NCBI RefSeq assembly: GCF_014203395.1
Contig: NZ_JACHIW010000001.1
Coordinates: forward strand, 1,364,001-1,428,000
DNA: 64,000 nt
Reading direction: 5' to 3'
From: Saccharopolyspora phatthalungensis
GTDB lineage: Bacteria; Actinomycetota; Actinomycetes; Mycobacteriales; Pseudonocardiaceae
The notes below the pieces were generated by a model. That model searched no databases. It was given only the letters and a program-made list of their open reading frames with translations, and was not told the DNA's origin. The translations under genes were made by a program, and so were the position numbers. The stretch's first letter is position 1, and every line of letters starts with the position of its first letter. Shown one piece after another: positions 1-64,000 of the stretch.

Positions 1-86
1 ACGGGCATGGTGGCGGAGACCTCGGCGGTGCGCCGCACGACAGCCGGAGGCGGAGGGTTCACCGCAGGTTCGTCATCGGTGGTCAC
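1..86 (-). CDS. N-terminus of an unidentified protein, cut by window edge
   Basis: A GTG start at 84-86 (minus strand) follows a strong Shine-Dalgarno GAGGAGGTG at 94-102, spaced about 7 nt away. It opens a frame that runs off the left edge and begins with the residues MTTDDEPAVNPPPPAVV. The start overlaps the 3' end of the upstream small gene (stop at 73-75), which implies translational coupling. Only 28 residues are visible, proline-rich and acidic, so no family can be assigned. By context (replication-relaxation protein upstream) it may belong to the transfer or replication module of an integrative element; that is inference. Confidence 0.55.
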   Translation of the reverse strand, partial: MTTDDEPAVNPPPPAVVRRTAEVSATMP

Positions 87-444
87 GACGCCTCACCTCC
101 TCATGATCAGATGTTCCGAACTGTGCGTTCTGCGCCCATTCCAGGAGGCCTCGAATCACCGCGGACAACTCCCCGCGGAGTCGTTTGGAATCGGCATCTC
201 TCACCCAGATGACACTGCCGGAGAAATCCCGTCCGCCGCGTCGTTTCTGCGGGCTAGGATACCTCCAATCGCCGTTGCCGGTCGACGTTTTATCGATCCC
301 TGCGTCGCTGTTTTCGGGCGATTTTCTGGGCTGTGGGATCTCGCCCGGGTCAGGTGATCCGGCGGGTCTCCTCGACGTGGGCTCTGAGGTCTCGTTCCGG
401 CTGGTGGCGGCATGTTCGGGCTGGTGGGCCGGCTGTCCCTTCAC
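73..444 (-). CDS. Small hypothetical protein, paralogue A
   Basis: This 123-aa protein starts at GTG (442-444) behind an AGAAGAG-like ribosome site. I do not recognise the family. Its C-terminal half (about residues 68-110, with the pattern F-G/S-G-x-I, then V-R-x-A/G, then K/E-R-L-R-G-E, then a helix ending LL-W-A-Q) is clearly similar to the 114-aa product of the next minus-strand gene at 721-1065, so the two are paralogues. The N-terminal half is charged and low in complexity. The gene overlaps the next downstream gene. The tandem paralogues sit in the same transcriptional direction as the replication-relaxation gene, which suggests a mobile-element accessory function, but none is demonstrated. 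Confidence 0.6.
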   Translation of the reverse strand: MKGQPAHQPEHAATSRNETSEPTSRRPAGSPDPGEIPQPRKSPENSDAGIDKTSTGNGDWRYPSPQKRRGGRDFSGSVIWVRDADSKRLRGELSAVIRGLLEWAQNAQFGTSDHEEVRRRDHR

Positions 445-633
445 TCTCTTCTAAAGCGCGGGTTGTGGCGCTCAGTACGGAACGAGGCTTACACAGAGGC
501 TCGATTGTTATATTCCCCCTTTCCTTTGTAGCGGGCCGCGGTGCATAAAACCTGGTTATTGGGACCAGTCTGACTCCTGTCGGTTTTGTCGATCACGGGT
601 ATGTGCTGCGGCAATGGTTGGCGTAAGGGGGCC

Positions 634-667
634 GTTGGTACCCCGTGCTGGAGGACGGGGTACCAAC
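634..667. terminator. Perfect 13-bp stem-loop downstream of paralogue B
   Basis: The arms GTTGGTACCCCGT (634-646) and ACGGGGTACCAAC (655-667) are perfectly complementary around an 8-nt loop. The hairpin lies about 55 nt beyond the stop of the minus-strand gene ending at 721 and has no long T-tract, as is usual for actinobacterial terminators. The remainder of 445-720 shows no convincing gene. Confidence 0.5.
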
Positions 668-720
668 AGCGTGGTGAACGGCGGGGCGGACGGCCCCCTG
701 GACGGGGCGCGCGCTGTGGA

Positions 721-1065
721 TCACGCTGCCGTGCCTTCCTCGGGATCATCCACGTCGCTGCTTTCGGGCTGCTGCTGGCTTTGGGCCCAGCGGAGAAGAT
801 CACCGATCACGTCGGCAAACTCGCCGCGCAGCCGCTCACCTTCCGCACCACGAACGTGCGTAATGTGACCAGTGAAGCCGCGATGATCACCGTGCGTGCG
901 TTTCTGATCATACCGCCAAATCGGCTGGTCAGGGTCGATGTCCGGCGCGCCCTTGATGTTGTCGTCGGGGGCTGAGCGGGGTGCCGGGATGATGGATCCG
1001 GTGTGATCATCTCCGCTGGGTGTGTGGTCGTCGGGTTCGTTCGGGGTGTGGCTGTGGGGGTACAT
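721..1065 (-). CDS. Small hypothetical protein, paralogue B
   Basis: The start is ATG at 1063-1065, chosen because a consensus AGGAGGT lies at 1071-1077, 5 nt away; an in-frame start 10 codons upstream lacks this. The 114-aa product is hydrophilic, with a histidine/aspartate-rich N-terminus. Its C-terminal domain (about residues 50-95) matches the paralogue at 73-444, including GERLRGEF followed by an amphipathic helix ending LLRWAQ. The family is not recognised. A strong stem-loop lies downstream. The repeated small gene between a replication-relaxation gene and an SD-led downstream CDS is reminiscent of the accessory cassettes of actinobacterial integrative elements. Confidence 0.65.
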   Translation of the reverse strand: MYPHSHTPNEPDDHTPSGDDHTGSIIPAPRSAPDDNIKGAPDIDPDQPIWRYDQKRTHGDHRGFTGHITHVRGAEGERLRGEFADVIGDLLRWAQSQQQPESSDVDDPEEGTAA

Positions 1066-1347
1066 CGCGCACCTCCTGGCCGCGACCGCCCACACTCAGG
1101 TGGGACCGGGGTCGCGGGTGCTGGTCGTGGTCATCGGGCAACCGTCGACGCAGCGGATGTCGCCTGCCGTGTCACCAGGTTCCGTACCCGCGAGCGGGCT
1201 TGATAGGGACGGCTGGCCGCGCGATCACGCGCGTGTCAGGGCGGGCGTCATCAGGCTGACAACCGGTGGGCCTCGACTCCCCGACTGCACTCAGGCACCC
1301 GTCGGGGCCGACGATCACCGGTCGACTGGACCTCTTACCGTCACAGC

Positions 1348-1438
1348 GAGACTCGCTGCGAGACCGCCGAGACACGGCCCGAGGCTGGCCGTCTCGGTCG
1401 GTCTCGCTGCTTTCGTCCGGGGTCTCGCCTGGCGAGAC
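1348..1438. repeat. Cluster of seven GAGAC/GTCTC pentamers
   Basis: In about 90 bp there are GAGAC at 1348, 1360, 1369 and 1434, and its complement GTCTC at 1391, 1401 and 1422. The rest of the 415-nt gap 1066-1480 has no gene. The cluster lies just past the 3' end of the replication-relaxation gene. It could be an iteron-like protein-binding array, part of an origin or transfer site, or a set of overlapping terminator hairpins. Confidence 0.4.
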
Positions 1439-1439
1439 C
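1421..1439. terminator. 9-bp inverted repeat after the replication-relaxation gene
   Basis: GGTCTCGCC (1421-1429), one T, then GGCGAGACC (1431-1439) form a perfect dyad about 40 nt beyond the stop of the minus-strand gene ending at 1481. It can act as a terminator hairpin or, given its symmetry and membership of the GAGAC cluster, as a protein-binding site. Confidence 0.4.
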
Positions 1440-1480
1440 TCATTGGACGGTCGACGTGAAGTCCAGTTTAATCAAGGGAT

Positions 1481-2815
1481 TCATGCGATCCGATGCTCGT
1501 ACTCGTCATCGGGGTCTTCGTCGTCGTAAAGCATCACGTCGTCATCCACGTCACCTCCTCGCACATCGGCTGCGGGCTGATGCGTGGGCACGGTGGCGGG
1601 TGGCCGGTCTTCAGCCAGGCGCACGAGTTGCTGGTCCTGCGGGTCAAAGGCGGCCTCGCTGTAGGGCTGGCCCAGCCACGGCGCGTGCGGCTCGATGCGC
1701 GGGCCTCGCTGGGGCAACTCGGCCAACCGATAGCGCCGTGCCACTGCATTCCCGTGGCCTTGGCTCCACACAGCCCACACCGGGCCGGCTGGCCCGTCGG
1801 GGTGCTCCTGATCTCGTGTGGTGGTCGCGATCACCAGCGGCGGGCGCCCGGTGCCAGCCGCGCGGCGAAGCGCCTGCCGTAGCGCGATTTCCCGCTTCGC
1901 CGAGTGCACCGAGAACAGCAGGACGCCGAAGGAATGGGTCGGGAACGCGCTGTAGTCGCTGATCTTGCGCGTGACCTTCGACAGCGCCTCGGTACCCGTG
2001 TCGTATTCGAGGAAGAACCGCACCCAGCGACCACGCTCCGCCCAGCAGCCGTAGCCATCCGGACGCAGTTTCACCGCGCTGTTCCAGAAGAACTCGGTAC
2101 AACGCTGCTCCGACCACCACTGCCCCAACCCACACCCAGCACTGTCATCACCGGTGCCGCCGACGTCGGTCTGGCTGCGGCGGGCGTGCGCGGCCAGGTG
2201 ACAGAAGAATCCGTTGACGCCGAGCTGGTGGCCGAGCTTGGGCCACCACGCCAGCCGCTCCAGCGCACGCTGATGCGCGGGCCGCGTCGGCGGCTTCTCA
2301 GCGCGCTGCGCGGCCATCGCCCGCGCGCCGAGATAGCCCAGCGCGAACCGCGTCTGACTCGTGCCGCCATCGCGGTAGGACTCGCGGAAGCCGAACACCA
2401 CGCCCAGCGCGCGCAGTTGCGCCAGCCGATCCTGCGCGCGGCGCACAGACTGGAACTCCGCCGCTGCGATCTGCTCGGTGGTCAACACTTTGTGCTCACC
2501 CAGCAAACCCAGAATGCGACGATCTCGATCCGTTAGCCGAAACCACACCGAGGCATCCGGCTCACCACCGTGAGCGCCTCGTCCGCGCTGCCCGCGCGTC
2601 CCCGCATGGGAATGCTTCGAATGAGTATTCAGTCGGCCAACTTTCCGACTACCGTCAGATCGCCGCTGACCAGCGGTCTTGTCTACTACGGCCCCGACGT
2701 CTGGGCCAGCGCTTCCGGACACGCGGGCATTCGCCGGACCAAACGCCGAACAATCCGCTGCCCCATCCGCGTCAGCCGCAGCCTCGTTTCCGTCGCGATC
2801 CAGGGGGCCTTCCAT
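1481..2815 (-). CDS. Replication-relaxation (Replic_Relax) family protein
   Basis: This 444-aa protein resembles the Replic_Relax family of actinobacterial plasmids and integrative elements. A winged-helix-like N-terminal segment (DRDRRILGLLGEHKVLTTEQ, about residues 92-111) is followed by the pattern AQDRLAQLRALG, then RFALGYLGARAMA and a long domain with acidic, possibly nuclease-like residues (RPDGYG, FFLEYDTGTEAL). The start at ATG 2813-2815 is chosen because GAAAGG lies about 10 nt upstream; the longer frame to 2920 has no better site. The C-terminus is acidic (DDDVMLYDDEDPDDEYEH). It marks this part of the window as mobile-element DNA. The biochemical role of the family is not well settled. 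Confidence 0.75.
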   Translation of the reverse strand: MEGPLDRDGNEAAADADGAADCSAFGPANARVSGSAGPDVGAVVDKTAGQRRSDGSRKVGRLNTHSKHSHAGTRGQRGRGAHGGEPDASVWFRLTDRDRRILGLLGEHKVLTTEQIAAAEFQSVRRAQDRLAQLRALGVVFGFRESYRDGGTSQTRFALGYLGARAMAAQRAEKPPTRPAHQRALERLAWWPKLGHQLGVNGFFCHLAAHARRSQTDVGGTGDDSAGCGLGQWWSEQRCTEFFWNSAVKLRPDGYGCWAERGRWVRFFLEYDTGTEALSKVTRKISDYSAFPTHSFGVLLFSVHSAKREIALRQALRRAAGTGRPPLVIATTTRDQEHPDGPAGPVWAVWSQGHGNAVARRYRLAELPQRGPRIEPHAPWLGQPYSEAAFDPQDQQLVRLAEDRPPATVPTHQPAADVRGGDVDDDVMLYDDEDPDDEYEHRIA

Positions 2816-2983
2816 GGTCACACCAGCCTTTCGACCGTGACAGGTTCTTCGTCGTTCGTCCCGAGCCGGAAACTGCTTGCACCCCTGAAGTCCGCAAAAA
2901 ACGCTGCAATGGGCCACCAAGCATGAAAAATGTGAGGCAAATCATTTTGAGTGGCTCGGCTGAGGGCTGGGAAAACGCGACGC

Positions 2984-3130
2984 ATGTTGATCTATCTCGC
3001 GAACGATCGTCAACCACGCATGGTGCTCGCGGTGATCGCGCAGGACACGCGGGCCCGGCGTTTCTTCGTGCTCACGGGCAGACTGCCGACCTGCGCCTGC
3101 TCAATGTGTGCTTGTGTCGGCCAGCGCTGA
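2984..3130 (+). CDS. Possible 48-aa ORF in the gap upstream of Replic_Relax
   Basis: The gap 2816-3147 separates the Replic_Relax start from the 3' end of the Imm1 gene. Its only plausible coding stretch is an ATG ORF at 2984-3130 giving MLIYLANDRQPRMVLAVIAQ and a cysteine-containing tail (CACSMCAC). A GAGGG about 20 nt upstream is too distant to be a convincing ribosome site. It may equally be chance, or a fragment of a formerly longer gene. The promoter for the minus-strand Replic_Relax gene should also lie here, in the AT-richer stretch 2915-2955. Confidence 0.2.
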   Translation: MLIYLANDRQPRMVLAVIAQDTRARRFFVLTGRLPTCACSMCACVGQR

Positions 3131-3147
3131 GCGTGACCGCCGTCGAG

Positions 3148-3576
3148 TCACTCGCTCGCACCCTCGGGCTCGCGCCACGTCACCGACACAGGCCGGTCGG
3201 CGGTGCGCAGGAACTCGTCGAGAACCTCAGTGAACTGCACCAGAGGCAGGCCCGAGCCGGGCGGAAAGTCGTCGTCGTCGAACTCGCAGCCCACCGAGGC
3301 CGGGTCACCTACGGGATACGCCTTGTCCCGGGTGGCGTCCTGGTAAGAGAGGTAGCCGAACCCGTCGCGAACGATGGCGTAGACGTCGTGGTCAAGAAAC
3401 CCGCTCTCGGTGTCCCACAGCGGCCGGTCGCGGTGGATCAACCGCGCAAGGTCGGCGAGCGGGTCGGTGAGCAGCTCAATGAGCTCACGTACCTGGTCGC
3501 GGTCTTTGATGAGCAGGTTCGCCCCGCGTTCCGCACCGTCCTCGGTGAACACGGCCCAACGGGCGTCGATGGTCAT
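3148..3576 (-). CDS. Imm1-family immunity protein for the adjacent deaminase toxin
   Basis: This 142-aa acidic protein has the hallmarks of Imm1 immunity proteins: a central SGFLDHDVYA/GFGYLSYQD segment (about residues 60-80), an acidic DDDDFPPGSGLPLVQF motif (about 99-114), and a C-terminal helix and strand ending DEFL-x6-RPVSVTW. Imm1 proteins neutralise polymorphic toxins, including SCP1.201/DddA-like deaminases. Its ATG (3574-3576) overlaps the TGA of the upstream toxin gene (ATGA), and an AAGGAAGGA ribosome site lies inside the toxin's 3' end. Expression is therefore coupled, as expected for a toxin-immunity pair. The identification of the pair rests on both genes together. Confidence 0.8.
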   Translation of the reverse strand: MTIDARWAVFTEDGAERGANLLIKDRDQVRELIELLTDPLADLARLIHRDRPLWDTESGFLDHDVYAIVRDGFGYLSYQDATRDKAYPVGDPASVGCEFDDDDFPPGSGLPLVQFTEVLDEFLRTADRPVSVTWREPEGASE

Positions 3577-4340
3577 CTTTGTCCTTCCTTGCCTCGATAG
3601 AGCCTCCCGTCCGGGCTGCTCCCGTCTCTGACCCTCAGTGTGGTTCCCGGCGGCAGGAACTTCTCCAGCTGCTTGTCACAGGTATCCGGCAGGTCATCAT
3701 CCCTGCCCGGCGTTGTTCCACAGACGCGGCGGTTGATCTCGATTTCGGCGTCGGTGATGCCCTGGTCACGCATCCGCATCGCGAACTGCACCTCGACGTG
3801 CCGAGCGACCGCAGCCTCGGCATTCGGCCGACCGTAGGTCAACCCGAGTTCGACGGCACGCCTCCGTGCCGCCTGGTAATACTCGCCGCCCTTGCCGCTT
3901 TCCAACATCACCGCCTCGCCGTCGCTGTTGAACCACCGGCCGTGCGTCTTACCCACCTCCGGCGGCCGTGGCAGCTCGGAACGCGCGGCGGCCGACGACG
4001 CCGAGCCGGATGACGCCGAGCGGGAGGAGCTCGGGGCTGCCGGAGACGACGAGGCCGATGCAGCGGTCGAGGAAACACCGAGACGCTGCCGATACTCAGC
4101 GAGCTGTGTCGCGACGATCCGCAGCTTCCCCTGTGCAGTCGCCAGTTCGGTGGGGGTGCCCTGCTGGGCTTGCGCCGCGGCGAGCACCTCGTCGTCGGTA
4201 GCGCCCTGCAGCGCTGCAGCCAAATAGTCGTTGCCTTCTTCGCAGTGATTGATCGCTTGCGAAATCCCGCCAGCCACCGCCTCGATCTTGCCCAGCGCGG
4301 TCGCGATGGCCTGGTCGAGCTTCTCCACAGCAGATGCCAA
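3573..4340 (-). CDS. DddA-like double-stranded DNA cytidine deaminase toxin (SCP1.201-like)
   Basis: This 255-aa protein has three parts: a helical N-terminal region (1-88), a Ser/Ala-rich linker (90-122) and a C-terminal deaminase domain (about 126-240). The domain carries a G-R-W-F-x-S-D-G entry (134-141), the catalytic HVE motif (His181, Glu183) followed by MRMRDQGIT as in DddA, and zinc-ligand cysteines Cys207 and Cys221 ahead of EKFLPPGTTLRV. The family deaminates cytidine in DNA, DddA acting on double-stranded DNA. The spacing between the cysteines (13 residues) is longer than in DddA (2 residues). Translation likely begins at TTG 4338-4340, preceded by GAGGGGG. No signal peptide or WXG motif is obvious, so the delivery route is unknown. 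Confidence 0.82.
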   Translation of the reverse strand: MASAVEKLDQAIATALGKIEAVAGGISQAINHCEEGNDYLAAALQGATDDEVLAAAQAQQGTPTELATAQGKLRIVATQLAEYRQRLGVSSTAASASSSPAAPSSSRSASSGSASSAAARSELPRPPEVGKTHGRWFNSDGEAVMLESGKGGEYYQAARRRAVELGLTYGRPNAEAAVARHVEVQFAMRMRDQGITDAEIEINRRVCGTTPGRDDDLPDTCDKQLEKFLPPGTTLRVRDGSSPDGRLYRGKEGQR

Positions 4341-4425
4341 CAGCGCCCCCTCAGCCGGGCGGACAGTGACAGGCGCAGATCATCACAGCTAGCCCTGACA
4401 CCTCACCGGAACGCACGACCGGCGG

Positions 4426-5253
4426 CTACTTCGCTCGCGCTGTCCTGCCTCGTCGGCTCTCGGACCACTCACGGGTAACCGCCGCCATGCGCTGCTTCCA
4501 CGGGGACGGGTCGTCGGCGGCAATCTGTTCCCAGACTCGGGCGTTGGCGCGAGCGAAGACGTCGACCGCTTCGGCCGACGCAGAAGCCCACGCGGGCGTG
4601 CCGGCGACCCATTTCTCGGCGCCGGTGATCGAGTGGCCTTCCGATATCAGCCGGTACACCAGCACGCATGGGTCGATGAACGCCGCGCCGCGCGTTGGCC
4701 ATGCCCAATCGATCAGGTGTGCTCGCCCGGCGCGGTCGATGATGACGTTCAGCGGGTTGTAGTCGGTGTGCAGCAGAGTCGAGCCAGTGAGCAACTCAAG
4801 TTCGGCGGGGTCGTCGACGTAGGCGCCCCACCGATGCGCCGGGCGCTTGAGCTCCGGCAGGTCAGGGCATTCGACGGCGCCAAGCCGCTGAATCACGTCG
4901 ACGACCGCCGGGAGGTCTGGCGAGTCCGGTCGGTAGTCGGCGTGCCGACCCTCGACATACTCGATGCCGATCAAGTCCCACCCGTCGACCTCGGTCCGCC
5001 ACAACAGGCGCGGTGACACCGCCGTCACGTACTTCGTGATGACCGCCTCGCGCGCTTGCGTCACGACGCCGGGGTGATCCGCGTGCAGTCCCTTCACGAA
5101 CACCCGCCCGTCGGCCGTGTCGAGCAGCAGCGCGACTGGGGAGTTCTTCCCGGCCGACACGGTTCGCGCCGACCGCACCGGGCCGGTGTTCGTTTCGACG
5201 ACGTCGCGGACGTGTGGGGGCAGGTCCTGCCAGTCCACGCGGGCTAGCGCCAT
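4426..5253 (-). CDS. APH-fold phosphotransferase
   Basis: This 275-aa protein has the aminoglycoside-phosphotransferase/choline-kinase fold: a possible nucleotide lysine in VFVKGLHADH (about Lys54), the catalytic loop HTDYNPLNV (about His162-Val170, with catalytic Asp164 and Asn169) and the metal-binding IDWAWP (about Asp182). The substrate cannot be deduced; actinobacteria carry many such kinases outside resistance. The start at ATG 5251-5253 is supported by GAGGAA 7-8 nt upstream; a longer in-frame start at 5322 would cover the leader hairpin. It lies 85 nt beyond the start of the toxin gene on the same strand, but a functional link is not shown. Confidence 0.75.
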   Translation of the reverse strand: MALARVDWQDLPPHVRDVVETNTGPVRSARTVSAGKNSPVALLLDTADGRVFVKGLHADHPGVVTQAREAVITKYVTAVSPRLLWRTEVDGWDLIGIEYVEGRHADYRPDSPDLPAVVDVIQRLGAVECPDLPELKRPAHRWGAYVDDPAELELLTGSTLLHTDYNPLNVIIDRAGRAHLIDWAWPTRGAAFIDPCVLVYRLISEGHSITGAEKWVAGTPAWASASAEAVDVFARANARVWEQIAADDPSPWKQRMAAVTREWSESRRGRTARAK

Positions 5254-5308
5254 TGATCGTTCCTCGTTCCGTGGCTTGTGGGTCGGCGGGAAGGCTAGCG
5301 AGCCGACG

Positions 5309-5346
5309 GAACGGGCCTGCACACGACGCGGTGTGCAGACCCGTTC
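5309..5346. terminator. 16-bp stem-loop in the leader of the phosphotransferase gene
   Basis: GAACGGGCCTGCACAC (5309-5324) pairs with GTGTGCAGACCCGTTC (5331-5346) with one G-U pair around a 6-nt loop. It lies 56-93 nt upstream of the minus-strand start at 5253. It could terminate transcripts from the decayed gene upstream or act as a leader attenuator. The rest of 5254-5487 has no gene I can support. Confidence 0.45.
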
Positions 5347-5487
5347 GAGCAGCGCGTTGTCGATCAGTAGGGGTTGTCATCACTTGAGGCGCAAGAGCAC
5401 CTGTTCGACTCGGACAACAGTCACGCACCCGCGTTGCGGTTCCCGGTCCCCGCCGAGCGGCACGCCATCTCATCCAGATTGGCTCGA

Positions 5488-5855
5488 TCAACTGCGATAA
5501 CCGCTCCCCTCTCGAGCGGGCAGGACGCGGCTGCCGAAGGTTCCTTCGACTTCGGGGCGTTCGTTGCTGCGGCGGACGATGAGGATGGGTCGTTTGAGGA
5601 TGGTGGTCTCCTCTTGGATTCCGCCGGAGTCGGAGATCACCATCGCGGCGCGACGGATCAGGGCTGCAGTGCGGGGTAGTTCAGCGGCCCGGTCAGGCGC
5701 AGGCGGTCGGCGAGTTTTTCCAGGCCATGGAGGACGATCTGATGCTGGGTTCGCGGGTGGAGCGGGAGAACGACCGGCACGGGAAGTTGCGCGAGTTCGC
5801 AAAGCACGGCGTGCCTCAAACAAGCCGGTGAACCAGTGTGGGGCAGCTGCAGCAC
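5488..5855 (-). pseudogene. Frameshifted remnant of UDP-N-acetylglucosamine 2-epimerase
   Basis: Two consecutive minus-strand frames together give the C-terminal half of a non-hydrolysing UDP-GlcNAc 2-epimerase (WecB family). The frame ending at 5658 supplies PVVLPLHPRTQHQIVLHGLE, then LADRLRLTGPLNY. The frame from about 5685 to 5488 supplies LIRRAAMVISDSGGIQEE and the ERPE motif that contacts the UDP-sugar. The switch near 5680 is a frameshift. The N-terminal two thirds are missing and the end lacks the usual GDG motif. It is a relic of cell-surface sugar metabolism captured beside the defence genes. Confidence 0.75.
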
Positions 5856-5898
5856 GCGGGCTCAAACGAGATGGGGTTTCTGGCCCTGGCATGCGCTG

Positions 5899-8800
5899 TT
5901 AGCGGTGACGTTCGGGGCGGAGGTCGATTCGGGTCCAGGTGTGGTCGATGTCCTCGCCGAGGTAGGCCAGTAGGTCGTCCTGGCGTGGCTGTCCCAGGAC
6001 CAATCGGTAGGCCCCCAGGGTGCGCAGCAGTCGTTGCTTTTTGGTGACCTCCCGGCTGAGCGGGATAATCGGCACGAACCTTTCGATACCGGCTTCCCCC
6101 GGACAGATCCAGTACGGCACCAGATCGTTGTGGCCGTCGGCCCGTTCCCTGACCGCGATCTCGAAGAGCTCTTCCCACGGGTCAGCGTTCTTGAATGTCA
6201 ACTGGTGGCCGTAAGCCGCGGCGACGTTCTTACGCACCGCGTGCCCTTTGAAACGGTGTACTCGCCCTTCACGCTGCTCGAGGTCGACCGGGTTACTGGG
6301 CAGGTTCCAGTGCACTACGGCGTGGCAGTAGGTGTGAAAGTCGAGCCCTTCCTGCCCCACGGAGGTCGAGGCCAGTACGTAGGGCCAGAAAGGCGAATTG
6401 AACGCGTCGCGCAGTTCTTTGTCGCGTCTGCCGGCGTTGTCCTCGTCGCGGCGACCGAAGGTCTGCGCGAGGTGGCTGCGCATTCGGTGTGAGGTGTGCG
6501 TGACAGTATCAGCACGCACCTCGAAGTCGTCGATTGTGTTCAACGCCGTAAGGTAGGAACGGCCGGTCCGTGCGCCGGATGACGGGCTCGCCCCGGCGTC
6601 GGCATGCGAGCCCAGCACTGCGTAGACCGCCCACGCAAGTTCGTAGGCCTTCGTGTAAGCATCGGCATCGCGGTATGTGTCCGCGAGCATGTGCACGTAT
6701 TCGTCGAGTGCAGCGCCGATGCAGCCGTCAAGGCACGTGTTGAGCACGCTGCGCCAGTACGCTTCAGTGGCCTGCTCTCGTCGCAGCATCGCGATGATCT
6801 CCGGCCTGTTGAAGAAGGATCGGAATCCGGCGCTGATCCACCACGCGAAGCGTCGCAGGTCGAGGCCGATTGGTTCGAGCTCGGCGGAAAGTCTCAGCAG
6901 TGCCCGCAACGCCACCGTGCCGGGCCCTGCCAGCGCAATAGCGGCCAGAACCTCGGCGAGATCGTCCGGCATGGGGCCAAGTGAGGTGGGGTCGAGGTCG
7001 CGTGCCCGTTCGATGTGCTCGGCCATACTTCGTGACCAGTCATGTTCCTCGTCCTCGCCGCCGGTGGCCAGTTGGGTAAGGAACGCTTGTTGGTCGTTCA
7101 CGTCGGCGTCCAGAACCAACGGCGCGGCCCAGTACCATCGCTGGTCTGCCACCGCCGCGTCGCTGCGGGGAAGCTCATCGAGGAGGCGTTGTATCTCGGT
7201 GGTCACGGCCTCCATCAGCCATGCCCGGTCAAGCGGCAGTGTCGTGTCATGTTCACGTGCCCACCGCAGGGGGTCACCGAGTCGAGCCAGCGTCGGGCTC
7301 GGATACATCAGCGCGAACACCGGCATCCCTGCTAGTCGTCTATCCGCACCGAAGCTGAAGGTCAACAGCTGCGACTGGCGCCGGTCGTCGTAGTTGCGGC
7401 GGGAGGACCCGACGAGCCGGCGCTCGGCTTCGTAACTCAGCATGACGCTGATGGACTTGGGCACCACGGCCCAGGCGCTGAACACCAGCCGCTTGGTGAA
7501 ACCGGCCAGCTCGGGATCGGCGTAGGGGCCCTCAAGCGTCCAGTACGGCAAGCTGGGCGCGATCCACGGCAACCGGAAGGCTTCCCGGTCGAGGACATCG
7601 TGGAACAGCGCGCGCATCTTGGCGTTGCTCGCCTCCAGCGCGCCATAACCGTGGACATCGCGATGGCGCAGCAGCCCACGGGCGTTCCGTACGGCCTTCG
7701 CGAGTTCCCGGTCCCGCGAACCGCAGCGGCTGACGAGAGCGTGCTTCGCCTTGTACTGATGATCCATCAGGTTCAGCAGGTACGGCGCGGACCGCCAGTA
7801 CTCGAGTTGATCAGGCGCGTCGAGTACCTTGGCGACCTCGGCTACTCCAAGCCAGGCACGCAGATCATCGGCGTCGGTCTGTATTGTTCCCAGCGGCCGT
7901 TCGGTGACCATGCTGTCGCCGTCGGCGTTCCCGGTGGTGCGTTCGGTGCGGCACATGACCTCGCGAAGCCGGTTCTCGATCTCCACGCAGGCGTTCTTGC
8001 CGTCGAGTTGGTCGCGCGCACCCAGCAGCGCCTCGCGCTGTACGCGCAGGTGCGCCCGCAACTCGTCTGCCTTGTCGTCACCGGCCAGGAACTTGTATGT
8101 GGCGACGAAGTCCTCGTGGTGGTCCTCGCCGCCAGGTTCGTCCGGCAAGGTGTACATCTTGTACGGGGTCGCGCTAAGCAGCAGCACACGCGTGCCGGGA
8201 TTGCTCATCAGCGCGCCGGCGAGTTCGGACCCCGCGCCCTCCCCGGTGAGCAGGTCTTTGAAGCGGTGAAACTCGTCCAGAATCACCAGGTCGGGATGAA
8301 GGGCTCTGACCGCCGTGCGCGCGACGAGGGCACGGAGTGCACCGATGAGGCCGTATCGCTGTCTGGACAGAGACTGTTCCGGTCGGCCGCGCAAATTGTG
8401 GAATCGCGTGGCGCAGTCCTGGACTGCCCTCACCAGCGGTCGTCCGTCGTCCGTGCGTGCTTCTTTCAGTGCCGCTGTGAAGTCGTCGACGAATGTCTCC
8501 GGGACTGTGATGGATTCGCCGCGTTTCCTGAGGAGCGCCTTGAACCTTTCGGTACTGGCGTAACCCTCGAAGAAACGTGTCCAGTAGCCCTTCCTCAGGT
8601 TGATCTCGTGGCTGCCGAGGAACCTCTCCAGCAGCCAGTAAAGCAAAACCCGCTCTTGTTGTTTGCCCCCGTGATCGGTGATGTCGAAGGACGTTCCCGG
8701 GGTGAACGAGATGAAGTTGACCCGCTGGGTGTCGATGTCGCGCAACGCTTTGGGCAGCATGGTGAGTCGGTCGGCGTGCTCGACCTGCTGTCCGCCGATG

Positions 8801-9075
8801 ACGTTGAGCCGACGCAGGTTCTGCGCGGCGATCTGGCCGTTCGAGCAGATGTAGACGATGTCGATGCGCTCGTCGCCGGCCTCGGTCAGGTGCTCGACGG
8901 CGCGGGCGACGACGCCCCGGGCAACGTGCGTCTTGCCGAGTCCGACCTCGTCCGCGACGAGGAACCTGCCGGTTCCGTCGTCATCCCAAAGCCGTTCGTG
9001 CACGTAGTCGACGGTGGCGCGCTGAAAGTCCTTGAGGCCGCGCAGCACCTCGCCGGTCTTCGGCAGTTCGCTCAT
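5899..9075 (-). CDS. SNF2-like DEAD/DEAH helicase of a three-gene defence module
   Basis: This 1058-aa superfamily 2 ATPase has Walker A in ADEVGLGKTHVA (about 41-52), a DEAH-like DEFH box (267-270), SATPYKMY (301-308) as motif III, and in the C-terminal lobe GQEGLDFHTY and QREGRVHRF (motifs V/VI, about 880-930). The long insertion between the lobes is typical of defence helicases. Its ATG (9073-9075) overlaps the stop of the PLD gene (ATGA), so the trio DUF6361, PLD, helicase is one translationally coupled operon. The combination resembles the Azaca (ZacABC) phage-defence system as I remember it. The helicase probably remodels or unwinds invading nucleic acid for the PLD nuclease; this is inference. 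Confidence 0.82.
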   Translation of the reverse strand: MSELPKTGEVLRGLKDFQRATVDYVHERLWDDDGTGRFLVADEVGLGKTHVARGVVARAVEHLTEAGDERIDIVYICSNGQIAAQNLRRLNVIGGQQVEHADRLTMLPKALRDIDTQRVNFISFTPGTSFDITDHGGKQQERVLLYWLLERFLGSHEINLRKGYWTRFFEGYASTERFKALLRKRGESITVPETFVDDFTAALKEARTDDGRPLVRAVQDCATRFHNLRGRPEQSLSRQRYGLIGALRALVARTAVRALHPDLVILDEFHRFKDLLTGEGAGSELAGALMSNPGTRVLLLSATPYKMYTLPDEPGGEDHHEDFVATYKFLAGDDKADELRAHLRVQREALLGARDQLDGKNACVEIENRLREVMCRTERTTGNADGDSMVTERPLGTIQTDADDLRAWLGVAEVAKVLDAPDQLEYWRSAPYLLNLMDHQYKAKHALVSRCGSRDRELAKAVRNARGLLRHRDVHGYGALEASNAKMRALFHDVLDREAFRLPWIAPSLPYWTLEGPYADPELAGFTKRLVFSAWAVVPKSISVMLSYEAERRLVGSSRRNYDDRRQSQLLTFSFGADRRLAGMPVFALMYPSPTLARLGDPLRWAREHDTTLPLDRAWLMEAVTTEIQRLLDELPRSDAAVADQRWYWAAPLVLDADVNDQQAFLTQLATGGEDEEHDWSRSMAEHIERARDLDPTSLGPMPDDLAEVLAAIALAGPGTVALRALLRLSAELEPIGLDLRRFAWWISAGFRSFFNRPEIIAMLRREQATEAYWRSVLNTCLDGCIGAALDEYVHMLADTYRDADAYTKAYELAWAVYAVLGSHADAGASPSSGARTGRSYLTALNTIDDFEVRADTVTHTSHRMRSHLAQTFGRRDEDNAGRRDKELRDAFNSPFWPYVLASTSVGQEGLDFHTYCHAVVHWNLPSNPVDLEQREGRVHRFKGHAVRKNVAAAYGHQLTFKNADPWEELFEIAVRERADGHNDLVPYWICPGEAGIERFVPIIPLSREVTKKQRLLRTLGAYRLVLGQPRQDDLLAYLGEDIDHTWTRIDLRPERHR

Positions 9076-10889
9076 CGTGCCTGCTCCTGCCAGACCTGCC
9101 GTACGGGCTGCCAGAGTTCGTCGAATCCCTCGGGCAGCAGATCGACGAGGTACGGATCGGATTCCATCTCGTTGCGAAGGTTGTGCACGCGCTCCAATGC
9201 GGCGTGGTCATTGGCCAGCGCCCGCACGAACCGCTCGAACAGCGGCGTATCCGCGGTGGCCGCCCGTTTCCACCGCTTTCCTGCCTCGCCGCCGGCGAGT
9301 TCGGCGGCGAAGAGTTCCGCTGCGGCCTCGTCACCGAGCAGCAAGAGCAGCAGCCGCAGGACGTCGTCCTTGCTGCGCAGGAACTGCGACAACAGCCGAG
9401 CTCCCCGATCGGCCACGTCGCCGTGTAGCCGGGCTACCAGTAATCGCCGCCCCGTTGCGGTCACCCTGTCGCGTTGCACCTGGACCTCGACCGCGATGTA
9501 GGGCGACAGGTCGCGCAGCGTCAGCCGCTGCCAGGTCAGCTCCCGCTCCCAGTCTCGGGAGTGGGTGACGAAGCGCAACGGTGCCGGGGCGACCCGGGTG
9601 GTGCCGAGTGCGGGGACATCCGGAAGCCGCAGCAGGACGTTGAACGGCTCGACATCGCCCTCGATGAACAAGTCGAGAGGCTCGGTTGCCACGGTGCGCA
9701 GCCATTCGTCGATCTCGTATTCCAATGCCTCTACCACCGGCTCGCTCGCCGCCTCGGCGGTGGTCTCGTAGGGCATGAGGACGCTGCGGAAGCTCATCTT
9801 GCCGCTCCCGGCGTCGGCCAGAAGGCTTTCGACTCCACACGTGTCGCTGGGACCGGTCAGCGCGACACCGAATTCGACGTTGCCGTTCCACCCGGCCCAC
9901 GTCGCGTTCGCCGAGCCGCTGATCACCGTGGCCGAACCGCGTTCTTCCAGTACCAGCACCTTGGCGTGCAGGCCCGACAAGCGCGACGGCACACCGGCAT
10001 CGTGCGGTTGCTGGTCGGGTTCGCCGGAACCGTCGTCGGATTCGGCCTGTGGCTGCAGGACGAACACCGAATCGTCGGCGAAGGCATCGCCTCCCATGCG
10101 GTCGAAGGTTTCCGAGCGCGACACCCACGTGCGCTCCGCCACGTTGTCACAGACCAGAGCGGTGAATGCCGCGTCCAAAAACGGCGAGATGACCACTGCC
10201 CGGCTCACCGGACCGGCGAACGGATCGTTGCCCGTGCCCAGCCCCAGCGGCAGCAGCTCACCGGACCGGAAGGGGGCGGGCACCTCGAAGACGACGCCCT
10301 CCAGCCCCGCGACGAGATCGTTGATTTGCCGGCGGCGTTGTGCCGACACCGTGGTCACCGACCGGCCGGGTAAAGCGCTGAGGAAATCTCGCAGCGGCTC
10401 GGCGGTGATCGTCTTCCGGGCGCCGGCATCGGTTTCGTCGAGGCGCACGACCGTGTCCCAGCTGCGATCGAAGGTCAGATTCCGGCTCAGGCACACCACC
10501 CGGTGTTGGAGTTCGCCGTCAGGTGAGCGCAAACGCACTGCCCACAGCTTCGGGTGGAACAGTCGCCCCTCGGCAGGGGCGGTGACTTCATGGACCACAT
10601 CTTCGAGGTGTGCGAACAACGGCTGGTAGGACCGAGGAACCGCCAGCTCACCGGCTTGGCAGAACACAGTGGTGTGATCGGCATGCCTGCGCAGGCCGTG
10701 CAGCACCGCCACCGGGTCGTTCAACTGGCCCCGCATATCGGTGGCGTCGTGCAGTGCGAAGGTCATCGGCACCAGCAGCAGCGCGGCGAGATCGAGACTG
10801 TAGGTCGTGCCGACGGCGACGTCGACGACGTAGCCCGGCGGCGGCCGCAGCACGTCACTGAACAGGTGCCGGGAATCCGGTGCCAGCAT
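9072..10889 (-). CDS. Phospholipase D-family nuclease-like protein
   Basis: This 605-aa protein carries two PLD-type half-sites: HPKLW (about His112, Lys114) followed by the SRNLT strand, and LHAKVLVLE (about His308, Lys310) followed by GSANAT (325-330). This two-HxK arrangement is used by PLD-superfamily nucleases. An N-terminal region (1-95) of unknown fold and a C-terminal helical region (about 400-605) flank them. The start at ATG 10887-10889 overlaps by one base the stop of the DUF6361 gene (TGATG), with GGGGGAGAG as ribosome site. Within the operon it is the likely effector nuclease. The DNA or RNA preference is not visible from sequence. Confidence 0.8.
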   Translation of the reverse strand: MLAPDSRHLFSDVLRPPPGYVVDVAVGTTYSLDLAALLLVPMTFALHDATDMRGQLNDPVAVLHGLRRHADHTTVFCQAGELAVPRSYQPLFAHLEDVVHEVTAPAEGRLFHPKLWAVRLRSPDGELQHRVVCLSRNLTFDRSWDTVVRLDETDAGARKTITAEPLRDFLSALPGRSVTTVSAQRRRQINDLVAGLEGVVFEVPAPFRSGELLPLGLGTGNDPFAGPVSRAVVISPFLDAAFTALVCDNVAERTWVSRSETFDRMGGDAFADDSVFVLQPQAESDDGSGEPDQQPHDAGVPSRLSGLHAKVLVLEERGSATVISGSANATWAGWNGNVEFGVALTGPSDTCGVESLLADAGSGKMSFRSVLMPYETTAEAASEPVVEALEYEIDEWLRTVATEPLDLFIEGDVEPFNVLLRLPDVPALGTTRVAPAPLRFVTHSRDWERELTWQRLTLRDLSPYIAVEVQVQRDRVTATGRRLLVARLHGDVADRGARLLSQFLRSKDDVLRLLLLLLGDEAAAELFAAELAGGEAGKRWKRAATADTPLFERFVRALANDHAALERVHNLRNEMESDPYLVDLLPEGFDELWQPVRQVWQEQAR

Positions 10890-12091
10890 CAGCTCTCCCC
10901 CGCCGTGTGCAGGTCGTTGAGCCATCGGTCGGCCACCTGCCACCGGAAGGTCAGCCGCCCCAGTCCACTTTCCCCGGACCAGACATTGAGCGCCGCCTGG
11001 TTGTCGAACCGCGAACGACTCCCTTTCAGCGCACGCTCCCGGTTGCGCACCAGGTGGCGGGCCTGCTGACTGTCAGACACCGGCTCGCCTGTTTCGACAA
11101 TCCGGCGCCACATGCCAAAGAACTCCCGCAGCCCTGGTCTGGCCCGACGGCCGGCACGCTCGGTCATCTCCCACAGGCTGCTGTGGTTCCAGCCGATGAG
11201 GGCACCCGAGTCATCCAATTCCTGCTCCCATTCGGACAGCAAGCCACGGTATGTCTCGACCAGCTCCGTTCCGTCGGTCTGCCCGTCACTGATCTGCTCG
11301 GCGAGCATCAAGTTGTACAGCAGAACCGCGCCGTGGAAGACCACGTTGAGCCGCCGCGCGTGCTCCACGATGTCCTGCAGGTCGACGGGGAAACCGTCCA
11401 GGGCAGGGTGCTCCCAGATGTAGGCGACGCCTTGCTCATTGTGCTCGGGATGGGCCGCGAGCCAGCCCAGCAACGAGTCACCGACGCTGCCAAGTATGCA
11501 GTCCCGGAGAAACTCGGCCTCCGCACTGACAAGCTCGGTTGTGCACTCCTCGAGCCAGCCCCGCGGTGGTCCAGGCAGATTCGGGTGCAGGCCGGTCACC
11601 GCCACCGCACGACTCACCAGTGGTGCGTCGTCGACCGAACGCTGTGCGCGCATCCCTTGCCGAAACCAGCCTTGCGCACTGGTGTCAACGGTGACGATGC
11701 CGTACCGGCACAACGCGCTCCAGTACATCTCACTGGGGGTTCTGCGCAGCTTCGCTCGCGCTTCTCGCCCGATGATGCCCTCGTAATCGGTGGAACCCTT
11801 CAGCAAGGCCTCGATCGTACGCAACTCGATTCGCCGCATCCGTTGGGCCGCGGAGTCACCGCGATGGCGTGATCCGACCGCCTCCGCCATCGCCCAGGGC
11901 ACCAGGAGCAGGTAGCGCACCTTGGTGTGCAGGGTCGACGTGCCGGGGAACAACAGGTCAGCGATCGCATCGCGCACCGGGCCGATGCCGAGTTCGTCGA
12001 GAGTGCCCTTCTCTTTGAACAGCTCGACGACCTGCATCATTCGCCGTCGTTGCTCGTCATCTACATCGAGCCACCCGAACGTCGAGCCCAT
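10889..12091 (-). CDS. DUF6361-family protein, first gene of the helicase/PLD operon
   Basis: This 400-aa protein opens with FGWLDVDDEQRRRMMQVVEL, then FKEKGTLDELGIGPVRDAIA and the segment LFPGTSTLHTKVRYLLLVPW, the signature I associate with DUF6361. No catalytic motif can be read. The start at ATG 12089-12091 is preceded by GGAGG 4-5 nt away; an in-frame start 14 codons earlier lacks one. It is promoter-proximal in the three-gene minus-strand operon and is coupled to the PLD gene. Members of this family sit next to PLD and helicase genes in defence loci. Its role, whether sensor or scaffold, is unknown. Confidence 0.72.
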   Translation of the reverse strand: MGSTFGWLDVDDEQRRRMMQVVELFKEKGTLDELGIGPVRDAIADLLFPGTSTLHTKVRYLLLVPWAMAEAVGSRHRGDSAAQRMRRIELRTIEALLKGSTDYEGIIGREARAKLRRTPSEMYWSALCRYGIVTVDTSAQGWFRQGMRAQRSVDDAPLVSRAVAVTGLHPNLPGPPRGWLEECTTELVSAEAEFLRDCILGSVGDSLLGWLAAHPEHNEQGVAYIWEHPALDGFPVDLQDIVEHARRLNVVFHGAVLLYNLMLAEQISDGQTDGTELVETYRGLLSEWEQELDDSGALIGWNHSSLWEMTERAGRRARPGLREFFGMWRRIVETGEPVSDSQQARHLVRNRERALKGSRSRFDNQAALNVWSGESGLGRLTFRWQVADRWLNDLHTAGES

Positions 12092-12718
12092 CCAGCCTCC
12101 GGCCCCCACCTGGTGAACGAGGAATTCACACAATACTAATCACGCTCATGGGGCGAAACCACGATTCATCCACGCGCAATGAGGGGCTATGTAGGTACGC
12201 GGACCATTTCAACACCGATCGTCCACATTAGAGCCTCGACGGACACCCGCCGGAGCACGATCTCACAGCGGTAATTGATCAACGAATACCCCGAGCCGCC
12301 CAAAGCTGATCGTAAAACCCGAGTTCAGACCCAAGTTCTGAGCTTTGGCGCAGCACAAGGAGCACGCCACGCCCGGCTCCTACGACGTGGCCCGCACTGC
12401 CGCGGCAGGCGCCTGCCGTACGACGCTAGGCCAATCCAGTGAATGACGTCTCGCCACCGCGACACCAGGTAACGCCGGATGCCCTTATCGAGATCCATGG
12501 ATGAGGGCGGAACACGACGATGCCCATCACGCAAGCCTGAGTGGGCCAGGTGAGAGGACCACGTCGCTTTGTTCGGCAAGAATCAGTGCGCGGAGATTGC
12601 TGCACCTCAACACCGCCTGACCGCGGCGCATGCCGCGATCGCCGAGCTACGCGCGTGGGTGGTTCCAGGAACGAGGACTCGGCCCTCAACTCGTCCCTGC
12701 GAAGCTCGCAATCAAGCA
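12092..12718. other. 627-nt non-coding gap with a 16-bp palindrome
   Basis: No gene is supported here. It should contain the promoter of the minus-strand DUF6361 operon, in the AT-richer stretch 12125-12250, and of the plus-strand hypothetical gene. A perfect 16-bp palindrome CGGCAGGCGCCTGCCG lies at 12403-12418. An open frame continues upstream from 12719 to 12569 but is not convincing as coding. Confidence 0.4.
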
Positions 12719-13306
12719 ATGATCAAGTGGCGACGCTCCATACCAGGGCTATCTGGAGGATCCTTGTCAGATCCAACCCGCACCGATTGTGTAGTCGACG
12801 CTCGTGGCGAAAAGATCATCATCTGGCACGTCAACACCGGCCCAGCGGTCGGCTTGTCACGCCTAACAGGCGCATGGACCTTCGGCCTCGACGAAGTGGA
12901 CAAGGTCAAACTGCTCGTAGCCGAACGTCGCGTGCTCATGACATCAGCCGGGCAGGAGGCTCTCGACCAACTCAGCATCGCCGTCCCGGCGCGCATCGCC
13001 CCAGACGTCACTCTTGACAGTCTGCGGACGCAGCGGGACGAACTACAGGCCGCATACGACGCCCAAGAACGCGATGATCTCGTCGCTCCGACCTGGCCGT
13101 CCCTGCCCGAGCCCATTGACATGCGAAACCCGCCGAGCGCGATATCACCGGAGCCGACCCAAGTAGCGCTCGCTCTAGCTCGCTGGTTGGCGCAGGTCGC
13201 AGCCACTTGGGAAAAGATCGAGGCTCAACGTGTCGTGCGCGGGTACATGCCTGGTGGCCACAAACGTCGGCCCACTCCCATTGCAATCTCGAAGGCCGAC
13301 AAGTAA
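12719..13306 (+). CDS. Hypothetical protein
   Basis: This 195-aa product begins MIKWRRSIPG from ATG 12719. The open frame extends 50 codons further upstream to 12569, but that part is arginine/proline-rich and reads like non-coding DNA. The body has alternating beta-like segments (DARGEKIIIWHVNTGPAVGL, LTGAWTFGLDEVDKVKLLVA), an alpha-helical C-terminus and a basic tail (GGHKRRPTPI). I do not recognise the family. It sits between two defence-type genes and reads toward the exonuclease gene 289 nt downstream. The gap 13307-13595 shows nothing else. Confidence 0.45.
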   Translation: MIKWRRSIPGLSGGSLSDPTRTDCVVDARGEKIIIWHVNTGPAVGLSRLTGAWTFGLDEVDKVKLLVAERRVLMTSAGQEALDQLSIAVPARIAPDVTLDSLRTQRDELQAAYDAQERDDLVAPTWPSLPEPIDMRNPPSAISPEPTQVALALARWLAQVAATWEKIEAQRVVRGYMPGGHKRRPTPIAISKADK

Positions 13307-13595
13307 ACGTACTTGACCATGCGGCCTTTCGATGACACGGCGGCCACCCAAGGTCGGCCCCTCTGCGCCATCGCCCTCACTGCCGTCGAAGACGGCCAGG
13401 TCACACGATTCCACTCATGGTCTGCCCAAACCCTGCCCTGCTCAGGTCCGTTCAATCCGGGGTGATCTCCGGATCCATTAGAAGGCAGCAGTCGGTGCGG
13501 GAGGGATCCCGCCTAACGGCGGTCAGCGCGTGATTACTTGTGCGCTGCCCGAGCGGCAGCGTCTGGCTGAACTAACAGAAAACTGGAGCACACGA

Positions 13596-14837
13596 ATGAC
13601 CGGACCCGGATACGCCGTCATCGACCTCGAAACGACCGGTATCCACCCCGGGCGCCACGAGCGGATCGTGGAGATCGGTGTCGTGCACCTCTCCCCGCAG
13701 GGGCACGTCACCGGATGCTGGGAAACCCTGGTGAACCCGCAGCGCGACCTCGGCCCACAACGAATCCACGGCATCGCCGCAGCCGAAGTTCTGCGAGCAC
13801 CGAGGTTCGAGCAGATCAGCGGCGAACTCGCCGAACTGCTAATGGGTCGGGTCATCGTCGCGCATAACCTGCGCTTCGACGCAGGCTTTCTCGCTGCAGA
13901 ATTCGCGCGCTGCGAAGTCACCCCGCCTATCAGCCACGAACTCGGCCTGTGCACGATGACGCTGGCTCGCCGTTACCTTCCCGGCGCCGGACGGAGTCTG
14001 GCCGACTGCTGCGCTGCCTTCGGCATCTCGATTGACAACGCGCACCGCGCGATCGATGACGCCGCTGCTGCGGCGCATCTCCTCGCCGGCTATCTAGACC
14101 TCGATCCGCAGAGCCTCACGTGGAGCCAGGCACTCGCAGACGCCTCCTCTCTACCCTGGCCACGTGTTCAACACCCGCGCGCCACTTGGTGTCCGCGTGG
14201 GCACGCCCGCCGTGAGGAGGAACATTTCCTCACCCGCCTCGTCGAGCGCATGCCCGACCCCTGCACACCCGAGCTGCACTCGGCCTACCTCGCGATCCTC
14301 GACCAGGCACTGTTAGACCGGCACATCTCCGTCACCGAGGCGGACGCCCTGGTCGCGGTCGCCCAGGAACTCAACATCGGGCGTACCGCGGCACGCGAAC
14401 TGCACACCCTCTACGTACGCGAACTAGCGAAGGCCGCATGGGCAGACGGAGTGATCACCGACGACGAGCGCCACGACCTGCTGATGGTCGCTGACATGCT
14501 GGGCTTGGCCAACCACGAGGTAGACACCATCCTCGAAACCGAACGAACCTCGCCCTCGAAACCAACTCTGTACCACGGTTCGTTCCACCTGGAGCCCGGC
14601 GATCTGGTGGTGTTCACGGGCGACATGAGCCGACCCCGGAGCGAGTGGGAAAGCGCCGCTGCCGCAGCAGGTCTGCAACCCCACGGCGCGGTCACCAAGA
14701 AGGTCAAGCTTCTGGTCGCCGCAGACCCCGACAGCCAGTCAGGCAAGGCCCGCAAGGCGCGTGACTATTCCATCCCCGTCATCACAGAAACCGCCTTCGG
14801 CCGAATGCTCGACTCGATTACCCAGCTACCAGCGTGA
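13596..14837 (+). CDS. DEDDh exonuclease with TerB-like and BRCT domains
   Basis: This 413-aa protein has an N-terminal DnaQ-like 3'-5' exonuclease: DLETTG (Asp10, Glu12) as Exo I, HNLRFDAGFL as Exo II and AHRAIDD as Exo III, giving the DEDDh set. A middle helical region with WADGVITDDERHDLLMVADM resembles TerB-type domains. The C-terminus (about 335-410), with PGDLVVFTGDM and VKLLVAADPDSQSGKARKAR, is a BRCT domain. Such fusions occur as DNA polymerase III epsilon-like proteins outside the replisome. ATG 13596 is chosen because the exonuclease fold begins directly there, with a GGAG upstream. It is separated from the convergent DndB-like gene by a strong terminator. A DNA repair or defence role is inferred. 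Confidence 0.82.
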   Translation: MTGPGYAVIDLETTGIHPGRHERIVEIGVVHLSPQGHVTGCWETLVNPQRDLGPQRIHGIAAAEVLRAPRFEQISGELAELLMGRVIVAHNLRFDAGFLAAEFARCEVTPPISHELGLCTMTLARRYLPGAGRSLADCCAAFGISIDNAHRAIDDAAAAAHLLAGYLDLDPQSLTWSQALADASSLPWPRVQHPRATWCPRGHARREEEHFLTRLVERMPDPCTPELHSAYLAILDQALLDRHISVTEADALVAVAQELNIGRTAARELHTLYVRELAKAAWADGVITDDERHDLLMVADMLGLANHEVDTILETERTSPSKPTLYHGSFHLEPGDLVVFTGDMSRPRSEWESAAAAAGLQPHGAVTKKVKLLVAADPDSQSGKARKARDYSIPVITETAFGRMLDSITQLPA

Positions 14838-14964
14838 AAGCAACGTTGAGGTTCCGCGTTAGCTCGGAGACCGCTGAACTTGGCCTTCGGCTGCGGCTGG
14901 ACGTATTGGGATGGACATCGCTTTCTTGTTTCCTTAATGGATGATCGCGCGGCTTGGCCGGAAT

Positions 14965-15006
14965 CGTGAGCGCTTTGGGGTGCCATGACGCCCCAAAGTG
15001 CTCACG
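14965..15006. terminator. Bidirectional terminator between exonuclease and DndB-like genes
   Basis: CGTGAGCGCTTTGGGG (14965-14980) pairs with CCCCAAAGTGCTCACG (14991-15006) with one G-U pair around a 10-nt loop. It lies between two convergent genes (stops at 14837 and 15037) and can serve both. Confidence 0.75.
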
Positions 15007-15036
15007 GTGGGCTCGCGCCGGGGTGGAAGTTCGTGA

Positions 15037-16257
15037 TCAGTGGCCGCGGATCCTGCGGCCGTACTCGCTGTCCGGCTCCAGCAGGGCATTGGCGACGCGG
15101 CCACCGGAATCCTTGGCGCCACCGCCGAAGTTGAGGACGCCGTTGGCGTTCATGCTGGCCGCGACTCCGTGCCAGTAACGGGCTTCCCGCTCCCAACGCA
15201 CCGATGCCAACAGGCTGAACAGCTCGTCTTCGCTGAGCATCCGTCCCTCGACGGCCCAGCCGGTGGCCTGGTGAGCGGCAATCCCGATGCCTGCCATGAC
15301 GGCCGGGGCGGAGACGGCCGAGCGCGTCGCGAACGGCACCGCGAGCCGGGAGATCAGGGCGGACAGCAGGACGGTGAGCCGGCGGGTGGCGTGTTCCACC
15401 GAAACGCCCGCAGGCATGGCGTTCGCCTGGGCCGGCGAAAGTCCCAGCCCCCTGCGTCCGTGCAGCGTGGTGACCGCCATCTCGCGCAGCGCGGACAGCG
15501 TGACGAGCTCCGAGCCGGTCTTCTTGAGCTGACGGCTGCGGGTTTCGAGGAACTTCGTGAGTGCGACGAGTTCCCCGTTGTGCTCCAGCTTGACCGCGTC
15601 AGCGACCTGGCGGGCAATCTGGGTGCACAGGTCGCGCTGGTCCATCGACATCGCCAGGTTCTTGGCAACCGAGACGCCCTCGACATTGCGGTCGTAGAAG
15701 ATCTGCCGCGCGTCATCGACACCGAGCCCCCAGTACAGCTCGAACGGCACCCGAACAGCCGTGAGCGCCTCATGGGTCAAGCCGAAGCTCGTAGGGTCGT
15801 CGTAGAGCTCGTGCCACGCGCTGACCTGCGTTTCGACGTCAACCGCGATCACGGCAGAGCCTGGCGTCACCGCGATGTTGCGGATGGCGGTGCCGGGGAC
15901 CAGCTCGTCGCTGATCCAGCCGAGCTCGTCGGCGAGCCAGAGCGTGACGGGCGGGGTCGACCACCCCGCGCCGTGTCGGCTGGTCAGCCCCTTCGCGATG
16001 TACTCGGCATACGGGGTGATGTTCTTGCCCTTGCTGGACTTCTGGATAGTCCGCTGCACCAGCCCACGGACCTCGGCATGTCTGCGCTGTGGACCGGAGG
16101 CGTACTGCAGAGCCCGCTTGTTCTCCTGATTCCTCGGCGACGGCACGAGCTGAATCAGCGTGGGCAGTCCCATGGTCCCGATGACGGCATCCGTCCGAAA
16201 CGGCATGACGGTCAACCGGATGCCGTCAACCTGCGGAGCAGGCATGGAAATGGACAC
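15037..16257 (-). CDS. DndB-like (DGQHR-type) DNA sulfur-modification regulator homologue
   Basis: This 406-aa protein is related to DndB. It has a central motif IFYDRNVEGVSVAKNLAMSM followed by DQRD, matching the DndB pattern F-x-D-x-N-x(6)-K-S/N-L, and nearby ELVTLSALREM. DndB is a regulator of phosphorothioation clusters and a DGQHR-fold protein; no dndACDE partners are in the window. GTG 16255-16257 is the likely start, because a perfect AGGAGGT (16264-16270) lies 6 nt upstream. The gene is divergent from the HTH/N6-methylase gene with 188 nt between them. It may act on or with that methylase or the type I system; this is inference. Confidence 0.75.
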   Translation of the reverse strand: MSISMPAPQVDGIRLTVMPFRTDAVIGTMGLPTLIQLVPSPRNQENKRALQYASGPQRRHAEVRGLVQRTIQKSSKGKNITPYAEYIAKGLTSRHGAGWSTPPVTLWLADELGWISDELVPGTAIRNIAVTPGSAVIAVDVETQVSAWHELYDDPTSFGLTHEALTAVRVPFELYWGLGVDDARQIFYDRNVEGVSVAKNLAMSMDQRDLCTQIARQVADAVKLEHNGELVALTKFLETRSRQLKKTGSELVTLSALREMAVTTLHGRRGLGLSPAQANAMPAGVSVEHATRRLTVLLSALISRLAVPFATRSAVSAPAVMAGIGIAAHQATGWAVEGRMLSEDELFSLLASVRWEREARYWHGVAASMNANGVLNFGGGAKDSGGRVANALLEPDSEYGRRIRGH

Positions 16258-16381
16258 GACAAAACCTCCTGAAGGTCGGTGAGGAGCTGGGCGAAGCGAG
16301 CGCTGGTCTGAGTGGTTACCCATCCGGCGATCACTGAAAGCTCCATCATGAGATCATGCGTTGAAAGCATTGTCAAATCTG

Positions 16382-16409
16382 TTTACAGCTGTCGACGATG
16401 CTGTAAGCT
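16382..16409 (+). promoter_or_regulatory. Promoter with overlapping 7-bp inverted repeat before the HTH-methylase gene
   Basis: TTTACA (16382-16387) and TAAGCT (16404-16409), 16 nt apart, form a reasonable sigma-70-like promoter 37 nt before the ATG at 16446. Perfect arms TTACAGC (16383-16389) and GCTGTAA (16400-16406), 10 nt apart, overlie the -35 and -10 elements. A dimer bound here would block transcription. The N-terminal HTH of the methylase itself is a candidate ligand. Confidence 0.5.
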
Positions 16410-16445
16410 GATCTCGTCGCAAACGACTACGGACGGGACGCTGTC

Positions 16446-18536
16446 ATGTCGAAGTCATCTGCGCAGGTCACAGCTGCGGAGATCTCCCGCTTGGCCGGGG
16501 TGACGCGTGCCACTGTTAGCAACTGGCGTCGTCGCCATCCCGACTTCCCTACTCCGGCGGGGGGAACGGAAACGAGCCCCGCGTACGACCTCGCGGAGGT
16601 GCGTTCGTGGCTGGCTGCGCGAGGGCAGCTGCCGGAGGGCTCGCCCGCCGATGAACTGCGCAACTTTCTCCGCGAAGGAACGGTGCCTGCGCTCCGGCTT
16701 TTGCCGTTGGTGTCGTCGCTGGCGAAGCTCGATGCGCAGCAGCTTGAGCGCCTGGCGGCTGCTCCGGATCTGCCGCGAGCGTTTTCGGGTGCAGTTGGGG
16801 AGTACTTGCCGTCCGTCCCTGGGGAGGATCCGCAGGATGTAGCGTCGTTCCCGACTCGCGCGTTGCAATCAGTCCTTGAATGCGTCGCGGAGGAGAGTCC
16901 CGCCGTCGCAGTCGACGTGCTTGCAGAGCATCTCGGGGAAGACCTTGCTGCGGGGGCTTACTCGACGCCGCAACCGCTCGCTGACCTGATGGTGGCGTTG
17001 GTGCTTCGGACGCCATCGCGGGTGTTGGATCCGGCCTGTGGTGCGGGTGGGCTGCTTTCGGCCGCTGCGCGGGTGGGGGCGAGAAACCTGTACGGGCAGG
17101 AAGTGCTCGTGTCGCAGGCGGCGTTGGCTTCGGTCCGGGCGAAGATGGCATCGGTGGAAGCTGATGCCTCTGTCGAAGTCGGGGACAGCCTCCGAGCTGA
17201 CGCATTCGCGGGGCTCAAGGTCGATGCAGTCTTGTGCAATCCGCCGTACGGCGTGCGGGAGTGGGGGCACGACGAGCTCGCGTACGACCCGCGCTGGGAG
17301 TACGGGTTGCCGCCCAAGTCGGAGTCTGAACTCGCGTGGGTCCAGCACTGTCTTGCGCATCTGGAGCCCGGCGGGCTCGCCGTTGTGCTGATGCCGCCGG
17401 GAACGGCGGAACGGGCCAGCGGTCGTCGGATCCGCACCGAGCTGGTTCGCAGGGGTGCGCTTCGTGGCGTCATTGCCCTGCCGCCCGGGGCGGCGCCGCC
17501 GTTGCACATCGGTTTGCACCTGTGGTTGCTGGCCAGTCCGGACCCGGCGAAGCCGGAGCCGCAGCCGGTCTTGTTCGTCGACGCTTCGGACAGCGGGCGG
17601 AGCGGTCGCTCCACGGGTTCGAGAGCGCTTGATTGGCCGACCTTGTCTGAACAGGTCGTTGACCTGTGGCGGCAGTTCAGCAGTGGCCCGGAAAGCTTCG
17701 AGCCGCAGCCGGGGCTTGCGCGGAGTCAGTCCGTTGTCGACCTGCTCGACCAGTCCGTCGACCTCACTCCGGCTCGTCATGTGCGCGCTGCCGTGGCAAC
17801 AGCGGACCCTGATCGTCAGGACGCGGTGGTTCGAGAGTTGCGATCCGGGCTGGGGCAGGCCAGTAGCGCTTTGGTCGAGCTCAGTGGGGGTGCGCCTTGG
17901 CCACCGGCCGGTGCTGGCGCGTTGACTTGGCGGACTGCGACGGTTGCGGACCTGTTGCGTGGCGGTGCCGTGAGCATGCGCCGTGCCTCGGCTGCCCGCG
18001 GTGTCTCCGACGAGTCGGAGGAGGAAGGCAACCACGAGGTCCTGTCCCTACGCGATGTGCGGGCCGGTGAGCGGGCTTCGAGTTCATTGCGGGAGAACCC
18101 GCTGACTGAGCACGTTCAGCTCCAAAGTGGGGACGTCGTCATACCGGAGACGCTGAACGGGGAGAAGGCGCCTACGGCTCGCGTGGTTGACGACGGGGAC
18201 GCGGGAGTTCTGCTGGGGCGGCGCCTTTACCTGCTGCGTCCCGACCCGGAGCGGCTGGATCCGTGGTTTCTCGCCGGATTCCTCTCGGCCGAGGAGAACA
18301 TCTACGGTGCGACCACGGGGACGTCGATTGTGCGTCTCGACGTCAAGCGGCTTCGGGTGCCGCTGCTCCCGTTGGAGCAGCAGCGGAACTACGGCAAGGC
18401 ATTCAAGCACCTGCACGAGATGCGGGCGGCGGCCCGAGCTGCCGCACAGCTCGCGGACAAGACGGTGCGGGAGCTGGCGATGGGCCTGACCAGCGGGGCA
18501 TTGTTGCCACCAGAAGCAGGACCAGCCTCATCCTGA
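16446..18536 (+). CDS. N6-adenine DNA methyltransferase with N-terminal HTH and C-terminal TRD-like domain
   Basis: This 696-aa fusion starts with a helix-turn-helix (ISRLAGVTRATVSNWRRRHP, about 13-32). It continues with a gamma-type N6-methylase core: DPACGAGGLL (motif I, about 198-207), CNPPYG (motif IV, about 265-270) and LPPG-type segments. It ends with a half-specificity region (about 500-690) containing SGDVVIPETLNGEKAPTARV and LPLEQQRNYGKAFKHLHEMR, the pattern of type I S-subunit TRD plus coiled coil. It is therefore a self-contained modification enzyme. It lies upstream of a complete type I system but is a separate methylase. A promoter dyad suggests autoregulation. The cognate restriction partner is not obvious. 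Confidence 0.82.
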   Translation: MSKSSAQVTAAEISRLAGVTRATVSNWRRRHPDFPTPAGGTETSPAYDLAEVRSWLAARGQLPEGSPADELRNFLREGTVPALRLLPLVSSLAKLDAQQLERLAAAPDLPRAFSGAVGEYLPSVPGEDPQDVASFPTRALQSVLECVAEESPAVAVDVLAEHLGEDLAAGAYSTPQPLADLMVALVLRTPSRVLDPACGAGGLLSAAARVGARNLYGQEVLVSQAALASVRAKMASVEADASVEVGDSLRADAFAGLKVDAVLCNPPYGVREWGHDELAYDPRWEYGLPPKSESELAWVQHCLAHLEPGGLAVVLMPPGTAERASGRRIRTELVRRGALRGVIALPPGAAPPLHIGLHLWLLASPDPAKPEPQPVLFVDASDSGRSGRSTGSRALDWPTLSEQVVDLWRQFSSGPESFEPQPGLARSQSVVDLLDQSVDLTPARHVRAAVATADPDRQDAVVRELRSGLGQASSALVELSGGAPWPPAGAGALTWRTATVADLLRGGAVSMRRASAARGVSDESEEEGNHEVLSLRDVRAGERASSSLRENPLTEHVQLQSGDVVIPETLNGEKAPTARVVDDGDAGVLLGRRLYLLRPDPERLDPWFLAGFLSAEENIYGATTGTSIVRLDVKRLRVPLLPLEQQRNYGKAFKHLHEMRAAARAAAQLADKTVRELAMGLTSGALLPPEAGPASS

Positions 18537-18606
18537 TCGAACAACGAGCACTTCTACAGTTCAATTAGTACTTTGTCCTGTTCCGGACGATGATCGAGGG
18601 GATCCG

Positions 18607-20598
18607 TTGAACACCAACAAGCACACGGAGCTGGTGAATCACGCCTGGTCCGTTGCCGATCTGCTGCGCGGTGACTACAAGCAATCCGACTACGGCAAGG
18701 TGATCCTGCCGTTCACGGTGCTGCGGCGCCTCGAATGCGTGCTGGAGCCGACGCGGGACAAGGTCCTGGAGACGGTGGAACGCTTCCAGGGCCAGGACAT
18801 CGACACGGATCACTTCCTGCGGAAGGCGTCCGGGCACCGGTTCTACAACACCAGCAAGTACACCCTGGCGGCGATCGCCAACGACCCGGCCCATGCGGCG
18901 ACCTACCTCAACCAGTACATCGCGGGTTTTTCCCCGAACGCGCAAGAAGTGCTGGAGGCGTACGACTTTCGCCAGCAGATCAAGCGGCTCGATGGGGCCA
19001 ACCTGCTGTACCAGGTGGTCGGGCGGTTCGCTGATCTTCCGGTGCAGCCGGACGTGGTGGACAACCATCAGATGGGTTATGTCTTCGAGGACTTGATCCG
19101 GAAGTTCGCCGAGCAGTCCAACGAGACCGCGGGTGAGCACTTCACTCCGCGCGAGGTCATCGAGCTGATGGTGAACCTGCTTATCGCGCCAGACGACGAT
19201 GCGCTGAGCTTGCCGGCCGTCGCTCGCCGGGTCCTCGACCCGGCGTGTGGAACCGGGGGGATGCTGAGCGCGGCATACGAGCACATCACCAAGCTGAACC
19301 CGGACGCGTCGGTCGAGATGCATGGGCAGGAACTCAACCCGGAGTCGTGGGCGATCTGCCGGTCCGACCTGATGATCAAGGATCAGGACCCGGACAACAT
19401 CAAGTTCGGCAACTCCTTCAGCAACGACGGCCACCTGCGCGAGAAGTTCGACTACCTCCTGGCGAACCCGCCCTTCGGCGTGGAGTGGAAGAAGGTCAAG
19501 GACGAGGTCGAGAACGACCTGAAGACGCTGGGGGAGAACAGCCGGTTCTGGCCGGCCCTGCCGCGGATCAACGACGGATCTCTGCTGTTCCTGCAGCACA
19601 TGCTGTCGAAGATGAAGCCGGTCAGCGAGGACGGTAGCGGCGGTAGCCGGGTTGCGATCGTCTTCAACGGCTCACCGCTGTTCACCGGCGCTGCCGAGTC
19701 TGGTGAGTCGAAGATCCGACAGTGGATCATCGAGAACGACTGGCTGGAAGGTATCGTCGCCCTGCCCGACCAGCTCTTCTACAACACTGGGATCTCCACC
19801 TACTTCTGGATCCTGACTAACCGCAAGAGCAAGGACTACCAGGGCAAAGTGGTCCTGCTCGATGCTCGCGAGTACTGGCATAAGATGCGGAAGTCGTTGG
19901 GAGACAAGCGGAAGATCATTGGGGCCGACCAGATCGCCGAGATCACGCGGCTGTATGCGGATGCACTGGAGGTCGCGCAGAACGAGGAACACCCGCTGCA
20001 CAGCAAGGTCAAGGTCTTCCGCAACGAGGACTTCGGCTACCGCCGGATCACGGTGGAACGCCCGCTGAAGCTCCGCTTCGAGCTGACCGAGGAAACCCTC
20101 GCCGCCCTGGCGGCGGCGAAGCCGATCCAGAAGCTCGACAACACCGAGGAATTCATCGCCGCGCTGCGCCCGCTGATCGGCAAGGTGTGGAAAAAGAAGT
20201 CCGAGGCATGGCTGGAGATGAAAGACGCAGTCGCCGCAGCTGGCTCGCTGTGGCCCACGGGGGCACCGTTCAATAAGGCGCTCCGCGACGCCGCCGGCGT
20301 CCGCGCTCCCGACGGTGAGGTCCAGAAGGTCAAGGGTGCGCCCGAGCCGGACACCGAACTCCGCGACTACGAGAACGTCCCGCTCGACGACGACATCGAT
20401 GCGTACCTAGAACGCGAGGTACTGCCCCACGTTCCCGACGCCTGGATCGACCACGACAAAACCAAGATCGGCTACGAAATTCCCGTCACGCGCCACTTCT
20501 ACGTCTATGAGCCTCCGCGCCCGCTAGCGGAGATCGACGCCGAGCTGAAAGCACTGGAAGCTGAGATCCAGGCCCTGCTTGGTGAGGTGACGGAATGA
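18607..20598 (+). CDS. hsdM: Type I restriction-modification methyltransferase subunit
   Basis: This 663-aa HsdM starts at TTG 18607 behind GAGGGG (6 nt). The helical N-terminal domain (HsdM_N, about 8-140) precedes the catalytic core with DPACGTGGML (211-220, SAM binding) and NPPFG (287-291, catalytic). A C-terminal helical arm follows, ending LKALEAEIQALLGEVTE, which docks on HsdS. It methylates adenine in the sequence read by HsdS and, with HsdR, cleaves unmodified DNA. Its stop overlaps the HsdS start (ATGA), and hsdR follows after 6 nt, so the three genes form one operon. Confidence 0.95.
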   Translation: MNTNKHTELVNHAWSVADLLRGDYKQSDYGKVILPFTVLRRLECVLEPTRDKVLETVERFQGQDIDTDHFLRKASGHRFYNTSKYTLAAIANDPAHAATYLNQYIAGFSPNAQEVLEAYDFRQQIKRLDGANLLYQVVGRFADLPVQPDVVDNHQMGYVFEDLIRKFAEQSNETAGEHFTPREVIELMVNLLIAPDDDALSLPAVARRVLDPACGTGGMLSAAYEHITKLNPDASVEMHGQELNPESWAICRSDLMIKDQDPDNIKFGNSFSNDGHLREKFDYLLANPPFGVEWKKVKDEVENDLKTLGENSRFWPALPRINDGSLLFLQHMLSKMKPVSEDGSGGSRVAIVFNGSPLFTGAAESGESKIRQWIIENDWLEGIVALPDQLFYNTGISTYFWILTNRKSKDYQGKVVLLDAREYWHKMRKSLGDKRKIIGADQIAEITRLYADALEVAQNEEHPLHSKVKVFRNEDFGYRRITVERPLKLRFELTEETLAALAAAKPIQKLDNTEEFIAALRPLIGKVWKKKSEAWLEMKDAVAAAGSLWPTGAPFNKALRDAAGVRAPDGEVQKVKGAPEPDTELRDYENVPLDDDIDAYLEREVLPHVPDAWIDHDKTKIGYEIPVTRHFYVYEPPRPLAEIDAELKALEAEIQALLGEVTE

Positions 20599-21866
20599 AA
20601 GAAATGCGCTTGCGCCACTTGGCCCAGGTGAATCCTTCGGCTCCTGCGTTTGACCGATTGAGTGCAGATGAAGACGTCACGTTTCTTCCCATGGAGTCAG
20701 TGTGGCCGGGAAGTGGCCTTGATATTTCGCAGCATAGGAAAAAATCGTCGGTGGCGTCGGGTTATACGAGATTTCAGGATGGCGATGTTCTCGTTCCCAA
20801 AATTACGCCAACTTTTGAGGCGGGGCGTGCTGTACTGGTCGATGGACTGTGCAATGGAACTGGAGCCGGAACCACCGAGCTCCATGTTCTTCGGGCTGGA
20901 GCTGGCCTTGACTCGCGATTTCTCTTGTATTGCATGAGCTCGTATCATTTTCTCAAAAAAGGCGAAGCTGAAATGTACGGCGTCGCCGGACAGAAGCGGG
21001 TACCTGATGAATTTATTCGGGACTTCCCGGTTGTCCTGTTTTCGCTGGAGGAGCAGCGCCGCATCGCCGACTTCCTCGACGCCGAAACCGCCCGGATTGG
21101 TAGAATGGTGGAAGTTGCTCGTCGGCTCAGGGATGTTTTGCATGAGCGACTTGAGGCGCAGAATGCATGGTTTCTCCGAGGTGCCCATATCTCCGGAGAG
21201 CGAAGTGTTCATCCGGTTCTTGGGGAGTTGCCAGACGCGTGGAGAGCGCTGTCTCTGCGTAGAGTGATTCCAAGAATTGGCGTCGGAGTGGTGGTTGACC
21301 CCTCATCCTATTTTGCGGAGGATGGGGTTCCATTCATCAGAGGGTCGAATGTTAGGCCGGGAGGGTTCGATCTTGATGGCGTGAGATTTATTTCGGAGCT
21401 CGATAGTAAGAAGCTGTGTCGATCGCGTCTGTCGGAGGGAGATGTCGTTGTGGTCAGGGCTGGCTATCCGGGCCGTGCCGCCGTGGTTCCTTCAGAGCTT
21501 GACGGGGCGAATTGCGCCTCAATTCTTGTGCTTAAAAAGGGAAAATTTCTCCGGTCAAAATTTTTGGAATACTATTTCAATGGCCCCCTGGGTGAAACGT
21601 ATGTAAGTTCTGTTAGATACGGGGCAGCACAAGAGCAGATTAACGTATCGCATGTTGTCGACTTTATGATTCCTGTGCCGTCGCTAGTTGAGCAGGATTC
21701 GATCCTGAAGGAATTGGGGGGGCATAGTGCAGCGGTTTCGGAAATGGATGGGTTGCTAAGTAGGCAGATCGCTCTCCTGGCTGAACGTCGACAAGATTTG
21801 ATTACTGCCGCCGTTACCGGCCAAATCGAAGTCGCCACTGCTAGCGGACGAGGGATTGAGGGGTAA
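20595..21866 (+). CDS. hsdS: Type I restriction-modification specificity subunit
   Basis: This 423-aa HsdS has the usual two half-sites: TRD1 (about 1-145), a first conserved helix FSLEEQRRIADFLDAETARI (149-168) running to about 190, TRD2 (about 200-365) and a second copy of the helix (about 368-415, SLVEQDSILKELGG and RRQDLITAAVTGQI). It therefore reads a bipartite target. Both TRDs are visibly richer in A/T than the helices and than HsdM/HsdR, as expected when specificity domains are exchanged horizontally. The start overlaps the end of HsdM by 4 nt. Confidence 0.93.
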   Translation: MKEMRLRHLAQVNPSAPAFDRLSADEDVTFLPMESVWPGSGLDISQHRKKSSVASGYTRFQDGDVLVPKITPTFEAGRAVLVDGLCNGTGAGTTELHVLRAGAGLDSRFLLYCMSSYHFLKKGEAEMYGVAGQKRVPDEFIRDFPVVLFSLEEQRRIADFLDAETARIGRMVEVARRLRDVLHERLEAQNAWFLRGAHISGERSVHPVLGELPDAWRALSLRRVIPRIGVGVVVDPSSYFAEDGVPFIRGSNVRPGGFDLDGVRFISELDSKKLCRSRLSEGDVVVVRAGYPGRAAVVPSELDGANCASILVLKKGKFLRSKFLEYYFNGPLGETYVSSVRYGAAQEQINVSHVVDFMIPVPSLVEQDSILKELGGHSAAVSEMDGLLSRQIALLAERRQDLITAAVTGQIEVATASGRGIEG

Positions 21867-21872
21867 CGTGCT

Positions 21873-24800
21873 ATGAGCCCGGCACATCACGAGTCTGTGT
21901 TCGGGGATGCGATTGTCTCCTCGATGCTTGAGAACGGGTGGGAGCTGGGGAGTGCCAGCGACTACGACGCCGATCTTGGGTTGGACACCGCGCAGCTGCT
22001 CACCTTCATCGGGGCGACGCAGATCGACGAGTGGAACGAGCTGCTCGGCTACTACGGCAACGACGCGAACGCCGCGCAACGGGGGTTTGCGAAGCGGCTC
22101 GACCAGGCCATCAGCAACGATGGGTTGCTGGAGGTGCTGCGGAAAGGCGTGAAGGACCACGGCGTGCGGATCCGGCTCGCCTACTTCAAGCCGTCGCTCG
22201 TGACCTCCGATGACGTGTTGGACAACTACCGGGCCAACCGGCTCACCGTCGTTCGGGAGCTGAAGTACGCGACCAAGCAAGCCGACTGGGACAACCGGCT
22301 CGACCTCACCTTGTTCCTCAACGGGATTCCGGTCGCGACCGCGGAGTTGAAGAACCCGCTCACCGGTCAGGGTGTGGAGCACGCCAAGGAGCAGTACCGC
22401 GCCGAGCGTGACCCCACCGAACTGATCTTCTCGCGTCGCGTGGTGGCCAACTTCGCGGTCGACCCGGAGCTGGTGTTCGTCGCTACACAGCTGCGAGGTG
22501 CGAAGACCCGGTTTTTGCCGTTCAACACCGGATCCAACGGCCCGGGCGAGCCGGGTGGCGCCGGCAACCCGCCGGCGAAGGAGTTTGGCAAGTACGCCAC
22601 GTCCTACCTGTGGGAACGCGTGTGGCAGCCGGACAACTGGCTCGACCTGCTCGAACGCTTCGTCCACGTCCACAAGGAAAAGGGTGCGGACGGGCGGTCC
22701 AAGAAGACCTTCATCTTCCCGCGCTACCACCAGTGGGACGTCGTCAAGAAGATCACCGCACACGCCGCGACGCACGGCTCCGGGCACAACTACCTCGCGA
22801 TGGCCTCCGCCGGGTCCGGCAAGTCCAACACCATCGGCTGGCTGGCGCACCGGATCTCATCGCTGCACACGCCCACCAATCCCGCCGAACTCGACCCGGA
22901 TGCGCTGGCCAACGGGCTCAAACCGGGCACGCCGGTGTTCGACAAGGTCATCATCATCACCGACCGGCGGAACCTGGACTCCCAGCTGCGCGAAACCGTC
23001 GGAAGTTTCGAGCAGACCGCCGGGCTCGTCGTGAAGATCGACGAGAAGTACGGCGCGAAGTCCGAGCAGCTTGCCAAGGCGTTGTCCCAGGAAACCGGCA
23101 AGATCGTCACAGTCACCTTGCACACCTTCCCGGCACTCCTGGACTACCTGCGACGCAACCCCACCGAGATCAAGGGCAGCCGGTTCGCGATCGTCGTGGA
23201 CGAGGCGCACTCGTCGCAGTCCGGCGATGCGGCGACCGATGTGCGCAAGGTTCTCCGGGGCCTCGGACTCGACGCCGATGACGACTCCGGCGAGCCGGGG
23301 GCCGTCACAGCTGAAGCTGAAGGCAACACCGACGCGAAGCTGAAGAAGCGGGCAGAAGACCGGGGGCAGAGCCCCAACCTGTCGTACTTCGCATTCACCG
23401 CGACCCCGAAGGCGAAGACGCTGGAGAACTTCGGCGTCCTGACCGAACGCGACGGCAAGGCCACCCACGTTCCGTTCCACACCTACTCGATGCGCCAGGC
23501 CATCGAGGAAGGCTTCATCCTCGATCCGCTCCGCAACTACGTCACCTACAACACGTACTGGAAGCTGGTCAACGAAAACCCGGACGACAAGGAAGTCGAT
23601 CCCCGGAAGGCCAACCCACTGCTGGCCAGGGCGGCCCTCACCCACGACTCCACGGTTGCCCGGCATGCGCAGGTGATCGTGGAGCACTTCCGCACACACA
23701 CCGCGGGCCGCCTCGGCGGTCGGGCCAAGGCGATGGTTGTCACGGCCTCCCGCTTGAGTGCGGTGCAGATGGCTCGGGCGATCAAGAGCTACATCGCCGA
23801 CCTGGAGTACCGGAACATCGGCGTCCTGGTGGCGTTCTCCGGAACGCTCAAGTGCGACGGCGAGGAGACCACCGAATCCAAGGAGAACGGTGGCCTGCCG
23901 GAAAGTGCGCTGCCGAAGGCGTTCGCGTACACCAGGGCCGATGACAAGACCACGAAGACCGGCAAGGGCCAGCCCGAATACCGCATCCTCGTGGTCGCGG
24001 AGAAGTACCAGACAGGCTTCGACCAGCCGTTGCTGACAACGATGTACGTCAACAAGAAGCTCAGCGGTATTTCCGCCGTGCAGACCCTGTCGCGGCTCAA
24101 CAGGACGGCGGAACGCAAGAGCCAGGCGGACCTCGCGGTAATCGATTTCGTGAACGAAGCGGACCACATCCAGGAATCCTTCCGCCCGTTCTTCGAAGAA
24201 GCGATGACCCTGCCATCAGACCCCAACCTGCTCTACAACGCGCAGAGCAGGGTCATGGCTCCACCGATCTTGGTTGAGAGCGAGATGCGGGTGTTCGCCG
24301 AAGCTTTCCTGGCCGCGGAGGAGAAGGCGGCCGGACGCGCGGCCAAGTGGGCGAAGCTGCACGCCGAGCTGTACCGGCACACCGAGCCGGCGGTCGCGCG
24401 GTTTACCGAGCTGGCTGACCACGAAGACGAGGAGGAGACCGCAGAGAACTTCCGCAGCGACCTCAACGACTACGTCCGCAAGTACGGGTTCCTCTCCCAG
24501 ATCGTGCCCTACCACGACCCGGAGCTGGAACAGCTCTACCTGTTCGGTCGGCATTTGCTCAACCGACTGCCCAAGCGGCACGACGGCAGCACCGACATCG
24601 GCGAGGTGGACCTCAGTCACTTGAGAGTGGAAAAGACCGGGGACCACGACCTCAGCCTCGTGCCCGAGGGACCGACCCTCATGAAGGGATTCGGGGATGG
24701 CGCGGCTTCTGCTCAGGAACCCGAGAAGTCGCTGCTGTCCGAGCTCATCGAGAAGTTCAACGAGAAGCACGGCACCGACCTCACCGAGAAGGACGCGCTG

Positions 24801-25055
24801 AAGCCGTTCGAGGAGGCCTATCGCGATCCGAAAGTGCGGCAAGCGGCGATGTCCAACGACGAAGAGAACTTCGGGATCGTCTTCGACCCCGTCTTCGAGG
24901 ACAAGATGGCCGAGCACATCGACACCGTCGCCGACCTCGGACGGCAGTACTTCGCCCCGGACAAGACGTTCAAGAAGTCGTTGAACAGCACTCTCCGCAG
25001 CGCCGCGTGGCGGATGATCCGCCGGGAGGAAGGCGTCGGTGACGACCTGATCTGA
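21873..25055 (+). CDS. hsdR: Type I restriction enzyme endonuclease/translocase subunit
   Basis: This 1060-aa HsdR has the N-terminal PD-(D/E)xK nuclease (LDLTLFLNG with Asp144, then AELK with Glu158 and Lys160), Walker A in ASAGSGKSNT (311-320), DEAH (443-446) and TATPKAKT (about 506-513). Later SF2 motifs are VVAEKYQTGFDQPLLTTMYV and LSRLNRTA. A C-terminal helical region contacts the methylase core. It pumps DNA and cleaves it when the complex meets unmethylated sites. All catalytic residues are present, so the system should be active. A stem-loop after the stop separates it from the kinase gene. Confidence 0.95.
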   Translation: MSPAHHESVFGDAIVSSMLENGWELGSASDYDADLGLDTAQLLTFIGATQIDEWNELLGYYGNDANAAQRGFAKRLDQAISNDGLLEVLRKGVKDHGVRIRLAYFKPSLVTSDDVLDNYRANRLTVVRELKYATKQADWDNRLDLTLFLNGIPVATAELKNPLTGQGVEHAKEQYRAERDPTELIFSRRVVANFAVDPELVFVATQLRGAKTRFLPFNTGSNGPGEPGGAGNPPAKEFGKYATSYLWERVWQPDNWLDLLERFVHVHKEKGADGRSKKTFIFPRYHQWDVVKKITAHAATHGSGHNYLAMASAGSGKSNTIGWLAHRISSLHTPTNPAELDPDALANGLKPGTPVFDKVIIITDRRNLDSQLRETVGSFEQTAGLVVKIDEKYGAKSEQLAKALSQETGKIVTVTLHTFPALLDYLRRNPTEIKGSRFAIVVDEAHSSQSGDAATDVRKVLRGLGLDADDDSGEPGAVTAEAEGNTDAKLKKRAEDRGQSPNLSYFAFTATPKAKTLENFGVLTERDGKATHVPFHTYSMRQAIEEGFILDPLRNYVTYNTYWKLVNENPDDKEVDPRKANPLLARAALTHDSTVARHAQVIVEHFRTHTAGRLGGRAKAMVVTASRLSAVQMARAIKSYIADLEYRNIGVLVAFSGTLKCDGEETTESKENGGLPESALPKAFAYTRADDKTTKTGKGQPEYRILVVAEKYQTGFDQPLLTTMYVNKKLSGISAVQTLSRLNRTAERKSQADLAVIDFVNEADHIQESFRPFFEEAMTLPSDPNLLYNAQSRVMAPPILVESEMRVFAEAFLAAEEKAAGRAAKWAKLHAELYRHTEPAVARFTELADHEDEEETAENFRSDLNDYVRKYGFLSQIVPYHDPELEQLYLFGRHLLNRLPKRHDGSTDIGEVDLSHLRVEKTGDHDLSLVPEGPTLMKGFGDGAASAQEPEKSLLSELIEKFNEKHGTDLTEKDALKPFEEAYRDPKVRQAAMSNDEENFGIVFDPVFEDKMAEHIDTVADLGRQYFAPDKTFKKSLNSTLRSAAWRMIRREEGVGDDLI

Positions 25056-25066
25056 ACGCCGTGGAG

Positions 25067-25100
25067 CCGGGGACCGGGTGGGTACCGGATCCCCGGTTTC
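25067..25100 (+). terminator. GC-rich stem-loop after hsdR
   Basis: CCGGGGACCGG (25067-25077) faces CCGGATCCCCGG (25085-25096), pairing with a one-base bulge and followed by TTTC. It lies just after the hsdR stop and before the kinase gene, and may attenuate read-through rather than fully separate the operons. Confidence 0.45.
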
Positions 25101-25171
25101 GGTGGACTAGTGATCGCACAGGGGGCACGATTGTTCGCCGAGAGTGACGTGATCGAGGGGGATGGCGGAAG

Positions 25172-26758
<1,587 letters not shown>

Positions 26759-26902
26759 TCCCACGTGCCACGCCGCCCGAGTATCGAGACAATGCCGTTG
26801 CGTGGTCTCCGTCTCCGCTGGTAACGAATTTGTCTGGTTTGCCGACCTAGCGGTTGATGCCCTGTTTGGTGTAGTGCGTTGCCTATTCCGATTGCGAGTG
26901 CA

Positions 26903-29900
26903 ATGAGCCATTCGGTTTTTCGCACGTCCAGCCGTGAGAACGAGCGGTTGCGGGTTGAGCTCTTGCATCCGCCCGCCATGTACTACGCGTTGGTGCACAA
27001 CAGGGTTCCGGTGGTGCACCACCTTCGCCTTGAGAATCTTGGCGACGCTGCGGTCGAATCCGTCGACGTCACGCTGGAGCTGGCCGGGCCGGACGGGCCA
27101 CTCGCCGAACCCTGGACTCGGTCTGCGGTGACCGTGCCCGCTGACGGGGTGGTGAGCTGGGACGACTTCCGCGAGTTCGCGCCGGATGCATCGGTACTGA
27201 AGAGCGCCGACGAAGCGTTTCCAGTCACCTATCGCGTCGCCGTGCTAACCGGGGATGGGGCTGATCTCGAACTGTCGGTTCCGTCGCGGATGCTCGCCCA
27301 CAACGAGTGGCTGAGCGCTCCGGCGCTCTATGAGTCGATTTCCGCTTTCGTACAGCCCAACACCGCTGCGGTGCAGCAGGTTCTGCGGGCAGCCGGAGCA
27401 TTGCTCCTGCGGGAGACCGGCTCCAGCTCGCTGCAGGGCTATCAGGCGGGGCCGAAACGTGCGGTGCAGATCGGCGCGGCCCTGTACGAAGCGTTGCGCG
27501 AGCACGCGATCACCTACGTCGGCATGCCCGCGTCTTTCGAGGACACTGGTCAGAAGGTTCGCACCACCTCGGAGGTGCTGCGGGACCGTGTAGGCAACTG
27601 CATTGACCTGTCGGTCACCTACGCCGCTTGCCTGGAGGCAGCTGGGCTGCATCCGCTGATCTGGATCGTGCGTGGGCACGCGTTCGCCGGGTTCTTCCTC
27701 AACGAGGAACGGCTACCGGAGAGCGTGTCGCTGGAACCGTCGCAGATGATCAACGTGGTCGAGTCCGCCAAGGCTGTCGCCGTCGAGCTCACCGGGATCG
27801 GCCCCGGCGCGGACTCCGTCGACTTCGCCGGGGCAGTTCGGCTGGGCCGTGCCCACCTGCGGGGGCCGCGTGACCTCTACGGCATGGTCGACGTCCACCT
27901 CGCGCACCGCTCCGACATCCGGCCGATGCCCTCGGCGGATGCCGTGGTCCCAGAGGCCGTTGAGGAGGTGCCGCCATCGGTGACGCAGAGCCGTCTCGCC
28001 CTTCCGGACGAGCTGATCGCCAGCGGTGTGCTCGACGAGGAGGAAAACCTCGAACAGCAGGCCACCACCAGCGATGCGCCACCGCGGATCGGAGCTTGGC
28101 GGCGCGCCTTGCTCGATCTGAGCCTGCGCAACCCCCTGCTCAAGCTCCCCAAGCGCGGCAAAGGACTTGACCTGCACATTCCCGCCGGGTCGCTGAAAGA
28201 CCTAGATGACCTGGTGCACACGGGGAAGCCGCTCAACATCGTGGCCCAGGACGTCCTCGGCGGTGTCCACGAGTTGCAGGGCGTCCGGCGCGCCCAAGAG
28301 CTTCCCGACGAGATCGTGGCGAACGAACTCGTGGCCGATCGCCGCGTCTACGCATCGGTGACCCAGGCCCGCTACGTCGACCGCATGCGGGAGCTGCAGC
28401 GTGCGGCACGAACCGTGGAGCAGGAAACCGGTAGCAACTACCTGTACCTCACCCTCGGTTCGATGGTGCACCCAACTCCGACCGGTGAGGCGCACGCACC
28501 GCTTTTCGTACTTCCGGTGCGCATCGAGGGTGGCACCGGACGTCGGCCCTACACGGTGGTCGTCGATGGTGACGAGCTCGCCGCACCCAACCACTGCCTG
28601 GTGCAGTGGCTGCGGCAGAAGCACGGTGTCGAGATTCCCGTGCTGCAGAACCCGATCCTCGACGGCGCCGGCATCGACATCGGCGCATCGCTGCGCGCGA
28701 TCAGGCAGGGACTCGTCGACAACAACCTCAACTTCCGCATCGATGAGACGGCGAGCCTGCGGCTGCTGGAGTTCTCCACGTTCCAGATGTGGCGTGATCT
28801 CACGCAGCACTGGGAGAGCTTCATGCAGAACCCGCTGGTCCGGCACCTCGTGGAGAACCCCGGCCAGCCGATGGGTGGTACCGCGCCGGTCGACGTGGAC
28901 ATCGACGAGACCGAGCTGCTCCTGCCGATCGCCGCGGACGGCTCGCAGATGCGGGCCATCGCACTCGCCGAGCAAGGCCATTCCTTCGTCCTGGAGGGCC
29001 CGCCCGGCACCGGGAAGTCCCAGACGATCATCAATCTCATCGCCCATGCCATGACGTCCGGCAAGACCGTGCTGTTCGTCGCGGAGAAGCAGGCCGCGTT
29101 GGACGTGGTGAAGCGGCGACTCGCCGCGCTCGGACTAGACACGTTCTGCCTGGACGTGCACGGCCGCAAGCAGTCCCAGCGCAGCATCACCCAGCAACTC
29201 AAGGCCGCGATGGAGCGGCAGGTGCCGGCGGATCCCCACGAATGGAGTGCGCTGACGGCCAAGTTCCGGTCCCGGGTCACCGAACTGCTGGAGTACCCCG
29301 AGCAGTTGCACGGCACCAACGGCGCGGGCTTCTCGGTCTGGTCCGGTTATCAGGCGAAGCTGGCGTACGGCGATGGCCCGGCGGCGCCCGTTCCCCCGGG
29401 CTACTTCTCGCTCCCGGAGGAACAGCGTCGTGCTGTCGAAGCCGCCGCTCGGGACTTACCCAGCGCAACGCACTCCGCCCGGCTGCGGCCGCATCACCCG
29501 TGGGCGATCAGCGGACTTCGCAGCGTCGATGGGCTTGCGTCCCAGGCTTTCCTTGCCGCTGCGCAGGAACTTGAGGGCGTGCGGCAGGCTTTCGACCGGC
29601 TTCCGGAGATGCTGCGGCACCGGGTCAGCGCGCTACCACATCCGTTGCAGCTCGGGCAGGTCATCGAGGCAGCCCGGCTTGCCAGGTCGGGAAGGCTCCC
29701 GGACGCCAACCGAACCGCGGCGGCAACGCGACCTAGGTGGGACGACGTCGTGCAGACAGCGGTGCGAGCCATCGCCCTGTTCCAGCAACAGCACCAGGAC
29801 GCACTCGCGACATTCCGGCCCGAGTTCTTCGTGCATCCTGCCTTCGACAGCCTTCAGACCCAGGCCGCAGAAGCTGGTCGCGGGCTTTTCGGCAAGAAGA

Positions 29901-32770
29901 AGCGCCGCGTGGCGCTGGTCAGCGCATTGCGTGAGCACCTGACTCAGGACGGGGAGCTCGACGAGACGACTGTTCTCGCGAAGCTCCAAGCGGCGTTCCA
30001 AGCGCGACAGGCTGCAGCCGAGATCGCACACAACACCCGCGCGGTGCCTGGGCTGCTGTTGCCGCCGTCCTGGTTGCCGACCCGTCCGGACGCCGCAGCA
30101 GTCGTGCAAGCTGAACACCGCGCCTTGCAGGTGTCGCGAGAAGCCCGTCATCGACTCCCCGAGGTGTGGGAGGCGCTCAGCGGGCTCGGCGCACACGCTC
30201 CGACCGAGGAGTTGGAGCGATTCGTCGGTGCTTGGCAGCGCTGGTTGCAGGTCGTGGGCACAGCTGACGAGGAATTCTCCCGCTGGGCGGCGGATTCCGG
30301 CTGGGCCGCTGCCTGGGCACGCGACGGCCAGGTTTGGGTTACGGACCTCGGTCGCGGTCTGGTCGCGATCCAGCGGTGGGGCGTCGTGCTCGCGCACACC
30401 GATGTGCTGAACAACGCTGGGCTGACCGAGTTCCGCGAGAAAATCCTCGCCGGGGAAGCCCAGTCCGCAGAGATCGAGATGGCGGTACTTCGGGGCATCG
30501 CGCGATCCGCGGTGGACGAACGCCTGCGCACGAGCGCATTGGAGTACTTCGACTCGACGACCCACAACCAGCACGTCGGCGACTACCTGGAATTCGGCGA
30601 AAAGATCCGAGACCGCGTGCCCGAGCAGATCGCTGCTGGGCTCGTCCACGCAGCACAACGCGACTCCGCGTTCCAGGACCGTGCTGGAAAGCTGGTGCGG
30701 CGCTTGGGGGCCCGCAACGATCGGCTCTCCTTCCGGGAAGCCGCGGTCCAATACCCCGACGTCATCAGCCGGTTGACCCCGTGCCTGCTGATGAGCCCGG
30801 CGTCGGTGGCGGCCTTCCTGGAACCAGGGGGCATCGACTTTGACATCGTCGTGTTCGACGAGGCTTCGCAGATCCGCGTTGCGCAGGCTATCGGTGCGAT
30901 GGGACGCGGGAAATCGGTCGTAGTGGTCGGTGACTCCAAGCAGATGCCGCCCACCAGCGTCATGCAGGCCAGCAACACCGACCAGCCGGAAGATTCCACG
31001 GTGCCCGAGGACCTCGACAGCATCCTCTCCGAGTGCGTCGAGTCCGGGCTGCCCCGGGAGTTGCTGACCTGGCACTACCGCAGCACCGACGAGTCCCTCA
31101 TCGCCTTCTCCAACCGGCACTATTACGACGGCAAACTTGCCAGCCTGCCCGCACCGGGCGGCGACGAGTCCGCGGGGATCGTCTGGCGCCGGGTGGACGG
31201 GCACTTCGAGTCGGGCGGCAGCCGGACCAACGTCGTCGAGGCCAGGGCAATCGTTGCGGAGATTTCCCGAATCCTCGCCGACCCGCGCACCGCTGACCGG
31301 TCGATCGGGGTCGTCACATTCAACATCCACCAACGAGACCTGGTGCTGAACCTACTGGAGAGCAGCGACGACAGGAACATCCAACAGGCGCTGATCCGCG
31401 GCGACAACGAGGAGCTGTTCGTCAAGAACCTGGAGAATGTGCAGGGTGACGAACGAGACGTGATCCTGTTCTCACTGGCGTTCTCCCCGGACCCCAAGAC
31501 CGGGCGGGTCCGCCTGCAGCTCGGACCGCTGATCAATGCCGGCGGCGAGCGGCGGCTCAACGTTGCGGTGACCCGAGCTCGTGCCCAGGTGATCGTGTTC
31601 AGCTCGTTCGATCCGGAGCACATCGACCTTACGGCCACCAAGTCCGTCGGTATTCACCACCTGCGCGCGTACCTGGAATTCGCAGCTCGGGGCCTGCACA
31701 GTTCCGGCGATCTCACCGGTCCTCGTCCGAACATCGACCGGATCACCGAGGAGATCGCCGCCGCGATCCGGGCTCGCGGGCACGAGGTGGAAACGCATTA
31801 CGGGCTGTCGAATTTCACCGTCGACATCGCGGTACGCGAACCTGGACACCGGAGCTGGCAGGTTGCAGTCGTGCTCGACGGCCCGGAATGGGCGGCGCGC
31901 CCGACGTTGGCCGACCGGGACGCAGCACCTCGACTACTCACCGACTTGATGAATTGGCCGGACATGGTTCGGGTCTGGCTGCCGCAGTGGATGACGGATA
32001 GGGATGGTGTTCTCGACGGGATCGACCGGGCGGTGGCTGCCGTATCAGTGCAGGATGAGCCGACACCAGTCGAGGAGTCCCCGGTGCTGGACGGGGAATG
32101 GCCAACTCAGGCGGAGAAGACAACAACGATCGAGGTGGTGCCGACCATCGAGGTCGAGGAGGACCGACCAATCCTGCGCGACGTTGTCGTGATTCCCGAA
32201 ACTGCCGAAACCGATCCCGGCACGGCGGTCGAGGAGTTCGTTCCGTTCGAACCGGTCCCGGTCGGCACCCGCGAGCAGCTCGACGAATTGGCGCATGACA
32301 AATCCGTGCAGCTGTTGGTCCGGGAATGCATGGATAAGGTGATTGCCTGCGAGGGCCCGATCGAGATCGACCGGTTGATGAAGCTGGTCAGCAAGTGCTT
32401 CGGACTACAGAGGTTGTCCGCCGACCGGAACCAGTTGTTACAGCGGTATCTGCCGCGGCGGTACCACGTCACAGGCGGTTTCAACACCAAGTTCGTTTGG
32501 CCAGACCACCGCGATCCGGCGACCTGGCCGGGCTTCCGACCCAACTCCAAACAGAACGGTCGGCAATTCGATGAAATCTCGCCGGAAGAAATCGTCAACG
32601 CGATGTGTCATGCGTGCGACACCGGACGTGCCAACGACACCAAGCAGCTCTTCCGAACGACGAGAGAATTGCTGGGGTTCGGCAAAACCACCAAGTCAAT
32701 GGAGCACCGCTTCGGCAGAGCGATGACCGATGGAGCGGCGGAAGGGCGCCTACCACAGCTCGCGGACTGA
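26903..32770 (+). CDS. DUF4011 SF1 helicase with MTES_1575-type nuclease and DUF3320 domains
   Basis: This 1955-aa protein combines several modules: an N-terminal beta-rich region with a transglutaminase-like segment (VRDRVGNCIDLSVTYAACLE, LIWIVRGHAF, about 225-260), DUF4011 (AWRRALLDLSLRNPLLKL, about 400-450), SF1 helicase motifs GPPGTGKSQTIINL (about 700), FDEASQIRVAQAIG (about 1316), GDSKQMPP and NVAVTRARAQ (about 1554), a PD-(D/E)xK-like MTES_1575 domain (about 1612-1706, FTVDIAVREPG then VVLDGPEW), and a C-terminal DUF3320 (CEGPIEIDRLMKLVSKCFGL, about 1815). The ATG 26903 is preferred over a TTG at 26879; no strong ribosome site is visible. It is the likely effector of the kinase-helicase unit. 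Confidence 0.88.
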   Translation: MSHSVFRTSSRENERLRVELLHPPAMYYALVHNRVPVVHHLRLENLGDAAVESVDVTLELAGPDGPLAEPWTRSAVTVPADGVVSWDDFREFAPDASVLKSADEAFPVTYRVAVLTGDGADLELSVPSRMLAHNEWLSAPALYESISAFVQPNTAAVQQVLRAAGALLLRETGSSSLQGYQAGPKRAVQIGAALYEALREHAITYVGMPASFEDTGQKVRTTSEVLRDRVGNCIDLSVTYAACLEAAGLHPLIWIVRGHAFAGFFLNEERLPESVSLEPSQMINVVESAKAVAVELTGIGPGADSVDFAGAVRLGRAHLRGPRDLYGMVDVHLAHRSDIRPMPSADAVVPEAVEEVPPSVTQSRLALPDELIASGVLDEEENLEQQATTSDAPPRIGAWRRALLDLSLRNPLLKLPKRGKGLDLHIPAGSLKDLDDLVHTGKPLNIVAQDVLGGVHELQGVRRAQELPDEIVANELVADRRVYASVTQARYVDRMRELQRAARTVEQETGSNYLYLTLGSMVHPTPTGEAHAPLFVLPVRIEGGTGRRPYTVVVDGDELAAPNHCLVQWLRQKHGVEIPVLQNPILDGAGIDIGASLRAIRQGLVDNNLNFRIDETASLRLLEFSTFQMWRDLTQHWESFMQNPLVRHLVENPGQPMGGTAPVDVDIDETELLLPIAADGSQMRAIALAEQGHSFVLEGPPGTGKSQTIINLIAHAMTSGKTVLFVAEKQAALDVVKRRLAALGLDTFCLDVHGRKQSQRSITQQLKAAMERQVPADPHEWSALTAKFRSRVTELLEYPEQLHGTNGAGFSVWSGYQAKLAYGDGPAAPVPPGYFSLPEEQRRAVEAAARDLPSATHSARLRPHHPWAISGLRSVDGLASQAFLAAAQELEGVRQAFDRLPEMLRHRVSALPHPLQLGQVIEAARLARSGRLPDANRTAAATRPRWDDVVQTAVRAIALFQQQHQDALATFRPEFFVHPAFDSLQTQAAEAGRGLFGKKKRRVALVSALREHLTQDGELDETTVLAKLQAAFQARQAAAEIAHNTRAVPGLLLPPSWLPTRPDAAAVVQAEHRALQVSREARHRLPEVWEALSGLGAHAPTEELERFVGAWQRWLQVVGTADEEFSRWAADSGWAAAWARDGQVWVTDLGRGLVAIQRWGVVLAHTDVLNNAGLTEFREKILAGEAQSAEIEMAVLRGIARSAVDERLRTSALEYFDSTTHNQHVGDYLEFGEKIRDRVPEQIAAGLVHAAQRDSAFQDRAGKLVRRLGARNDRLSFREAAVQYPDVISRLTPCLLMSPASVAAFLEPGGIDFDIVVFDEASQIRVAQAIGAMGRGKSVVVVGDSKQMPPTSVMQASNTDQPEDSTVPEDLDSILSECVESGLPRELLTWHYRSTDESLIAFSNRHYYDGKLASLPAPGGDESAGIVWRRVDGHFESGGSRTNVVEARAIVAEISRILADPRTADRSIGVVTFNIHQRDLVLNLLESSDDRNIQQALIRGDNEELFVKNLENVQGDERDVILFSLAFSPDPKTGRVRLQLGPLINAGGERRLNVAVTRARAQVIVFSSFDPEHIDLTATKSVGIHHLRAYLEFAARGLHSSGDLTGPRPNIDRITEEIAAAIRARGHEVETHYGLSNFTVDIAVREPGHRSWQVAVVLDGPEWAARPTLADRDAAPRLLTDLMNWPDMVRVWLPQWMTDRDGVLDGIDRAVAAVSVQDEPTPVEESPVLDGEWPTQAEKTTTIEVVPTIEVEEDRPILRDVVVIPETAETDPGTAVEEFVPFEPVPVGTREQLDELAHDKSVQLLVRECMDKVIACEGPIEIDRLMKLVSKCFGLQRLSADRNQLLQRYLPRRYHVTGGFNTKFVWPDHRDPATWPGFRPNSKQNGRQFDEISPEEIVNAMCHACDTGRANDTKQLFRTTRELLGFGKTTKSMEHRFGRAMTDGAAEGRLPQLAD

Positions 32771-33219
32771 CCGCCTCGTCGTGGATGGTCAACGGGACTT
32801 GTCGCTGATCGACTCGGTAGCCGGGGGGTCGGCCCGACCGGGATGTCAGCGGATGACGTCGTTGACGAGCTTTGGATTCTGTTGCAGAAGGTCGTCAGGA
32901 CCTTTGCAGCGAGATTGGTGTGCGCGACACCGTCGACGAACGCTGCCCGGCCCTTAAATCTCTCGGCTTGCCCGCGACCGCCATAAGCCTGCCTCGCTAG
33001 CGACTCCCGCTTGTGCGGGTTCGGCAAGTGCCTCACGGGTATCTCGGTCATCACGCACGATCGCCCCGAGCGCGGGGGCGACGCACTACCTTCACTGTGC
33101 CGGAAACCAGCAGTTCACGGCGGGTGCTGCCCTGTGTAGATGCTGTACGAGCCTCGCCGGGGGCGCAAAACCCAGGTAGACCCCGTGGGGGCAGATCTCA
33201 TCCGAGATCAACCCCTGCT
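32771..33219. other. 449-nt junction region between the island and the decayed integrase
   Basis: No supported gene is present. An ATG ORF at 32843-32986 (48 aa, MSADDVVDELWILLQKVVRT...) is open but has no ribosome site and is of doubtful reality. Short hairpins are visible at 32886-32902 (AAGGTC/GACCTT type) and near 33006-33019 (CCCGC/GCGGG). An attachment site or excisionase remnant could be expected next to an integrase, but no direct repeat can be identified from this window alone. Confidence 0.3.
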
Positions 33220-33541
33220 TTATACCCACCTTCGCGTCAGCCTTCTAGCTTGCATGTTCGCCAGCGCTCTGGCTGCCGAGCCGCTGGCGGCCTTGGGGTT
33301 CATGTACACGTCCTGGGTCATGCTGACCTTCTCGTGGCCGAGGTAGTCCGCGATCTCGCGAGCGGTAAGGTCGGCCCGTCGAGCACCCTGGCAACCAGGT
33401 GCCGGAAGGCATGGGATGGAGTCCTTCCCACTGCGATTCCTTCATGGCCTCTCGCAGGTGAGCGCGGGTCGCATAGCGTTCTCGTCGACGTCGGATACAC
33501 CCATTTCGACTACCTAATAGAAAACTGGTGTTGAACCTCAC
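33220..33541 (-). pseudogene. C-terminal remnant of a tyrosine recombinase (integrase)
   Basis: Reading the minus strand through at least two frameshifts gives the catalytic end of a phage-type integrase: ATRAHLREAMKESQWEG, then HAFRHLVARVLDGP (the H-x-x-R box), then DLTAREIADYLGHEKVSM (LGH box), then the nucleophile tyrosine in TQDVYMNPKAASGSAARAL, ending at a TAA at 33220-33222. The shifts fall near 33410 and near 33370. The N-terminal two thirds are absent, the fragment stopping where the MerR promoter begins. It marks the right edge of the mobile island. Confidence 0.8.
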
Positions 33542-33558
33542 CCTGCGGGAGGTTCTAG
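33531..33558 (+). promoter_or_regulatory. Left half of a MerR-type promoter severed by the IS
   Basis: TTGAAC (33531-33536) is followed by exactly 19 nt containing AACCTC/GAGGTT arms (33534-33554) and then TAG at the IS junction. Joined to the right flank (TAGGGT at 35492-35497), it would be a classical MerR-family promoter with the over-long 19-bp spacer. The regulator gene starts 7 nt beyond the -10, implying a leaderless mRNA. The insertion removed the -35 box and operator from the gene. Confidence 0.65.
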
Positions 33559-33627
33559 GTGGCTGGTGTTTTGGGTTGCTAAGGATCGGGGTGTGTCGGT
33601 GTTCCGTCGGGGTGATCGTTTGGCAGG

Positions 33628-35319
33628 ATGTCGGGGGTGACGTTGGGACGCGCGCCGCGGCAGGGTGATCTGCTGCGATCGACGGTGGATTACTGTGAGG
33701 GCCGGGTCGCGGCGGGTTCGATTTATGGGGTGTTGCATCGGGAGTGCTTCAGTCTGTTCCCGGATGAGATGTTCGCGGATCTGTTCACCGATGTGGGTCG
33801 CCGGTCGGTGCCGCCGATGATCGTGGCGGTGGTGATGGTGTTGCAGCGTGTCGAGGGCCTGTCGGATCGGGAGGCGGTGGAGCGGTTCGCATTTGACACG
33901 CGCTGGAAGTACGCCGCCGGTGGCCTGGATTTCGACTATCCGGGGTTCGTGCACACCGTGCTGGTGGACATGCGGGCCCGGTTGGCCCGCTCGGCTCGGC
34001 CGGACCGGATCTTCGAGACGGTGCTGGATGTCGCGCGTCAGGCGGGTCTGGTCGGGTGCAGGAGGGTGCTGGACTCGACCCCGTTGTATGACGCGGTCGC
34101 GACGATGGACACCATCACCCTGATCCGCTCGGCGATCCGTGGTCTGCTGGCCACCGCTGAGGCCGGACTGGCCGCCCGGTTGCGGGCGGTGCTCACCTCC
34201 GGAGATGACTACGCCGGAGCGGGCAAACCCCTGATCGACTGGGACGACCAGGCCGCCCGGGAGGCGTTGATCGACTCCCGGGCCCGGGACGGGTTCGCGA
34301 TGCTGACCCTGATGGAAGGCCAGAAGTGGACCAAGTGCGTGGATGAGGCCGCGCGCCTGCTGGCCACGGTGCTGGGCCAGGACCTGACCGAAGACAGCGA
34401 CGGGGTGTTCCGGATCGCCCGCCGGGTCGCCCCGGACCGGGTCATCTCCACCGTCGATCCCGAAACCCGCCATGGCCACAAAACGCAGGCCCGCGGTTTC
34501 GACGGCTACAAAGGACATCTCGCCATCGACCCCGACAGTGAGATCGTCACCGCCACCGAAGTCACCCCCGGCAACAGCGGCGACGCCGAGACCGCCGAGA
34601 CCCTCCTGTCCGACATCCTGCCCTCCGAAGCCGAAGCCGAAGCCGAAGCCGAAGCCGAAGCCGAAGCCGAAGCCGAAGCCGAAGCCGAAGCCGAAGCCGA
34701 AGCCGAAGCCGAAGCCGAAGCCGAAGCCGAAGCCGAAGCCGGGGATGAGGGTCAGGCCGCGGTATATGGGGATGCGGCCTATGGGGCGGGGGAATTGCTG
34801 GAAAGGCTGGACGAGAATGGGATCCACAATGGGCTCAAGGTGCAACCGCCGGCTGCGGTGAAAGGCCATTTTCCCAAGGACCGTTTCGATATCGACCTTG
34901 AGCAGCAGACCGTGACCTGCCCGGCCGGGCATACCGCACCCATTCGCGCCCGTGAGCGTCACGCTGGGGCGGCCAACTTCGGCGTCGTGTGCGCCACCTG
35001 CCCGCTGGCCGCACAGTGCACCACCGCCAAGACCGGCCGCACCATCACCATCAGCCCCCACGAAGCCGCACTGGCCGCCGGTCGTGCCCGCCAGACCGAC
35101 CCCGCCTGGAAGGCTGACTACCGCGCCACCAGGCCCAAAGTCGAACGCAAGATCGGCCACCTGATGCGCCACCGCCACGGCGGACGACGGGCCCGTGTCC
35201 GAGGACTGCGGAAAGTGGCCGCTGATTTCTCGCTGCTGGCCGCCGCGGTCAACCTCGCTCGACTGGGCGTGCTCGGGATAACCCGCAAGGCAGGCGGATG
35301 GGCCGTGACGACCGCCTGA
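33628..35319 (+). CDS. IS1182 family transposase
   Basis: This 563-aa DDE transposase has an N-terminal domain typical of the family (FSLFPDEMFADLFTD, PPMIVAVVMVLQRVEGLSDR), the first acidic residue in VLDSTPLYDAVATMD, the second in VYGDAAYGAGELLE, the cysteine-bearing stretch CPAGHTAPIRAR/CATCPLAAQCTTA, and the C-terminal VERKIGHLMRHRHGGRRARV-type helix. ATG 33628 is the first usable start. An in-frame tract of 19 Glu-Ala dipeptides interrupts the region just before the second catalytic Asp. The frame is open throughout, so the enzyme may be functional if the tract is tolerated. Confidence 0.9.
   Translation: MSGVTLGRAPRQGDLLRSTVDYCEGRVAAGSIYGVLHRECFSLFPDEMFADLFTDVGRRSVPPMIVAVVMVLQRVEGLSDREAVERFAFDTRWKYAAGGLDFDYPGFVHTVLVDMRARLARSARPDRIFETVLDVARQAGLVGCRRVLDSTPLYDAVATMDTITLIRSAIRGLLATAEAGLAARLRAVLTSGDDYAGAGKPLIDWDDQAAREALIDSRARDGFAMLTLMEGQKWTKCVDEAARLLATVLGQDLTEDSDGVFRIARRVAPDRVISTVDPETRHGHKTQARGFDGYKGHLAIDPDSEIVTATEVTPGNSGDAETAETLLSDILPSEAEAEAEAEAEAEAEAEAEAEAEAEAEAEAEAEAEAEAGDEGQAAVYGDAAYGAGELLERLDENGIHNGLKVQPPAAVKGHFPKDRFDIDLEQQTVTCPAGHTAPIRARERHAGAANFGVVCATCPLAAQCTTAKTGRTITISPHEAALAAGRARQTDPAWKADYRATRPKVERKIGHLMRHRHGGRRARVRGLRKVAADFSLLAAAVNLARLGVLGITRKAGGWAVTTA
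34627..34740. repeat. (GAAGCC)19 hexanucleotide tandem array inside the transposase gene
   Basis: Nineteen uninterrupted perfect copies of GAAGCC occupy 114 bp and encode (Glu-Ala)19 in the transposase. The opposite strand encodes (Gly-Phe)n. Perfect identity of all units shows recent slippage expansion. As the unit is 6 nt, copy changes keep the reading frame. Confidence 0.95.
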
Positions 35320-35504
35320 CCAGACCAACGCCCAGCCCATCACCAACACCACACGTCCTCCCCACCGATAACCGGCACACGCGACACACAAACCCACCGA
35401 CCACACTCGAAAACGATCGGCAATCACACCCACCGCCCGCCACGCTAAGACCAGAGCAAACACCTCAAAACCCCGTTCGACACCAGCCACCTAGGGTCGT
35501 TGTC

Positions 35505-36278
35505 GTGACCGGAACTGGGGACGGGAAGCAGCCACGATGGAGCGTCGGGGCCTTGGCCAAGGCCACCGGCCTCACCGTGCGGACGCTGCACCACTACGAC
35601 GAGCTCTGCCTACTGCGCCCCGGCGGACGGACCCCCTCGGGCCACCGCAGGTACACCGAGCAGGATCTGCGGCGGCTCTACCAGATCCGCCTGCTCCGCC
35701 AGCTTGGGATGTCCTTGGACGAGATCGGCGACGTGCTGGCCGAGGACGATCCCGGCATCCTTCGCGAGGTGCTCACGGGCCACCTGACCCAGCTCGACGA
35801 CCAGGCGCGCCGGTTGGCGGCGCTGCGCCACCGGACCAGGAACCTGCTGGAACAACTGGACGGTTCGTCGCGCCCCGAACCAGGCGAATTCCTCTCCATG
35901 CTGGGGCGGATGAGCACTGTCGACCAGTACATCACCGAGGAGCAGCACGCTTTCCTAGACGAAAGGGCTGAAGAGCTCGGCGCGGACGGCAGGAGGCAGC
36001 TGGACGCGGAATGGCCCTTGGTGGCGGCGAAACTGGCGCAGCACTACCTGGACAACGACCCGGTGGACGATCCCGAAGTGCAGCGGACCACCCGGCGCCT
36101 GTTCGAGCTGGTCGAGCTTTTCACCGGCGGCGAGCCCGCGATCCGGGAATCGATGGTCCGATTCTTCCGCGAGCAAGGCCCGACAATCCCGCCAGGCGTG
36201 ACGGGAGAGCAGCAGGAGATCGGCGAGGAACTGCTCGACTACGTAGACCGGGCTTACGCGGCCTTGTCCCGCGAATAA
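35505..36278 (+). CDS. MerR-family regulator with TipAS-type effector domain
   Basis: This 257-aa protein has a MerR winged helix (about 9-78: WSVGALAKATGLTVRTLHHY, then GHRRYTEQDLRRLYQIRLLR), a coiled-coil linker and a C-terminal TipAS-like domain (about 145-250). GTG 35505 is selected because it lies 7 nt after a TAGGGT -10 hexamer (35492-35497), making a leaderless transcript. The IS inserted at CTAG 10 nt upstream has displaced the -35 and operator, so normal autoregulated expression should be lost. Open frame upstream of the GTG is IS sequence. The ligand is unknown; TipAS domains bind multiple drugs in other proteins. Confidence 0.85.
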   Translation: MTGTGDGKQPRWSVGALAKATGLTVRTLHHYDELCLLRPGGRTPSGHRRYTEQDLRRLYQIRLLRQLGMSLDEIGDVLAEDDPGILREVLTGHLTQLDDQARRLAALRHRTRNLLEQLDGSSRPEPGEFLSMLGRMSTVDQYITEEQHAFLDERAEELGADGRRQLDAEWPLVAAKLAQHYLDNDPVDDPEVQRTTRRLFELVELFTGGEPAIRESMVRFFREQGPTIPPGVTGEQQEIGEELLDYVDRAYAALSRE

Positions 36279-36380
36279 CTCGACCCGATACCAGGAACTG
36301 ATTTCCAGAAGAAGAACCGCAAAAAAACAACCGGCGCATGGTGCCAGTTGCTCGTCGAATTCTGGCCACGGAGGGAAAAC

Positions 36381-37550
36381 ATGTTCCGTAGAAACGGAGT
36401 TCTCGGCCCAACACTGCCGGTGGCGGGCGACGACATCGCGCGAGCACAAACAACGCCGGTCACCTTGCGGCTGCCCGCGCCGACCGGCCAGCACCAGCTC
36501 GGCGTCACCACGCTGCACCTGGTCGACGAGTCCAGGCGCGACCCGTGGAACGGCACCGTCCGAGAACTGATGACCACGGTGTTTTACCCCGCCGCCGACG
36601 TTGCGGACTACCCGGTCGCACCGCAGCTGACACACGCAGCCGCAGCCGTGTTCTCAACGCTCGACGCCGTCCACCTGCACCCGGAACTGCCGGATTCGGG
36701 GGTGAATTGGACGGCGACTCAGACCCATTCGCACACCGGCGCGCCGGCGCTGCCGGGTCGACGGCCGGTGCTGCTTTACAGCCCGGGAGGTGCTGATCCG
36801 CGCACCATCGGCACCGGAGTCGCCGAGGAATTGGCGAGCCACGGCTACGTGGTGGTCACCATCGACCACACCGGCGAGGCCAGCGAAGTCGAGTTCCCGG
36901 GCGGCAGGGTACGGGCGATCGATATCCCGGGCGATCCCCGGACCGATCCGCGGCTGTTCCGCACGATGATCGACACCCGGATCGCGGACACCCGATTCGT
37001 GCTGGACGAGCTGGCCAAGCTGGCGGCCGGCCGAAACCCCGACGCCGACGCACGCCCGCTGCCGGAGAACCTCGGGCAAGCCCTCGACCTGCGCCGGGTG
37101 GGTGCCTACGGCCACTCCGCAGGCGGGGCGACCGTGGCCGAGGCGTTGTACGAGGACCGGCGGATCGACGCGGCGATCAACATGGAGGGCTACCTCGACT
37201 ACATGCCGGAAGAGCCCGACCAGGAAGGCGAACTGCTCCCGATCGCCAAGCACGGGGTGGATCAGCCGCTGTTGCTGCTGGGAACCGACGGTTTCCGGGA
37301 CGCGCGGATCGAGCGTTCCTGGTCGGCGATGCTCGACCACCAGCAGGGCTGCACCCGTTGGGAACAGCTCGACAACGCCACGCACTGGGTATTCACCGAC
37401 TACAGCAACATGGCACCGCAGCTCCAGGACGCCGGGCTGATGAGCGCCGAGGACCGGGCGAAGCTGGTCGGCGCGATCGACCCGGCCGATTCAGTGCCTG
37501 CGGTCCGGAACCAGGTGCTGACGTTCTTCGCCGAGCACTTGTCCCGATGA
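36381..37550 (+). CDS. PAF-acetylhydrolase-like alpha/beta hydrolase
   Basis: This 389-aa hydrolase belongs to the platelet-activating-factor acetylhydrolase isoform II group. It has YSPGGADPR after the first core strand, DHTGEASEVEFPGGRVRAID, the nucleophile elbow GHSAGGATVAEAL (about 245-257) and a late histidine in DNATHWVFTDYS. ATG 36381 is preceded by GGAGGG 6 nt away. No signal peptide is evident. It follows the MerR gene by 102 nt on the same strand and might be its target, but no operator is visible between them. Substrate specificity is not readable. Confidence 0.8.
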   Translation: MFRRNGVLGPTLPVAGDDIARAQTTPVTLRLPAPTGQHQLGVTTLHLVDESRRDPWNGTVRELMTTVFYPAADVADYPVAPQLTHAAAAVFSTLDAVHLHPELPDSGVNWTATQTHSHTGAPALPGRRPVLLYSPGGADPRTIGTGVAEELASHGYVVVTIDHTGEASEVEFPGGRVRAIDIPGDPRTDPRLFRTMIDTRIADTRFVLDELAKLAAGRNPDADARPLPENLGQALDLRRVGAYGHSAGGATVAEALYEDRRIDAAINMEGYLDYMPEEPDQEGELLPIAKHGVDQPLLLLGTDGFRDARIERSWSAMLDHQQGCTRWEQLDNATHWVFTDYSNMAPQLQDAGLMSAEDRAKLVGAIDPADSVPAVRNQVLTFFAEHLSR

Positions 37551-37717
37551 CCGTCTTTCGCCGCCACCGCAACGGCTTTGGTCTCGGGTTCCTCCGCACT
37601 TCGGCCATCGGCCGTCGACCGAAACCTGATGCGGCGCCTCCGGCTCGACCGTAGCTTCCCGAGCGGCTTGAGCAGAGCGGCCGGAGTCCGGTTCTCGGAC
37701 TGAGAGGGGAGACTCGA

Positions 37718-38151
37718 ATGGAAGCCAGGAGGTGGCGCGGCGTTGATAGGGCTGCTGACCGCTACCGCCTGCTGCGAGGCGGAGGCCCCGAGCAGTGCCG
37801 ATAGCGCCCTCGCCGCCGACTCCGACGCGAACGTGGTGCCTACCGAAGGCGGCGCGGTACGCGGCTCTACGGTGGACGGTGTCCGGAAATTCCAGAGGAT
37901 TCCGTACGCCGCGCCACCGGTCGGCGAACTGCGCTGGCAGGACCCGCAGCCGTCGGCGCCTTGGACCGGCGAGCGGGACGCGACGAAACGCGCGCCTGCC
38001 TGCACGCAGCACCCCGGCGAGCAATCGGGCGTCGCCAACGACGAGGACTGCCTCTACCTGAACGTGACGGCACCTTCCAACGCAGGGGGAGCGCCAAGCG
38101 ATGGTCGTGTTGCTGCACGGCGGTCAGTTCGTCATCTGGACGCGGCACTAG
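37718..38151 (+). pseudogene. Truncated, frameshifted type-B carboxylesterase
   Basis: A good ribosome site (GAGGGGAG) and ATG at 37718 begin MEARRWRGV. One frame over, a hydrophobic secretion signal (IGLLTATACC, from 37743) and the conserved carboxylesterase N-terminus follow: PTEGGAVRGSTVDGVRKF, IPYAAPPVGELRW and EDCLYLNVTAPS. Another shift gives the oxyanion strand MVVLLHGGQFV from 38101, ending at a TAG at 38151. At least two frameshifts and loss of the catalytic two thirds make it dead. It abuts the end of the AraC gene on the other strand. Confidence 0.8.
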
Positions 38152-38891
38152 TACCGCTCGGCGTACTTGGTGGGGGACTCGCCGAACATGTCCTTGAAGT
38201 CGCGGGCGAAGTGCGCCTGGTCGGCATAGCCGAGTTCGACCGCGAGCGCCGCCCAGTTCGGCTCCGCGCCGTTCGCCAGCCGCTCGGTCACCTCGCGCAA
38301 CCGGTAGCGGCGGATCACCCACTTCGGCCCGATCCCGACGTACTCCGCGAACAGTCGCTGCAACCTCCGAACGTTCATGCCGAGCTCGCGGGCGAGCACA
38401 TCGACCCTGGTCAGTTCCGGTTTCGCGGCGATCTTCGCGACGATTTCCGCGGCTTCCTCCGCCTTCGGGTCGGGCCGCGGCAGGCGGGCCCGGAGGAACC
38501 GTTCAACCGCCGCCACATCCGGCTCGTCCGGCAGGCCCGGCCCGAAGATCTCGCGCGCGTCGACCGTCCGGTCCGTGATCGTCGAGGCGGACGCGCCGAG
38601 GAACGGCCGGAAGCAGCTGGGCCGGAACGCCACTCCGAACACCTCGCCGCGGCCTTCGAGCACCTTGATCTGGTGCCCGCTGGCGACGCCGTTCACGGTC
38701 GCGCTCCCGTCACGGAACGTGAGGTGCACGTTCGGGTAGGGCACGACCAGCTGCCGGTAGGGCTCGCGGTAATCCCAGGAGACGATCCAGTAGCGCTCGA
38801 CGAAGCGAGCGAGGTCCGGTGACGGGGCCGGGAAGGCGTGGCGCTGGTACTTCGTCCACGCGCCCCCGAGTTCGCGGGCGTCCCTGGTCAC
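38148..38891 (-). CDS. AraC-family transcriptional regulator
   Basis: This 247-aa protein has an N-terminal domain of the DUF6597 type (YWIVSWDYREPYRQLVVPYP, SGHQIKVLEGRGEVFGVAFR) and a C-terminal pair of HTHs (VDVLARELGMNVRRLQRLF, then LGYADQAHFARDFKDMFGES, ending PTKYAERY). The start is GTG 38889-38891. It is divergent from the TIGR03086-type gene (62 nt between starts), an arrangement seen often in actinobacteria, suggesting that it regulates that gene. Its stop overlaps the esterase remnant by 4 nt. Confidence 0.88.
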   Translation of the reverse strand: MTRDARELGGAWTKYQRHAFPAPSPDLARFVERYWIVSWDYREPYRQLVVPYPNVHLTFRDGSATVNGVASGHQIKVLEGRGEVFGVAFRPSCFRPFLGASASTITDRTVDAREIFGPGLPDEPDVAAVERFLRARLPRPDPKAEEAAEIVAKIAAKPELTRVDVLARELGMNVRRLQRLFAEYVGIGPKWVIRRYRLREVTERLANGAEPNWAALAVELGYADQAHFARDFKDMFGESPTKYAERY

Positions 38892-38952
38892 GGCTGGATT
38901 CTATGTCGCGTTCGTGCAAGACGTCGGCTGCCGGCCGTGCTTTCCTGGAGCC

Positions 38953-39534
38953 ATGTCCGAGGCACAGTTCCTGAACCGCGCGGCCGCGTCGCTGCGGGAA
39001 GTCGTTCGCAACATCAAGCCCGACCAGCTCGGCGCTCCGACTCCGTGCGCCGAGTACGACGTGCGCAAGCTGGTGAACCACCTGCTGTTCTGGGGGCCGT
39101 CGCTGGAGGCTGCCGCGCGCAAGGAGACGGTGCCGCCGCCGGCCGAAGCCGAGCAGGACGTGGACCTGACCGGCGGCGACTGGGCGGCGGACCTGGTGAC
39201 GCACCTGGACCGCACCGCCGACTCCTGGAGCGAGCCCGGCGCGTGGGAGGGCACCACACACATGGGCGGCCCGACGGAACTACCGGCCTCGCTGGTCGGC
39301 GGCATGGTCGTGGTCGAGATGCTGGTGCACGGCTGGGATCTGGCGAAGGCGACCGACCAACGCCTGGAACTGGATGATGACCTCCTCGACTTCGTGCACG
39401 AGGAAGTCGCGAAAACCGCCGAGCAGGGCCGGGCGATGGACGTCTACGGCGCCGAGGTCACCGTGACACCTTCATCATCCACATTGGACAAGCTCCTCGG
39501 GCTCACCGGCCGCGACCCAGCTTGGACCCACTGA
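38953..39534 (+). CDS. TIGR03086 family metal-binding protein (DinB/MDMPI fold)
   Basis: This 193-aa protein has the TIGR03086 layout: LREVVRNIKPDQLGAPTPCA, then the helix YDVRKLVNHLLFWGPSLEAA with metal-binding His, and VVEMLVHGWDLAKATDQ with a further metal-site His. The fold is that of mycothiol-dependent maleylpyruvate isomerase-like proteins, which may use mycothiol as cofactor. ATG 38953 is preferred over an in-frame start 13 codons earlier, as TGGAG lies just upstream and family alignments begin here. A strong terminator follows. Confidence 0.85.
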   Translation: MSEAQFLNRAAASLREVVRNIKPDQLGAPTPCAEYDVRKLVNHLLFWGPSLEAAARKETVPPPAEAEQDVDLTGGDWAADLVTHLDRTADSWSEPGAWEGTTHMGGPTELPASLVGGMVVVEMLVHGWDLAKATDQRLELDDDLLDFVHEEVAKTAEQGRAMDVYGAEVTVTPSSSTLDKLLGLTGRDPAWTH

Positions 39535-39536
39535 AC

Positions 39537-39586
39537 ACGGGGCCGTGAGTCCTTTTTGGTGCTACCCAAAGGACTCGCGGCCCCGT
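39537..39586. terminator. 19-bp stem-loop terminator
   Basis: ACGGGGCCGTGAGTCCTTT (39537-39555) pairs with AAAGGACTCGCGGCCCCGT (39568-39586) with a single G-U pair around a 12-nt loop. It sits between the stop of the TIGR03086 gene and the 3' end of the lipase remnant and can act in both directions. Confidence 0.85.
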
Positions 39587-39601
39587 TGCCAACGAAACCG
39601 C

Positions 39602-40389
39602 CTAACCCCCATGGTAGGCGGTGGCGCTGGCGATCCGCCCGGCCCGGATCCGGTCGAGCACCGCCCCGACGGCCGGTATCGCCTCACTTCCGTGCGCGGC
39701 GAGCGCTTTGACACGTTTCCGATGCTCCCGCAGTCCCTGGACGGGACGTTGTCGCGCACCAGCCCGCCCGCTGCGGCGAGCCCGACCAGCGCGGCGTCCT
39801 CGCGTGCGACTTGGTACACCGGAGCGCCTCCGCGCAGCACAGCGACGACGTGGCTTTGCAGGTCGCGCACTCCTGCCGGATCCACTGCGGTGATCTGCGA
39901 ACGGCACGTCCTCGTCGGCGGTGCCGTGGTAGAGCCGGACCGGAACCGGCGGCCTGGCTGGTGCCGGCGAAAAGCAGGAGGGCGCTCCGGGCTGTCGCAA
40001 CCGATGCCGCCACCCCGCGGACCGGATTGGTGCCGTGCGGGTACACGGTGAGCGGCAGTTCTTCCTTCTGCTTAGGGCGCGGGAACGCGACCACGCCGCT
40101 GGCGATCGTCTGCTCTCCCGCGAAGTTGGTCGTGCGATAGAGGTACCGGTAGGCGTCAACGCCGTAGCGGATCCCGTCTGACTCGAAGCCCTTCTGCGCC
40201 ACGTGTTCGGCAAGTCCAGCGGCATCCAGCGAAATCAGCGGCTCGTCCGCCACCAGCTCGCCGGATTAGCCGCTGAGGTCGGCGGACGCAGCCACGACCG
40301 GCGGAGTTCTTCGCGCGCGAGGAGAGCGTCGTGGTGAGCACCACCGCGGTGCACACCGTGGCAACGAGAGCACGCTTGCCGATACGAAC
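39602..40389 (-). pseudogene. Decayed secreted lipase/alpha-beta hydrolase
   Basis: Minus-strand frames give pieces of a secretory lipase: a signal peptide (KRALVATVCTAVVLTTTLSS) near 40310-40380; the N-terminal domain (GIRYGVDAYRYLYRTTNFAG, EELPLTVYPHGTNPVRG) at about 40000-40250; PVPVRLYHGTADEDVPFAD at about 39900-39960; and the C-terminus RIRAGRIASATAYHGG ending at 39602. Each is in a different frame and the nucleophile region is deleted, so this is a multiply mutated gene. Its 5' end is cut at the LuxR fragment. Confidence 0.75.
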
Positions 40390-40394
40390 GGGCC

Positions 40395-40598
40395 CGAGTC
40401 GGCTTCGCCAAGCTGAGCGACCGAGAGCCCGAGGTAGCCCTGGCGGTCGCCGGCGGCAGCACGAACGCCGAGATTGCGGCGGACCTGTTCATGAGCGTGG
40501 CCACGGTGAAAGCCCACGTCTCCCACGTCCTGACGAAACTAAGCCTCGGCAACAGAACCCAGATCGCCCTACTCGCCCACGACGCCGACCTGACCTGA
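40395..40598 (+). pseudogene. LuxR-type HTH fragment of a response regulator
   Basis: One plus-strand frame reads LSDREPEVALAVAGGSTNAE then IAADLFMSVATVKAHVSHVL and TKLSLGNRTQIALLAHDADL before the stop. This is a complete GerE/LuxR DNA-binding domain and tail of a NarL-type response regulator. No start codon, receiver domain or ribosome site precedes it: the sequence switches at about 40390 directly into the lipase remnant on the other strand. It is a truncated relic left by a deletion. Confidence 0.8.
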
Positions 40599-40678
40599 CG
40601 GAGCTCGCCTCGCCTGGAACGGCGATGATGTCCGGATTGTTCAAGACCCGTGCGACGCGTTCGTGATGTCCTGCTCGC

Positions 40679-40945
40679 ATGAGTGCTGACACGGATCTGC
40701 TGGCATTGGCCAACGTCGGCCCGGCAATCGTGCGGAAACTTGCACGGGTGGGCATCACCGAGCGGAGCCAGCTGACGGGTCTCGATCCGGTGGAGTTATA
40801 CGAGCGGCTGTGCGCGCTCGACGGCCACCGGCATGACCCGTGCCTGCTGGACACGTTCATGTCGGCCGTGGACCAGGCCAACGGCGCCCCCGCACGCCCG
40901 TGGTGGGAGTACACGCCCGAACGCAAGCGGCTCGCCCGGGACTGA
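40679..40945 (+). CDS. Cdd1-like helix-hairpin-helix protein (pathogenicity locus family)
   Basis: This 88-aa protein contains one HhH motif (ALANVGPAIVRKLARVGITE) and the C-terminal WWEYTPERK typical of the Cdd1/pathogenicity-locus family. The cysteines (RLCALDGHRHDPCLLDTF) match the conserved C-x(n)-D-P-C pattern. Such proteins probably bind DNA without sequence specificity. It sits near DNA alkylation repair genes (convergent), but a shared role is not shown. ATG 40679 is the first start. Confidence 0.85.
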   Translation: MSADTDLLALANVGPAIVRKLARVGITERSQLTGLDPVELYERLCALDGHRHDPCLLDTFMSAVDQANGAPARPWWEYTPERKRLARD

Positions 40946-41000
40946 AGTCAACCCGCGGCCCGGGTCGAGCCGTCCTTTCTCCTGGCCATCCGGCTATCGC

Positions 41001-41519
41001 CTAGACCTCGAACGCGAGCGCCGATTGCGCTCCGGCGGCGTTGCGCTGCTCGAAGTCCAGGAGGTTCCGCTTCCGTTCGAGCCCGCCACCGTAGCCGGTG
41101 AGGTTGCCGGTGGAGCCGATGACCCGGTGGCACGGCACGATGATGCTGATCGGGTTCTTCCCGTTGGCCAGGCCGACGGCGCGCGAGGCGGTGGGGCGCC
41201 CGATCCGCTCCGCCACTTCCCCGTAGGAAACCGTTTCACCGTAAGGTATTTCGCGCAACGCTTCCCACACGGTGCGCTGGAACGGGGTGCCGAAAAAGGC
41301 CATCTGCAGGTCGAACTCGCTGCGCTGCCCGGCGAAGTACTCCGCCAACTGCTCGATCACCGGACCGAAAGGCTTGGCGTCCGGCTCGCCAAACACCTCC
41401 TCCGACGGGCGGTGTCGCTGCCGATCCATGTACAGACCGACCAAGACGCCGTCGGCCGCGACAAGGGTAAGCGGGCCGAAGGGGCTGTCTACGACGGTGT
41501 TTACCCGGTGCACTGACAA
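41001..41519 (-). CDS. ogt: Methylated-DNA--protein-cysteine methyltransferase
   Basis: This 172-aa suicide repair enzyme has the active-site IVPCHRVIG (Cys130), the helix-turn-helix FQRTVWEALREIPYGETVSY and the RAVGLANGKNP asparagine hinge. It removes alkyl groups from O6-alkylguanine. It lies directly behind the ada-alkA-type gene (8 nt gap) and is presumably co-transcribed as an alkylation response pair. The start is ATG 41519, within the CAT at 41517-41519. Confidence 0.93.
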   Translation of the reverse strand: MSVHRVNTVVDSPFGPLTLVAADGVLVGLYMDRQRHRPSEEVFGEPDAKPFGPVIEQLAEYFAGQRSEFDLQMAFFGTPFQRTVWEALREIPYGETVSYGEVAERIGRPTASRAVGLANGKNPISIIVPCHRVIGSTGNLTGYGGGLERKRNLLDFEQRNAAGAQSALAFEV

Positions 41520-41527
41520 TCCTCTCT

Positions 41528-42992
41528 TCAGGCTGGTAGCCGGTTGATCGCGTGGTCACCGGTCGCCCACAGGCACTGCACCGCATACGCGTGCCAGGGG
41601 CTCCAAGCGGCAGCGCGACCGGTAAGCGCGGCGGGCGTCGAGGGCAAATCCAGGTTACGGGCGGCGTACCGGACCCCCAGATCGGTCGGCGCGAAGGCAT
41701 CGGGATCGCCCAGGGCGCGCATGGCGATGGTCTCGACGGTCCACGGGCCGATCCCGGGGAGCTCGGCGAGCTGGGCCCGGGCCCGGTGCCAGTCGCTACC
41801 GACGCTGAGGGCGATGTCGCCGCCCGCCAGGGCATCGACGAGCGTGATGATCGTCTTGCGGCGCGCCTTCGGGAAGGCGAGTGTGTCCGGATCTAGCGCG
41901 GCCAACGCCGCCGCGTCCGGGAACAGGTGGCTGAGCCCGCCCGCCGGGTCGGCTATCTCCTCGCCGTGAGCAGCCACCAACCGGGCGGCATGCGTCGAGG
42001 CCGCAGTGGTGGCCACCTGCTGCCCCAGCACCGCGCGCACGGCGAACTCCTCGGCGTCCACGGTGCGCGGTACCCGGCGGCCGGGTTCTTTGTCGACCAG
42101 CGGCGCGAGCGCCGCATCGGTCCTCAGCAGGTCGTCGACGGCGACGGGGTCGGCATCGAGGTCGAGGAGCCACCGGCAGCGGGTGATCGCGGCGGACAAG
42201 TCCCGAAGATCGGTCAGGGTCAGCCGGCAGTCGATGTACTCGGGCGCTGGCCGAAGAGCGACCACGCCATGACCGTGCGGCAAGCGAAGCGTGCGGCGAT
42301 AAGCACCGTCACGCCACTCCTCGACCCCAGGAACAGCGGTGGCAGCGAGGTGCCCGAAGAGGTTGTCCGGACACAGCGGCGCCCGGAAGGGCAGCCGCAA
42401 TCCCAACGATCCGGCGGTGGCCGGATGCTGCCGGGATGCGCGCGCCCGCAACTCGGTCGGGGCTAGGCCGAAGATCTCCCGCACGGTGTCGTTGAAGGTT
42501 CGCACGCTCGCAAACCCCGCCGCGAAGGCAACATCGCTCATGGGCACGTCCGTGGTCTCGATGAGCAGCCGAGCGGTCTGCGCGCGCTGCGCCCGAGCCA
42601 ACGCAAGCGGCCCGGCCCCTAGCTCGGCCAACAGCTGCCGCTGGATCTGCCGGACGCTGTACCTCAACCGCGAGGCGAGCCCGGGAACACCGTCCCGATC
42701 AACCACCCCATCTGCGATCAACCGCATCGCCCGAGCCACCAGATCGGCCCGCTCGTTCCACTGCGGAGACCCGGGACTCGCATCGGGCCGACACCGCTTG
42801 CAGGCCCGACCCAGCCTGCTGGGCAACGGCACCACTCGGGTAGAACCGCATGTTCTCAACCTCGGGAGGCACCACCGGACAACTCGGCCGACAGTAGATC
42901 CGAGTAGTGATCACGGCGGTGAAAGACCACCCATCGAACCGAGTGTCCTTCGACTGCACGGCCCTCACACACCGAGCCACATCCTCATGCAT
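41528..42992 (-). pseudogene. alkA: Ada/AlkA fusion (3-methyladenine DNA glycosylase 2) with one-base frameshift
   Basis: The ATG at 42992 begins an Ada zinc domain (VQSKDTRFDGWSFTAVITTR, IYCRPSC). The frame must shift by one base at the CTGGGTCGG near 42805-42830 to continue with ACKRCRPDAS (third and fourth zinc cysteines), the AraC-type HTH (VRQIQRQLLAELGAGPLALA) and the AlkA glycosylase, with HhH LAELPGIGPWTVETIAMRAL and catalytic Asp in PTDLGV. Removing one G from the GGG run restores the full consensus. It is either a recent loss of the regulator-glycosylase, leaving a possible AlkA-only product, or an assembly error. It precedes ogt in one operon. Confidence 0.8.
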
Positions 42993-43142
42993 GTACCCAA
43001 CATCACCGCAGCACCGATGCGGGGCAAGCGGAAACCGAAATCAACCTCCGTGCTCCACCCAGCAAGCACGAAGACGTCCATCTTCTGCCAGTCCACTCGG
43101 ATGCGTTCGAGCCGTCCTTGGGTAGTCGCTACCCTCAAAGCC

Positions 43143-43601
43143 ATGCTCGATGCGAGTTCGACCGTCCCGGCTGGGTCTTGGGCGTCTTCAGCCGGTCGTC
43201 GGCGAAACATGCAAGCGATTCGCAACCGCGACACGAAGCCAGAGCAGGTGATTCGGCGGCTCGTCCATGCTCGTGGGCTGCGCTACCGCGTCCATGCACG
43301 TCCGTTGCCCGATCTTCGCCGGACTGCTGACCTGGTTTTCCGCCCAACGAAGGTGGCCGTCTTTATTGATGGCTGCTACTGGCACGGCTGCCCCGACCAC
43401 TACGCGTCACCAAAAATCAATTCTGAATACTGGTCGGATAAAGTAGCCCGCAATATCGCACGTGATCGTGACACTGACGAACGGCTCACCAGAGCAGGAT
43501 GGCTCGTGCTGCGTTTCTGGGAACACGAAGAATCAACCAACTGCGTCGATAAGATCGCCGCAACGGTCATTGCTCGACGGAATGGCGCCGACTCTTCGTG
43601 A
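43143..43601 (+). CDS. vsr: Very short patch repair endonuclease
   Basis: This 152-aa protein has the full Vsr signature: MQAIRNRDTKPEQVIRRLVH at the N-terminus, catalytic Asp in TADLVFRPTK, FIDGCYWHGCPDH (zinc and active-site His), YWSDKVARNIARDRDTDERL and WLVLRFWEHE. It nicks 5' of T in T-G mismatches arising from deaminated 5-methylcytosine. The likely start is ATG 43143. Its last 69 nt overlap the 3' end of dcm on the opposite strand, so the two genes have evolved together as a unit. Confidence 0.92.
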   Translation: MLDASSTVPAGSWASSAGRRRNMQAIRNRDTKPEQVIRRLVHARGLRYRVHARPLPDLRRTADLVFRPTKVAVFIDGCYWHGCPDHYASPKINSEYWSDKVARNIARDRDTDERLTRAGWLVLRFWEHEESTNCVDKIAATVIARRNGADSS

Positions 43602-44801
43602 ACCAGACAGTTCAAATTCAGGGAAGAGCCCCGCAATCTCCTGGTGTTCCGTTTCCTCTTCCATCACGAGACCTTGAAGGTAATCATCGCGCCGAGCCGG
43701 CTGCAGCACAGCCGCAATAGCCCTGCCAACAGCCTCAGCAACTGGCGGCGGAAAAGCGTTTCCTACTTGGCGATATCGTGCGGTCTTACGTCCCTTAAAT
43801 TCCCAGCCGGGAGGAAAACCTTGAATTATTGCCGCCTGCTTGACTGTCAGCATCGGCCCGGTTTCCCGAAAAATGTCCCTCTCTGGGGCGCAGTATTTTA
43901 GCTCCGGGTCGTGATCGTTGGCGACACCCATTGCGTTTATACCCAGCGCAGCCCAGGCCCGCTTAGCCCGTGTTGGCCCGAGGTCAGCACCACCATGCTT
44001 TCGAGAGCCCCCGACGAGCGTCGGCGCCACACCACGCCCCGCATGGGCTTCCTTTTCCGCCTTCTTCAGCCACCTTTTAAAGACTTCGATCCCCTTGGCC
44101 CCGTGAGCTTCACATCGCTCCAACATCGTGGCCCGCAAGGCGTCTGCTACATTGACAGGATCGCCTTCCTTTCCGATAGGCCAGATAAACTTGTTATTCC
44201 CGAGAATATCTGCCCTAATTGCAACAAGAATAGCTCGCGGACGCAGTTGCGGCACGCCGAAATCACGAGCTTCAAGAATCCGCCAAGACTGGCTAAGATC
44301 AGCCCCCCCATCCGCGACTACATAACCAAGTCGGCCAAGTTCTTTTAAGACCATCTTACGGTACGACGAAAACGTATGCCAAGGCTCAAGCAGTCCGCGA
44401 ACATTCTCTATCATGACTGCCCTGGGCTCAAGCTTGCCGACAATCTCGAGCATATCAGGGAAAAGATCACGTTCGTCATCTTTGCCAAGCTGTCTACCGG
44501 CCAGCGAAAATGGCGGACACGGGACTCCGCCAGCGAGGAGATCAATCTCTCCCTTTTTTACTTTAAATTGATCACACGGATCGTCAGCAAATTCCTTCAC
44601 ATCCGCAGAAGTAAGTTTATCGGCCTTTGTTTTCCATCCGGGCCACTTCCGAACGTTCGCCTTGAGTGTCTCAACAGCATCGTCGTCCCACTCGACAAGC
44701 GCCTTGTGCCTGAAGCCAGCCCTGTGCAGGCCGAGAGCTTGGCCTCCGGCACCTGCACAGATCTCAATCGAGGTCAGCTGTCGGCTCCTGCCGGCGCCCA
44801 T
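43533..44801 (-). CDS. dcm: DNA cytosine-5 methyltransferase
   Basis: This 422-aa C5-methylase has motif I (SIEICAGAGGQALGLHRAGF), motif IV PCPPFS (Cys95 nucleophile), motif VI ENVRG (132-136), motif VIII (PQLRPRAILV), the variable TRD (about 205-330) and motifs IX/X (RQVGNAFPPPVAEAVGRAI). ATG 44799-44801 with AAGGAG 6-7 nt upstream is the start. It ends the minus-strand run HNH-ParB-SNF2 and overlaps vsr tail to tail. The DNA is less GC-rich than its neighbours, suggesting transfer. It may protect the host while the other genes attack unmodified DNA. Confidence 0.92.
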   Translation of the reverse strand: MGAGRSRQLTSIEICAGAGGQALGLHRAGFRHKALVEWDDDAVETLKANVRKWPGWKTKADKLTSADVKEFADDPCDQFKVKKGEIDLLAGGVPCPPFSLAGRQLGKDDERDLFPDMLEIVGKLEPRAVMIENVRGLLEPWHTFSSYRKMVLKELGRLGYVVADGGADLSQSWRILEARDFGVPQLRPRAILVAIRADILGNNKFIWPIGKEGDPVNVADALRATMLERCEAHGAKGIEVFKRWLKKAEKEAHAGRGVAPTLVGGSRKHGGADLGPTRAKRAWAALGINAMGVANDHDPELKYCAPERDIFRETGPMLTVKQAAIIQGFPPGWEFKGRKTARYRQVGNAFPPPVAEAVGRAIAAVLQPARRDDYLQGLVMEEETEHQEIAGLFPEFELSGSRRVGAIPSSNDRCGDLIDAVG

Positions 44802-44944
44802 CGGCACTCCTTCTGCTTCACGCAATCGACACCAAGTGTCGCAGACGGTGATTAGCCATCCGCCACATACATCAGGAGTCTTACAGCACCAAGGATCGCG
44901 GGGTTCGGGAGGGGAAGCCGAAGCCCGCGACCACACGCCGATGG

Positions 44945-46759
44945 CTAGCTACCCATGTGCCGAATCAGAGCCTGGATGTCGCTGGCATCCAAGCCGCCGG
45001 CTACCGAAGGCTCCTCTTGGAGGTCGGACAGCTGTTGTACAGAGGGATCATCGAGGATCTTCCCCATAAACTCAAGCTTCTGGTCTAGACGCGTCTTCAC
45101 CACCTCGTCGATTGTGTCGCGTGCAGCCAAGACAGTGACCCTCGTCTCTACCTCGGGTGCGAGGCCAAGACGATGAATACGGTCGAGGCTCTGCAGGAAC
45201 CGACCTGCCATGAAGTCGCGGTCCACATAGACAGCGTCGTGGCAGACCTGGTGGAGGCTGATGCCCTCGCCCAGGGTGGCCGGATTGGACACCAATACCA
45301 TGCAGTTCTTGTCCTCCCGGAACCGTCTTAGCTGCTCGTCACGATCAAGGGTCCCGCCGTGGATCACGGCGGGTTGATACTTCTCGAGCAGCTTCTCCAG
45401 CGTTGTCAGGCTCCTCACGAAGGTCGTCCAAACCAGGGTCTTCCGGTGTTTCCGGGCATTTTCGGCAACGATGGCAACGGCCTCTTTGTACTTTGGCGAT
45501 AGCTCGTAGCTGGGGAGGTTCTGCATGAGCGTGTACAGAGACCCGGTCTGAGGAATCTCAAGTGGCGGCACTTGATACGCGAGAGGTTCGTATTTGCTTG
45601 CACCTTCCAGCAAGAGCGCGGGGCTTGTCGCTGCCATCAGCAGCCTTAGGGCCGTCTTGCCAAGCGAGCGGAGGTCGTCGCGCGCGGTCTCGCCAGATAG
45701 ATTCCCTACCAACGAGCTATAGATCTCCGCGTGCAGTGGCGGCATGCTCACGTAGCGCACACGCGTCTTCATGCCAGGAAGCCCAAGTTCATCCTTAGTC
45801 GTGCGAGTGAAGAGCGGCCGCAAGACCCTACTGGCATAGGCAAGGTCACCTCCACCAATCGCCGACGCAACAGTGCGATGCCCGTGGCCCGGCCACACAA
45901 AACCCAGGAGGTTCTCGAGGTCTTTCGCTCCGTTAGGAGCCGGCGTGCCGGTAAGGATCAGTCGTCGATACGCTAGTGGACCGAGCGCCATGCACGCCGC
46001 ACCGTACGTTCCCCGGGTCCCGAGTTTCATGCGGTGCGCCTCGTCCAGGATGATCATCGTCGGAGCCGACTTCAACCACCCAGCCAGTGTGCCGAGCGAA
46101 CGGTCCAGCCGCTCATAGTTGATGATCAGCACCTCGGCCCACGCATCCAACGAGCGGTCGTGTATATGGGTACGTAACGGGTACTGAAAGCACTCCCCCG
46201 TTTCGAACTGCCAGGACTCATAAGCGGATTTGGGGCAGACGACCACAAGACGACTAACCTTTTTCTGGGTCTTCTGTGCCGCATAAACCGCTAGAGCTAC
46301 ACGTGTCTTTCCGGCGCCCGGGACGCTGAAGTTCGCACCGTGCTGGAGAGCCAGCAACTTGGCGATGTCGCGCCGCTGAAACTCCCGTAAATCCGCCTTC
46401 CAGTCCGGTCCAAGCAGAGTGAGCACCTCATTGGCGGGAACCTCTCCGTTCTGTGCTGGCGTCTCAATGCGTGCCTTGACTGCCGCAGCGTCCTGGACGT
46501 TTCCGCGAACCAAATCCGCCAGCTCGGGCGCCCACTCCACACCACGGTGGTCCGGCCATGTGCCGATCGCGTTCAGCCGTACCAGTAGATCGTCAAGATC
46601 CACCGATACGGCCAGGAGCCCGAACTGTGTGCTCGAATGGAAACGTCCGGCCAGCTGAACGAGATCCTCGCGGTGGTCCGCGATAGTTCTCAGCACAACT
46701 TTTGTCCGCGTCTCGTCGAACCCGAGGTGTAACGACGCACCGTCAACCAGGTCGGCCAT
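44945..46759 (-). CDS. SNF2-type DEAD/DEAH helicase
   Basis: This 604-aa ATPase has a leader domain (1-115), then FQRRDIAKLLALQHGANFSV followed by PGAGKTRVALAVY (Walker A, about 147-152), LVVVCPKSAYESW (Ia), IILDEAHRM (about 237-245), LTGTPAPNGAKDLENLLGF (III), VSNPATLGEGISLHQVCHDA (V) and RFLQSLDRIHRLG (VI). The Walker A form PGAGKT is usual in this defence-type subfamily. The start at ATG 46759 shares the ATGA/GTGATG junction with the ParB gene, with GGAGGGG as ribosome site, so the two are translationally coupled. It probably translocates on DNA in the restriction-like complex. Confidence 0.88.
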   Translation of the reverse strand: MADLVDGASLHLGFDETRTKVVLRTIADHREDLVQLAGRFHSSTQFGLLAVSVDLDDLLVRLNAIGTWPDHRGVEWAPELADLVRGNVQDAAAVKARIETPAQNGEVPANEVLTLLGPDWKADLREFQRRDIAKLLALQHGANFSVPGAGKTRVALAVYAAQKTQKKVSRLVVVCPKSAYESWQFETGECFQYPLRTHIHDRSLDAWAEVLIINYERLDRSLGTLAGWLKSAPTMIILDEAHRMKLGTRGTYGAACMALGPLAYRRLILTGTPAPNGAKDLENLLGFVWPGHGHRTVASAIGGGDLAYASRVLRPLFTRTTKDELGLPGMKTRVRYVSMPPLHAEIYSSLVGNLSGETARDDLRSLGKTALRLLMAATSPALLLEGASKYEPLAYQVPPLEIPQTGSLYTLMQNLPSYELSPKYKEAVAIVAENARKHRKTLVWTTFVRSLTTLEKLLEKYQPAVIHGGTLDRDEQLRRFREDKNCMVLVSNPATLGEGISLHQVCHDAVYVDRDFMAGRFLQSLDRIHRLGLAPEVETRVTVLAARDTIDEVVKTRLDQKLEFMGKILDDPSVQQLSDLQEEPSVAGGLDASDIQALIRHMGS

Positions 46760-48183
46760 CACTTCCCCTCCAAGGAAGCCGCTTCAAGGAGCCACGCGAC
46801 TCCGTCACCTGGGTGCGGGATCCCACGTCCGGCCTGGCGGGCAAGCTTCTGAATACTGTGCCGTAACTCGACTACTGCTTCGTCGAACGCCTCTTCATCC
46901 AGGGTTTGTGAGGCGCGGGCCCGCACAAGATCCACAACGCATTGGTCGATATCTCGGCATGCCTCTGCTAGACGAGCCGGCGCCTGTTGCTTGCGCTTCC
47001 GAACCTTGGCGTCGCCTTCTGCTGTATCGAGGGCGCTTTGGAACGCCTCTTGGGCTTTGTCAATAAGCCCTTGCGCGCTCCTTTTCTCCGCCTCCGGCAC
47101 GTCAGAGGCTGCGGCTACTGCCACTGCTTTGGCACGTAAGATGTGCTTATTCAGCGCTCGCGCAGCTGTTAGTCCGGCCGATTCACCGGGGATAGAGATC
47201 CCTAGTCCGGGGACAGCCACAGCTTCCTGCTCAGCAGCGACGTCGCTCAACTCTCCCGGCAAAGTCGAGTTCAGGTAAGTCTCTGGAAAGCTTTCGTCGA
47301 TATGGCGTACGGCTGTCTTCGCGAACCCTAGGACGATCGCCGCCATCCGGATTTCCTTGAGCACGTCCGCCCGGTCAGGGTCGTCGGCCTGTGCATTCTG
47401 GTGAGCTCGGTGCAGCTCCTTGAGCTTCTCTTGGTGGTCTTCGAAGTCGATCAGTCGGAGCGCCGCACGCCCGTCGGCACTCTTGCTGCGCTTGATCTGC
47501 TCGCGAATCGCCGCGAGGATCCATTTCTCCTGCTCGTACGTTGCACGTTGAATCCGGAACTCCTTAGCAATGGCCTCTGGAGTCTTTCCCAGCGCGGCTT
47601 GTTCCTCCATCGCAAGCAGACGGTTAATGTAAGAATAGGCTCGCCTGTGATCTTTACGTAGCTGCAGCGATAACTCGACCGCATTAATGTCCGCCCAAGT
47701 AAACGACTCTGGTAGCACCGCTACCCGCATCGACTGGACGCCGAGCTCGCGGAGAGCGGCAGCGCGCGTGTTGCCGTTCACTAGGACGCCCTGATGCGTG
47801 ATGAGCCCTGGATCGCTTTGCCCGAAGTCCTTTAAGCTTTGCCTGAGCGCGTCAAAGTCCGTGTCCCGTCGGCGCGGGTCTTTCGGCTCGGCCTGGAGCA
47901 AAAACTTCAGGTAATCCTGGCTCTCGTCGCTGTACGGATCTTTGTTGAGCGTCTTATCACGAACCGGATCGTGGCTGCGCTGCGCCCGGACACGGTGGGT
48001 CGCGGGGTTGTAGTAGAGGCTGGCGAGCGGGAGGTCAATCACCTCGACAGACAACAGCTGGCCGTTCCAGTCAACTGTGACCGTCTCCCGGGTACCTCCG
48101 GCGTTTCGTACCTCCGCCAGCCTCTTCTTGATCAGCATACTGTTTTCAGCCGCACGTGGTGGCGGTGGAAACTCCCGCAGCAT
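46759..48183 (-). CDS. ParB/sulfiredoxin-like domain protein
   Basis: This 474-aa protein carries a ParB-N/Srx fold: VEVIDLPLASLYYNPATHRV (substrate-site strand), DALRQSLKDFGQSDPGLITH, and GVLVNGNTRAAALRELG (about 132-148), the phosphate-binding GNTR-type motif. A long helical region (about 150-470) follows. In defence loci this fold occurs as a nucleotide-dependent switch or nuclease. ATG 48183 is preferred, with GGGAG about 10 nt upstream; the longer frame reaching 48279 lacks one and overlaps the HNH gene. It is coupled to the SNF2 gene and 17 nt behind the HNH-like gene. Confidence 0.82.
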   Translation of the reverse strand: MLREFPPPPRAAENSMLIKKRLAEVRNAGGTRETVTVDWNGQLLSVEVIDLPLASLYYNPATHRVRAQRSHDPVRDKTLNKDPYSDESQDYLKFLLQAEPKDPRRRDTDFDALRQSLKDFGQSDPGLITHQGVLVNGNTRAAALRELGVQSMRVAVLPESFTWADINAVELSLQLRKDHRRAYSYINRLLAMEEQAALGKTPEAIAKEFRIQRATYEQEKWILAAIREQIKRSKSADGRAALRLIDFEDHQEKLKELHRAHQNAQADDPDRADVLKEIRMAAIVLGFAKTAVRHIDESFPETYLNSTLPGELSDVAAEQEAVAVPGLGISIPGESAGLTAARALNKHILRAKAVAVAAASDVPEAEKRSAQGLIDKAQEAFQSALDTAEGDAKVRKRKQQAPARLAEACRDIDQCVVDLVRARASQTLDEEAFDEAVVELRHSIQKLARQAGRGIPHPGDGVAWLLEAASLEGK

Positions 48184-48200
48184 CGCTGTTTTGCTCCCTT

Positions 48201-48890
48201 CTACTTGGTGTCTCCGCTGCCTAGCGCCTGCTTGACAGCGTCGCGTGACACCGCCGGTAGTGCCCGGTAGATCCCCCACAAGCTATCGAGCTCGCTGAAC
48301 TTGCGACGGTCCTCCTTGACCCAGCTTGCGAAGATCTCCTGCTCCAACAGGGAAAGGGACTTCACCCGACTGATCACTTCCGCGAGGTCGATCATGGTTC
48401 CACGGCCGCCCACCCGGCAGCGGTTGCACTCGGTGACGAGCTGCACGTCCAAAATTCCGTCTGGCAGCTGGACTTTGCGGCGAGCGACATCCAGTTGCGC
48501 GCTTAGCACCCCATCGTCGTAGAGATCACCTGCCGCAACGCCGCAGGACCGGCAGAGGAAGCTGTCCTCTGCCAACACCTTGGAACGCCTAGCTGCCGTC
48601 AGACTGCTATTGGGCTCACCTTTCGCCTGCCCAGGAATCCAGACTTCCGCGCCCTTCTTTACGTACCGCTGTTCCTCTTGCTTGAGAGTCGGGTCCTCGC
48701 GGTGCGTGTCGATCCGCCAGCCGTGCTTCCGAAGATCGCGCACACGCCGGTCGATCTGTGCAACATCCGGAAACGCCTCGCGCAGAGCGGTTTTCCTGAA
48801 AGCGTTACCTACCCCGACTTCGGTCTCCAGCCACAAGGCAGCCCGGATCATGCTTCCAAAGCTCGGGTTCCGCCACGATGGCAACGTCAT
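48201..48890 (-). CDS. HNH-like two-zinc-knuckle protein with N-terminal winged-helix-like region
   Basis: This 229-aa protein has an N-terminal region (about 12-90) with AFPDVAQIDRRVRDLRKHGW, like the DNA-binding part of some HNH restriction enzymes. A zinc-ribbon pair follows: FLCRSC (Cys113, Cys116) and ECNRC (Cys155, Cys158). In active HNH proteins a D-H pair sits between the knuckles. Here the equivalent stretch reads LDVARRKVQLPDG with no histidine, so catalytic activity is doubtful. The ATG 48890 has AGAAAGG about 8 nt upstream. It is the first gene of the HNH-ParB-SNF2-Dcm run and could be the target-recognition component. Confidence 0.72.
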   Translation of the reverse strand: MTLPSWRNPSFGSMIRAALWLETEVGVGNAFRKTALREAFPDVAQIDRRVRDLRKHGWRIDTHREDPTLKQEEQRYVKKGAEVWIPGQAKGEPNSSLTAARRSKVLAEDSFLCRSCGVAAGDLYDDGVLSAQLDVARRKVQLPDGILDVQLVTECNRCRVGGRGTMIDLAEVISRVKSLSLLEQEIFASWVKEDRRKFSELDSLWGIYRALPAVSRDAVKQALGSGDTK

Positions 48891-49285
48891 GAGTTCAACC
48901 TTTCTCGGTTCTTTCCAGGTTAATTGAGCGCTTCAGCCGGTGGCTGACGTGCTGACTGCCGGCCCCGGACGGTGATCAGACCTAGCCCGGCGCTGAAAGC
49001 CGTAGGCATCAGCACGCGCATCAAAGCGCTAATTTTGCGAGCTTCACAGCCAGTTCTGGGGATATTCGCCCAGAATCGGCACGATCCAGGTGTCGACCCA
49101 CAGCCCCGCGGGTTCCGCGTCTGAGGCTTGGCAACCCACCCGGTGCAGTCACGGCTCGAAACGATCAACCCGGAGCCCTTGATCTGGTTTTGCAGATGGC
49201 CTCGATGACCTGAGGTGACCGACCGCACTACGCTGGCCGCTTAAACACCCGCAGCTCGACATACGCCCCCCGACTTGCTGGTCGA
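48891..49285. other. 395-nt non-coding gap upstream of the cassette operon
   Basis: No gene is supported. It must contain the promoter of the minus-strand operon; an AT-rich stretch with AACCT/AGGTT arms (about 48907-48932) lies close to the start. An open minus-strand frame at 48920-49228 has no ribosome site and no recognisable family. Confidence 0.35.
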
Positions 49286-49498
49286 TCACTGGCGGTGACT
49301 GCGGTTATAGCTGGACGGAGCGCTCTTGCCGCCACGGACAACCCCTGTCCGGCCACCTGACCTATAGTTCGCTGCCCAGCGCGACACAGAACCCTTGGAG
49401 ACGCCGTATTCATTGGCGACCGCTGCAACGGCCGCGCCGCGCAGCCTCTTCCCCGCGATCTCCACTTTAGGCTCCGACGGAACCACGCGTCGACACAT
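49286..49498 (-). CDS. Small HTH protein (70 aa)
   Basis: The ATG at 49496-49498 follows GGAGGG at a 5-6 nt spacing, a strong start that rejects the longer frame to 49561. The product is basic with a helix-turn-helix: AAVAAVANEYGVSKGSVSRW, followed by AANYRSGGRTG. Such small homeodomain-like HTHs serve as regulators or as leftovers of transposase N-termini. It reads in the same direction as the cassette operon, 395 nt upstream, so it may regulate it. It has no catalytic part. Confidence 0.6.
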   Translation of the reverse strand: MCRRVVPSEPKVEIAGKRLRGAAVAAVANEYGVSKGSVSRWAANYRSGGRTGVVRGGKSAPSSYNRSHRQ

Positions 49499-49953
49499 TG
49501 TGCTCCCTCCAAAGGGTGTCAAGAATGAGATAAAGCCTGGCGCGCAGCAGTTCCCACGCACCCAAAATTCAGTCCCGGTTCATTCGCCGAGCATCAATCA
49601 TGCGCAGCCTTCAAGCGCGACAAAGTCACGATAATCCTCAGCATCAAAGTGCTTGCATGAAGCAACAACCAGCAGAAGGCTAACGACTTCCGTCTGGTAC
49701 GCCTACTGGCGCTGCGTCTCGTAAACCACCAGTTCCCTCAGCCTTAGGCAACCCTCCCTTACTCGTGCATCTCGGGTGGCACTTGCCTGGGCAGGTCAGC
49801 GCCAAGACAGCCACCTTGCGTGATCACCTTATTGGATACCATCAGCCACATGAGTGCACAAGCGACGCTGGAGTTTCAACTAAAAGTGCAACCACGCGTA
49901 CGGCGCGTGGCCTAGCGGCCAGCGACGGGACCGGCAGGAGGAAACGCACGACG
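49499..49953. other. 455-nt divergent intergenic region
   Basis: This AT-richer region lies between the small HTH gene (minus) and the HTH/coiled-coil regulator (plus). No gene is supported. An open frame continues upstream of the regulator start from 49954 to 49765, but it lacks a ribosome site. Promoters of both divergent genes are expected here. Confidence 0.35.
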
Positions 49954-50805
49954 ATGCCAGAGGACCGATCATTCGAGGACAAAGTGAACAGGAAACTAAC
50001 GCAAGGCGCAGTGTCCAAAGAAGAAGGTGCGCTCGCTAAGGCCCTCATTGGGCTATATGACCTACTCAAGAAACAGCCCGGGAAAAAGCTCGATAGTACC
50101 GCGAAGCGGCTTGGCATCAGCAGCAGCGCTTTGTACCGGGGGCTGACCTGCGATTCCTTCCCGTCATGGGAAATGCTTGTCAAGCTCCTGTACGAGTCGG
50201 CCTGCGACGATGCGGGCCGACTTGCTGTCGGCACAACCGACACGCAACTGAAGGGGTTGTACAGCGCAGCTGAGGCGGCACACCGGAAGCGCAGGAAGCC
50301 GCGCTGCAGCGCATGTCCTGAATACCGACGGAACATCCGCAGCCTTCAGCAGCAGGTGCTCGACCTTCAGCAGAAGGTCTCGGAGTTACTGCAGGAAGCC
50401 CAAGCCCTGCGGGCCGACAAGGCGGTCTTAGATGCAGCACTTACGGTGCAACACAAGTCGGCACACCTGCCGGTCCCCTCTCGGAAGGGAGACCGGCAGC
50501 GCAGCACCTCCGACACCTCTGCCGCAACGCAGCTTGCCGCCGAAGTTGCCACACTCTTCGCCGACGGGCAGCGCGAGGCAGCCCTCGCGGTTCTTCGGGA
50601 GATCCCAGGGCTGCTTACACCGCGAGATAGCGCAGCTTCCGTTGCCCTGCTCCGCCGACAAGAGCTGGATAAACCCGCAGAGACACTGATCCAGATCTAC
50701 AGCCGTGAGCAGCCCGAGAAAGATGTGATGCGCTTCGCTCTGGGACTGCAGGAATTCGATCTCGCCAACGACGCCGGCAACGCTCTGCGAATTGCTGTTG
50801 GATGA
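49954..50805 (+). CDS. HTH/coiled-coil regulator-like protein
   Basis: This 283-aa protein has an N-terminal helix-turn-helix (LDSTAKRLGISSSALYRGLT, about 45-64), a CxxC-bearing basic segment (RKRRKPRCSACPEYRRNIRS), a leucine-rich coiled coil (about 122-160) and a C-terminal helical domain (about 185-280) with AATQLAAEVATLFADGQREA. I recognise the layout as an actinobacterial regulator type but not a named family. ATG 49954 is preceded by AGGAGG 11 nt away. It is divergent from the small HTH gene and cassette, and is the likely regulator or sensor of the system. Confidence 0.65.
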   Translation: MPEDRSFEDKVNRKLTQGAVSKEEGALAKALIGLYDLLKKQPGKKLDSTAKRLGISSSALYRGLTCDSFPSWEMLVKLLYESACDDAGRLAVGTTDTQLKGLYSAAEAAHRKRRKPRCSACPEYRRNIRSLQQQVLDLQQKVSELLQEAQALRADKAVLDAALTVQHKSAHLPVPSRKGDRQRSTSDTSAATQLAAEVATLFADGQREAALAVLREIPGLLTPRDSAASVALLRRQELDKPAETLIQIYSREQPEKDVMRFALGLQEFDLANDAGNALRIAVG

Positions 50806-50837
50806 CTTGCCGGCACACGCTGTCTCGGTCATCGGAC

Positions 50838-51802
50838 TCAGGTGATCTTGCGGGCGGGTGCAGTGGGGGTAGCCAGGAGATTCTTGATGTAGGTGAAGAA
50901 GGCTTGGGCGTTGATTTGCTCGATGACCGTTGCGTTGGGTGTCAGGCCGTGGACTCCCCAGGACATTGCCGCGTAGTTGCGGGTCAGCTCGCCTGATGTC
51001 TCGACATCTACGTGGTAGCGGGCGCTGCGGCGGATCAGGTCGGGGTGTAGCAGGAGCGCCGTCGTCAGCGAGTCCGGGTGGGTTGTGCCGTCGATTCCGA
51101 CGCTGCGGTCGAAGGCCAGCGTTGCCGCGCAGACTCGGGTGAAGAACTCCGAGAGAGAGGGGTGCCCAGCGCCGCGATCTCGTCCAGCTCGGGCTGGGCG
51201 AACACCGCTTGGTCCAGGGTGAGCGGTGCCCACGGGACCACCGTGATCTCGAAGCCCGCCGCGAACACCGTCTTCGCCGCTTCGGGGTCGACGTAGAAGT
51301 TGAACTCGGTGGCTGCGGTGATATTTCCCCGGGCGTTGTTGGAACCGCCCATCACGTAAAGGATTTTGACGTTGCGGGCGAAGTCCGGGACCTTGACCAC
51401 CGCTGTCGCGATGTTGGTGAGCGGGCCGATCGCGACGATCGCGAGTTCGCCCGGGTTCTCGGCGGCTAGCCGGATCAGCGCGTCCACCGCGTGCTCGGGT
51501 TCCGGGTCGCAGCCCGTCATGTCCATCGTCAGGCCGCCCGCGCCGTCGCCGTGCACGTTCTCCGCGCTCTCCCACGGCCGGACCATCGGGCGGCGGCAGC
51601 CGAGGTGCACGGGGACGTCGCCGAGGCGTCCCGCGACGTTGCAGGTCAGGTAGGCGTTGCGGACCTGCTGGCCAAAGTCCACGTTGCCGGCGACCATCGT
51701 CACGGCGCGCAGGTCGGCTTGGGGGTCGAGCAGGCCAACGAGCAGGGCGATGCAGTCGTCCTGCGCCGTGTCGGTGTCGATCACCAGCGGGATGGGCTCA
51801 GA
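50838..51802 (-). pseudogene. Nucleoside hydrolase disrupted at a CT dinucleotide repeat
   Basis: The family signature begins at PLVIDTDTAQDDCIALLVGL (Asp-rich ribose/calcium site), with AIGPLTNIATAV and VMGGSNNARGNITAATEFNF (inosine-uridine hydrolase). Near 51151-51160 the coding strand carries CCTCTCTCTC. Taking out one CT lets the frame continue ALGTPLSEFFTRVCAATLAF and DGTTHPDSLTTALLLHPDLI to the stop at 50838. With the present repeat the frame shifts and ends early near 51065. No usable start codon or ribosome site lies ahead of the domain; the open frame reaches 51877 only through a terminator hairpin. Confidence 0.8.
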
Positions 51803-51840
51803 CGTTGGGATGACGTCTCCCGTGCTTCGGAGGCCCTGGG

Positions 51841-51864
51841 CGCCGATTTCTATCGAAATCGGCG
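51841..51864. terminator. 10-bp perfect stem-loop
   Basis: CGCCGATTTC (51841-51850), loop TATC, GAAATCGGCG (51855-51864). It sits 18 nt past the stop of the minus-strand gene ending at 51882 and fits a terminator for it. It also argues that the nucleoside hydrolase frame does not truly begin upstream of this point. Confidence 0.65.
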
Positions 51865-51881
51865 CATACTCGTTCAAAAGA

Positions 51882-53651
51882 TCATTTGGCGGGGGCGATT
51901 TTGAAGGCTGCCTTGCGGGCGGCTTTCGCGATCTTCTTGTCCGGGTGCTTGGTGCCGATCAAGGTAAGCACCTCTCGCACGTCCGGATGGTCCAGGCGCC
52001 ACATCTCCTCGAAGATCGTCGCTTCCTCGCCGGGCGGCACGGCTTCCGCCAGCACGTCGGGCAGTTCTTCGGATTCCACCGAGTCCAGCGCCGCACCGAG
52101 CATGTCGGTGAGCAACCGCGCCGCGTCGGTCACCGTCGGCTCTAGTTCTTGCTCGGAAGGATCGAGTTGGTACAGCGTCAACTTCGCGTACGGCCGCAGC
52201 ATCGGCTCGTCCAGTGCCTCCCGCCACCGTTGCGGCGCGGTCGCGGCGCGTGGCGCGGTGATCGCGATCGCGATCATCCGGTCCTCCGCGTCGCCCGTCG
52301 CGGCGGCGGTCAGCAACTCCTGCGTGGCTGCGTCGGCTCCGCGGGCCTCGAACCACGCCTCCGTCTCGGCCGCCAGCTCGTCGTCGGTCGCGCCCTTGGC
52401 GAAGTCCAACAGGTCGAAGGCCGCCAGCTGTTCGACCGGTGGCAGCAGCGGAACTTCGACGCCGCCGTCGGTCAACGCGCCGCCGAAGGCGTACTGCGCG
52501 AGCGGGGTGAGCCGCGCGATCCCCTGATCGACCTGCGCTGCGCCCAGGTCGGCGAGGGGCGAGAGCAGCCGCTCGGCCGGATCGCCGCGCCTGTCGACCC
52601 AGGATTCCCAGGCGCCGGGCGGGGTGAATTCGTCGACCGCGGTTTCCCCGATCACCTCGCGCAGCTCCGCGACGGGCATTCCTTCGTTGCGGGCGAGGAA
52701 CAACGACACCATGCCGATGGTCGCGGAGTCCGCCAGGTCGAGCAGGACATCGTCGTCCTGGAGGGCTTCGTTGACGAGCACTCCCAACGCGTCCGCCCAG
52801 ACGTCGAGCACCGTTTCGTCGCTGCCGTCCGGCCACTCATCGACCGTCGGGCCGGTCTCGACAGCGTCCGGGGCAGGGCCGATGAATTCCAGCTCCGCCG
52901 CCAGCGCCCACAGGCTCGCCAGCTCCGGGATATCGCCCATCGCCGCCACTGAATCCGGCACCGGGAAACCGAGTTCCTCGGCCGCGGCGACCGCGTCGGC
53001 GGGTGCGAGCTCGCCGGCCGCGAGCGGGCGGCCGCTCGCCCACGTCGCCAGGCGCCTGGCTCGGTCCAGCAGCGGGCTGCGCCGCGCCGCGGCGGCCAGG
53101 TCTTCGTCCGACGGCAACCGGAGCGGCGGCAGCCGGTCAGGCAGCCCGAGCTGCTCGCGGAGGTCGAGATTCGCTTCGGCCTCAGGGGCGACGGTGTGCT
53201 CTTCGATCCAGCGGACGGCCACCTCCTCTTGATCGGCCGGGTCGATCCCGGCTGCGTTCAAGACTTGCCTGAGCGGGTGGTCGAGGCCCCAGTCCAAGAC
53301 CGCTTCGGGGAACCACGGCTCGATCGCGTCGATCTCTTCCTGCAGCTCGTCGACCTGCTCCACCGACAGCCGTCCGGTGTCCGCCGCGAAATCCAGCAGC
53401 TCGCGAATGGTGGTTAGCACCGTGGAAACGTGATCGTTGGCTTCCATCGTGGTCCTGCGCGGGTACTGCTCCAGCAGCAGCTCGTTGAGGTGCTGCGGAC
53501 GCAGCTTGCCCAGGTTGGCGATGCCGACGTGCTCGTTCAGCAGTCGGAGCAGCATCGCAGCCTCGTCGGTGTTGCCCTGCACCGGCTGTTCCTGCTTCTT
53601 CGCCCACTCAGCCAACTCGGGCAGCAGGCTCTCGACCGGGTCGCGCTCCAT
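51882..53651 (-). CDS. Hypothetical protein, 589 aa, helical
   Basis: ATG 53649-53651 begins MERDPVESLLPELAEWAKKQ. The product is acidic and almost wholly alpha-helical, with long Ala/Glu/Leu runs (ADAVAAAEELGFPVPDSVAA, VLDVWADALGVLVNEAL) and ends in a short basic tail (KKIAKAARKAAFKIAPAK). I do not recognise the family. There are no transmembrane segments or signal peptide. It is followed by a perfect hairpin terminator. The stretch between its start and the VOC gene (53652-53880) contains no gene. Confidence 0.7.
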   Translation of the reverse strand: MERDPVESLLPELAEWAKKQEQPVQGNTDEAAMLLRLLNEHVGIANLGKLRPQHLNELLLEQYPRRTTMEANDHVSTVLTTIRELLDFAADTGRLSVEQVDELQEEIDAIEPWFPEAVLDWGLDHPLRQVLNAAGIDPADQEEVAVRWIEEHTVAPEAEANLDLREQLGLPDRLPPLRLPSDEDLAAAARRSPLLDRARRLATWASGRPLAAGELAPADAVAAAEELGFPVPDSVAAMGDIPELASLWALAAELEFIGPAPDAVETGPTVDEWPDGSDETVLDVWADALGVLVNEALQDDDVLLDLADSATIGMVSLFLARNEGMPVAELREVIGETAVDEFTPPGAWESWVDRRGDPAERLLSPLADLGAAQVDQGIARLTPLAQYAFGGALTDGGVEVPLLPPVEQLAAFDLLDFAKGATDDELAAETEAWFEARGADAATQELLTAAATGDAEDRMIAIAITAPRAATAPQRWREALDEPMLRPYAKLTLYQLDPSEQELEPTVTDAARLLTDMLGAALDSVESEELPDVLAEAVPPGEEATIFEEMWRLDHPDVREVLTLIGTKHPDKKIAKAARKAAFKIAPAK

Positions 53652-53880
53652 ACCCGAAGCGTAGCGGTCCCGAGGCCGCTCGCGGGAGCTAGCCTCGACG
53701 GGTGAGGTCCGAGGCGGGCTGAGCGGTTCGGGGGTCTGCGGGGTGGGTGGACAGTCCCAATTAAAACTGCGGACCCACCGGTGACCGTCCATTGCCGACG
53801 AGCCGCTTATCGCAAGCGCTGCGGTTTGACGGGGGTGGCCGCTAGATTCCGGCGAGTCGCCTAGCGAAGGAGCAGACGCG

Positions 53881-54294
53881 ATGATCAACCATGAACCCCA
53901 GCGGATCACGACCTTCCTGATGTTCCAGGGGGGCACGGCCGAGGAAGCGATGACCTTCTACACGTCCTTGTTCGAGGACGCCGAGATCCTCGCCATCAGC
54001 CGTTATGGCGCCGACGGCCCCGGCGCCGAGGGCAGCGTTCAGCACGCCACGTTCTCCCTCTCCGGCCAGCAGTTCATGTGCATCGACAGCCCGACGCCGC
54101 ACCAGTTCGGCTTCACGCCGTCGATGTCGCTCTTCGTCACCTGCCGAACGGAAGCCGAGCTCGACCGCCTCTACGCGGCACTCGCGGAGGGCGGCGAAGC
54201 ACTGATGCCGCTTGGCTCCTATGGCTTCAGCCCCAAGTTCGGCTGGATCAACGACCGCTTCGGAGTGTCCTGGCAACTGAACCTCCCCGAATGA
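53881..54294 (+). CDS. VOC-family (PhnB/3-demethylubiquinone methyltransferase-like) protein
   Basis: This 137-aa glyoxalase-fold protein has paired beta-alpha-beta modules: RITTFLMFQGGTAEEAMTFY, TSLFEDAEILAISRY, the metal-side QHATFSLSGQQFMCID, and LMPLGSYGFSPKFGWINDRF then GVSWQLNL. It belongs to the PhnB-like subgroup, whose members have varied and mostly unknown reactions. ATG 53881 starts the family alignment (INHEPQRIT). Confidence 0.88.
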   Translation: MINHEPQRITTFLMFQGGTAEEAMTFYTSLFEDAEILAISRYGADGPGAEGSVQHATFSLSGQQFMCIDSPTPHQFGFTPSMSLFVTCRTEAELDRLYAALAEGGEALMPLGSYGFSPKFGWINDRFGVSWQLNLPE

Positions 54295-54512
54295 CCGTGA
54301 GGTCACGCGCGCCCAACTGCTTCCGCAGCGAACCCCTTGACTCTGCGGAATTCACCTCAGTTACGTGCTGAGGTAATCGGGACGCCAGCCGACGTTCACG
54401 TTGCGGCCACACGCAATTCGTGGGTGCTTGCGCGTTCGCGAGGTGGGCACGGTCACGGGCGGTCGTGCACAGTGGAAAACTATTGTGGGAGAAGTCGTTC
54501 TAGCGGGATTGG

Positions 54513-55601
54513 ATGCTTATGACGACCGTCGGCGTTGAGCGCGTGAGCCGAACGCAGGAGGCTTTGGCCGTGCTCCGGCCGGATGTGCGCGAGTTCACCG
54601 CGAGCGTTGATGCCGCCGTGCTGCGCCCCGCCGACGAGTCCGTGCTCAGCCGGGCCGATCGTGCCCGGATCGCGTTGCGCGTCGCGTTGGTCAACGAGCA
54701 CGCCGAATACGCCGACGAGCTGGCCGAGCAGTTGGATTCGCTGGCCGGGGAAGGCGCCGCCGACGTCATCCGGGACGTCGAGCGCTGGTCCGAGCTTTCC
54801 GAGTCGCTGCAAGCGTTGCTCGCGCACTGCGAGCAGGTCGCGCTAGATCCGGTCGATGCGGGGTTCGACGAGATCGCCGCGCTGCGGGCGCACGGGTTCA
54901 GTTCCGCCGAGGTGGTAGCCGCGTCGCAGGTCGTGGCCTACGTGAGCTACCGGGTCCGGCTGCTGCTCGGGTTGCGGCTCATCGAGCAGGCCGACGACGG
55001 TCCGGTGCCGCCCGAGCCGGCCTACTCCATCGCGGTCGGGGCCACTGCCGACGGCTGCGAGCTGCCGACCCCGGCCGAGGCGTTTCCGGTGCTGCGCTGG
55101 GTTCCGTGGGTCGATCCGGCGACCGCGCCGGAGAAATCCGCCGGGGCGGACGAGAAGCGGTCCCCGTTCTACCTGACGCTGCTGCACGATCCGCAGGTGC
55201 TGGCGGAGCGGACCGCGCTCTACAACGCGATCATGACCGGCACCGGCGCACTGGACCGCGCCGACCGCGAGCTCGCCGCGCTCGCCACGTCGCTGATCAC
55301 CGGCTGCGAGTACTGCGCCGGTGTGCACGGCCGCCGCCAGGTCCAGTTGTCGAAGGACCAGGTCACCTCGGTGGCACTGGCGAAGGCCGGCCCGGCCGCT
55401 GTGGCGGATCCGCGCCAACGCGCGATCGTCGATGCCGCCGGCGCCCTCGCGCCCACCCCGGCGGCTTTGGCCGACACCGACATCCGGCGCCTACGCGCGG
55501 TCGGGCTCAGCCTTGACGACATCCGCGACCTCGTCGCGGTCTCGGCGATGTTCGCCTGGGCCAACAGGCTGATGCTGACCCTCGGCAACCCCGCCGCCTG
55601 A
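54513..55601 (+). CDS. AhpD-like alkylhydroperoxidase/CMD domain protein
   Basis: This 362-aa protein has a helical N-terminal half (1-190, including RARIALRVALVNEHAEYADE) and a C-terminal carboxymuconolactone-decarboxylase domain with the AhpD redox motif CEYCAGVHGRRQ (about 268-279), then VSAMFAWANRLMLTLGN. It resembles the two-part CMD/AhpD proteins of actinobacteria that reduce peroxides. ATG 54513 and an in-frame ATG at 54519 are both possible. It lies alone between a VOC gene and a convergent molybdoenzyme gene. Confidence 0.85.
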   Translation: MLMTTVGVERVSRTQEALAVLRPDVREFTASVDAAVLRPADESVLSRADRARIALRVALVNEHAEYADELAEQLDSLAGEGAADVIRDVERWSELSESLQALLAHCEQVALDPVDAGFDEIAALRAHGFSSAEVVAASQVVAYVSYRVRLLLGLRLIEQADDGPVPPEPAYSIAVGATADGCELPTPAEAFPVLRWVPWVDPATAPEKSAGADEKRSPFYLTLLHDPQVLAERTALYNAIMTGTGALDRADRELAALATSLITGCEYCAGVHGRRQVQLSKDQVTSVALAKAGPAAVADPRQRAIVDAAGALAPTPAALADTDIRRLRAVGLSLDDIRDLVAVSAMFAWANRLMLTLGNPAA

Positions 55602-55648
55602 TCCCGGCACTTGCGCTGCCCTTCAAGCGCCAGGGAAACGGAGGCGCT

Positions 55649-57919
55649 TCAGTTCTCTTGCGCGACGGGCGGATCGTAGATACGCAGCGGGGGTGGCGCA
55701 GCGGCGAAGCCCTGGACCTCGACTCGGGTCAGTTGGCCCGTGCAGCCCTGGGCCAGGCGGGAGGTTCCGATGTCCCGGGTCACGGCGTTCGGGTTGCCGT
55801 GGATGCACGTGGCGACGTCCGGGGCGCTGGGGTCGAACCAGGCACCGGTCGCGAGCTGGACCACCCCGGGGCGGACCGAGTCGCTGATCACGACCGCTGC
55901 GAGGGCACTCCCCGTCGCGCTGACGACCCGCACGACGTCGCCTGCGGACAATGCTCGGTAGGCCGCGTCAGTGGGGTGCATGCGCAGCGGTTCTCGGCCG
56001 TGGATCTTGGACTCGGCGCTGGTCGCGCCGTGGTCGAGTTGGCTGTGCAGGCGAGTCGCCGGGTTGTTCGCGACCAGGAACAGCGGGAAATCCCCGGCAC
56101 CGGGCGGAACCTGCAGTTCTTCCGGGACCAGCCAGATCGGGTGCCCGGGGCAGTCGGCGTAACCGAAGGAGCCGATCCGCCGCGAGAACAGCTCGATGCG
56201 CCCGCTCGGCGTCGGCAGCGGGTTACCGGCCGGGTCGGCACGGAACCGGTCATAGAGCACCTGGTCGTCTGAGTCGCCGGACAGTTCGAGCCGGCCGATC
56301 TCCCAGAACCGCCGGAAATCCGGTCCTGCCGCGGACGCCTGCCGCCACTGCTCGTAGAGGTGCGCCAGCCAGGCCCACTCGTCGCGGCCCTCGGTGAATT
56401 CCGCGGCCACCCCGAGCTTTTCGGCCAGAGCGGTAAAGATCTCGAAATCCGACCGCGCTTGCCCGAGCGGCGGCGTGACCTGCCGCATGGCGATCAGCGC
56501 ACGGTCTTCCTTGGCGCAGCCCAGGTCGTTGCGCTCCAACGTGGTGGTGGTCGGGAACACGATGTCGGCGTGCCGGGCCGTCGCCGTCCAGAACGGTTCG
56601 TGCACGAGGACCGTCTCCGGGCGGCGGAACGCCTCGGTCAACCGCGCCAGGTCTTGGTGGTGGTGGAACGGATTCCCGCCGGCCCAGTAGACCAGCCGGA
56701 TGTCCGGGTACCGGCGACGCTCGCCGTTGTAGTCGTACTCTTGCCCCGGGTTCAGCAGCATGTCCGCGATCCGCGCGACCGGGATGTATTCGCGAACCCG
56801 GTTCTCGCCCTGCGGCAACGTCGGCAGCGGGTACGGCAGCGGGCGCATCCCGATGCCGGCCATCGCACCGTAGCCGTGGCCGAATCCGCCGCCGGGCAGG
56901 CCGATCTGGCCGAGCACGCACGCCAGCGCGATGCCGGCCCACAACGGCTGTTCACCGTAGCGGGCGCGCTGCAACGACCAGCTCAGCGTCACCATCGTGC
57001 GCCGCGTCGCCATGGATTCGGCGAGCCCGACGATGACGGCCGCGTCGATGCCGCAGACCGACTCCGCCCACTGTGGACTCTTCACGATGCCATCCGCCGC
57101 GCCGGACAGGTATTTCCAGAACTCATCGAACCCCACGCAGTGCGTGCGGAGGAACTCCTCGGCGTGCCAACCGCGTTCGATCAGCACATGGCTCAGCGCC
57201 AGCATCAGCGCGGTGTCGGTGCCCGGCACCGGTGCCAGCCACCTGGCGCCGAGCTCCGGCGCGAGGTCGTCGCGCAGCGGGCTGATCAGCGTGAACCAGG
57301 CGCCGCGCGCCCGCGCCCGACGTAGGTGCCCGGCCACCGCGTGCCTGCTGACCCCACCCGCGTTGACCTGCGAATTCTTCGCTGGGATGCCGCCGAAGCA
57401 GACGAAGTGCTCGGTGTGCTTGGCCAGCACCGGCCACGCCGTCGGGCGCACGATCGGGTCGTCGTTGCCGACGACGTGCTGCAACAGCGGCCGGGACGCG
57501 CCCAGGCTGTAGGTGTTGACCGAGCGGGTGTAGCCGCCGATGACGTTGAGGAACCGGTGGATCTGGCTCTGCGCGTGGTGGAAGCGGCCCGCGCTGCCCC
57601 AGCCGTAGGAGCCGCCGTAGATCGCCTCGTTGCCGTAGGTGCCGCGGACCCGATCCAGCTCGCTTGCCGCCAGCTCGATCGCCGCTGGCCAGCTGACCGG
57701 CACGTATTCATCGCCGCCGCGCTCGGACTGGCCGTCCAACCAACCCTTCCGCACGTGCGGCGCGAGCACGCGCACGCGTTCGTCTAGCGACGCGGGAATG
57801 TTGCGCAGCAGCGGAGCCGGGTCCGGGTCGTCCGAGTCGGCGACCACGTCCAGGCCGTCCGGCGTGCGAGCCGCGGTGAACAGGCCCCAGTGCGAGCTGT
57901 GCTGCTGGTACACGATCAC
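55649..57919 (-). CDS. Molybdopterin-dependent oxidoreductase, biotin/TMAO/DMSO reductase type
   Basis: This 756-aa enzyme belongs to the DMSO-reductase family: DPDPAPLLRNIPAS near the N-terminus, YGGSYGWGSAGRFHHAQSQI (101-120), the molybdenum-ligand serine in NTYSLGAS (about Ser138), FGGIPAKNSQ, the ISPLRDDLAPEL region, VYWAGGNPFHHHQDLARL and the molybdopterin-binding C-terminus (ATGAWFDP, GNPNAVTRDIGTSRLAQGCT). It has no FeS N-terminal cysteines, as in BisC/TorA. The likely substrate is an S- or N-oxide. The start GTG 57919 follows a decayed gene fragment; the native start may have been lost. Confidence 0.85.
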   Translation of the reverse strand: MIVYQQHSSHWGLFTAARTPDGLDVVADSDDPDPAPLLRNIPASLDERVRVLAPHVRKGWLDGQSERGGDEYVPVSWPAAIELAASELDRVRGTYGNEAIYGGSYGWGSAGRFHHAQSQIHRFLNVIGGYTRSVNTYSLGASRPLLQHVVGNDDPIVRPTAWPVLAKHTEHFVCFGGIPAKNSQVNAGGVSRHAVAGHLRRARARGAWFTLISPLRDDLAPELGARWLAPVPGTDTALMLALSHVLIERGWHAEEFLRTHCVGFDEFWKYLSGAADGIVKSPQWAESVCGIDAAVIVGLAESMATRRTMVTLSWSLQRARYGEQPLWAGIALACVLGQIGLPGGGFGHGYGAMAGIGMRPLPYPLPTLPQGENRVREYIPVARIADMLLNPGQEYDYNGERRRYPDIRLVYWAGGNPFHHHQDLARLTEAFRRPETVLVHEPFWTATARHADIVFPTTTTLERNDLGCAKEDRALIAMRQVTPPLGQARSDFEIFTALAEKLGVAAEFTEGRDEWAWLAHLYEQWRQASAAGPDFRRFWEIGRLELSGDSDDQVLYDRFRADPAGNPLPTPSGRIELFSRRIGSFGYADCPGHPIWLVPEELQVPPGAGDFPLFLVANNPATRLHSQLDHGATSAESKIHGREPLRMHPTDAAYRALSAGDVVRVVSATGSALAAVVISDSVRPGVVQLATGAWFDPSAPDVATCIHGNPNAVTRDIGTSRLAQGCTGQLTRVEVQGFAAAPPPLRIYDPPVAQEN

Positions 57920-57920
57920 C

Positions 57921-58163
57921 CCACAGTTCGAGATCGGGCGCGGCGGCGAGCAGCGCGCGAGTGTACTCGCTTTGCGGGTTGCCCAGCACTTCCTCGCTGT
58001 CCCCGACCTCCACCACGTACCCGCCGTTGAGCACCGCTACCCGCGAGCGCATGTGCCGGACCAGCACACCGAAATCAGATCGTTCGACCACCGACAGCCC
58101 GCAGGGCCCGGCCCCCGCGACGACCACACACGCGACCGGGCGGGCGGGCGTGCGGGCGTTCAT
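57921..58163 (-). pseudogene. Chimeric remnant: FAD-protein N-terminus fused to ABC ATPase C-terminus
   Basis: From ATG 58163 (AGGAG upstream) the frame reads MNARTPARPVACVVVAGAGP then CGLSVVER, the GxGxxG start of an FAD/NAD(P)-binding protein. It switches at about 58078 to DFGVLVRHMRSRVAVLNGGY, VVEVGDSEEVL and YTRALLAAAPD, the end of an oligopeptide ABC transporter ATPase. The two partial genes are joined in frame by a deletion and run into the molybdoenzyme start. It is unlikely to have either function. Confidence 0.75.
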
Positions 58164-58276
58164 GGACGGACTCCTGGTGGTCGGCGGCTCGAATGACTCG
58201 ACAAGCTGCCCTCGGTGGGCGGGCATGTCAACCGCTGGCGGACGCCGGTCCGCCCCCGACGACATTGCGGCCAAGA

Positions 58277-58294
58277 TACCTGCTGCAACAACTT
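58277..58294. promoter_or_regulatory. Degenerate second operator-like site
   Basis: TACCTGCTGCAACAACTT matches 14 of 18 bases of the perfect palindrome core at 58342-58359. It lies 65 bp upstream, toward the divergent decayed gene, so it could be an auxiliary site for the GntR regulator. Confidence 0.45.
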
Positions 58295-58340
58295 TCTCGA
58301 CGGTCATCCCACGATGCGGTCAATGTGAGCCACCAGGTGC

Positions 58341-58360
58341 TAACCTGTTGCAACAGGTTA
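58341..58360. promoter_or_regulatory. Perfect 20-bp palindromic operator before the GntR gene
   Basis: TAACCTGTTGCAACAGGTTA is fully symmetrical and lies 76 nt before the ATG at 58437 in the divergent promoter region. Its length and symmetry fit a site for a GntR/HutC-type dimer, most likely autoregulation by the adjacent gene. Confidence 0.75.
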
Positions 58361-58436
58361 AGGCTTGTGGCTCAGTGTGCGCGATGTTGCCGGGCACCGC
58401 AGGTCATCGAATGACGAACGGAACGGGAGCGCACCT

Positions 58437-59201
58437 ATGGCTGAACCGGCCGGCTATCTGCGGGTCGCCGACGATCTCCGCGACCGGATCGTGTCGGGCG
58501 ATCTGGCGCCCGGCGACCGGCTGCCGTCCCGCGCCGAGATCAGCCGCACCTACCGGGTCGGCCAGAACGTCGCGATCTCGGCGGTGCAGGTCCTGATGGC
58601 CGAAGGGCTGGTCGAAGGCCGAACCGGCAGCGGCGTCTACGTCCGCCAAACCACGGGCCACCTGCGCGTCCAGCGTTCGTCGCTGAGCGGTCACGTCCAC
58701 GGATCGCCGTTCGTCGCGACCCGCACCGGCGAGCTCATCGCCGGGCAGCGCGAATCGGTGTCGAGCACGATGCCCGCCCCGGCCCGCATCGCGGCGCGGC
58801 TCAGGATCGAAGTCGGGGAGGCGACGATGCGCAGCGAGTACGAGTTCACGGCTGGCGGGGAGCGCACGATGCTGTCGACCAGCTGGGAGCCGCTCGCGAT
58901 CACCGGCGGCACCCCGGTAGCGCTGCCGAATGCGGGCCCGGGGGCGGGGGAAGGTGTGGTCGAGCGGATGGCCTACATCGGCGTGATCGTGGACCGGACG
59001 GTGGAAGCGGTCTCGGCCCGAACGGCGTCGGCGGACGAAGCCCTCCGCCTGAACGTCCCGAAAGGCAGCATCGTCCAGGTCCTGGAGCGCACCTACTACG
59101 CGGCCGACCGCCCGGTGGAAACGGCGGACATCGTGGTGGCTGCGTCCCGCTACCAGATCGAGTACGAAATCCCGGTGTATCCCCGGCACCCGGCGCGTTG
59201 A
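58437..59201 (+). CDS. GntR/HutC-family regulator with UTRA domain
   Basis: This 254-aa protein has the GntR winged helix (VADDLRDRIVSGDLAPGDRL, PSRAEISRTYRVGQNVAISA, then EGRTGSGVYVR, residues 8-70) and a UTRA effector domain (about 95-245: ERTMLSTSWEPLAITGGTPV, VLERTYYAADRPVETADIVV, then YEIPVYPRHPA). UTRA domains bind sugars or amino-acid derivatives. ATG 58437 is supported by GGGAG about 8 nt upstream. A perfect palindrome lies upstream. The original divergent target seems to be the decayed FAD/ABC locus. Confidence 0.9.
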   Translation: MAEPAGYLRVADDLRDRIVSGDLAPGDRLPSRAEISRTYRVGQNVAISAVQVLMAEGLVEGRTGSGVYVRQTTGHLRVQRSSLSGHVHGSPFVATRTGELIAGQRESVSSTMPAPARIAARLRIEVGEATMRSEYEFTAGGERTMLSTSWEPLAITGGTPVALPNAGPGAGEGVVERMAYIGVIVDRTVEAVSARTASADEALRLNVPKGSIVQVLERTYYAADRPVETADIVVAASRYQIEYEIPVYPRHPAR

Positions 59202-59249
59202 CAGCGTCATCCCCCATCGCGGATTTCCCGTCACAGCCGTGAAATCGCC

Positions 59250-59265
59250 CGACACCGGGGTGTCG
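59250..59265. terminator. 7-bp inverted repeat after the GntR gene
   Basis: CGACACC (59250-59256), GG, GGTGTCG (59259-59265) lies 50 nt beyond the GntR stop and before the hydrolase gene. It can form a short hairpin or be a small operator. A weaker GATTTC/GAAATC pair precedes it. Confidence 0.35.
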
Positions 59266-59315
59266 CGCTTCGCGCGGCGGGGTAGTCGGAGCTTGCGGAT
59301 CTGGAGGAGGCTCAC

Positions 59316-60059
59316 ATGGTTCAAGTCTCAACCGAGCCGGTGATCGTCAAGACCCCCAAGGGAGCCCTGGACGGAGATCTCGTTGTGCCACCGCCAGCCC
59401 AGGCGGTGGTGCTGTTCGCACACGGATCCGGGAGTTCCCGGCACAGCCCCCGCAACCGCGCGGTTGCCGAGTCGTTGCAGAGCGCTGGGTTCGGCACCCT
59501 GCTGCTGGACCTGCTCACCCCGGAAGAGGCGAAGTTCGACCAGCGGACCCACGAACTGCGCTTCGACATCGAACTGCTCGCCGGGCGGCTGGTGCCCGCG
59601 ATCGACGAACTCAACGCGTGGTCCACCAGCACTGGCATGCCGGTCGGGCTGTTCGGCGCCAGCACCGGCGCCGCCGCGGCGCTGAAGGCCGCCGCTCGGC
59701 GACCGGAACGCGTTGGTGCCGTGGTGTCGCGCGGCGGGCGCCCCGACCTCGGCGGCGAAGCACTGGCTTCGGTGCACGCTCCGACGCTGCTGATCGTCGG
59801 CGGCCACGACCGCGAGGTGCTCAACCTCAACCGGCAGGCCGCCGAGCTGCTCACTTCGCTGCCGCTGGCCGACGTCAAAATCGAAATCGTGCCGCACGCC
59901 GGTCACCTCTTCGAAGAGTCCGGCGCGCTGGAGCGGGTCGCGGAGCTCGCCGCGGACTGGTTCCGCACCTACCTCGGGGCTGGGGTCGAGCGCTGGACCG
60001 GACCGGACGGAGGGCACTGGAAACCGCCGTCACCTCGCCGGCGACCACCGCCCACGTAG
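59316..60059 (+). CDS. Dienelactone-hydrolase-like alpha/beta hydrolase
   Basis: This 247-aa protein starts at ATG 59316 behind GGAGGAGG. The core has VVLFAHGSGSSRHSPRNRAV (oxyanion region), GLFGASTGAAAALKAAARRP (nucleophile Ser in GASTG), PTLLIVGGHDREVL (Asp) and VPHAGHLFEESG (His), so the triad is complete. The substrate is not readable. The last 91 nt overlap the 3' end of the convergent PEP-mutase-family gene; the final 30 residues are Arg/Pro-rich and may be an extension. Confidence 0.85.
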   Translation: MVQVSTEPVIVKTPKGALDGDLVVPPPAQAVVLFAHGSGSSRHSPRNRAVAESLQSAGFGTLLLDLLTPEEAKFDQRTHELRFDIELLAGRLVPAIDELNAWSTSTGMPVGLFGASTGAAAALKAAARRPERVGAVVSRGGRPDLGGEALASVHAPTLLIVGGHDREVLNLNRQAAELLTSLPLADVKIEIVPHAGHLFEESGALERVAELAADWFRTYLGAGVERWTGPDGGHWKPPSPRRRPPPT

Positions 60060-60802
60060 TCCTGCACAGCCGAATAACTGGGAATGCCCGTCGGCAAGTC
60101 CGCACCGGCGCGGATGCCGCATGCGGTTGTCACCGCGGCGTGCAGCGCGGCGCGGTACAGCAGCGAGCCCATGCTGATGCGTTGAACGCCTAGGGCCGCC
60201 AAGTGCTCGACGCGGTGGCCTGGCTGGAAGAGGATGTTGAGCGGCACGGTGAGCGCGTCCCGCAGCGCACGAATGTCGCTCTGGTCAGCCATGCCCGGCA
60301 CGAAGATGCCGTCCGCGCCGGCCGAGACGTAGCGCTCGGCGCGGCTGATCGTGTCGGCAAGGGATGGCGCTGTGCTCAGCCAGTAGGTGTCGGTGCGCGC
60401 GTTGAGGAAGAGCTCTGGCGTCCGCTCCTTCACCGCGCCGATCAGCTCCGCATGGCGCGCGGGGTCGCCGAGCTCGTCCTCCAGGTTGATTCCCGCGATG
60501 CCCAGCTCGGCCAGTTCGGCGGCCAGCTCCGCGACTTCGCCGGGACCGCCGCCGAAACCCGCCTCCACGTCCACGGTGACCGGGCGGGGCAAATCGGCCA
60601 ATCGGCGGGCGAGCTCGATCGTTGCCTCGCGCGTGCAGCCCGCGGCATCGGGCAGCCCGTGGGCCGCCGCCACGCCGAGGCTCGTCGTGCCGATGGCCTC
60701 GAACCCGGCCTCGACCAGTGCGGCGGCGGAGGCGAAGTCCCAGGCGTTCGGCAGCAGCAACGGGGAATCCGCGTGGTGCAGCGCATGAAATTCTCGCGAC
60801 AT
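59969..60802 (-). CDS. Isocitrate lyase/PEP mutase family protein
   Basis: This 277-aa TIM-barrel protein has LLLPNAWDFASAAALVEAGF, GTTSLGVAAAHGLPDAAG, the metal-site VTVDVEAGFGGGPGEVAELA, GINLEDELGDPARHAELIGA, FLNARTDTYWLS and GADGIFVPGMAD. It lacks the KKCGH motif of true isocitrate/methylisocitrate lyases, so it belongs to the PEP-mutase-like oxaloacetate hydrolase/carboxyphosphonate group. The start is ATG 60802. Its 3' end overlaps the convergent hydrolase by 91 nt; the C-terminal 40 residues are Gly/Arg/Pro-rich. Confidence 0.88.
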   Translation of the reverse strand: MSREFHALHHADSPLLLPNAWDFASAAALVEAGFEAIGTTSLGVAAAHGLPDAAGCTREATIELARRLADLPRPVTVDVEAGFGGGPGEVAELAAELAELGIAGINLEDELGDPARHAELIGAVKERTPELFLNARTDTYWLSTAPSLADTISRAERYVSAGADGIFVPGMADQSDIRALRDALTVPLNILFQPGHRVEHLAALGVQRISMGSLLYRAALHAAVTTACGIRAGADLPTGIPSYSAVQDYVGGGRRRGDGGFQCPPSGPVQRSTPAPR

Positions 60803-60867
60803 GCGTGCACCTTAAGTCCGGGGCGGTTCGGTATCCACCGAAGCGTGGTCGTCGGAGAATGGCCGGC

Positions 60868-61578
60868 ATGACGATGGCACGCGACGTCGCCCGGCTCGCT
60901 GGACTGCTCGCCGACCCGACCCGTGCCGCGTTCTGCTTGGCGATGCTCGATGGCCGGGCCTGGACCGTGACCGAGTTGGCCGCGCAAGCCGGGGTCGCCG
61001 CCCCGACGGCCAGCGAGCACCTGAACCGGCTGGTCGCGGGCGGGTTGCTGGTGGAACGCAAGCAGGGCCGACACCGGTACGTGCAGCTCGCGAACTCGCA
61101 GGCGGCGGACCTGCTGGAGGCGTTCATCGGCCACCTGGGGCCGAGCCGGGAGCCGCCGCGCGGCCTGCGCGCCGTCAGCGCGTCGGCCGCTCTGGCCCGG
61201 GGGCGCACCTGCTACGACCACCTCGCCGGGCGGCTCGGAGTCGCGATCGCCGACGGCATGACCGCCGAGGGCCTGCTCAACCAGGCCGAAGGGTTCGCGA
61301 TCACCGAGGCAGGCATCGACTGGCTCACCGGCACTCTCGGCATCGCCGCCGCCGATCTCCGCGTCACCCGGCGCCCGCTGGCCCGCGCCTGCCTGGACTG
61401 GACCGAACGACGCTCGCACCTCGCCGGCACTTCCGGCGCCCACCTACTGCGCCGTTTCCTCGAAAACGGCTGGATCAAGCGCATCGGCACCGACCGCGCG
61501 GTCCGCCTCACCCCGGCCGGCACCACGGCGCTGCGCGACCTGCTCGCCATCGATGCGACCGCTCACGATCTGGTGTGA
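60868..61578 (+). CDS. ArsR-family transcriptional regulator
   Basis: This 236-aa protein opens with an ArsR winged helix (ARLAGLLADPTRAAFCLAML, VTELAAQAGVAAPTASEHLN, RLVAGGLLVERKQGRHRYVQ). The C-terminal part (about 120-230), with RTCYDHLAGRLGVAIADGM and RRFLENGWIKRIGTDRAVRL, is common in actinobacterial ArsR proteins. ATG 60868 is favoured because GGAGA lies 9 nt upstream; ATG 60859 is too close to it. No metal-binding cysteine pair is present. It is divergent from the PEP-mutase-family gene (65 nt), which may be its target. Confidence 0.88.
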   Translation: MTMARDVARLAGLLADPTRAAFCLAMLDGRAWTVTELAAQAGVAAPTASEHLNRLVAGGLLVERKQGRHRYVQLANSQAADLLEAFIGHLGPSREPPRGLRAVSASAALARGRTCYDHLAGRLGVAIADGMTAEGLLNQAEGFAITEAGIDWLTGTLGIAAADLRVTRRPLARACLDWTERRSHLAGTSGAHLLRRFLENGWIKRIGTDRAVRLTPAGTTALRDLLAIDATAHDLV

Positions 61579-61604
61579 TGCGGCTGCGGTGCGCCAAAGG
61601 GGGA

Positions 61605-62348
61605 TCAGCGGGGCATGCGGCGCCAGATCGCCTGCGGCAGCAAGCGCATCATCGCGAAGACCCAGCGCAGGATCGGCGGCACCCACACCACGCGACGCCC
61701 GCGCCGCAGGGCTTTGACCGTCGCATCCGCTACCTGGTCGGGCGTGCTGGACCACGGAGCCGGACGCATCCCCCGGGTCATCCGCCCGATGACGAACCCG
61801 GGCCGCACGATCAACAACTGCGCGCCGCTGCCGACCAAGGCGTCGGAAAGACCGTTGGCGAACCCATCGAGCCCGGCCTTCGCCGACCCGTAGACGTAGT
61901 TCGTCCGCCGCACCCGCACGCCCGCGACCGACGAGAACACGACGATCTGACCGCTGCCCTGCTCCCGCAGCAGGTTCGCCAGGTGTGTCAACACGCTGAT
62001 GTGCGCGACGTAATCGGTGTGCACGATGTCGATCGCGTGCGCGGCGTCCCGCTCGGCCCGTTCCTGGTCGCCGAGCACGCCAAAGGCGGTGACCGCCACG
62101 TCGACCGGGCCGTGCCGGTCGACCACCCGGGCAAGCAGTTCGGCGTGACTACCGACGTCCGAAGCGTCGAACTCCACGCGGACGACCTCGGCGGCACCGG
62201 CCTCGCGGAGCGCGGCCTCCTCGGCGTCGAGATCCGCCGAACGCCGCGCCGCCAGGACAACGGTGCGGTGCCCGCGTTCGACCAGGCGCTCCGCCACCGC
62301 CACGCCGATCTCGCTGCGGCCCCCGAGGACCAATACCGCTCCGCTCAT
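61605..62348 (-). CDS. DprE2-like decaprenyl-phosphoryl-2-keto-ribose reductase (SDR)
   Basis: This 247-aa short-chain dehydrogenase has an unusual cofactor loop VLVLGGRSEIGVAVAERL, acidic VEFDASDVGSH, DVAVTAFGVLGDQ, IVVFSSVAGVRVRRTNYVYG with the YxxxK pair (YGSAKAGLDGF), and LLIVRPGFVIGRMTRGM. The sequence closely follows mycobacterial DprE2, which with DprE1 makes decaprenyl-phosphoryl arabinose for the cell wall. No dprE1 partner is nearby, so it may be a paralogue. The presence fits an arabinogalactan-bearing actinomycete. Confidence 0.85.
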   Translation of the reverse strand: MSGAVLVLGGRSEIGVAVAERLVERGHRTVVLAARRSADLDAEEAALREAGAAEVVRVEFDASDVGSHAELLARVVDRHGPVDVAVTAFGVLGDQERAERDAAHAIDIVHTDYVAHISVLTHLANLLREQGSGQIVVFSSVAGVRVRRTNYVYGSAKAGLDGFANGLSDALVGSGAQLLIVRPGFVIGRMTRGMRPAPWSSTPDQVADATVKALRRGRRVVWVPPILRWVFAMMRLLPQAIWRRMPR

Positions 62349-62576
62349 CGCCGCAAGTCTGCCACCGGCCGTCGCACACCCCGATTCCGGCTCGCCCTAC
62401 CTCGGCCTATGGGCCTGCCTCGCGCAGTTAGAGCCCGGCCAGAAGTTGTCCACAAAGGACGCAGAGACGGTGGCCGCGAAGACCACCGGTTGCTGCGTGA
62501 CAGCGGTTTACCTGGCGTGCTGCCCGGAATACCCTGCTCGTGATCGTTTCTACCCCGGACCGAGCGGATCCTTCCC

Positions 62577-63392
62577 ATGGCAAGTGCTGACAGCCCGCAG
62601 ATCGACACCACCAAACCCAGCATCGCGCGGGTGTACGACGCATTCGTCGGCGGCAAGGACAACTTCGAGGTGGATCGCGAGGTCCTGCACCAGATCCTGA
62701 AGATCGCCCCGGAGGCGGTGCAGGTCGGCAGGCAGTGCCGGGGATGGCTGATCCGCGTGGTCCGCTTCCTGGCCGGGCAGGCGGGCATCTCGCAGTTCCT
62801 CGACCTGGGTTCCGGGCTGCCCACCGCGGAGAACACGCACCAGGCGGCGCAGCGGATCAACGCCGAGGCCCGGGTCGTCTACGTCGACAACGACCCGTCG
62901 GTAGCGGCGCACGGCCGCGCGCTGCTGGAGGAGAACGAGAACACCCACTTCGTGGTCGCGGACCTGCGCAATCCGGCGGAGATCCTGACGAACCCGGTGG
63001 TGACCAAGTACCTGGACCTGAGCCAGCCGGTGGCGCTGATCCAGTGCAACACCCTGCACCACGTCCCCAACGACGAGGACCCGTTGGGGATCATGTCGAC
63101 CTACGTCGATGCCCTGGCCGCCGGCTCCTACCTCGCGATCTCGCACCTGCACAACCCCGACGACGGCAGCTCGCGAGCCAGGCTCGCGGTGGAGTCGCAA
63201 GCCCGGTTCAACGCGATGATGGGCAGTTGCTACTACCGCAAGCGGGACGAGATCCAGGCGTTGTTCCAGGGTCTGGAGATGGTCGAGCCCGGCCTGACGT
63301 ACCTGTTCGACTGGTGGCCAGACGGTCCGCGTCTCGCCGAGCCGTCCGACGGCGAGTACAACCTCCTCGGCGGTGTGGCCCGCAAGCCGTGA
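62577..63392 (+). CDS. S-adenosyl methyltransferase (DUF574/Methyltransf_19)
   Basis: This 271-aa protein has the family opening TTKPSIARVYDAFVGGKDNF, EVDREVLHQILK, a SAM site (QFLDLGSGLPTAENTHQAAQ), VVYVDNDPSVAAHGRALL, FVVADLRNPAEIL, IQCNTLHHVPNDEDPLGIM and a C-terminal EPGLTYLFDWWPDG. Many paralogues of unknown substrate occur in actinomycetes. ATG 62577 follows TCCCATGG; the ribosome site is weak. Confidence 0.9.
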   Translation: MASADSPQIDTTKPSIARVYDAFVGGKDNFEVDREVLHQILKIAPEAVQVGRQCRGWLIRVVRFLAGQAGISQFLDLGSGLPTAENTHQAAQRINAEARVVYVDNDPSVAAHGRALLEENENTHFVVADLRNPAEILTNPVVTKYLDLSQPVALIQCNTLHHVPNDEDPLGIMSTYVDALAAGSYLAISHLHNPDDGSSRARLAVESQARFNAMMGSCYYRKRDEIQALFQGLEMVEPGLTYLFDWWPDGPRLAEPSDGEYNLLGGVARKP

Positions 63393-63411
63393 CCCCGTGA
63401 ACCCCCGATTT

Positions 63412-63516
63412 CAACTGACCCAGTCTCAAATGACACGGTTCAATTGACCCGGTCTCAATCGACCCAGTCTCCATTGACCCGGTCTCCATTGATCCGGTTT
63501 CAATTGACGCTACGGT
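63412..63516. repeat. Imperfect 15-bp tandem repeats, about seven units
   Basis: Units begin at 63412, 63427, 63441, 63456, 63471, 63486 and 63501, consensus CAATTGACCCGGTCT, with one 14-nt unit and a diverged last unit. On the minus strand a frame from a TTG at 63519 would read them as pentapeptides of the type SIETG/SMETG, but no ribosome site precedes it. The array sits in the 295-nt gap between two convergent genes. Confidence 0.8.
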
Positions 63517-63687
63517 CAATCGACCACCCGCGACTCCATACCCAGTCCGGTCACGGGCACCACCGCGAGTTCTCAGCCGTCGTCTCGCGCGCGGACAACC
63601 CCGATTTGCGCACCGGGCGCAGATCGGGGATCCCGCAGCGAAACGACAGCCGAGGTCGCCCGCACCGCCACGCGCAGCGGCCCCAGC

Positions 63688-64000
63688 TCAGCCGTGCGGG
63701 CGAGTCGTCCAGTGCCGCATGGCGTGCTCTACCAGCGCGATCAGGGTGCGCTTCGTCGATTCCCGGTCGCGGGCGTCGCACGGCCCGATCGGCACGTTGG
63801 GGCCGATCGCCATCGCCTCGCGGACCTGATCGATCGAATGCAGCATCTGACCGTCGAAACAGTTCACCCCGACCAGATAGGGCAGCCCGCGGTCCTCGAA
63901 GAAGTCGATCGCGGAGAACGAGTCCGCCAACCGCCGGGTGTCCACCAGCACGACCGCGCCGATGGCGCCCCGCACCAGGTCGTCCCACATGAACCAGAAC
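63688..64000 (-). CDS. Conservon-type GTP-binding protein (CvnD-like), partial
   Basis: The C-terminal 103 or so residues are visible; the 5' end lies beyond the window. The frame continues upstream of an internal ATG as FWFMWDDLVRGAIGAVVLVD. This is the stretch after the G3 GTP-binding motif in actinobacterial conservon GTPases related to MglA. It then shows FEDRGLPYLVGVNCFDG (the G4 equivalent, N-C-F-D-G) and CDARDRES (G5 equivalent). It ends at RHWTTRPHG. Upstream genes are expected to encode the conservon kinase-like and roadblock partners. Confidence 0.85.
   Translation of the reverse strand, partial: FWFMWDDLVRGAIGAVVLVDTRRLADSFSAIDFFEDRGLPYLVGVNCFDGQMLHSIDQVREAMAIGPNVPIGPCDARDRESTKRTLIALVEHAMRHWTTRPHG

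Follow-up and report, generated by a model that had tools for sequence, protein, structure and literature searches.

A stretch of 64,000 nucleotides from Saccharopolyspora phatthalungensis (the window) carries a conserved five-gene cassette that can be regarded as a new variant form of predicted restriction-modification, in which the HNH partner lacks its usual catalytic residues and a ParB-fold protein and an SNF2-type ATPase have been joined to it. The reading that we tentatively prefer, while holding it short of probable, is that the dead HNH protein reads unmethylated sites and that the ParB-fold protein and SNF2 spread along incoming DNA and disable it.

Gene organization of the cassette

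The five genes were found by sequence and profile matches where the original prediction had placed them, in a host assembly of 8.54 Mb and 6 contigs, and their starts were refined. The Vsr-family endonuclease (152 aa, 43143..43601, plus strand) matches TIGR00632 at 6.9e-40 and, over the residues from 43185, PF03852 at 2.2e-19. Its gene is convergent with that of the C5-cytosine methylase (422 aa, 43533..44801, minus strand, ATG at 44801; PF00145 at 5.5e-57), and the two overlap tail to tail by 69 bp. Also on the minus strand lie the genes of the SNF2-type ATPase (605 aa, 44945..46762; PF00176 at 1.2e-15, PF00271 at 2.3e-07), the ParB-fold protein (474 aa, 46759..48183, ATG at 48183), whose fold is taken from the predicted structure, and a winged-helix and HNH-like protein (229 aa, 48201..48890) with four zinc cysteines and with its catalytic His and Asn replaced. 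The tight junctions described earlier hold for the Vsr overlap, for the overlap of ParB and SNF2 at GTGATG and for the 17 nt between the HNH-like gene and ParB, but not for SNF2 and the methylase if the latter starts at ATG 44801, which leaves 143 nt between them, against 8 nt from an upstream GTG at 44936. A divergent gene (49954..50805, plus strand) with an ATG start, or possibly an alternative GTG start at 49765, encodes an HTH/coiled-coil protein, as read by eye, that is a probable regulator. The cassette has a G+C content of 0.56-0.61, compared with 0.67-0.69 in its flanks, which fits the expectation for acquired DNA.

Conservation and shared history

Similarity to ParB brought together 87 loci: a draw of 298 genomes of the order gave 7, not counting the own locus, and the other 80 were the best among 178 relatives confirmed in genome contigs. 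All five genes are together in 85 of them, the exceptions (L015, L016) both having a distant ParB, and the set is thus a real unit beyond chance, as the predicted synteny of these families in other genomes had required. Counted as distinct cassettes there are 92 loci, with the HNH-like protein lacking His in 92, Dcm in 91 and Vsr in 91; this count drops L015 and L016 (distant ParB, no HNH), L153 and L157, stands apart from a plasmid recovered in another search (L186), and includes two cassettes from one metagenome bin (L017, L044). The HNH-like, ParB and SNF2 genes are co-directional in 83/85 loci, HNH being inverted in L013 and L014. The methylase and Vsr genes are mostly placed as SNF2>methylase><Vsr, are flipped to SNF2>Vsr><methylase in 15 loci, and elsewhere are placed otherwise, even upstream.

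The ParB gene is present in 8/298 genomes of the order and 9/394 of the class, own genome counted. Among 7,997 candidates scored there were 1,017 ParB relatives at E<=0.001, and every one of the 120 matches listed that has a source organism is actinobacterial; searches of viral contigs and phage records found no relative at their sensitivity.

Pairwise distances over 82 loci plus the window, with 3 of the 85 loci left out for short proteins, correlate at 0.82 for HNH and ParB, 0.81 for HNH and SNF2 and 0.93 for ParB and SNF2, and at 0.54-0.69 with Dcm and 0.30-0.59 with Vsr. The HNH-like, ParB and SNF2 proteins, which form the most constant part of the cassette, share one history, and the methylase and Vsr are exchangeable or flipped, with the recognition segment kept. 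The methylases form two classes of 70 and 12 rows, L071 standing apart, and one HNH cluster accompanies both classes. Vsr groups follow the methylase classes except in 5/83 rows (L035, L076, L081, L077, L088), with L013 and L071 apart.

Loss of catalytic residues in the HNH-like protein

The catalytic His is absent from the primary HNH copy in 92/92 cassettes, replaced by Arg in 89, and its partner residues are likewise replaced in all 92, in which the four zinc Cys are retained. Among 394 genomes sampled across the class, the HNH relative has no His in 9/9 that have ParB, compared with His kept in 9/10 that have an HNH relative without ParB (Fisher p=1.2e-4); of the latter, those that have such a methylase keep His in 8/8, two of them with the pieces on separate contigs. 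In a tree of 107 rows, a 99/95 branch sets the 91 cassette copies apart; the tree omits L153 and L157, which share contigs with L077 and L092, as well as L144, L182, L185 and copies shorter than about 150 residues (L181 and others). Because His is gone from all cassettes and kept in all eight relatives with such a methylase but no ParB, across a supported branch, the HNH protein seems, as judged from the sequences, to have lost catalysis on joining ParB and SNF2. The five rows of the tree nearest to the window are labelled Pseudonocardiaceae in four cases and Nocardiaceae in one.

The description of this protein as an "HNH-like" zinc protein therefore stands as regards its kinship to HNH nucleases and its zinc Cys, but the usual catalytic residues are missing from every cassette. 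Among the relatives with His, L142 matches PF01844 at 8.8e-08, above the cut-off, which the HNH profile matches of L178, L075 and L138 (3.9e-04 to 0.007) do not reach. No HNH profile matches the window protein, a Foldseek search for the HNH fold returned no match under E 0.001, and a sequence search of solved structures with the HNH and ParB profiles returned nothing convincing.

Nuclease activity might still be retained through an unusual active site formed by Arg137 and Glu154, two conserved residues that are invariant across 48 rows, in line with the replacement of His by Arg in nearly all cassettes and with the statement that HNH catalytic residues differ among enzymes (PMC4081073). This we consider distinctly improbable: all three catalytic positions have changed together, Glu154 falls to 84/86 over 86 rows, and where His once stood divergent cassettes carry Q, D or V, so that no single replacement has been retained.

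The ParB-fold protein and the SNF2 ATPase

The ParB-fold protein is predicted to consist of an N-terminal ParB/Srx domain (residues ~46-178), KorB/Noc-like DNA-binding helices (~180-300) and long C-terminal helices. Across the N-domain and the DNA-binding helices, the predicted model (pLDDT 89) matches ParB, KorB and Noc, and it thus appears to hold both of the domains that define a ParB CTPase clamp. The earlier ParB/Srx assignment is accordingly upheld at the level of predicted fold, although Pfam gives no ParB match. Compared with known ParB, KorB and Noc clamps, the protein has extra C-terminal helices and its neighbors are a methylase and SNF2 instead of ParA. Its nucleotide motif is partly altered, reading N[GA]N[TSC]R in 82/83 rows. 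The SNF2 protein carries the Walker A, DEAH and RxHRxG motifs in 83/83 rows, among PDB structures it is related to SNF2 remodellers and to an SNF2/Rad54-family helicase, and no nuclease family was recognised in it.

A cutting complex, in which the ParB-fold protein is the nuclease, the dead HNH protein the reader and SNF2 the translocase, would draw on the confidently predicted fold, on the absence of the other nuclease types sought from 54/92 cassettes, and on ParB/Srx proteins that are reported to nick DNA (PMC12839542). That report concerns other members of the family, however, no nuclease motif was identified in the ParB-fold protein, and the predicted fold resembles CTP-binding ParB, KorB and Noc with their DNA-binding helices, an architecture of clamps. 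We consider such a complex unlikely and tentatively favor a clamp.

Relatives on plasmids bear on what the pair may do. Plasmid records gave 5 ParB matches, and in 5/5 a DUF3883 gene follows ParB and SNF2. On four alphaproteobacterial plasmids (Kozakia, Rhizobium, Mesorhizobium, Azospirillum) the order is front protein, ParB, SNF2 and DUF3883. The front proteins form one family that is unrelated to the HNH-like protein and was assigned to no known family, the 120 listed among its 410 relatives bearing no telling name. Three of the four have an annotated cytosine methylase nearby, distantly like that of the window (21-34 bits), and Vsr matches. The fifth, a Streptomyces albidoflavus plasmid (L186), has ParB, SNF2 and DUF3883 with no HNH, methylase or Vsr match within 19.4 kb, which is evidence against our main reading. 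Since the plasmids carry ParB-SNF2-DUF3883 with another front protein or without HNH, ParB-SNF2 may be an effector usable with more than one reader, and DUF3883 may be its older partner. A fuller version of the idea, doubtful but worth weighing, is that restriction proceeds without cutting: a former restriction nuclease, now a dead reader, would load the ParB clamp onto unmethylated DNA, SNF2 would drive the clamp along it, and the invader would be silenced or strangled. In view of the unrelated alphaproteobacterial front protein, ParB-SNF2 would then be a general effector for swappable readers.

Methylase, Vsr and the predicted target

The window methylase has the profiles of a sequence-specific methylase of a type II system, PF00145 and TIGR00675 (2.5e-41), the specificity itself being predicted. 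Its best PADLOC profile, among the 25 of 58 families listed, is DruM2 (2.9e-109). Across the cassettes the catalytic PC and ENV motifs are each present in 82/83 rows. The window protein carries the recognition segment APTLVGGSRKHGGADLGPTRAKRAW, and both methylase classes hold the segment PT-VGGS-KHGGADLGPTRAK, which occurs in 108/114 methylase ORFs over 200 bits, ORFs without ParB included, and in 104/110 when fewer loci were covered. Because the segment is common to both classes, the restricting module seems tied to a single methylation specificity; as it also marks a wider methylase clade, its sharing is no proof of this. The predicted modification-discriminating restriction complex finds its best reading, still, in discrimination by 5-methylcytosine, and restriction is the predicted outcome.

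Proteins of the Vsr family repair T:G mismatches that arise from 5mC deamination, and the window protein, the single Vsr match in its own assembly at E<=0.001, would do the same. Since Vsr accompanies the methylase also where ParB and SNF2 are absent, it is probably the methylase's usual repair companion and no effector.

NaeI cuts GCCGGC. NaeI-like enzymes neighbor 24/92 loci, and GCCGGC is therefore a likely target of the methylase. Word counts of GCCGGC, taken for under-representation, are not decisive for specificity. One source names NaeI with a site printed differently from GCCGGC (PMC4081073).

Added nucleases and the regulator

An unbiased neighbor search combined with Pfam revealed NaeI-family enzymes, DUF3883/NOV_C proteins and a regulator family beside the cassettes. 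Among the 92 cassettes, a NaeI-like gene is present in 24, a NOV_C gene in 19 and an HNH match with His in 7, so that 38 have one of the three types and 54, the window among them, have none. One NaeI-like gene matches NaeI (1ev7) at 9.4e-13. In the window, no NaeI-type, NOV_C-type or His-bearing HNH ORF was found, and with the HNH residues replaced there is no cognate endonuclease of a type II system among the nuclease types sought.

Cutting might instead fall to a nuclease that was added to the cassette or is encoded apart from it, be it DUF3883, NaeI-like, HNH with His or a kind that goes unrecognised; the window's own would then be lost, located elsewhere or of a type outside those sought. 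The 38 cassettes with such a gene are consistent with this, as are DUF3883 downstream of ParB-SNF2 in every plasmid record and the NaeI-like genes in methylase loci without ParB (L141, L145-L149, L178). Against it, 42 of the 54 nuclease-free loci are covered by at least 19 kb of sequence, the own genome gave no NaeI-like match (in a search without positive control) and no NOV_C match (positive controls matched), and the most constant part of the cassette is HNH-ParB-SNF2. We judge such a cutting system quite unlikely; in the reading that we prefer, an added nuclease would account for cutting, if any, in the 38 loci.

The regulator gives a single match in its own genome and no Pfam family above the cut-off. 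It had been proposed as dedicated to the cassette, and as a probable regulator it goes with the subgroup to which the window belongs (relatives in 53/87 loci, tblastn E<=1e-3) but not with the whole family. A small HTH ORF (49286..49561) had also been counted as a member and is dropped: it has relatives in 0/87 loci at the same threshold and its weak matches are to HTH domains of transposases, so it lies outside the conserved unit.

Among scored fetched loci, the regulator accompanies 49/52 nuclease-free cassettes compared with 4/33 with a nuclease gene, an association that follows the HNH subgroups and may reflect descent alone. Such a dedicated regulator would suit an epigenetic role on the host, in which a ParB/SNF2 silencing complex would be governed by the methylation state of many sites, and 5mC reportedly affects differentiation in Streptomyces coelicolor (PMC10148868). 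The patchy presence of the gene set in order and class, its low G+C content, the exchange of methylase and Vsr and the restriction enzymes among its neighbors make this improbable.

Comparison with known systems

As the original prediction had supposed, no catalogued system matches the set, PADLOC, Pfam and NCBIfam giving only single-gene matches among those listed, and no description of the five genes was found among the open-licence PMC papers searched, which does not establish its absence from print. NaeI-type restriction-modification systems of type II, with M, R and V genes, share a C5-methylase, Vsr and, in 24/92 loci, a NaeI-family enzyme, and in relatives of the cassette that lack ParB/SNF2 such a methylase is partnered by a His-bearing HNH; in contrast, the cassette HNH has its catalytic residues replaced and comes together with ParB and SNF2, and the window has no NaeI-like gene. 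DISARM and Druantia II share an SNF2 helicase (a DrmD-like stretch) and a C5-methylase (best profile DruM2). However, in nine ORFs scanned from the cassette locus, neither a DrmA/DrmB match nor a DruE, DruF or DruG match is listed, DruM alone matching among those listed for Druantia II, and the SNF2 protein of the window scores 38.7 bits where the cut-off for DrmD is 610.

SspE-type proteins are ParB-HNH restriction factors. GmrSD is likewise described as ParB plus HNH (PMC12839542). The cassette resembles both in having a predicted ParB fold and a putative HNH fold within one unit, but it has them in separate genes and its HNH residues are lost. In MORC and paraMORC systems, genes for HNH, Vsr and cytosine methylase accompany an SNF2-family helicase (Iyer et al., 2008; PMC2292703). 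These systems have a GHKL ATPase where the cassette has the ParB-fold protein, and no dead HNH is described for them in the text consulted.

Proposed mechanism and significance

In the mechanism that we tentatively favor, the methylase would mark self DNA, probably at GCCGGC-like sites, and the dead HNH protein, with its predicted winged helix and zinc fold, would read sites that are unmethylated. The ParB-fold protein would act as a nucleotide-gated clamp loaded at the sites read, SNF2 would provide ATP-driven movement, and unmarked DNA would be blocked or silenced.

If this is true, a restriction system dispensed with its own nuclease and took on a clamp of the chromosome-partition type and a motor of the chromatin-remodeller type. 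Living relatives, in which an HNH protein with His is paired with the methylase, are available for comparison, and the disabling of unmethylated DNA without cutting becomes a question testable in laboratory Streptomyces. The gene set is widespread in actinobacteria, as its many ParB relatives attest, and might hinder the transformation of antibiotic producers.

Variants of the methylase and HNH-like proteins

The second-class methylases, the smaller of the two methylase classes among cassette loci, carry a C-terminal extension (L011, L020, L036, L054, L067, L089 and other second-class loci). By eye, its RRI..L pattern is reminiscent of the HNH-like protein's winged helix. Three loci (L022, L033 and L079) contain an extra HNH copy upstream of the cassette, in which Leu replaces the catalytic His, and in these copies the His has been lost separately. 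The contig of L088, labelled as a Clostridia MAG, bears a typical actinobacterial cassette, with its HNH row beside Microbispora; the Clostridia label is likely a binning error.

Related plasmid loci

ParB, SNF2 and DUF3883 genes also occur together on plasmids. On a Streptomyces albidoflavus plasmid (L186) they occupy positions 8995-13131, and HNH, methylase and Vsr gave no match within the 19.4 kb covered there. On alphaproteobacterial plasmids (L187, L188, L189 and L190), they are accompanied by a front protein of 280-319 aa, which matched no family and for which 410 relatives were found.

Genomic surroundings and regulator

In the window, the Vsr gene is adjoined by ORFs (41001-42859) that, judged by eye, encode an alkyltransferase of the Ogt type and a fusion of Ada with AlkA; these would be ordinary DNA repair genes. 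GCCGGC, the proposed methylase target, occurs at 0.66 of expectation in the whole window, the lowest value among G/C-only palindromes, whereas in the pooled loci it is not the lowest of these. Among the scored loci of the L010-L096 set, the divergent regulator is present in 49 of the 52 cassettes without an added nuclease gene, compared with 4 of the 33 with one; cassettes lacking such a gene are almost the sole carriers of the regulator family.
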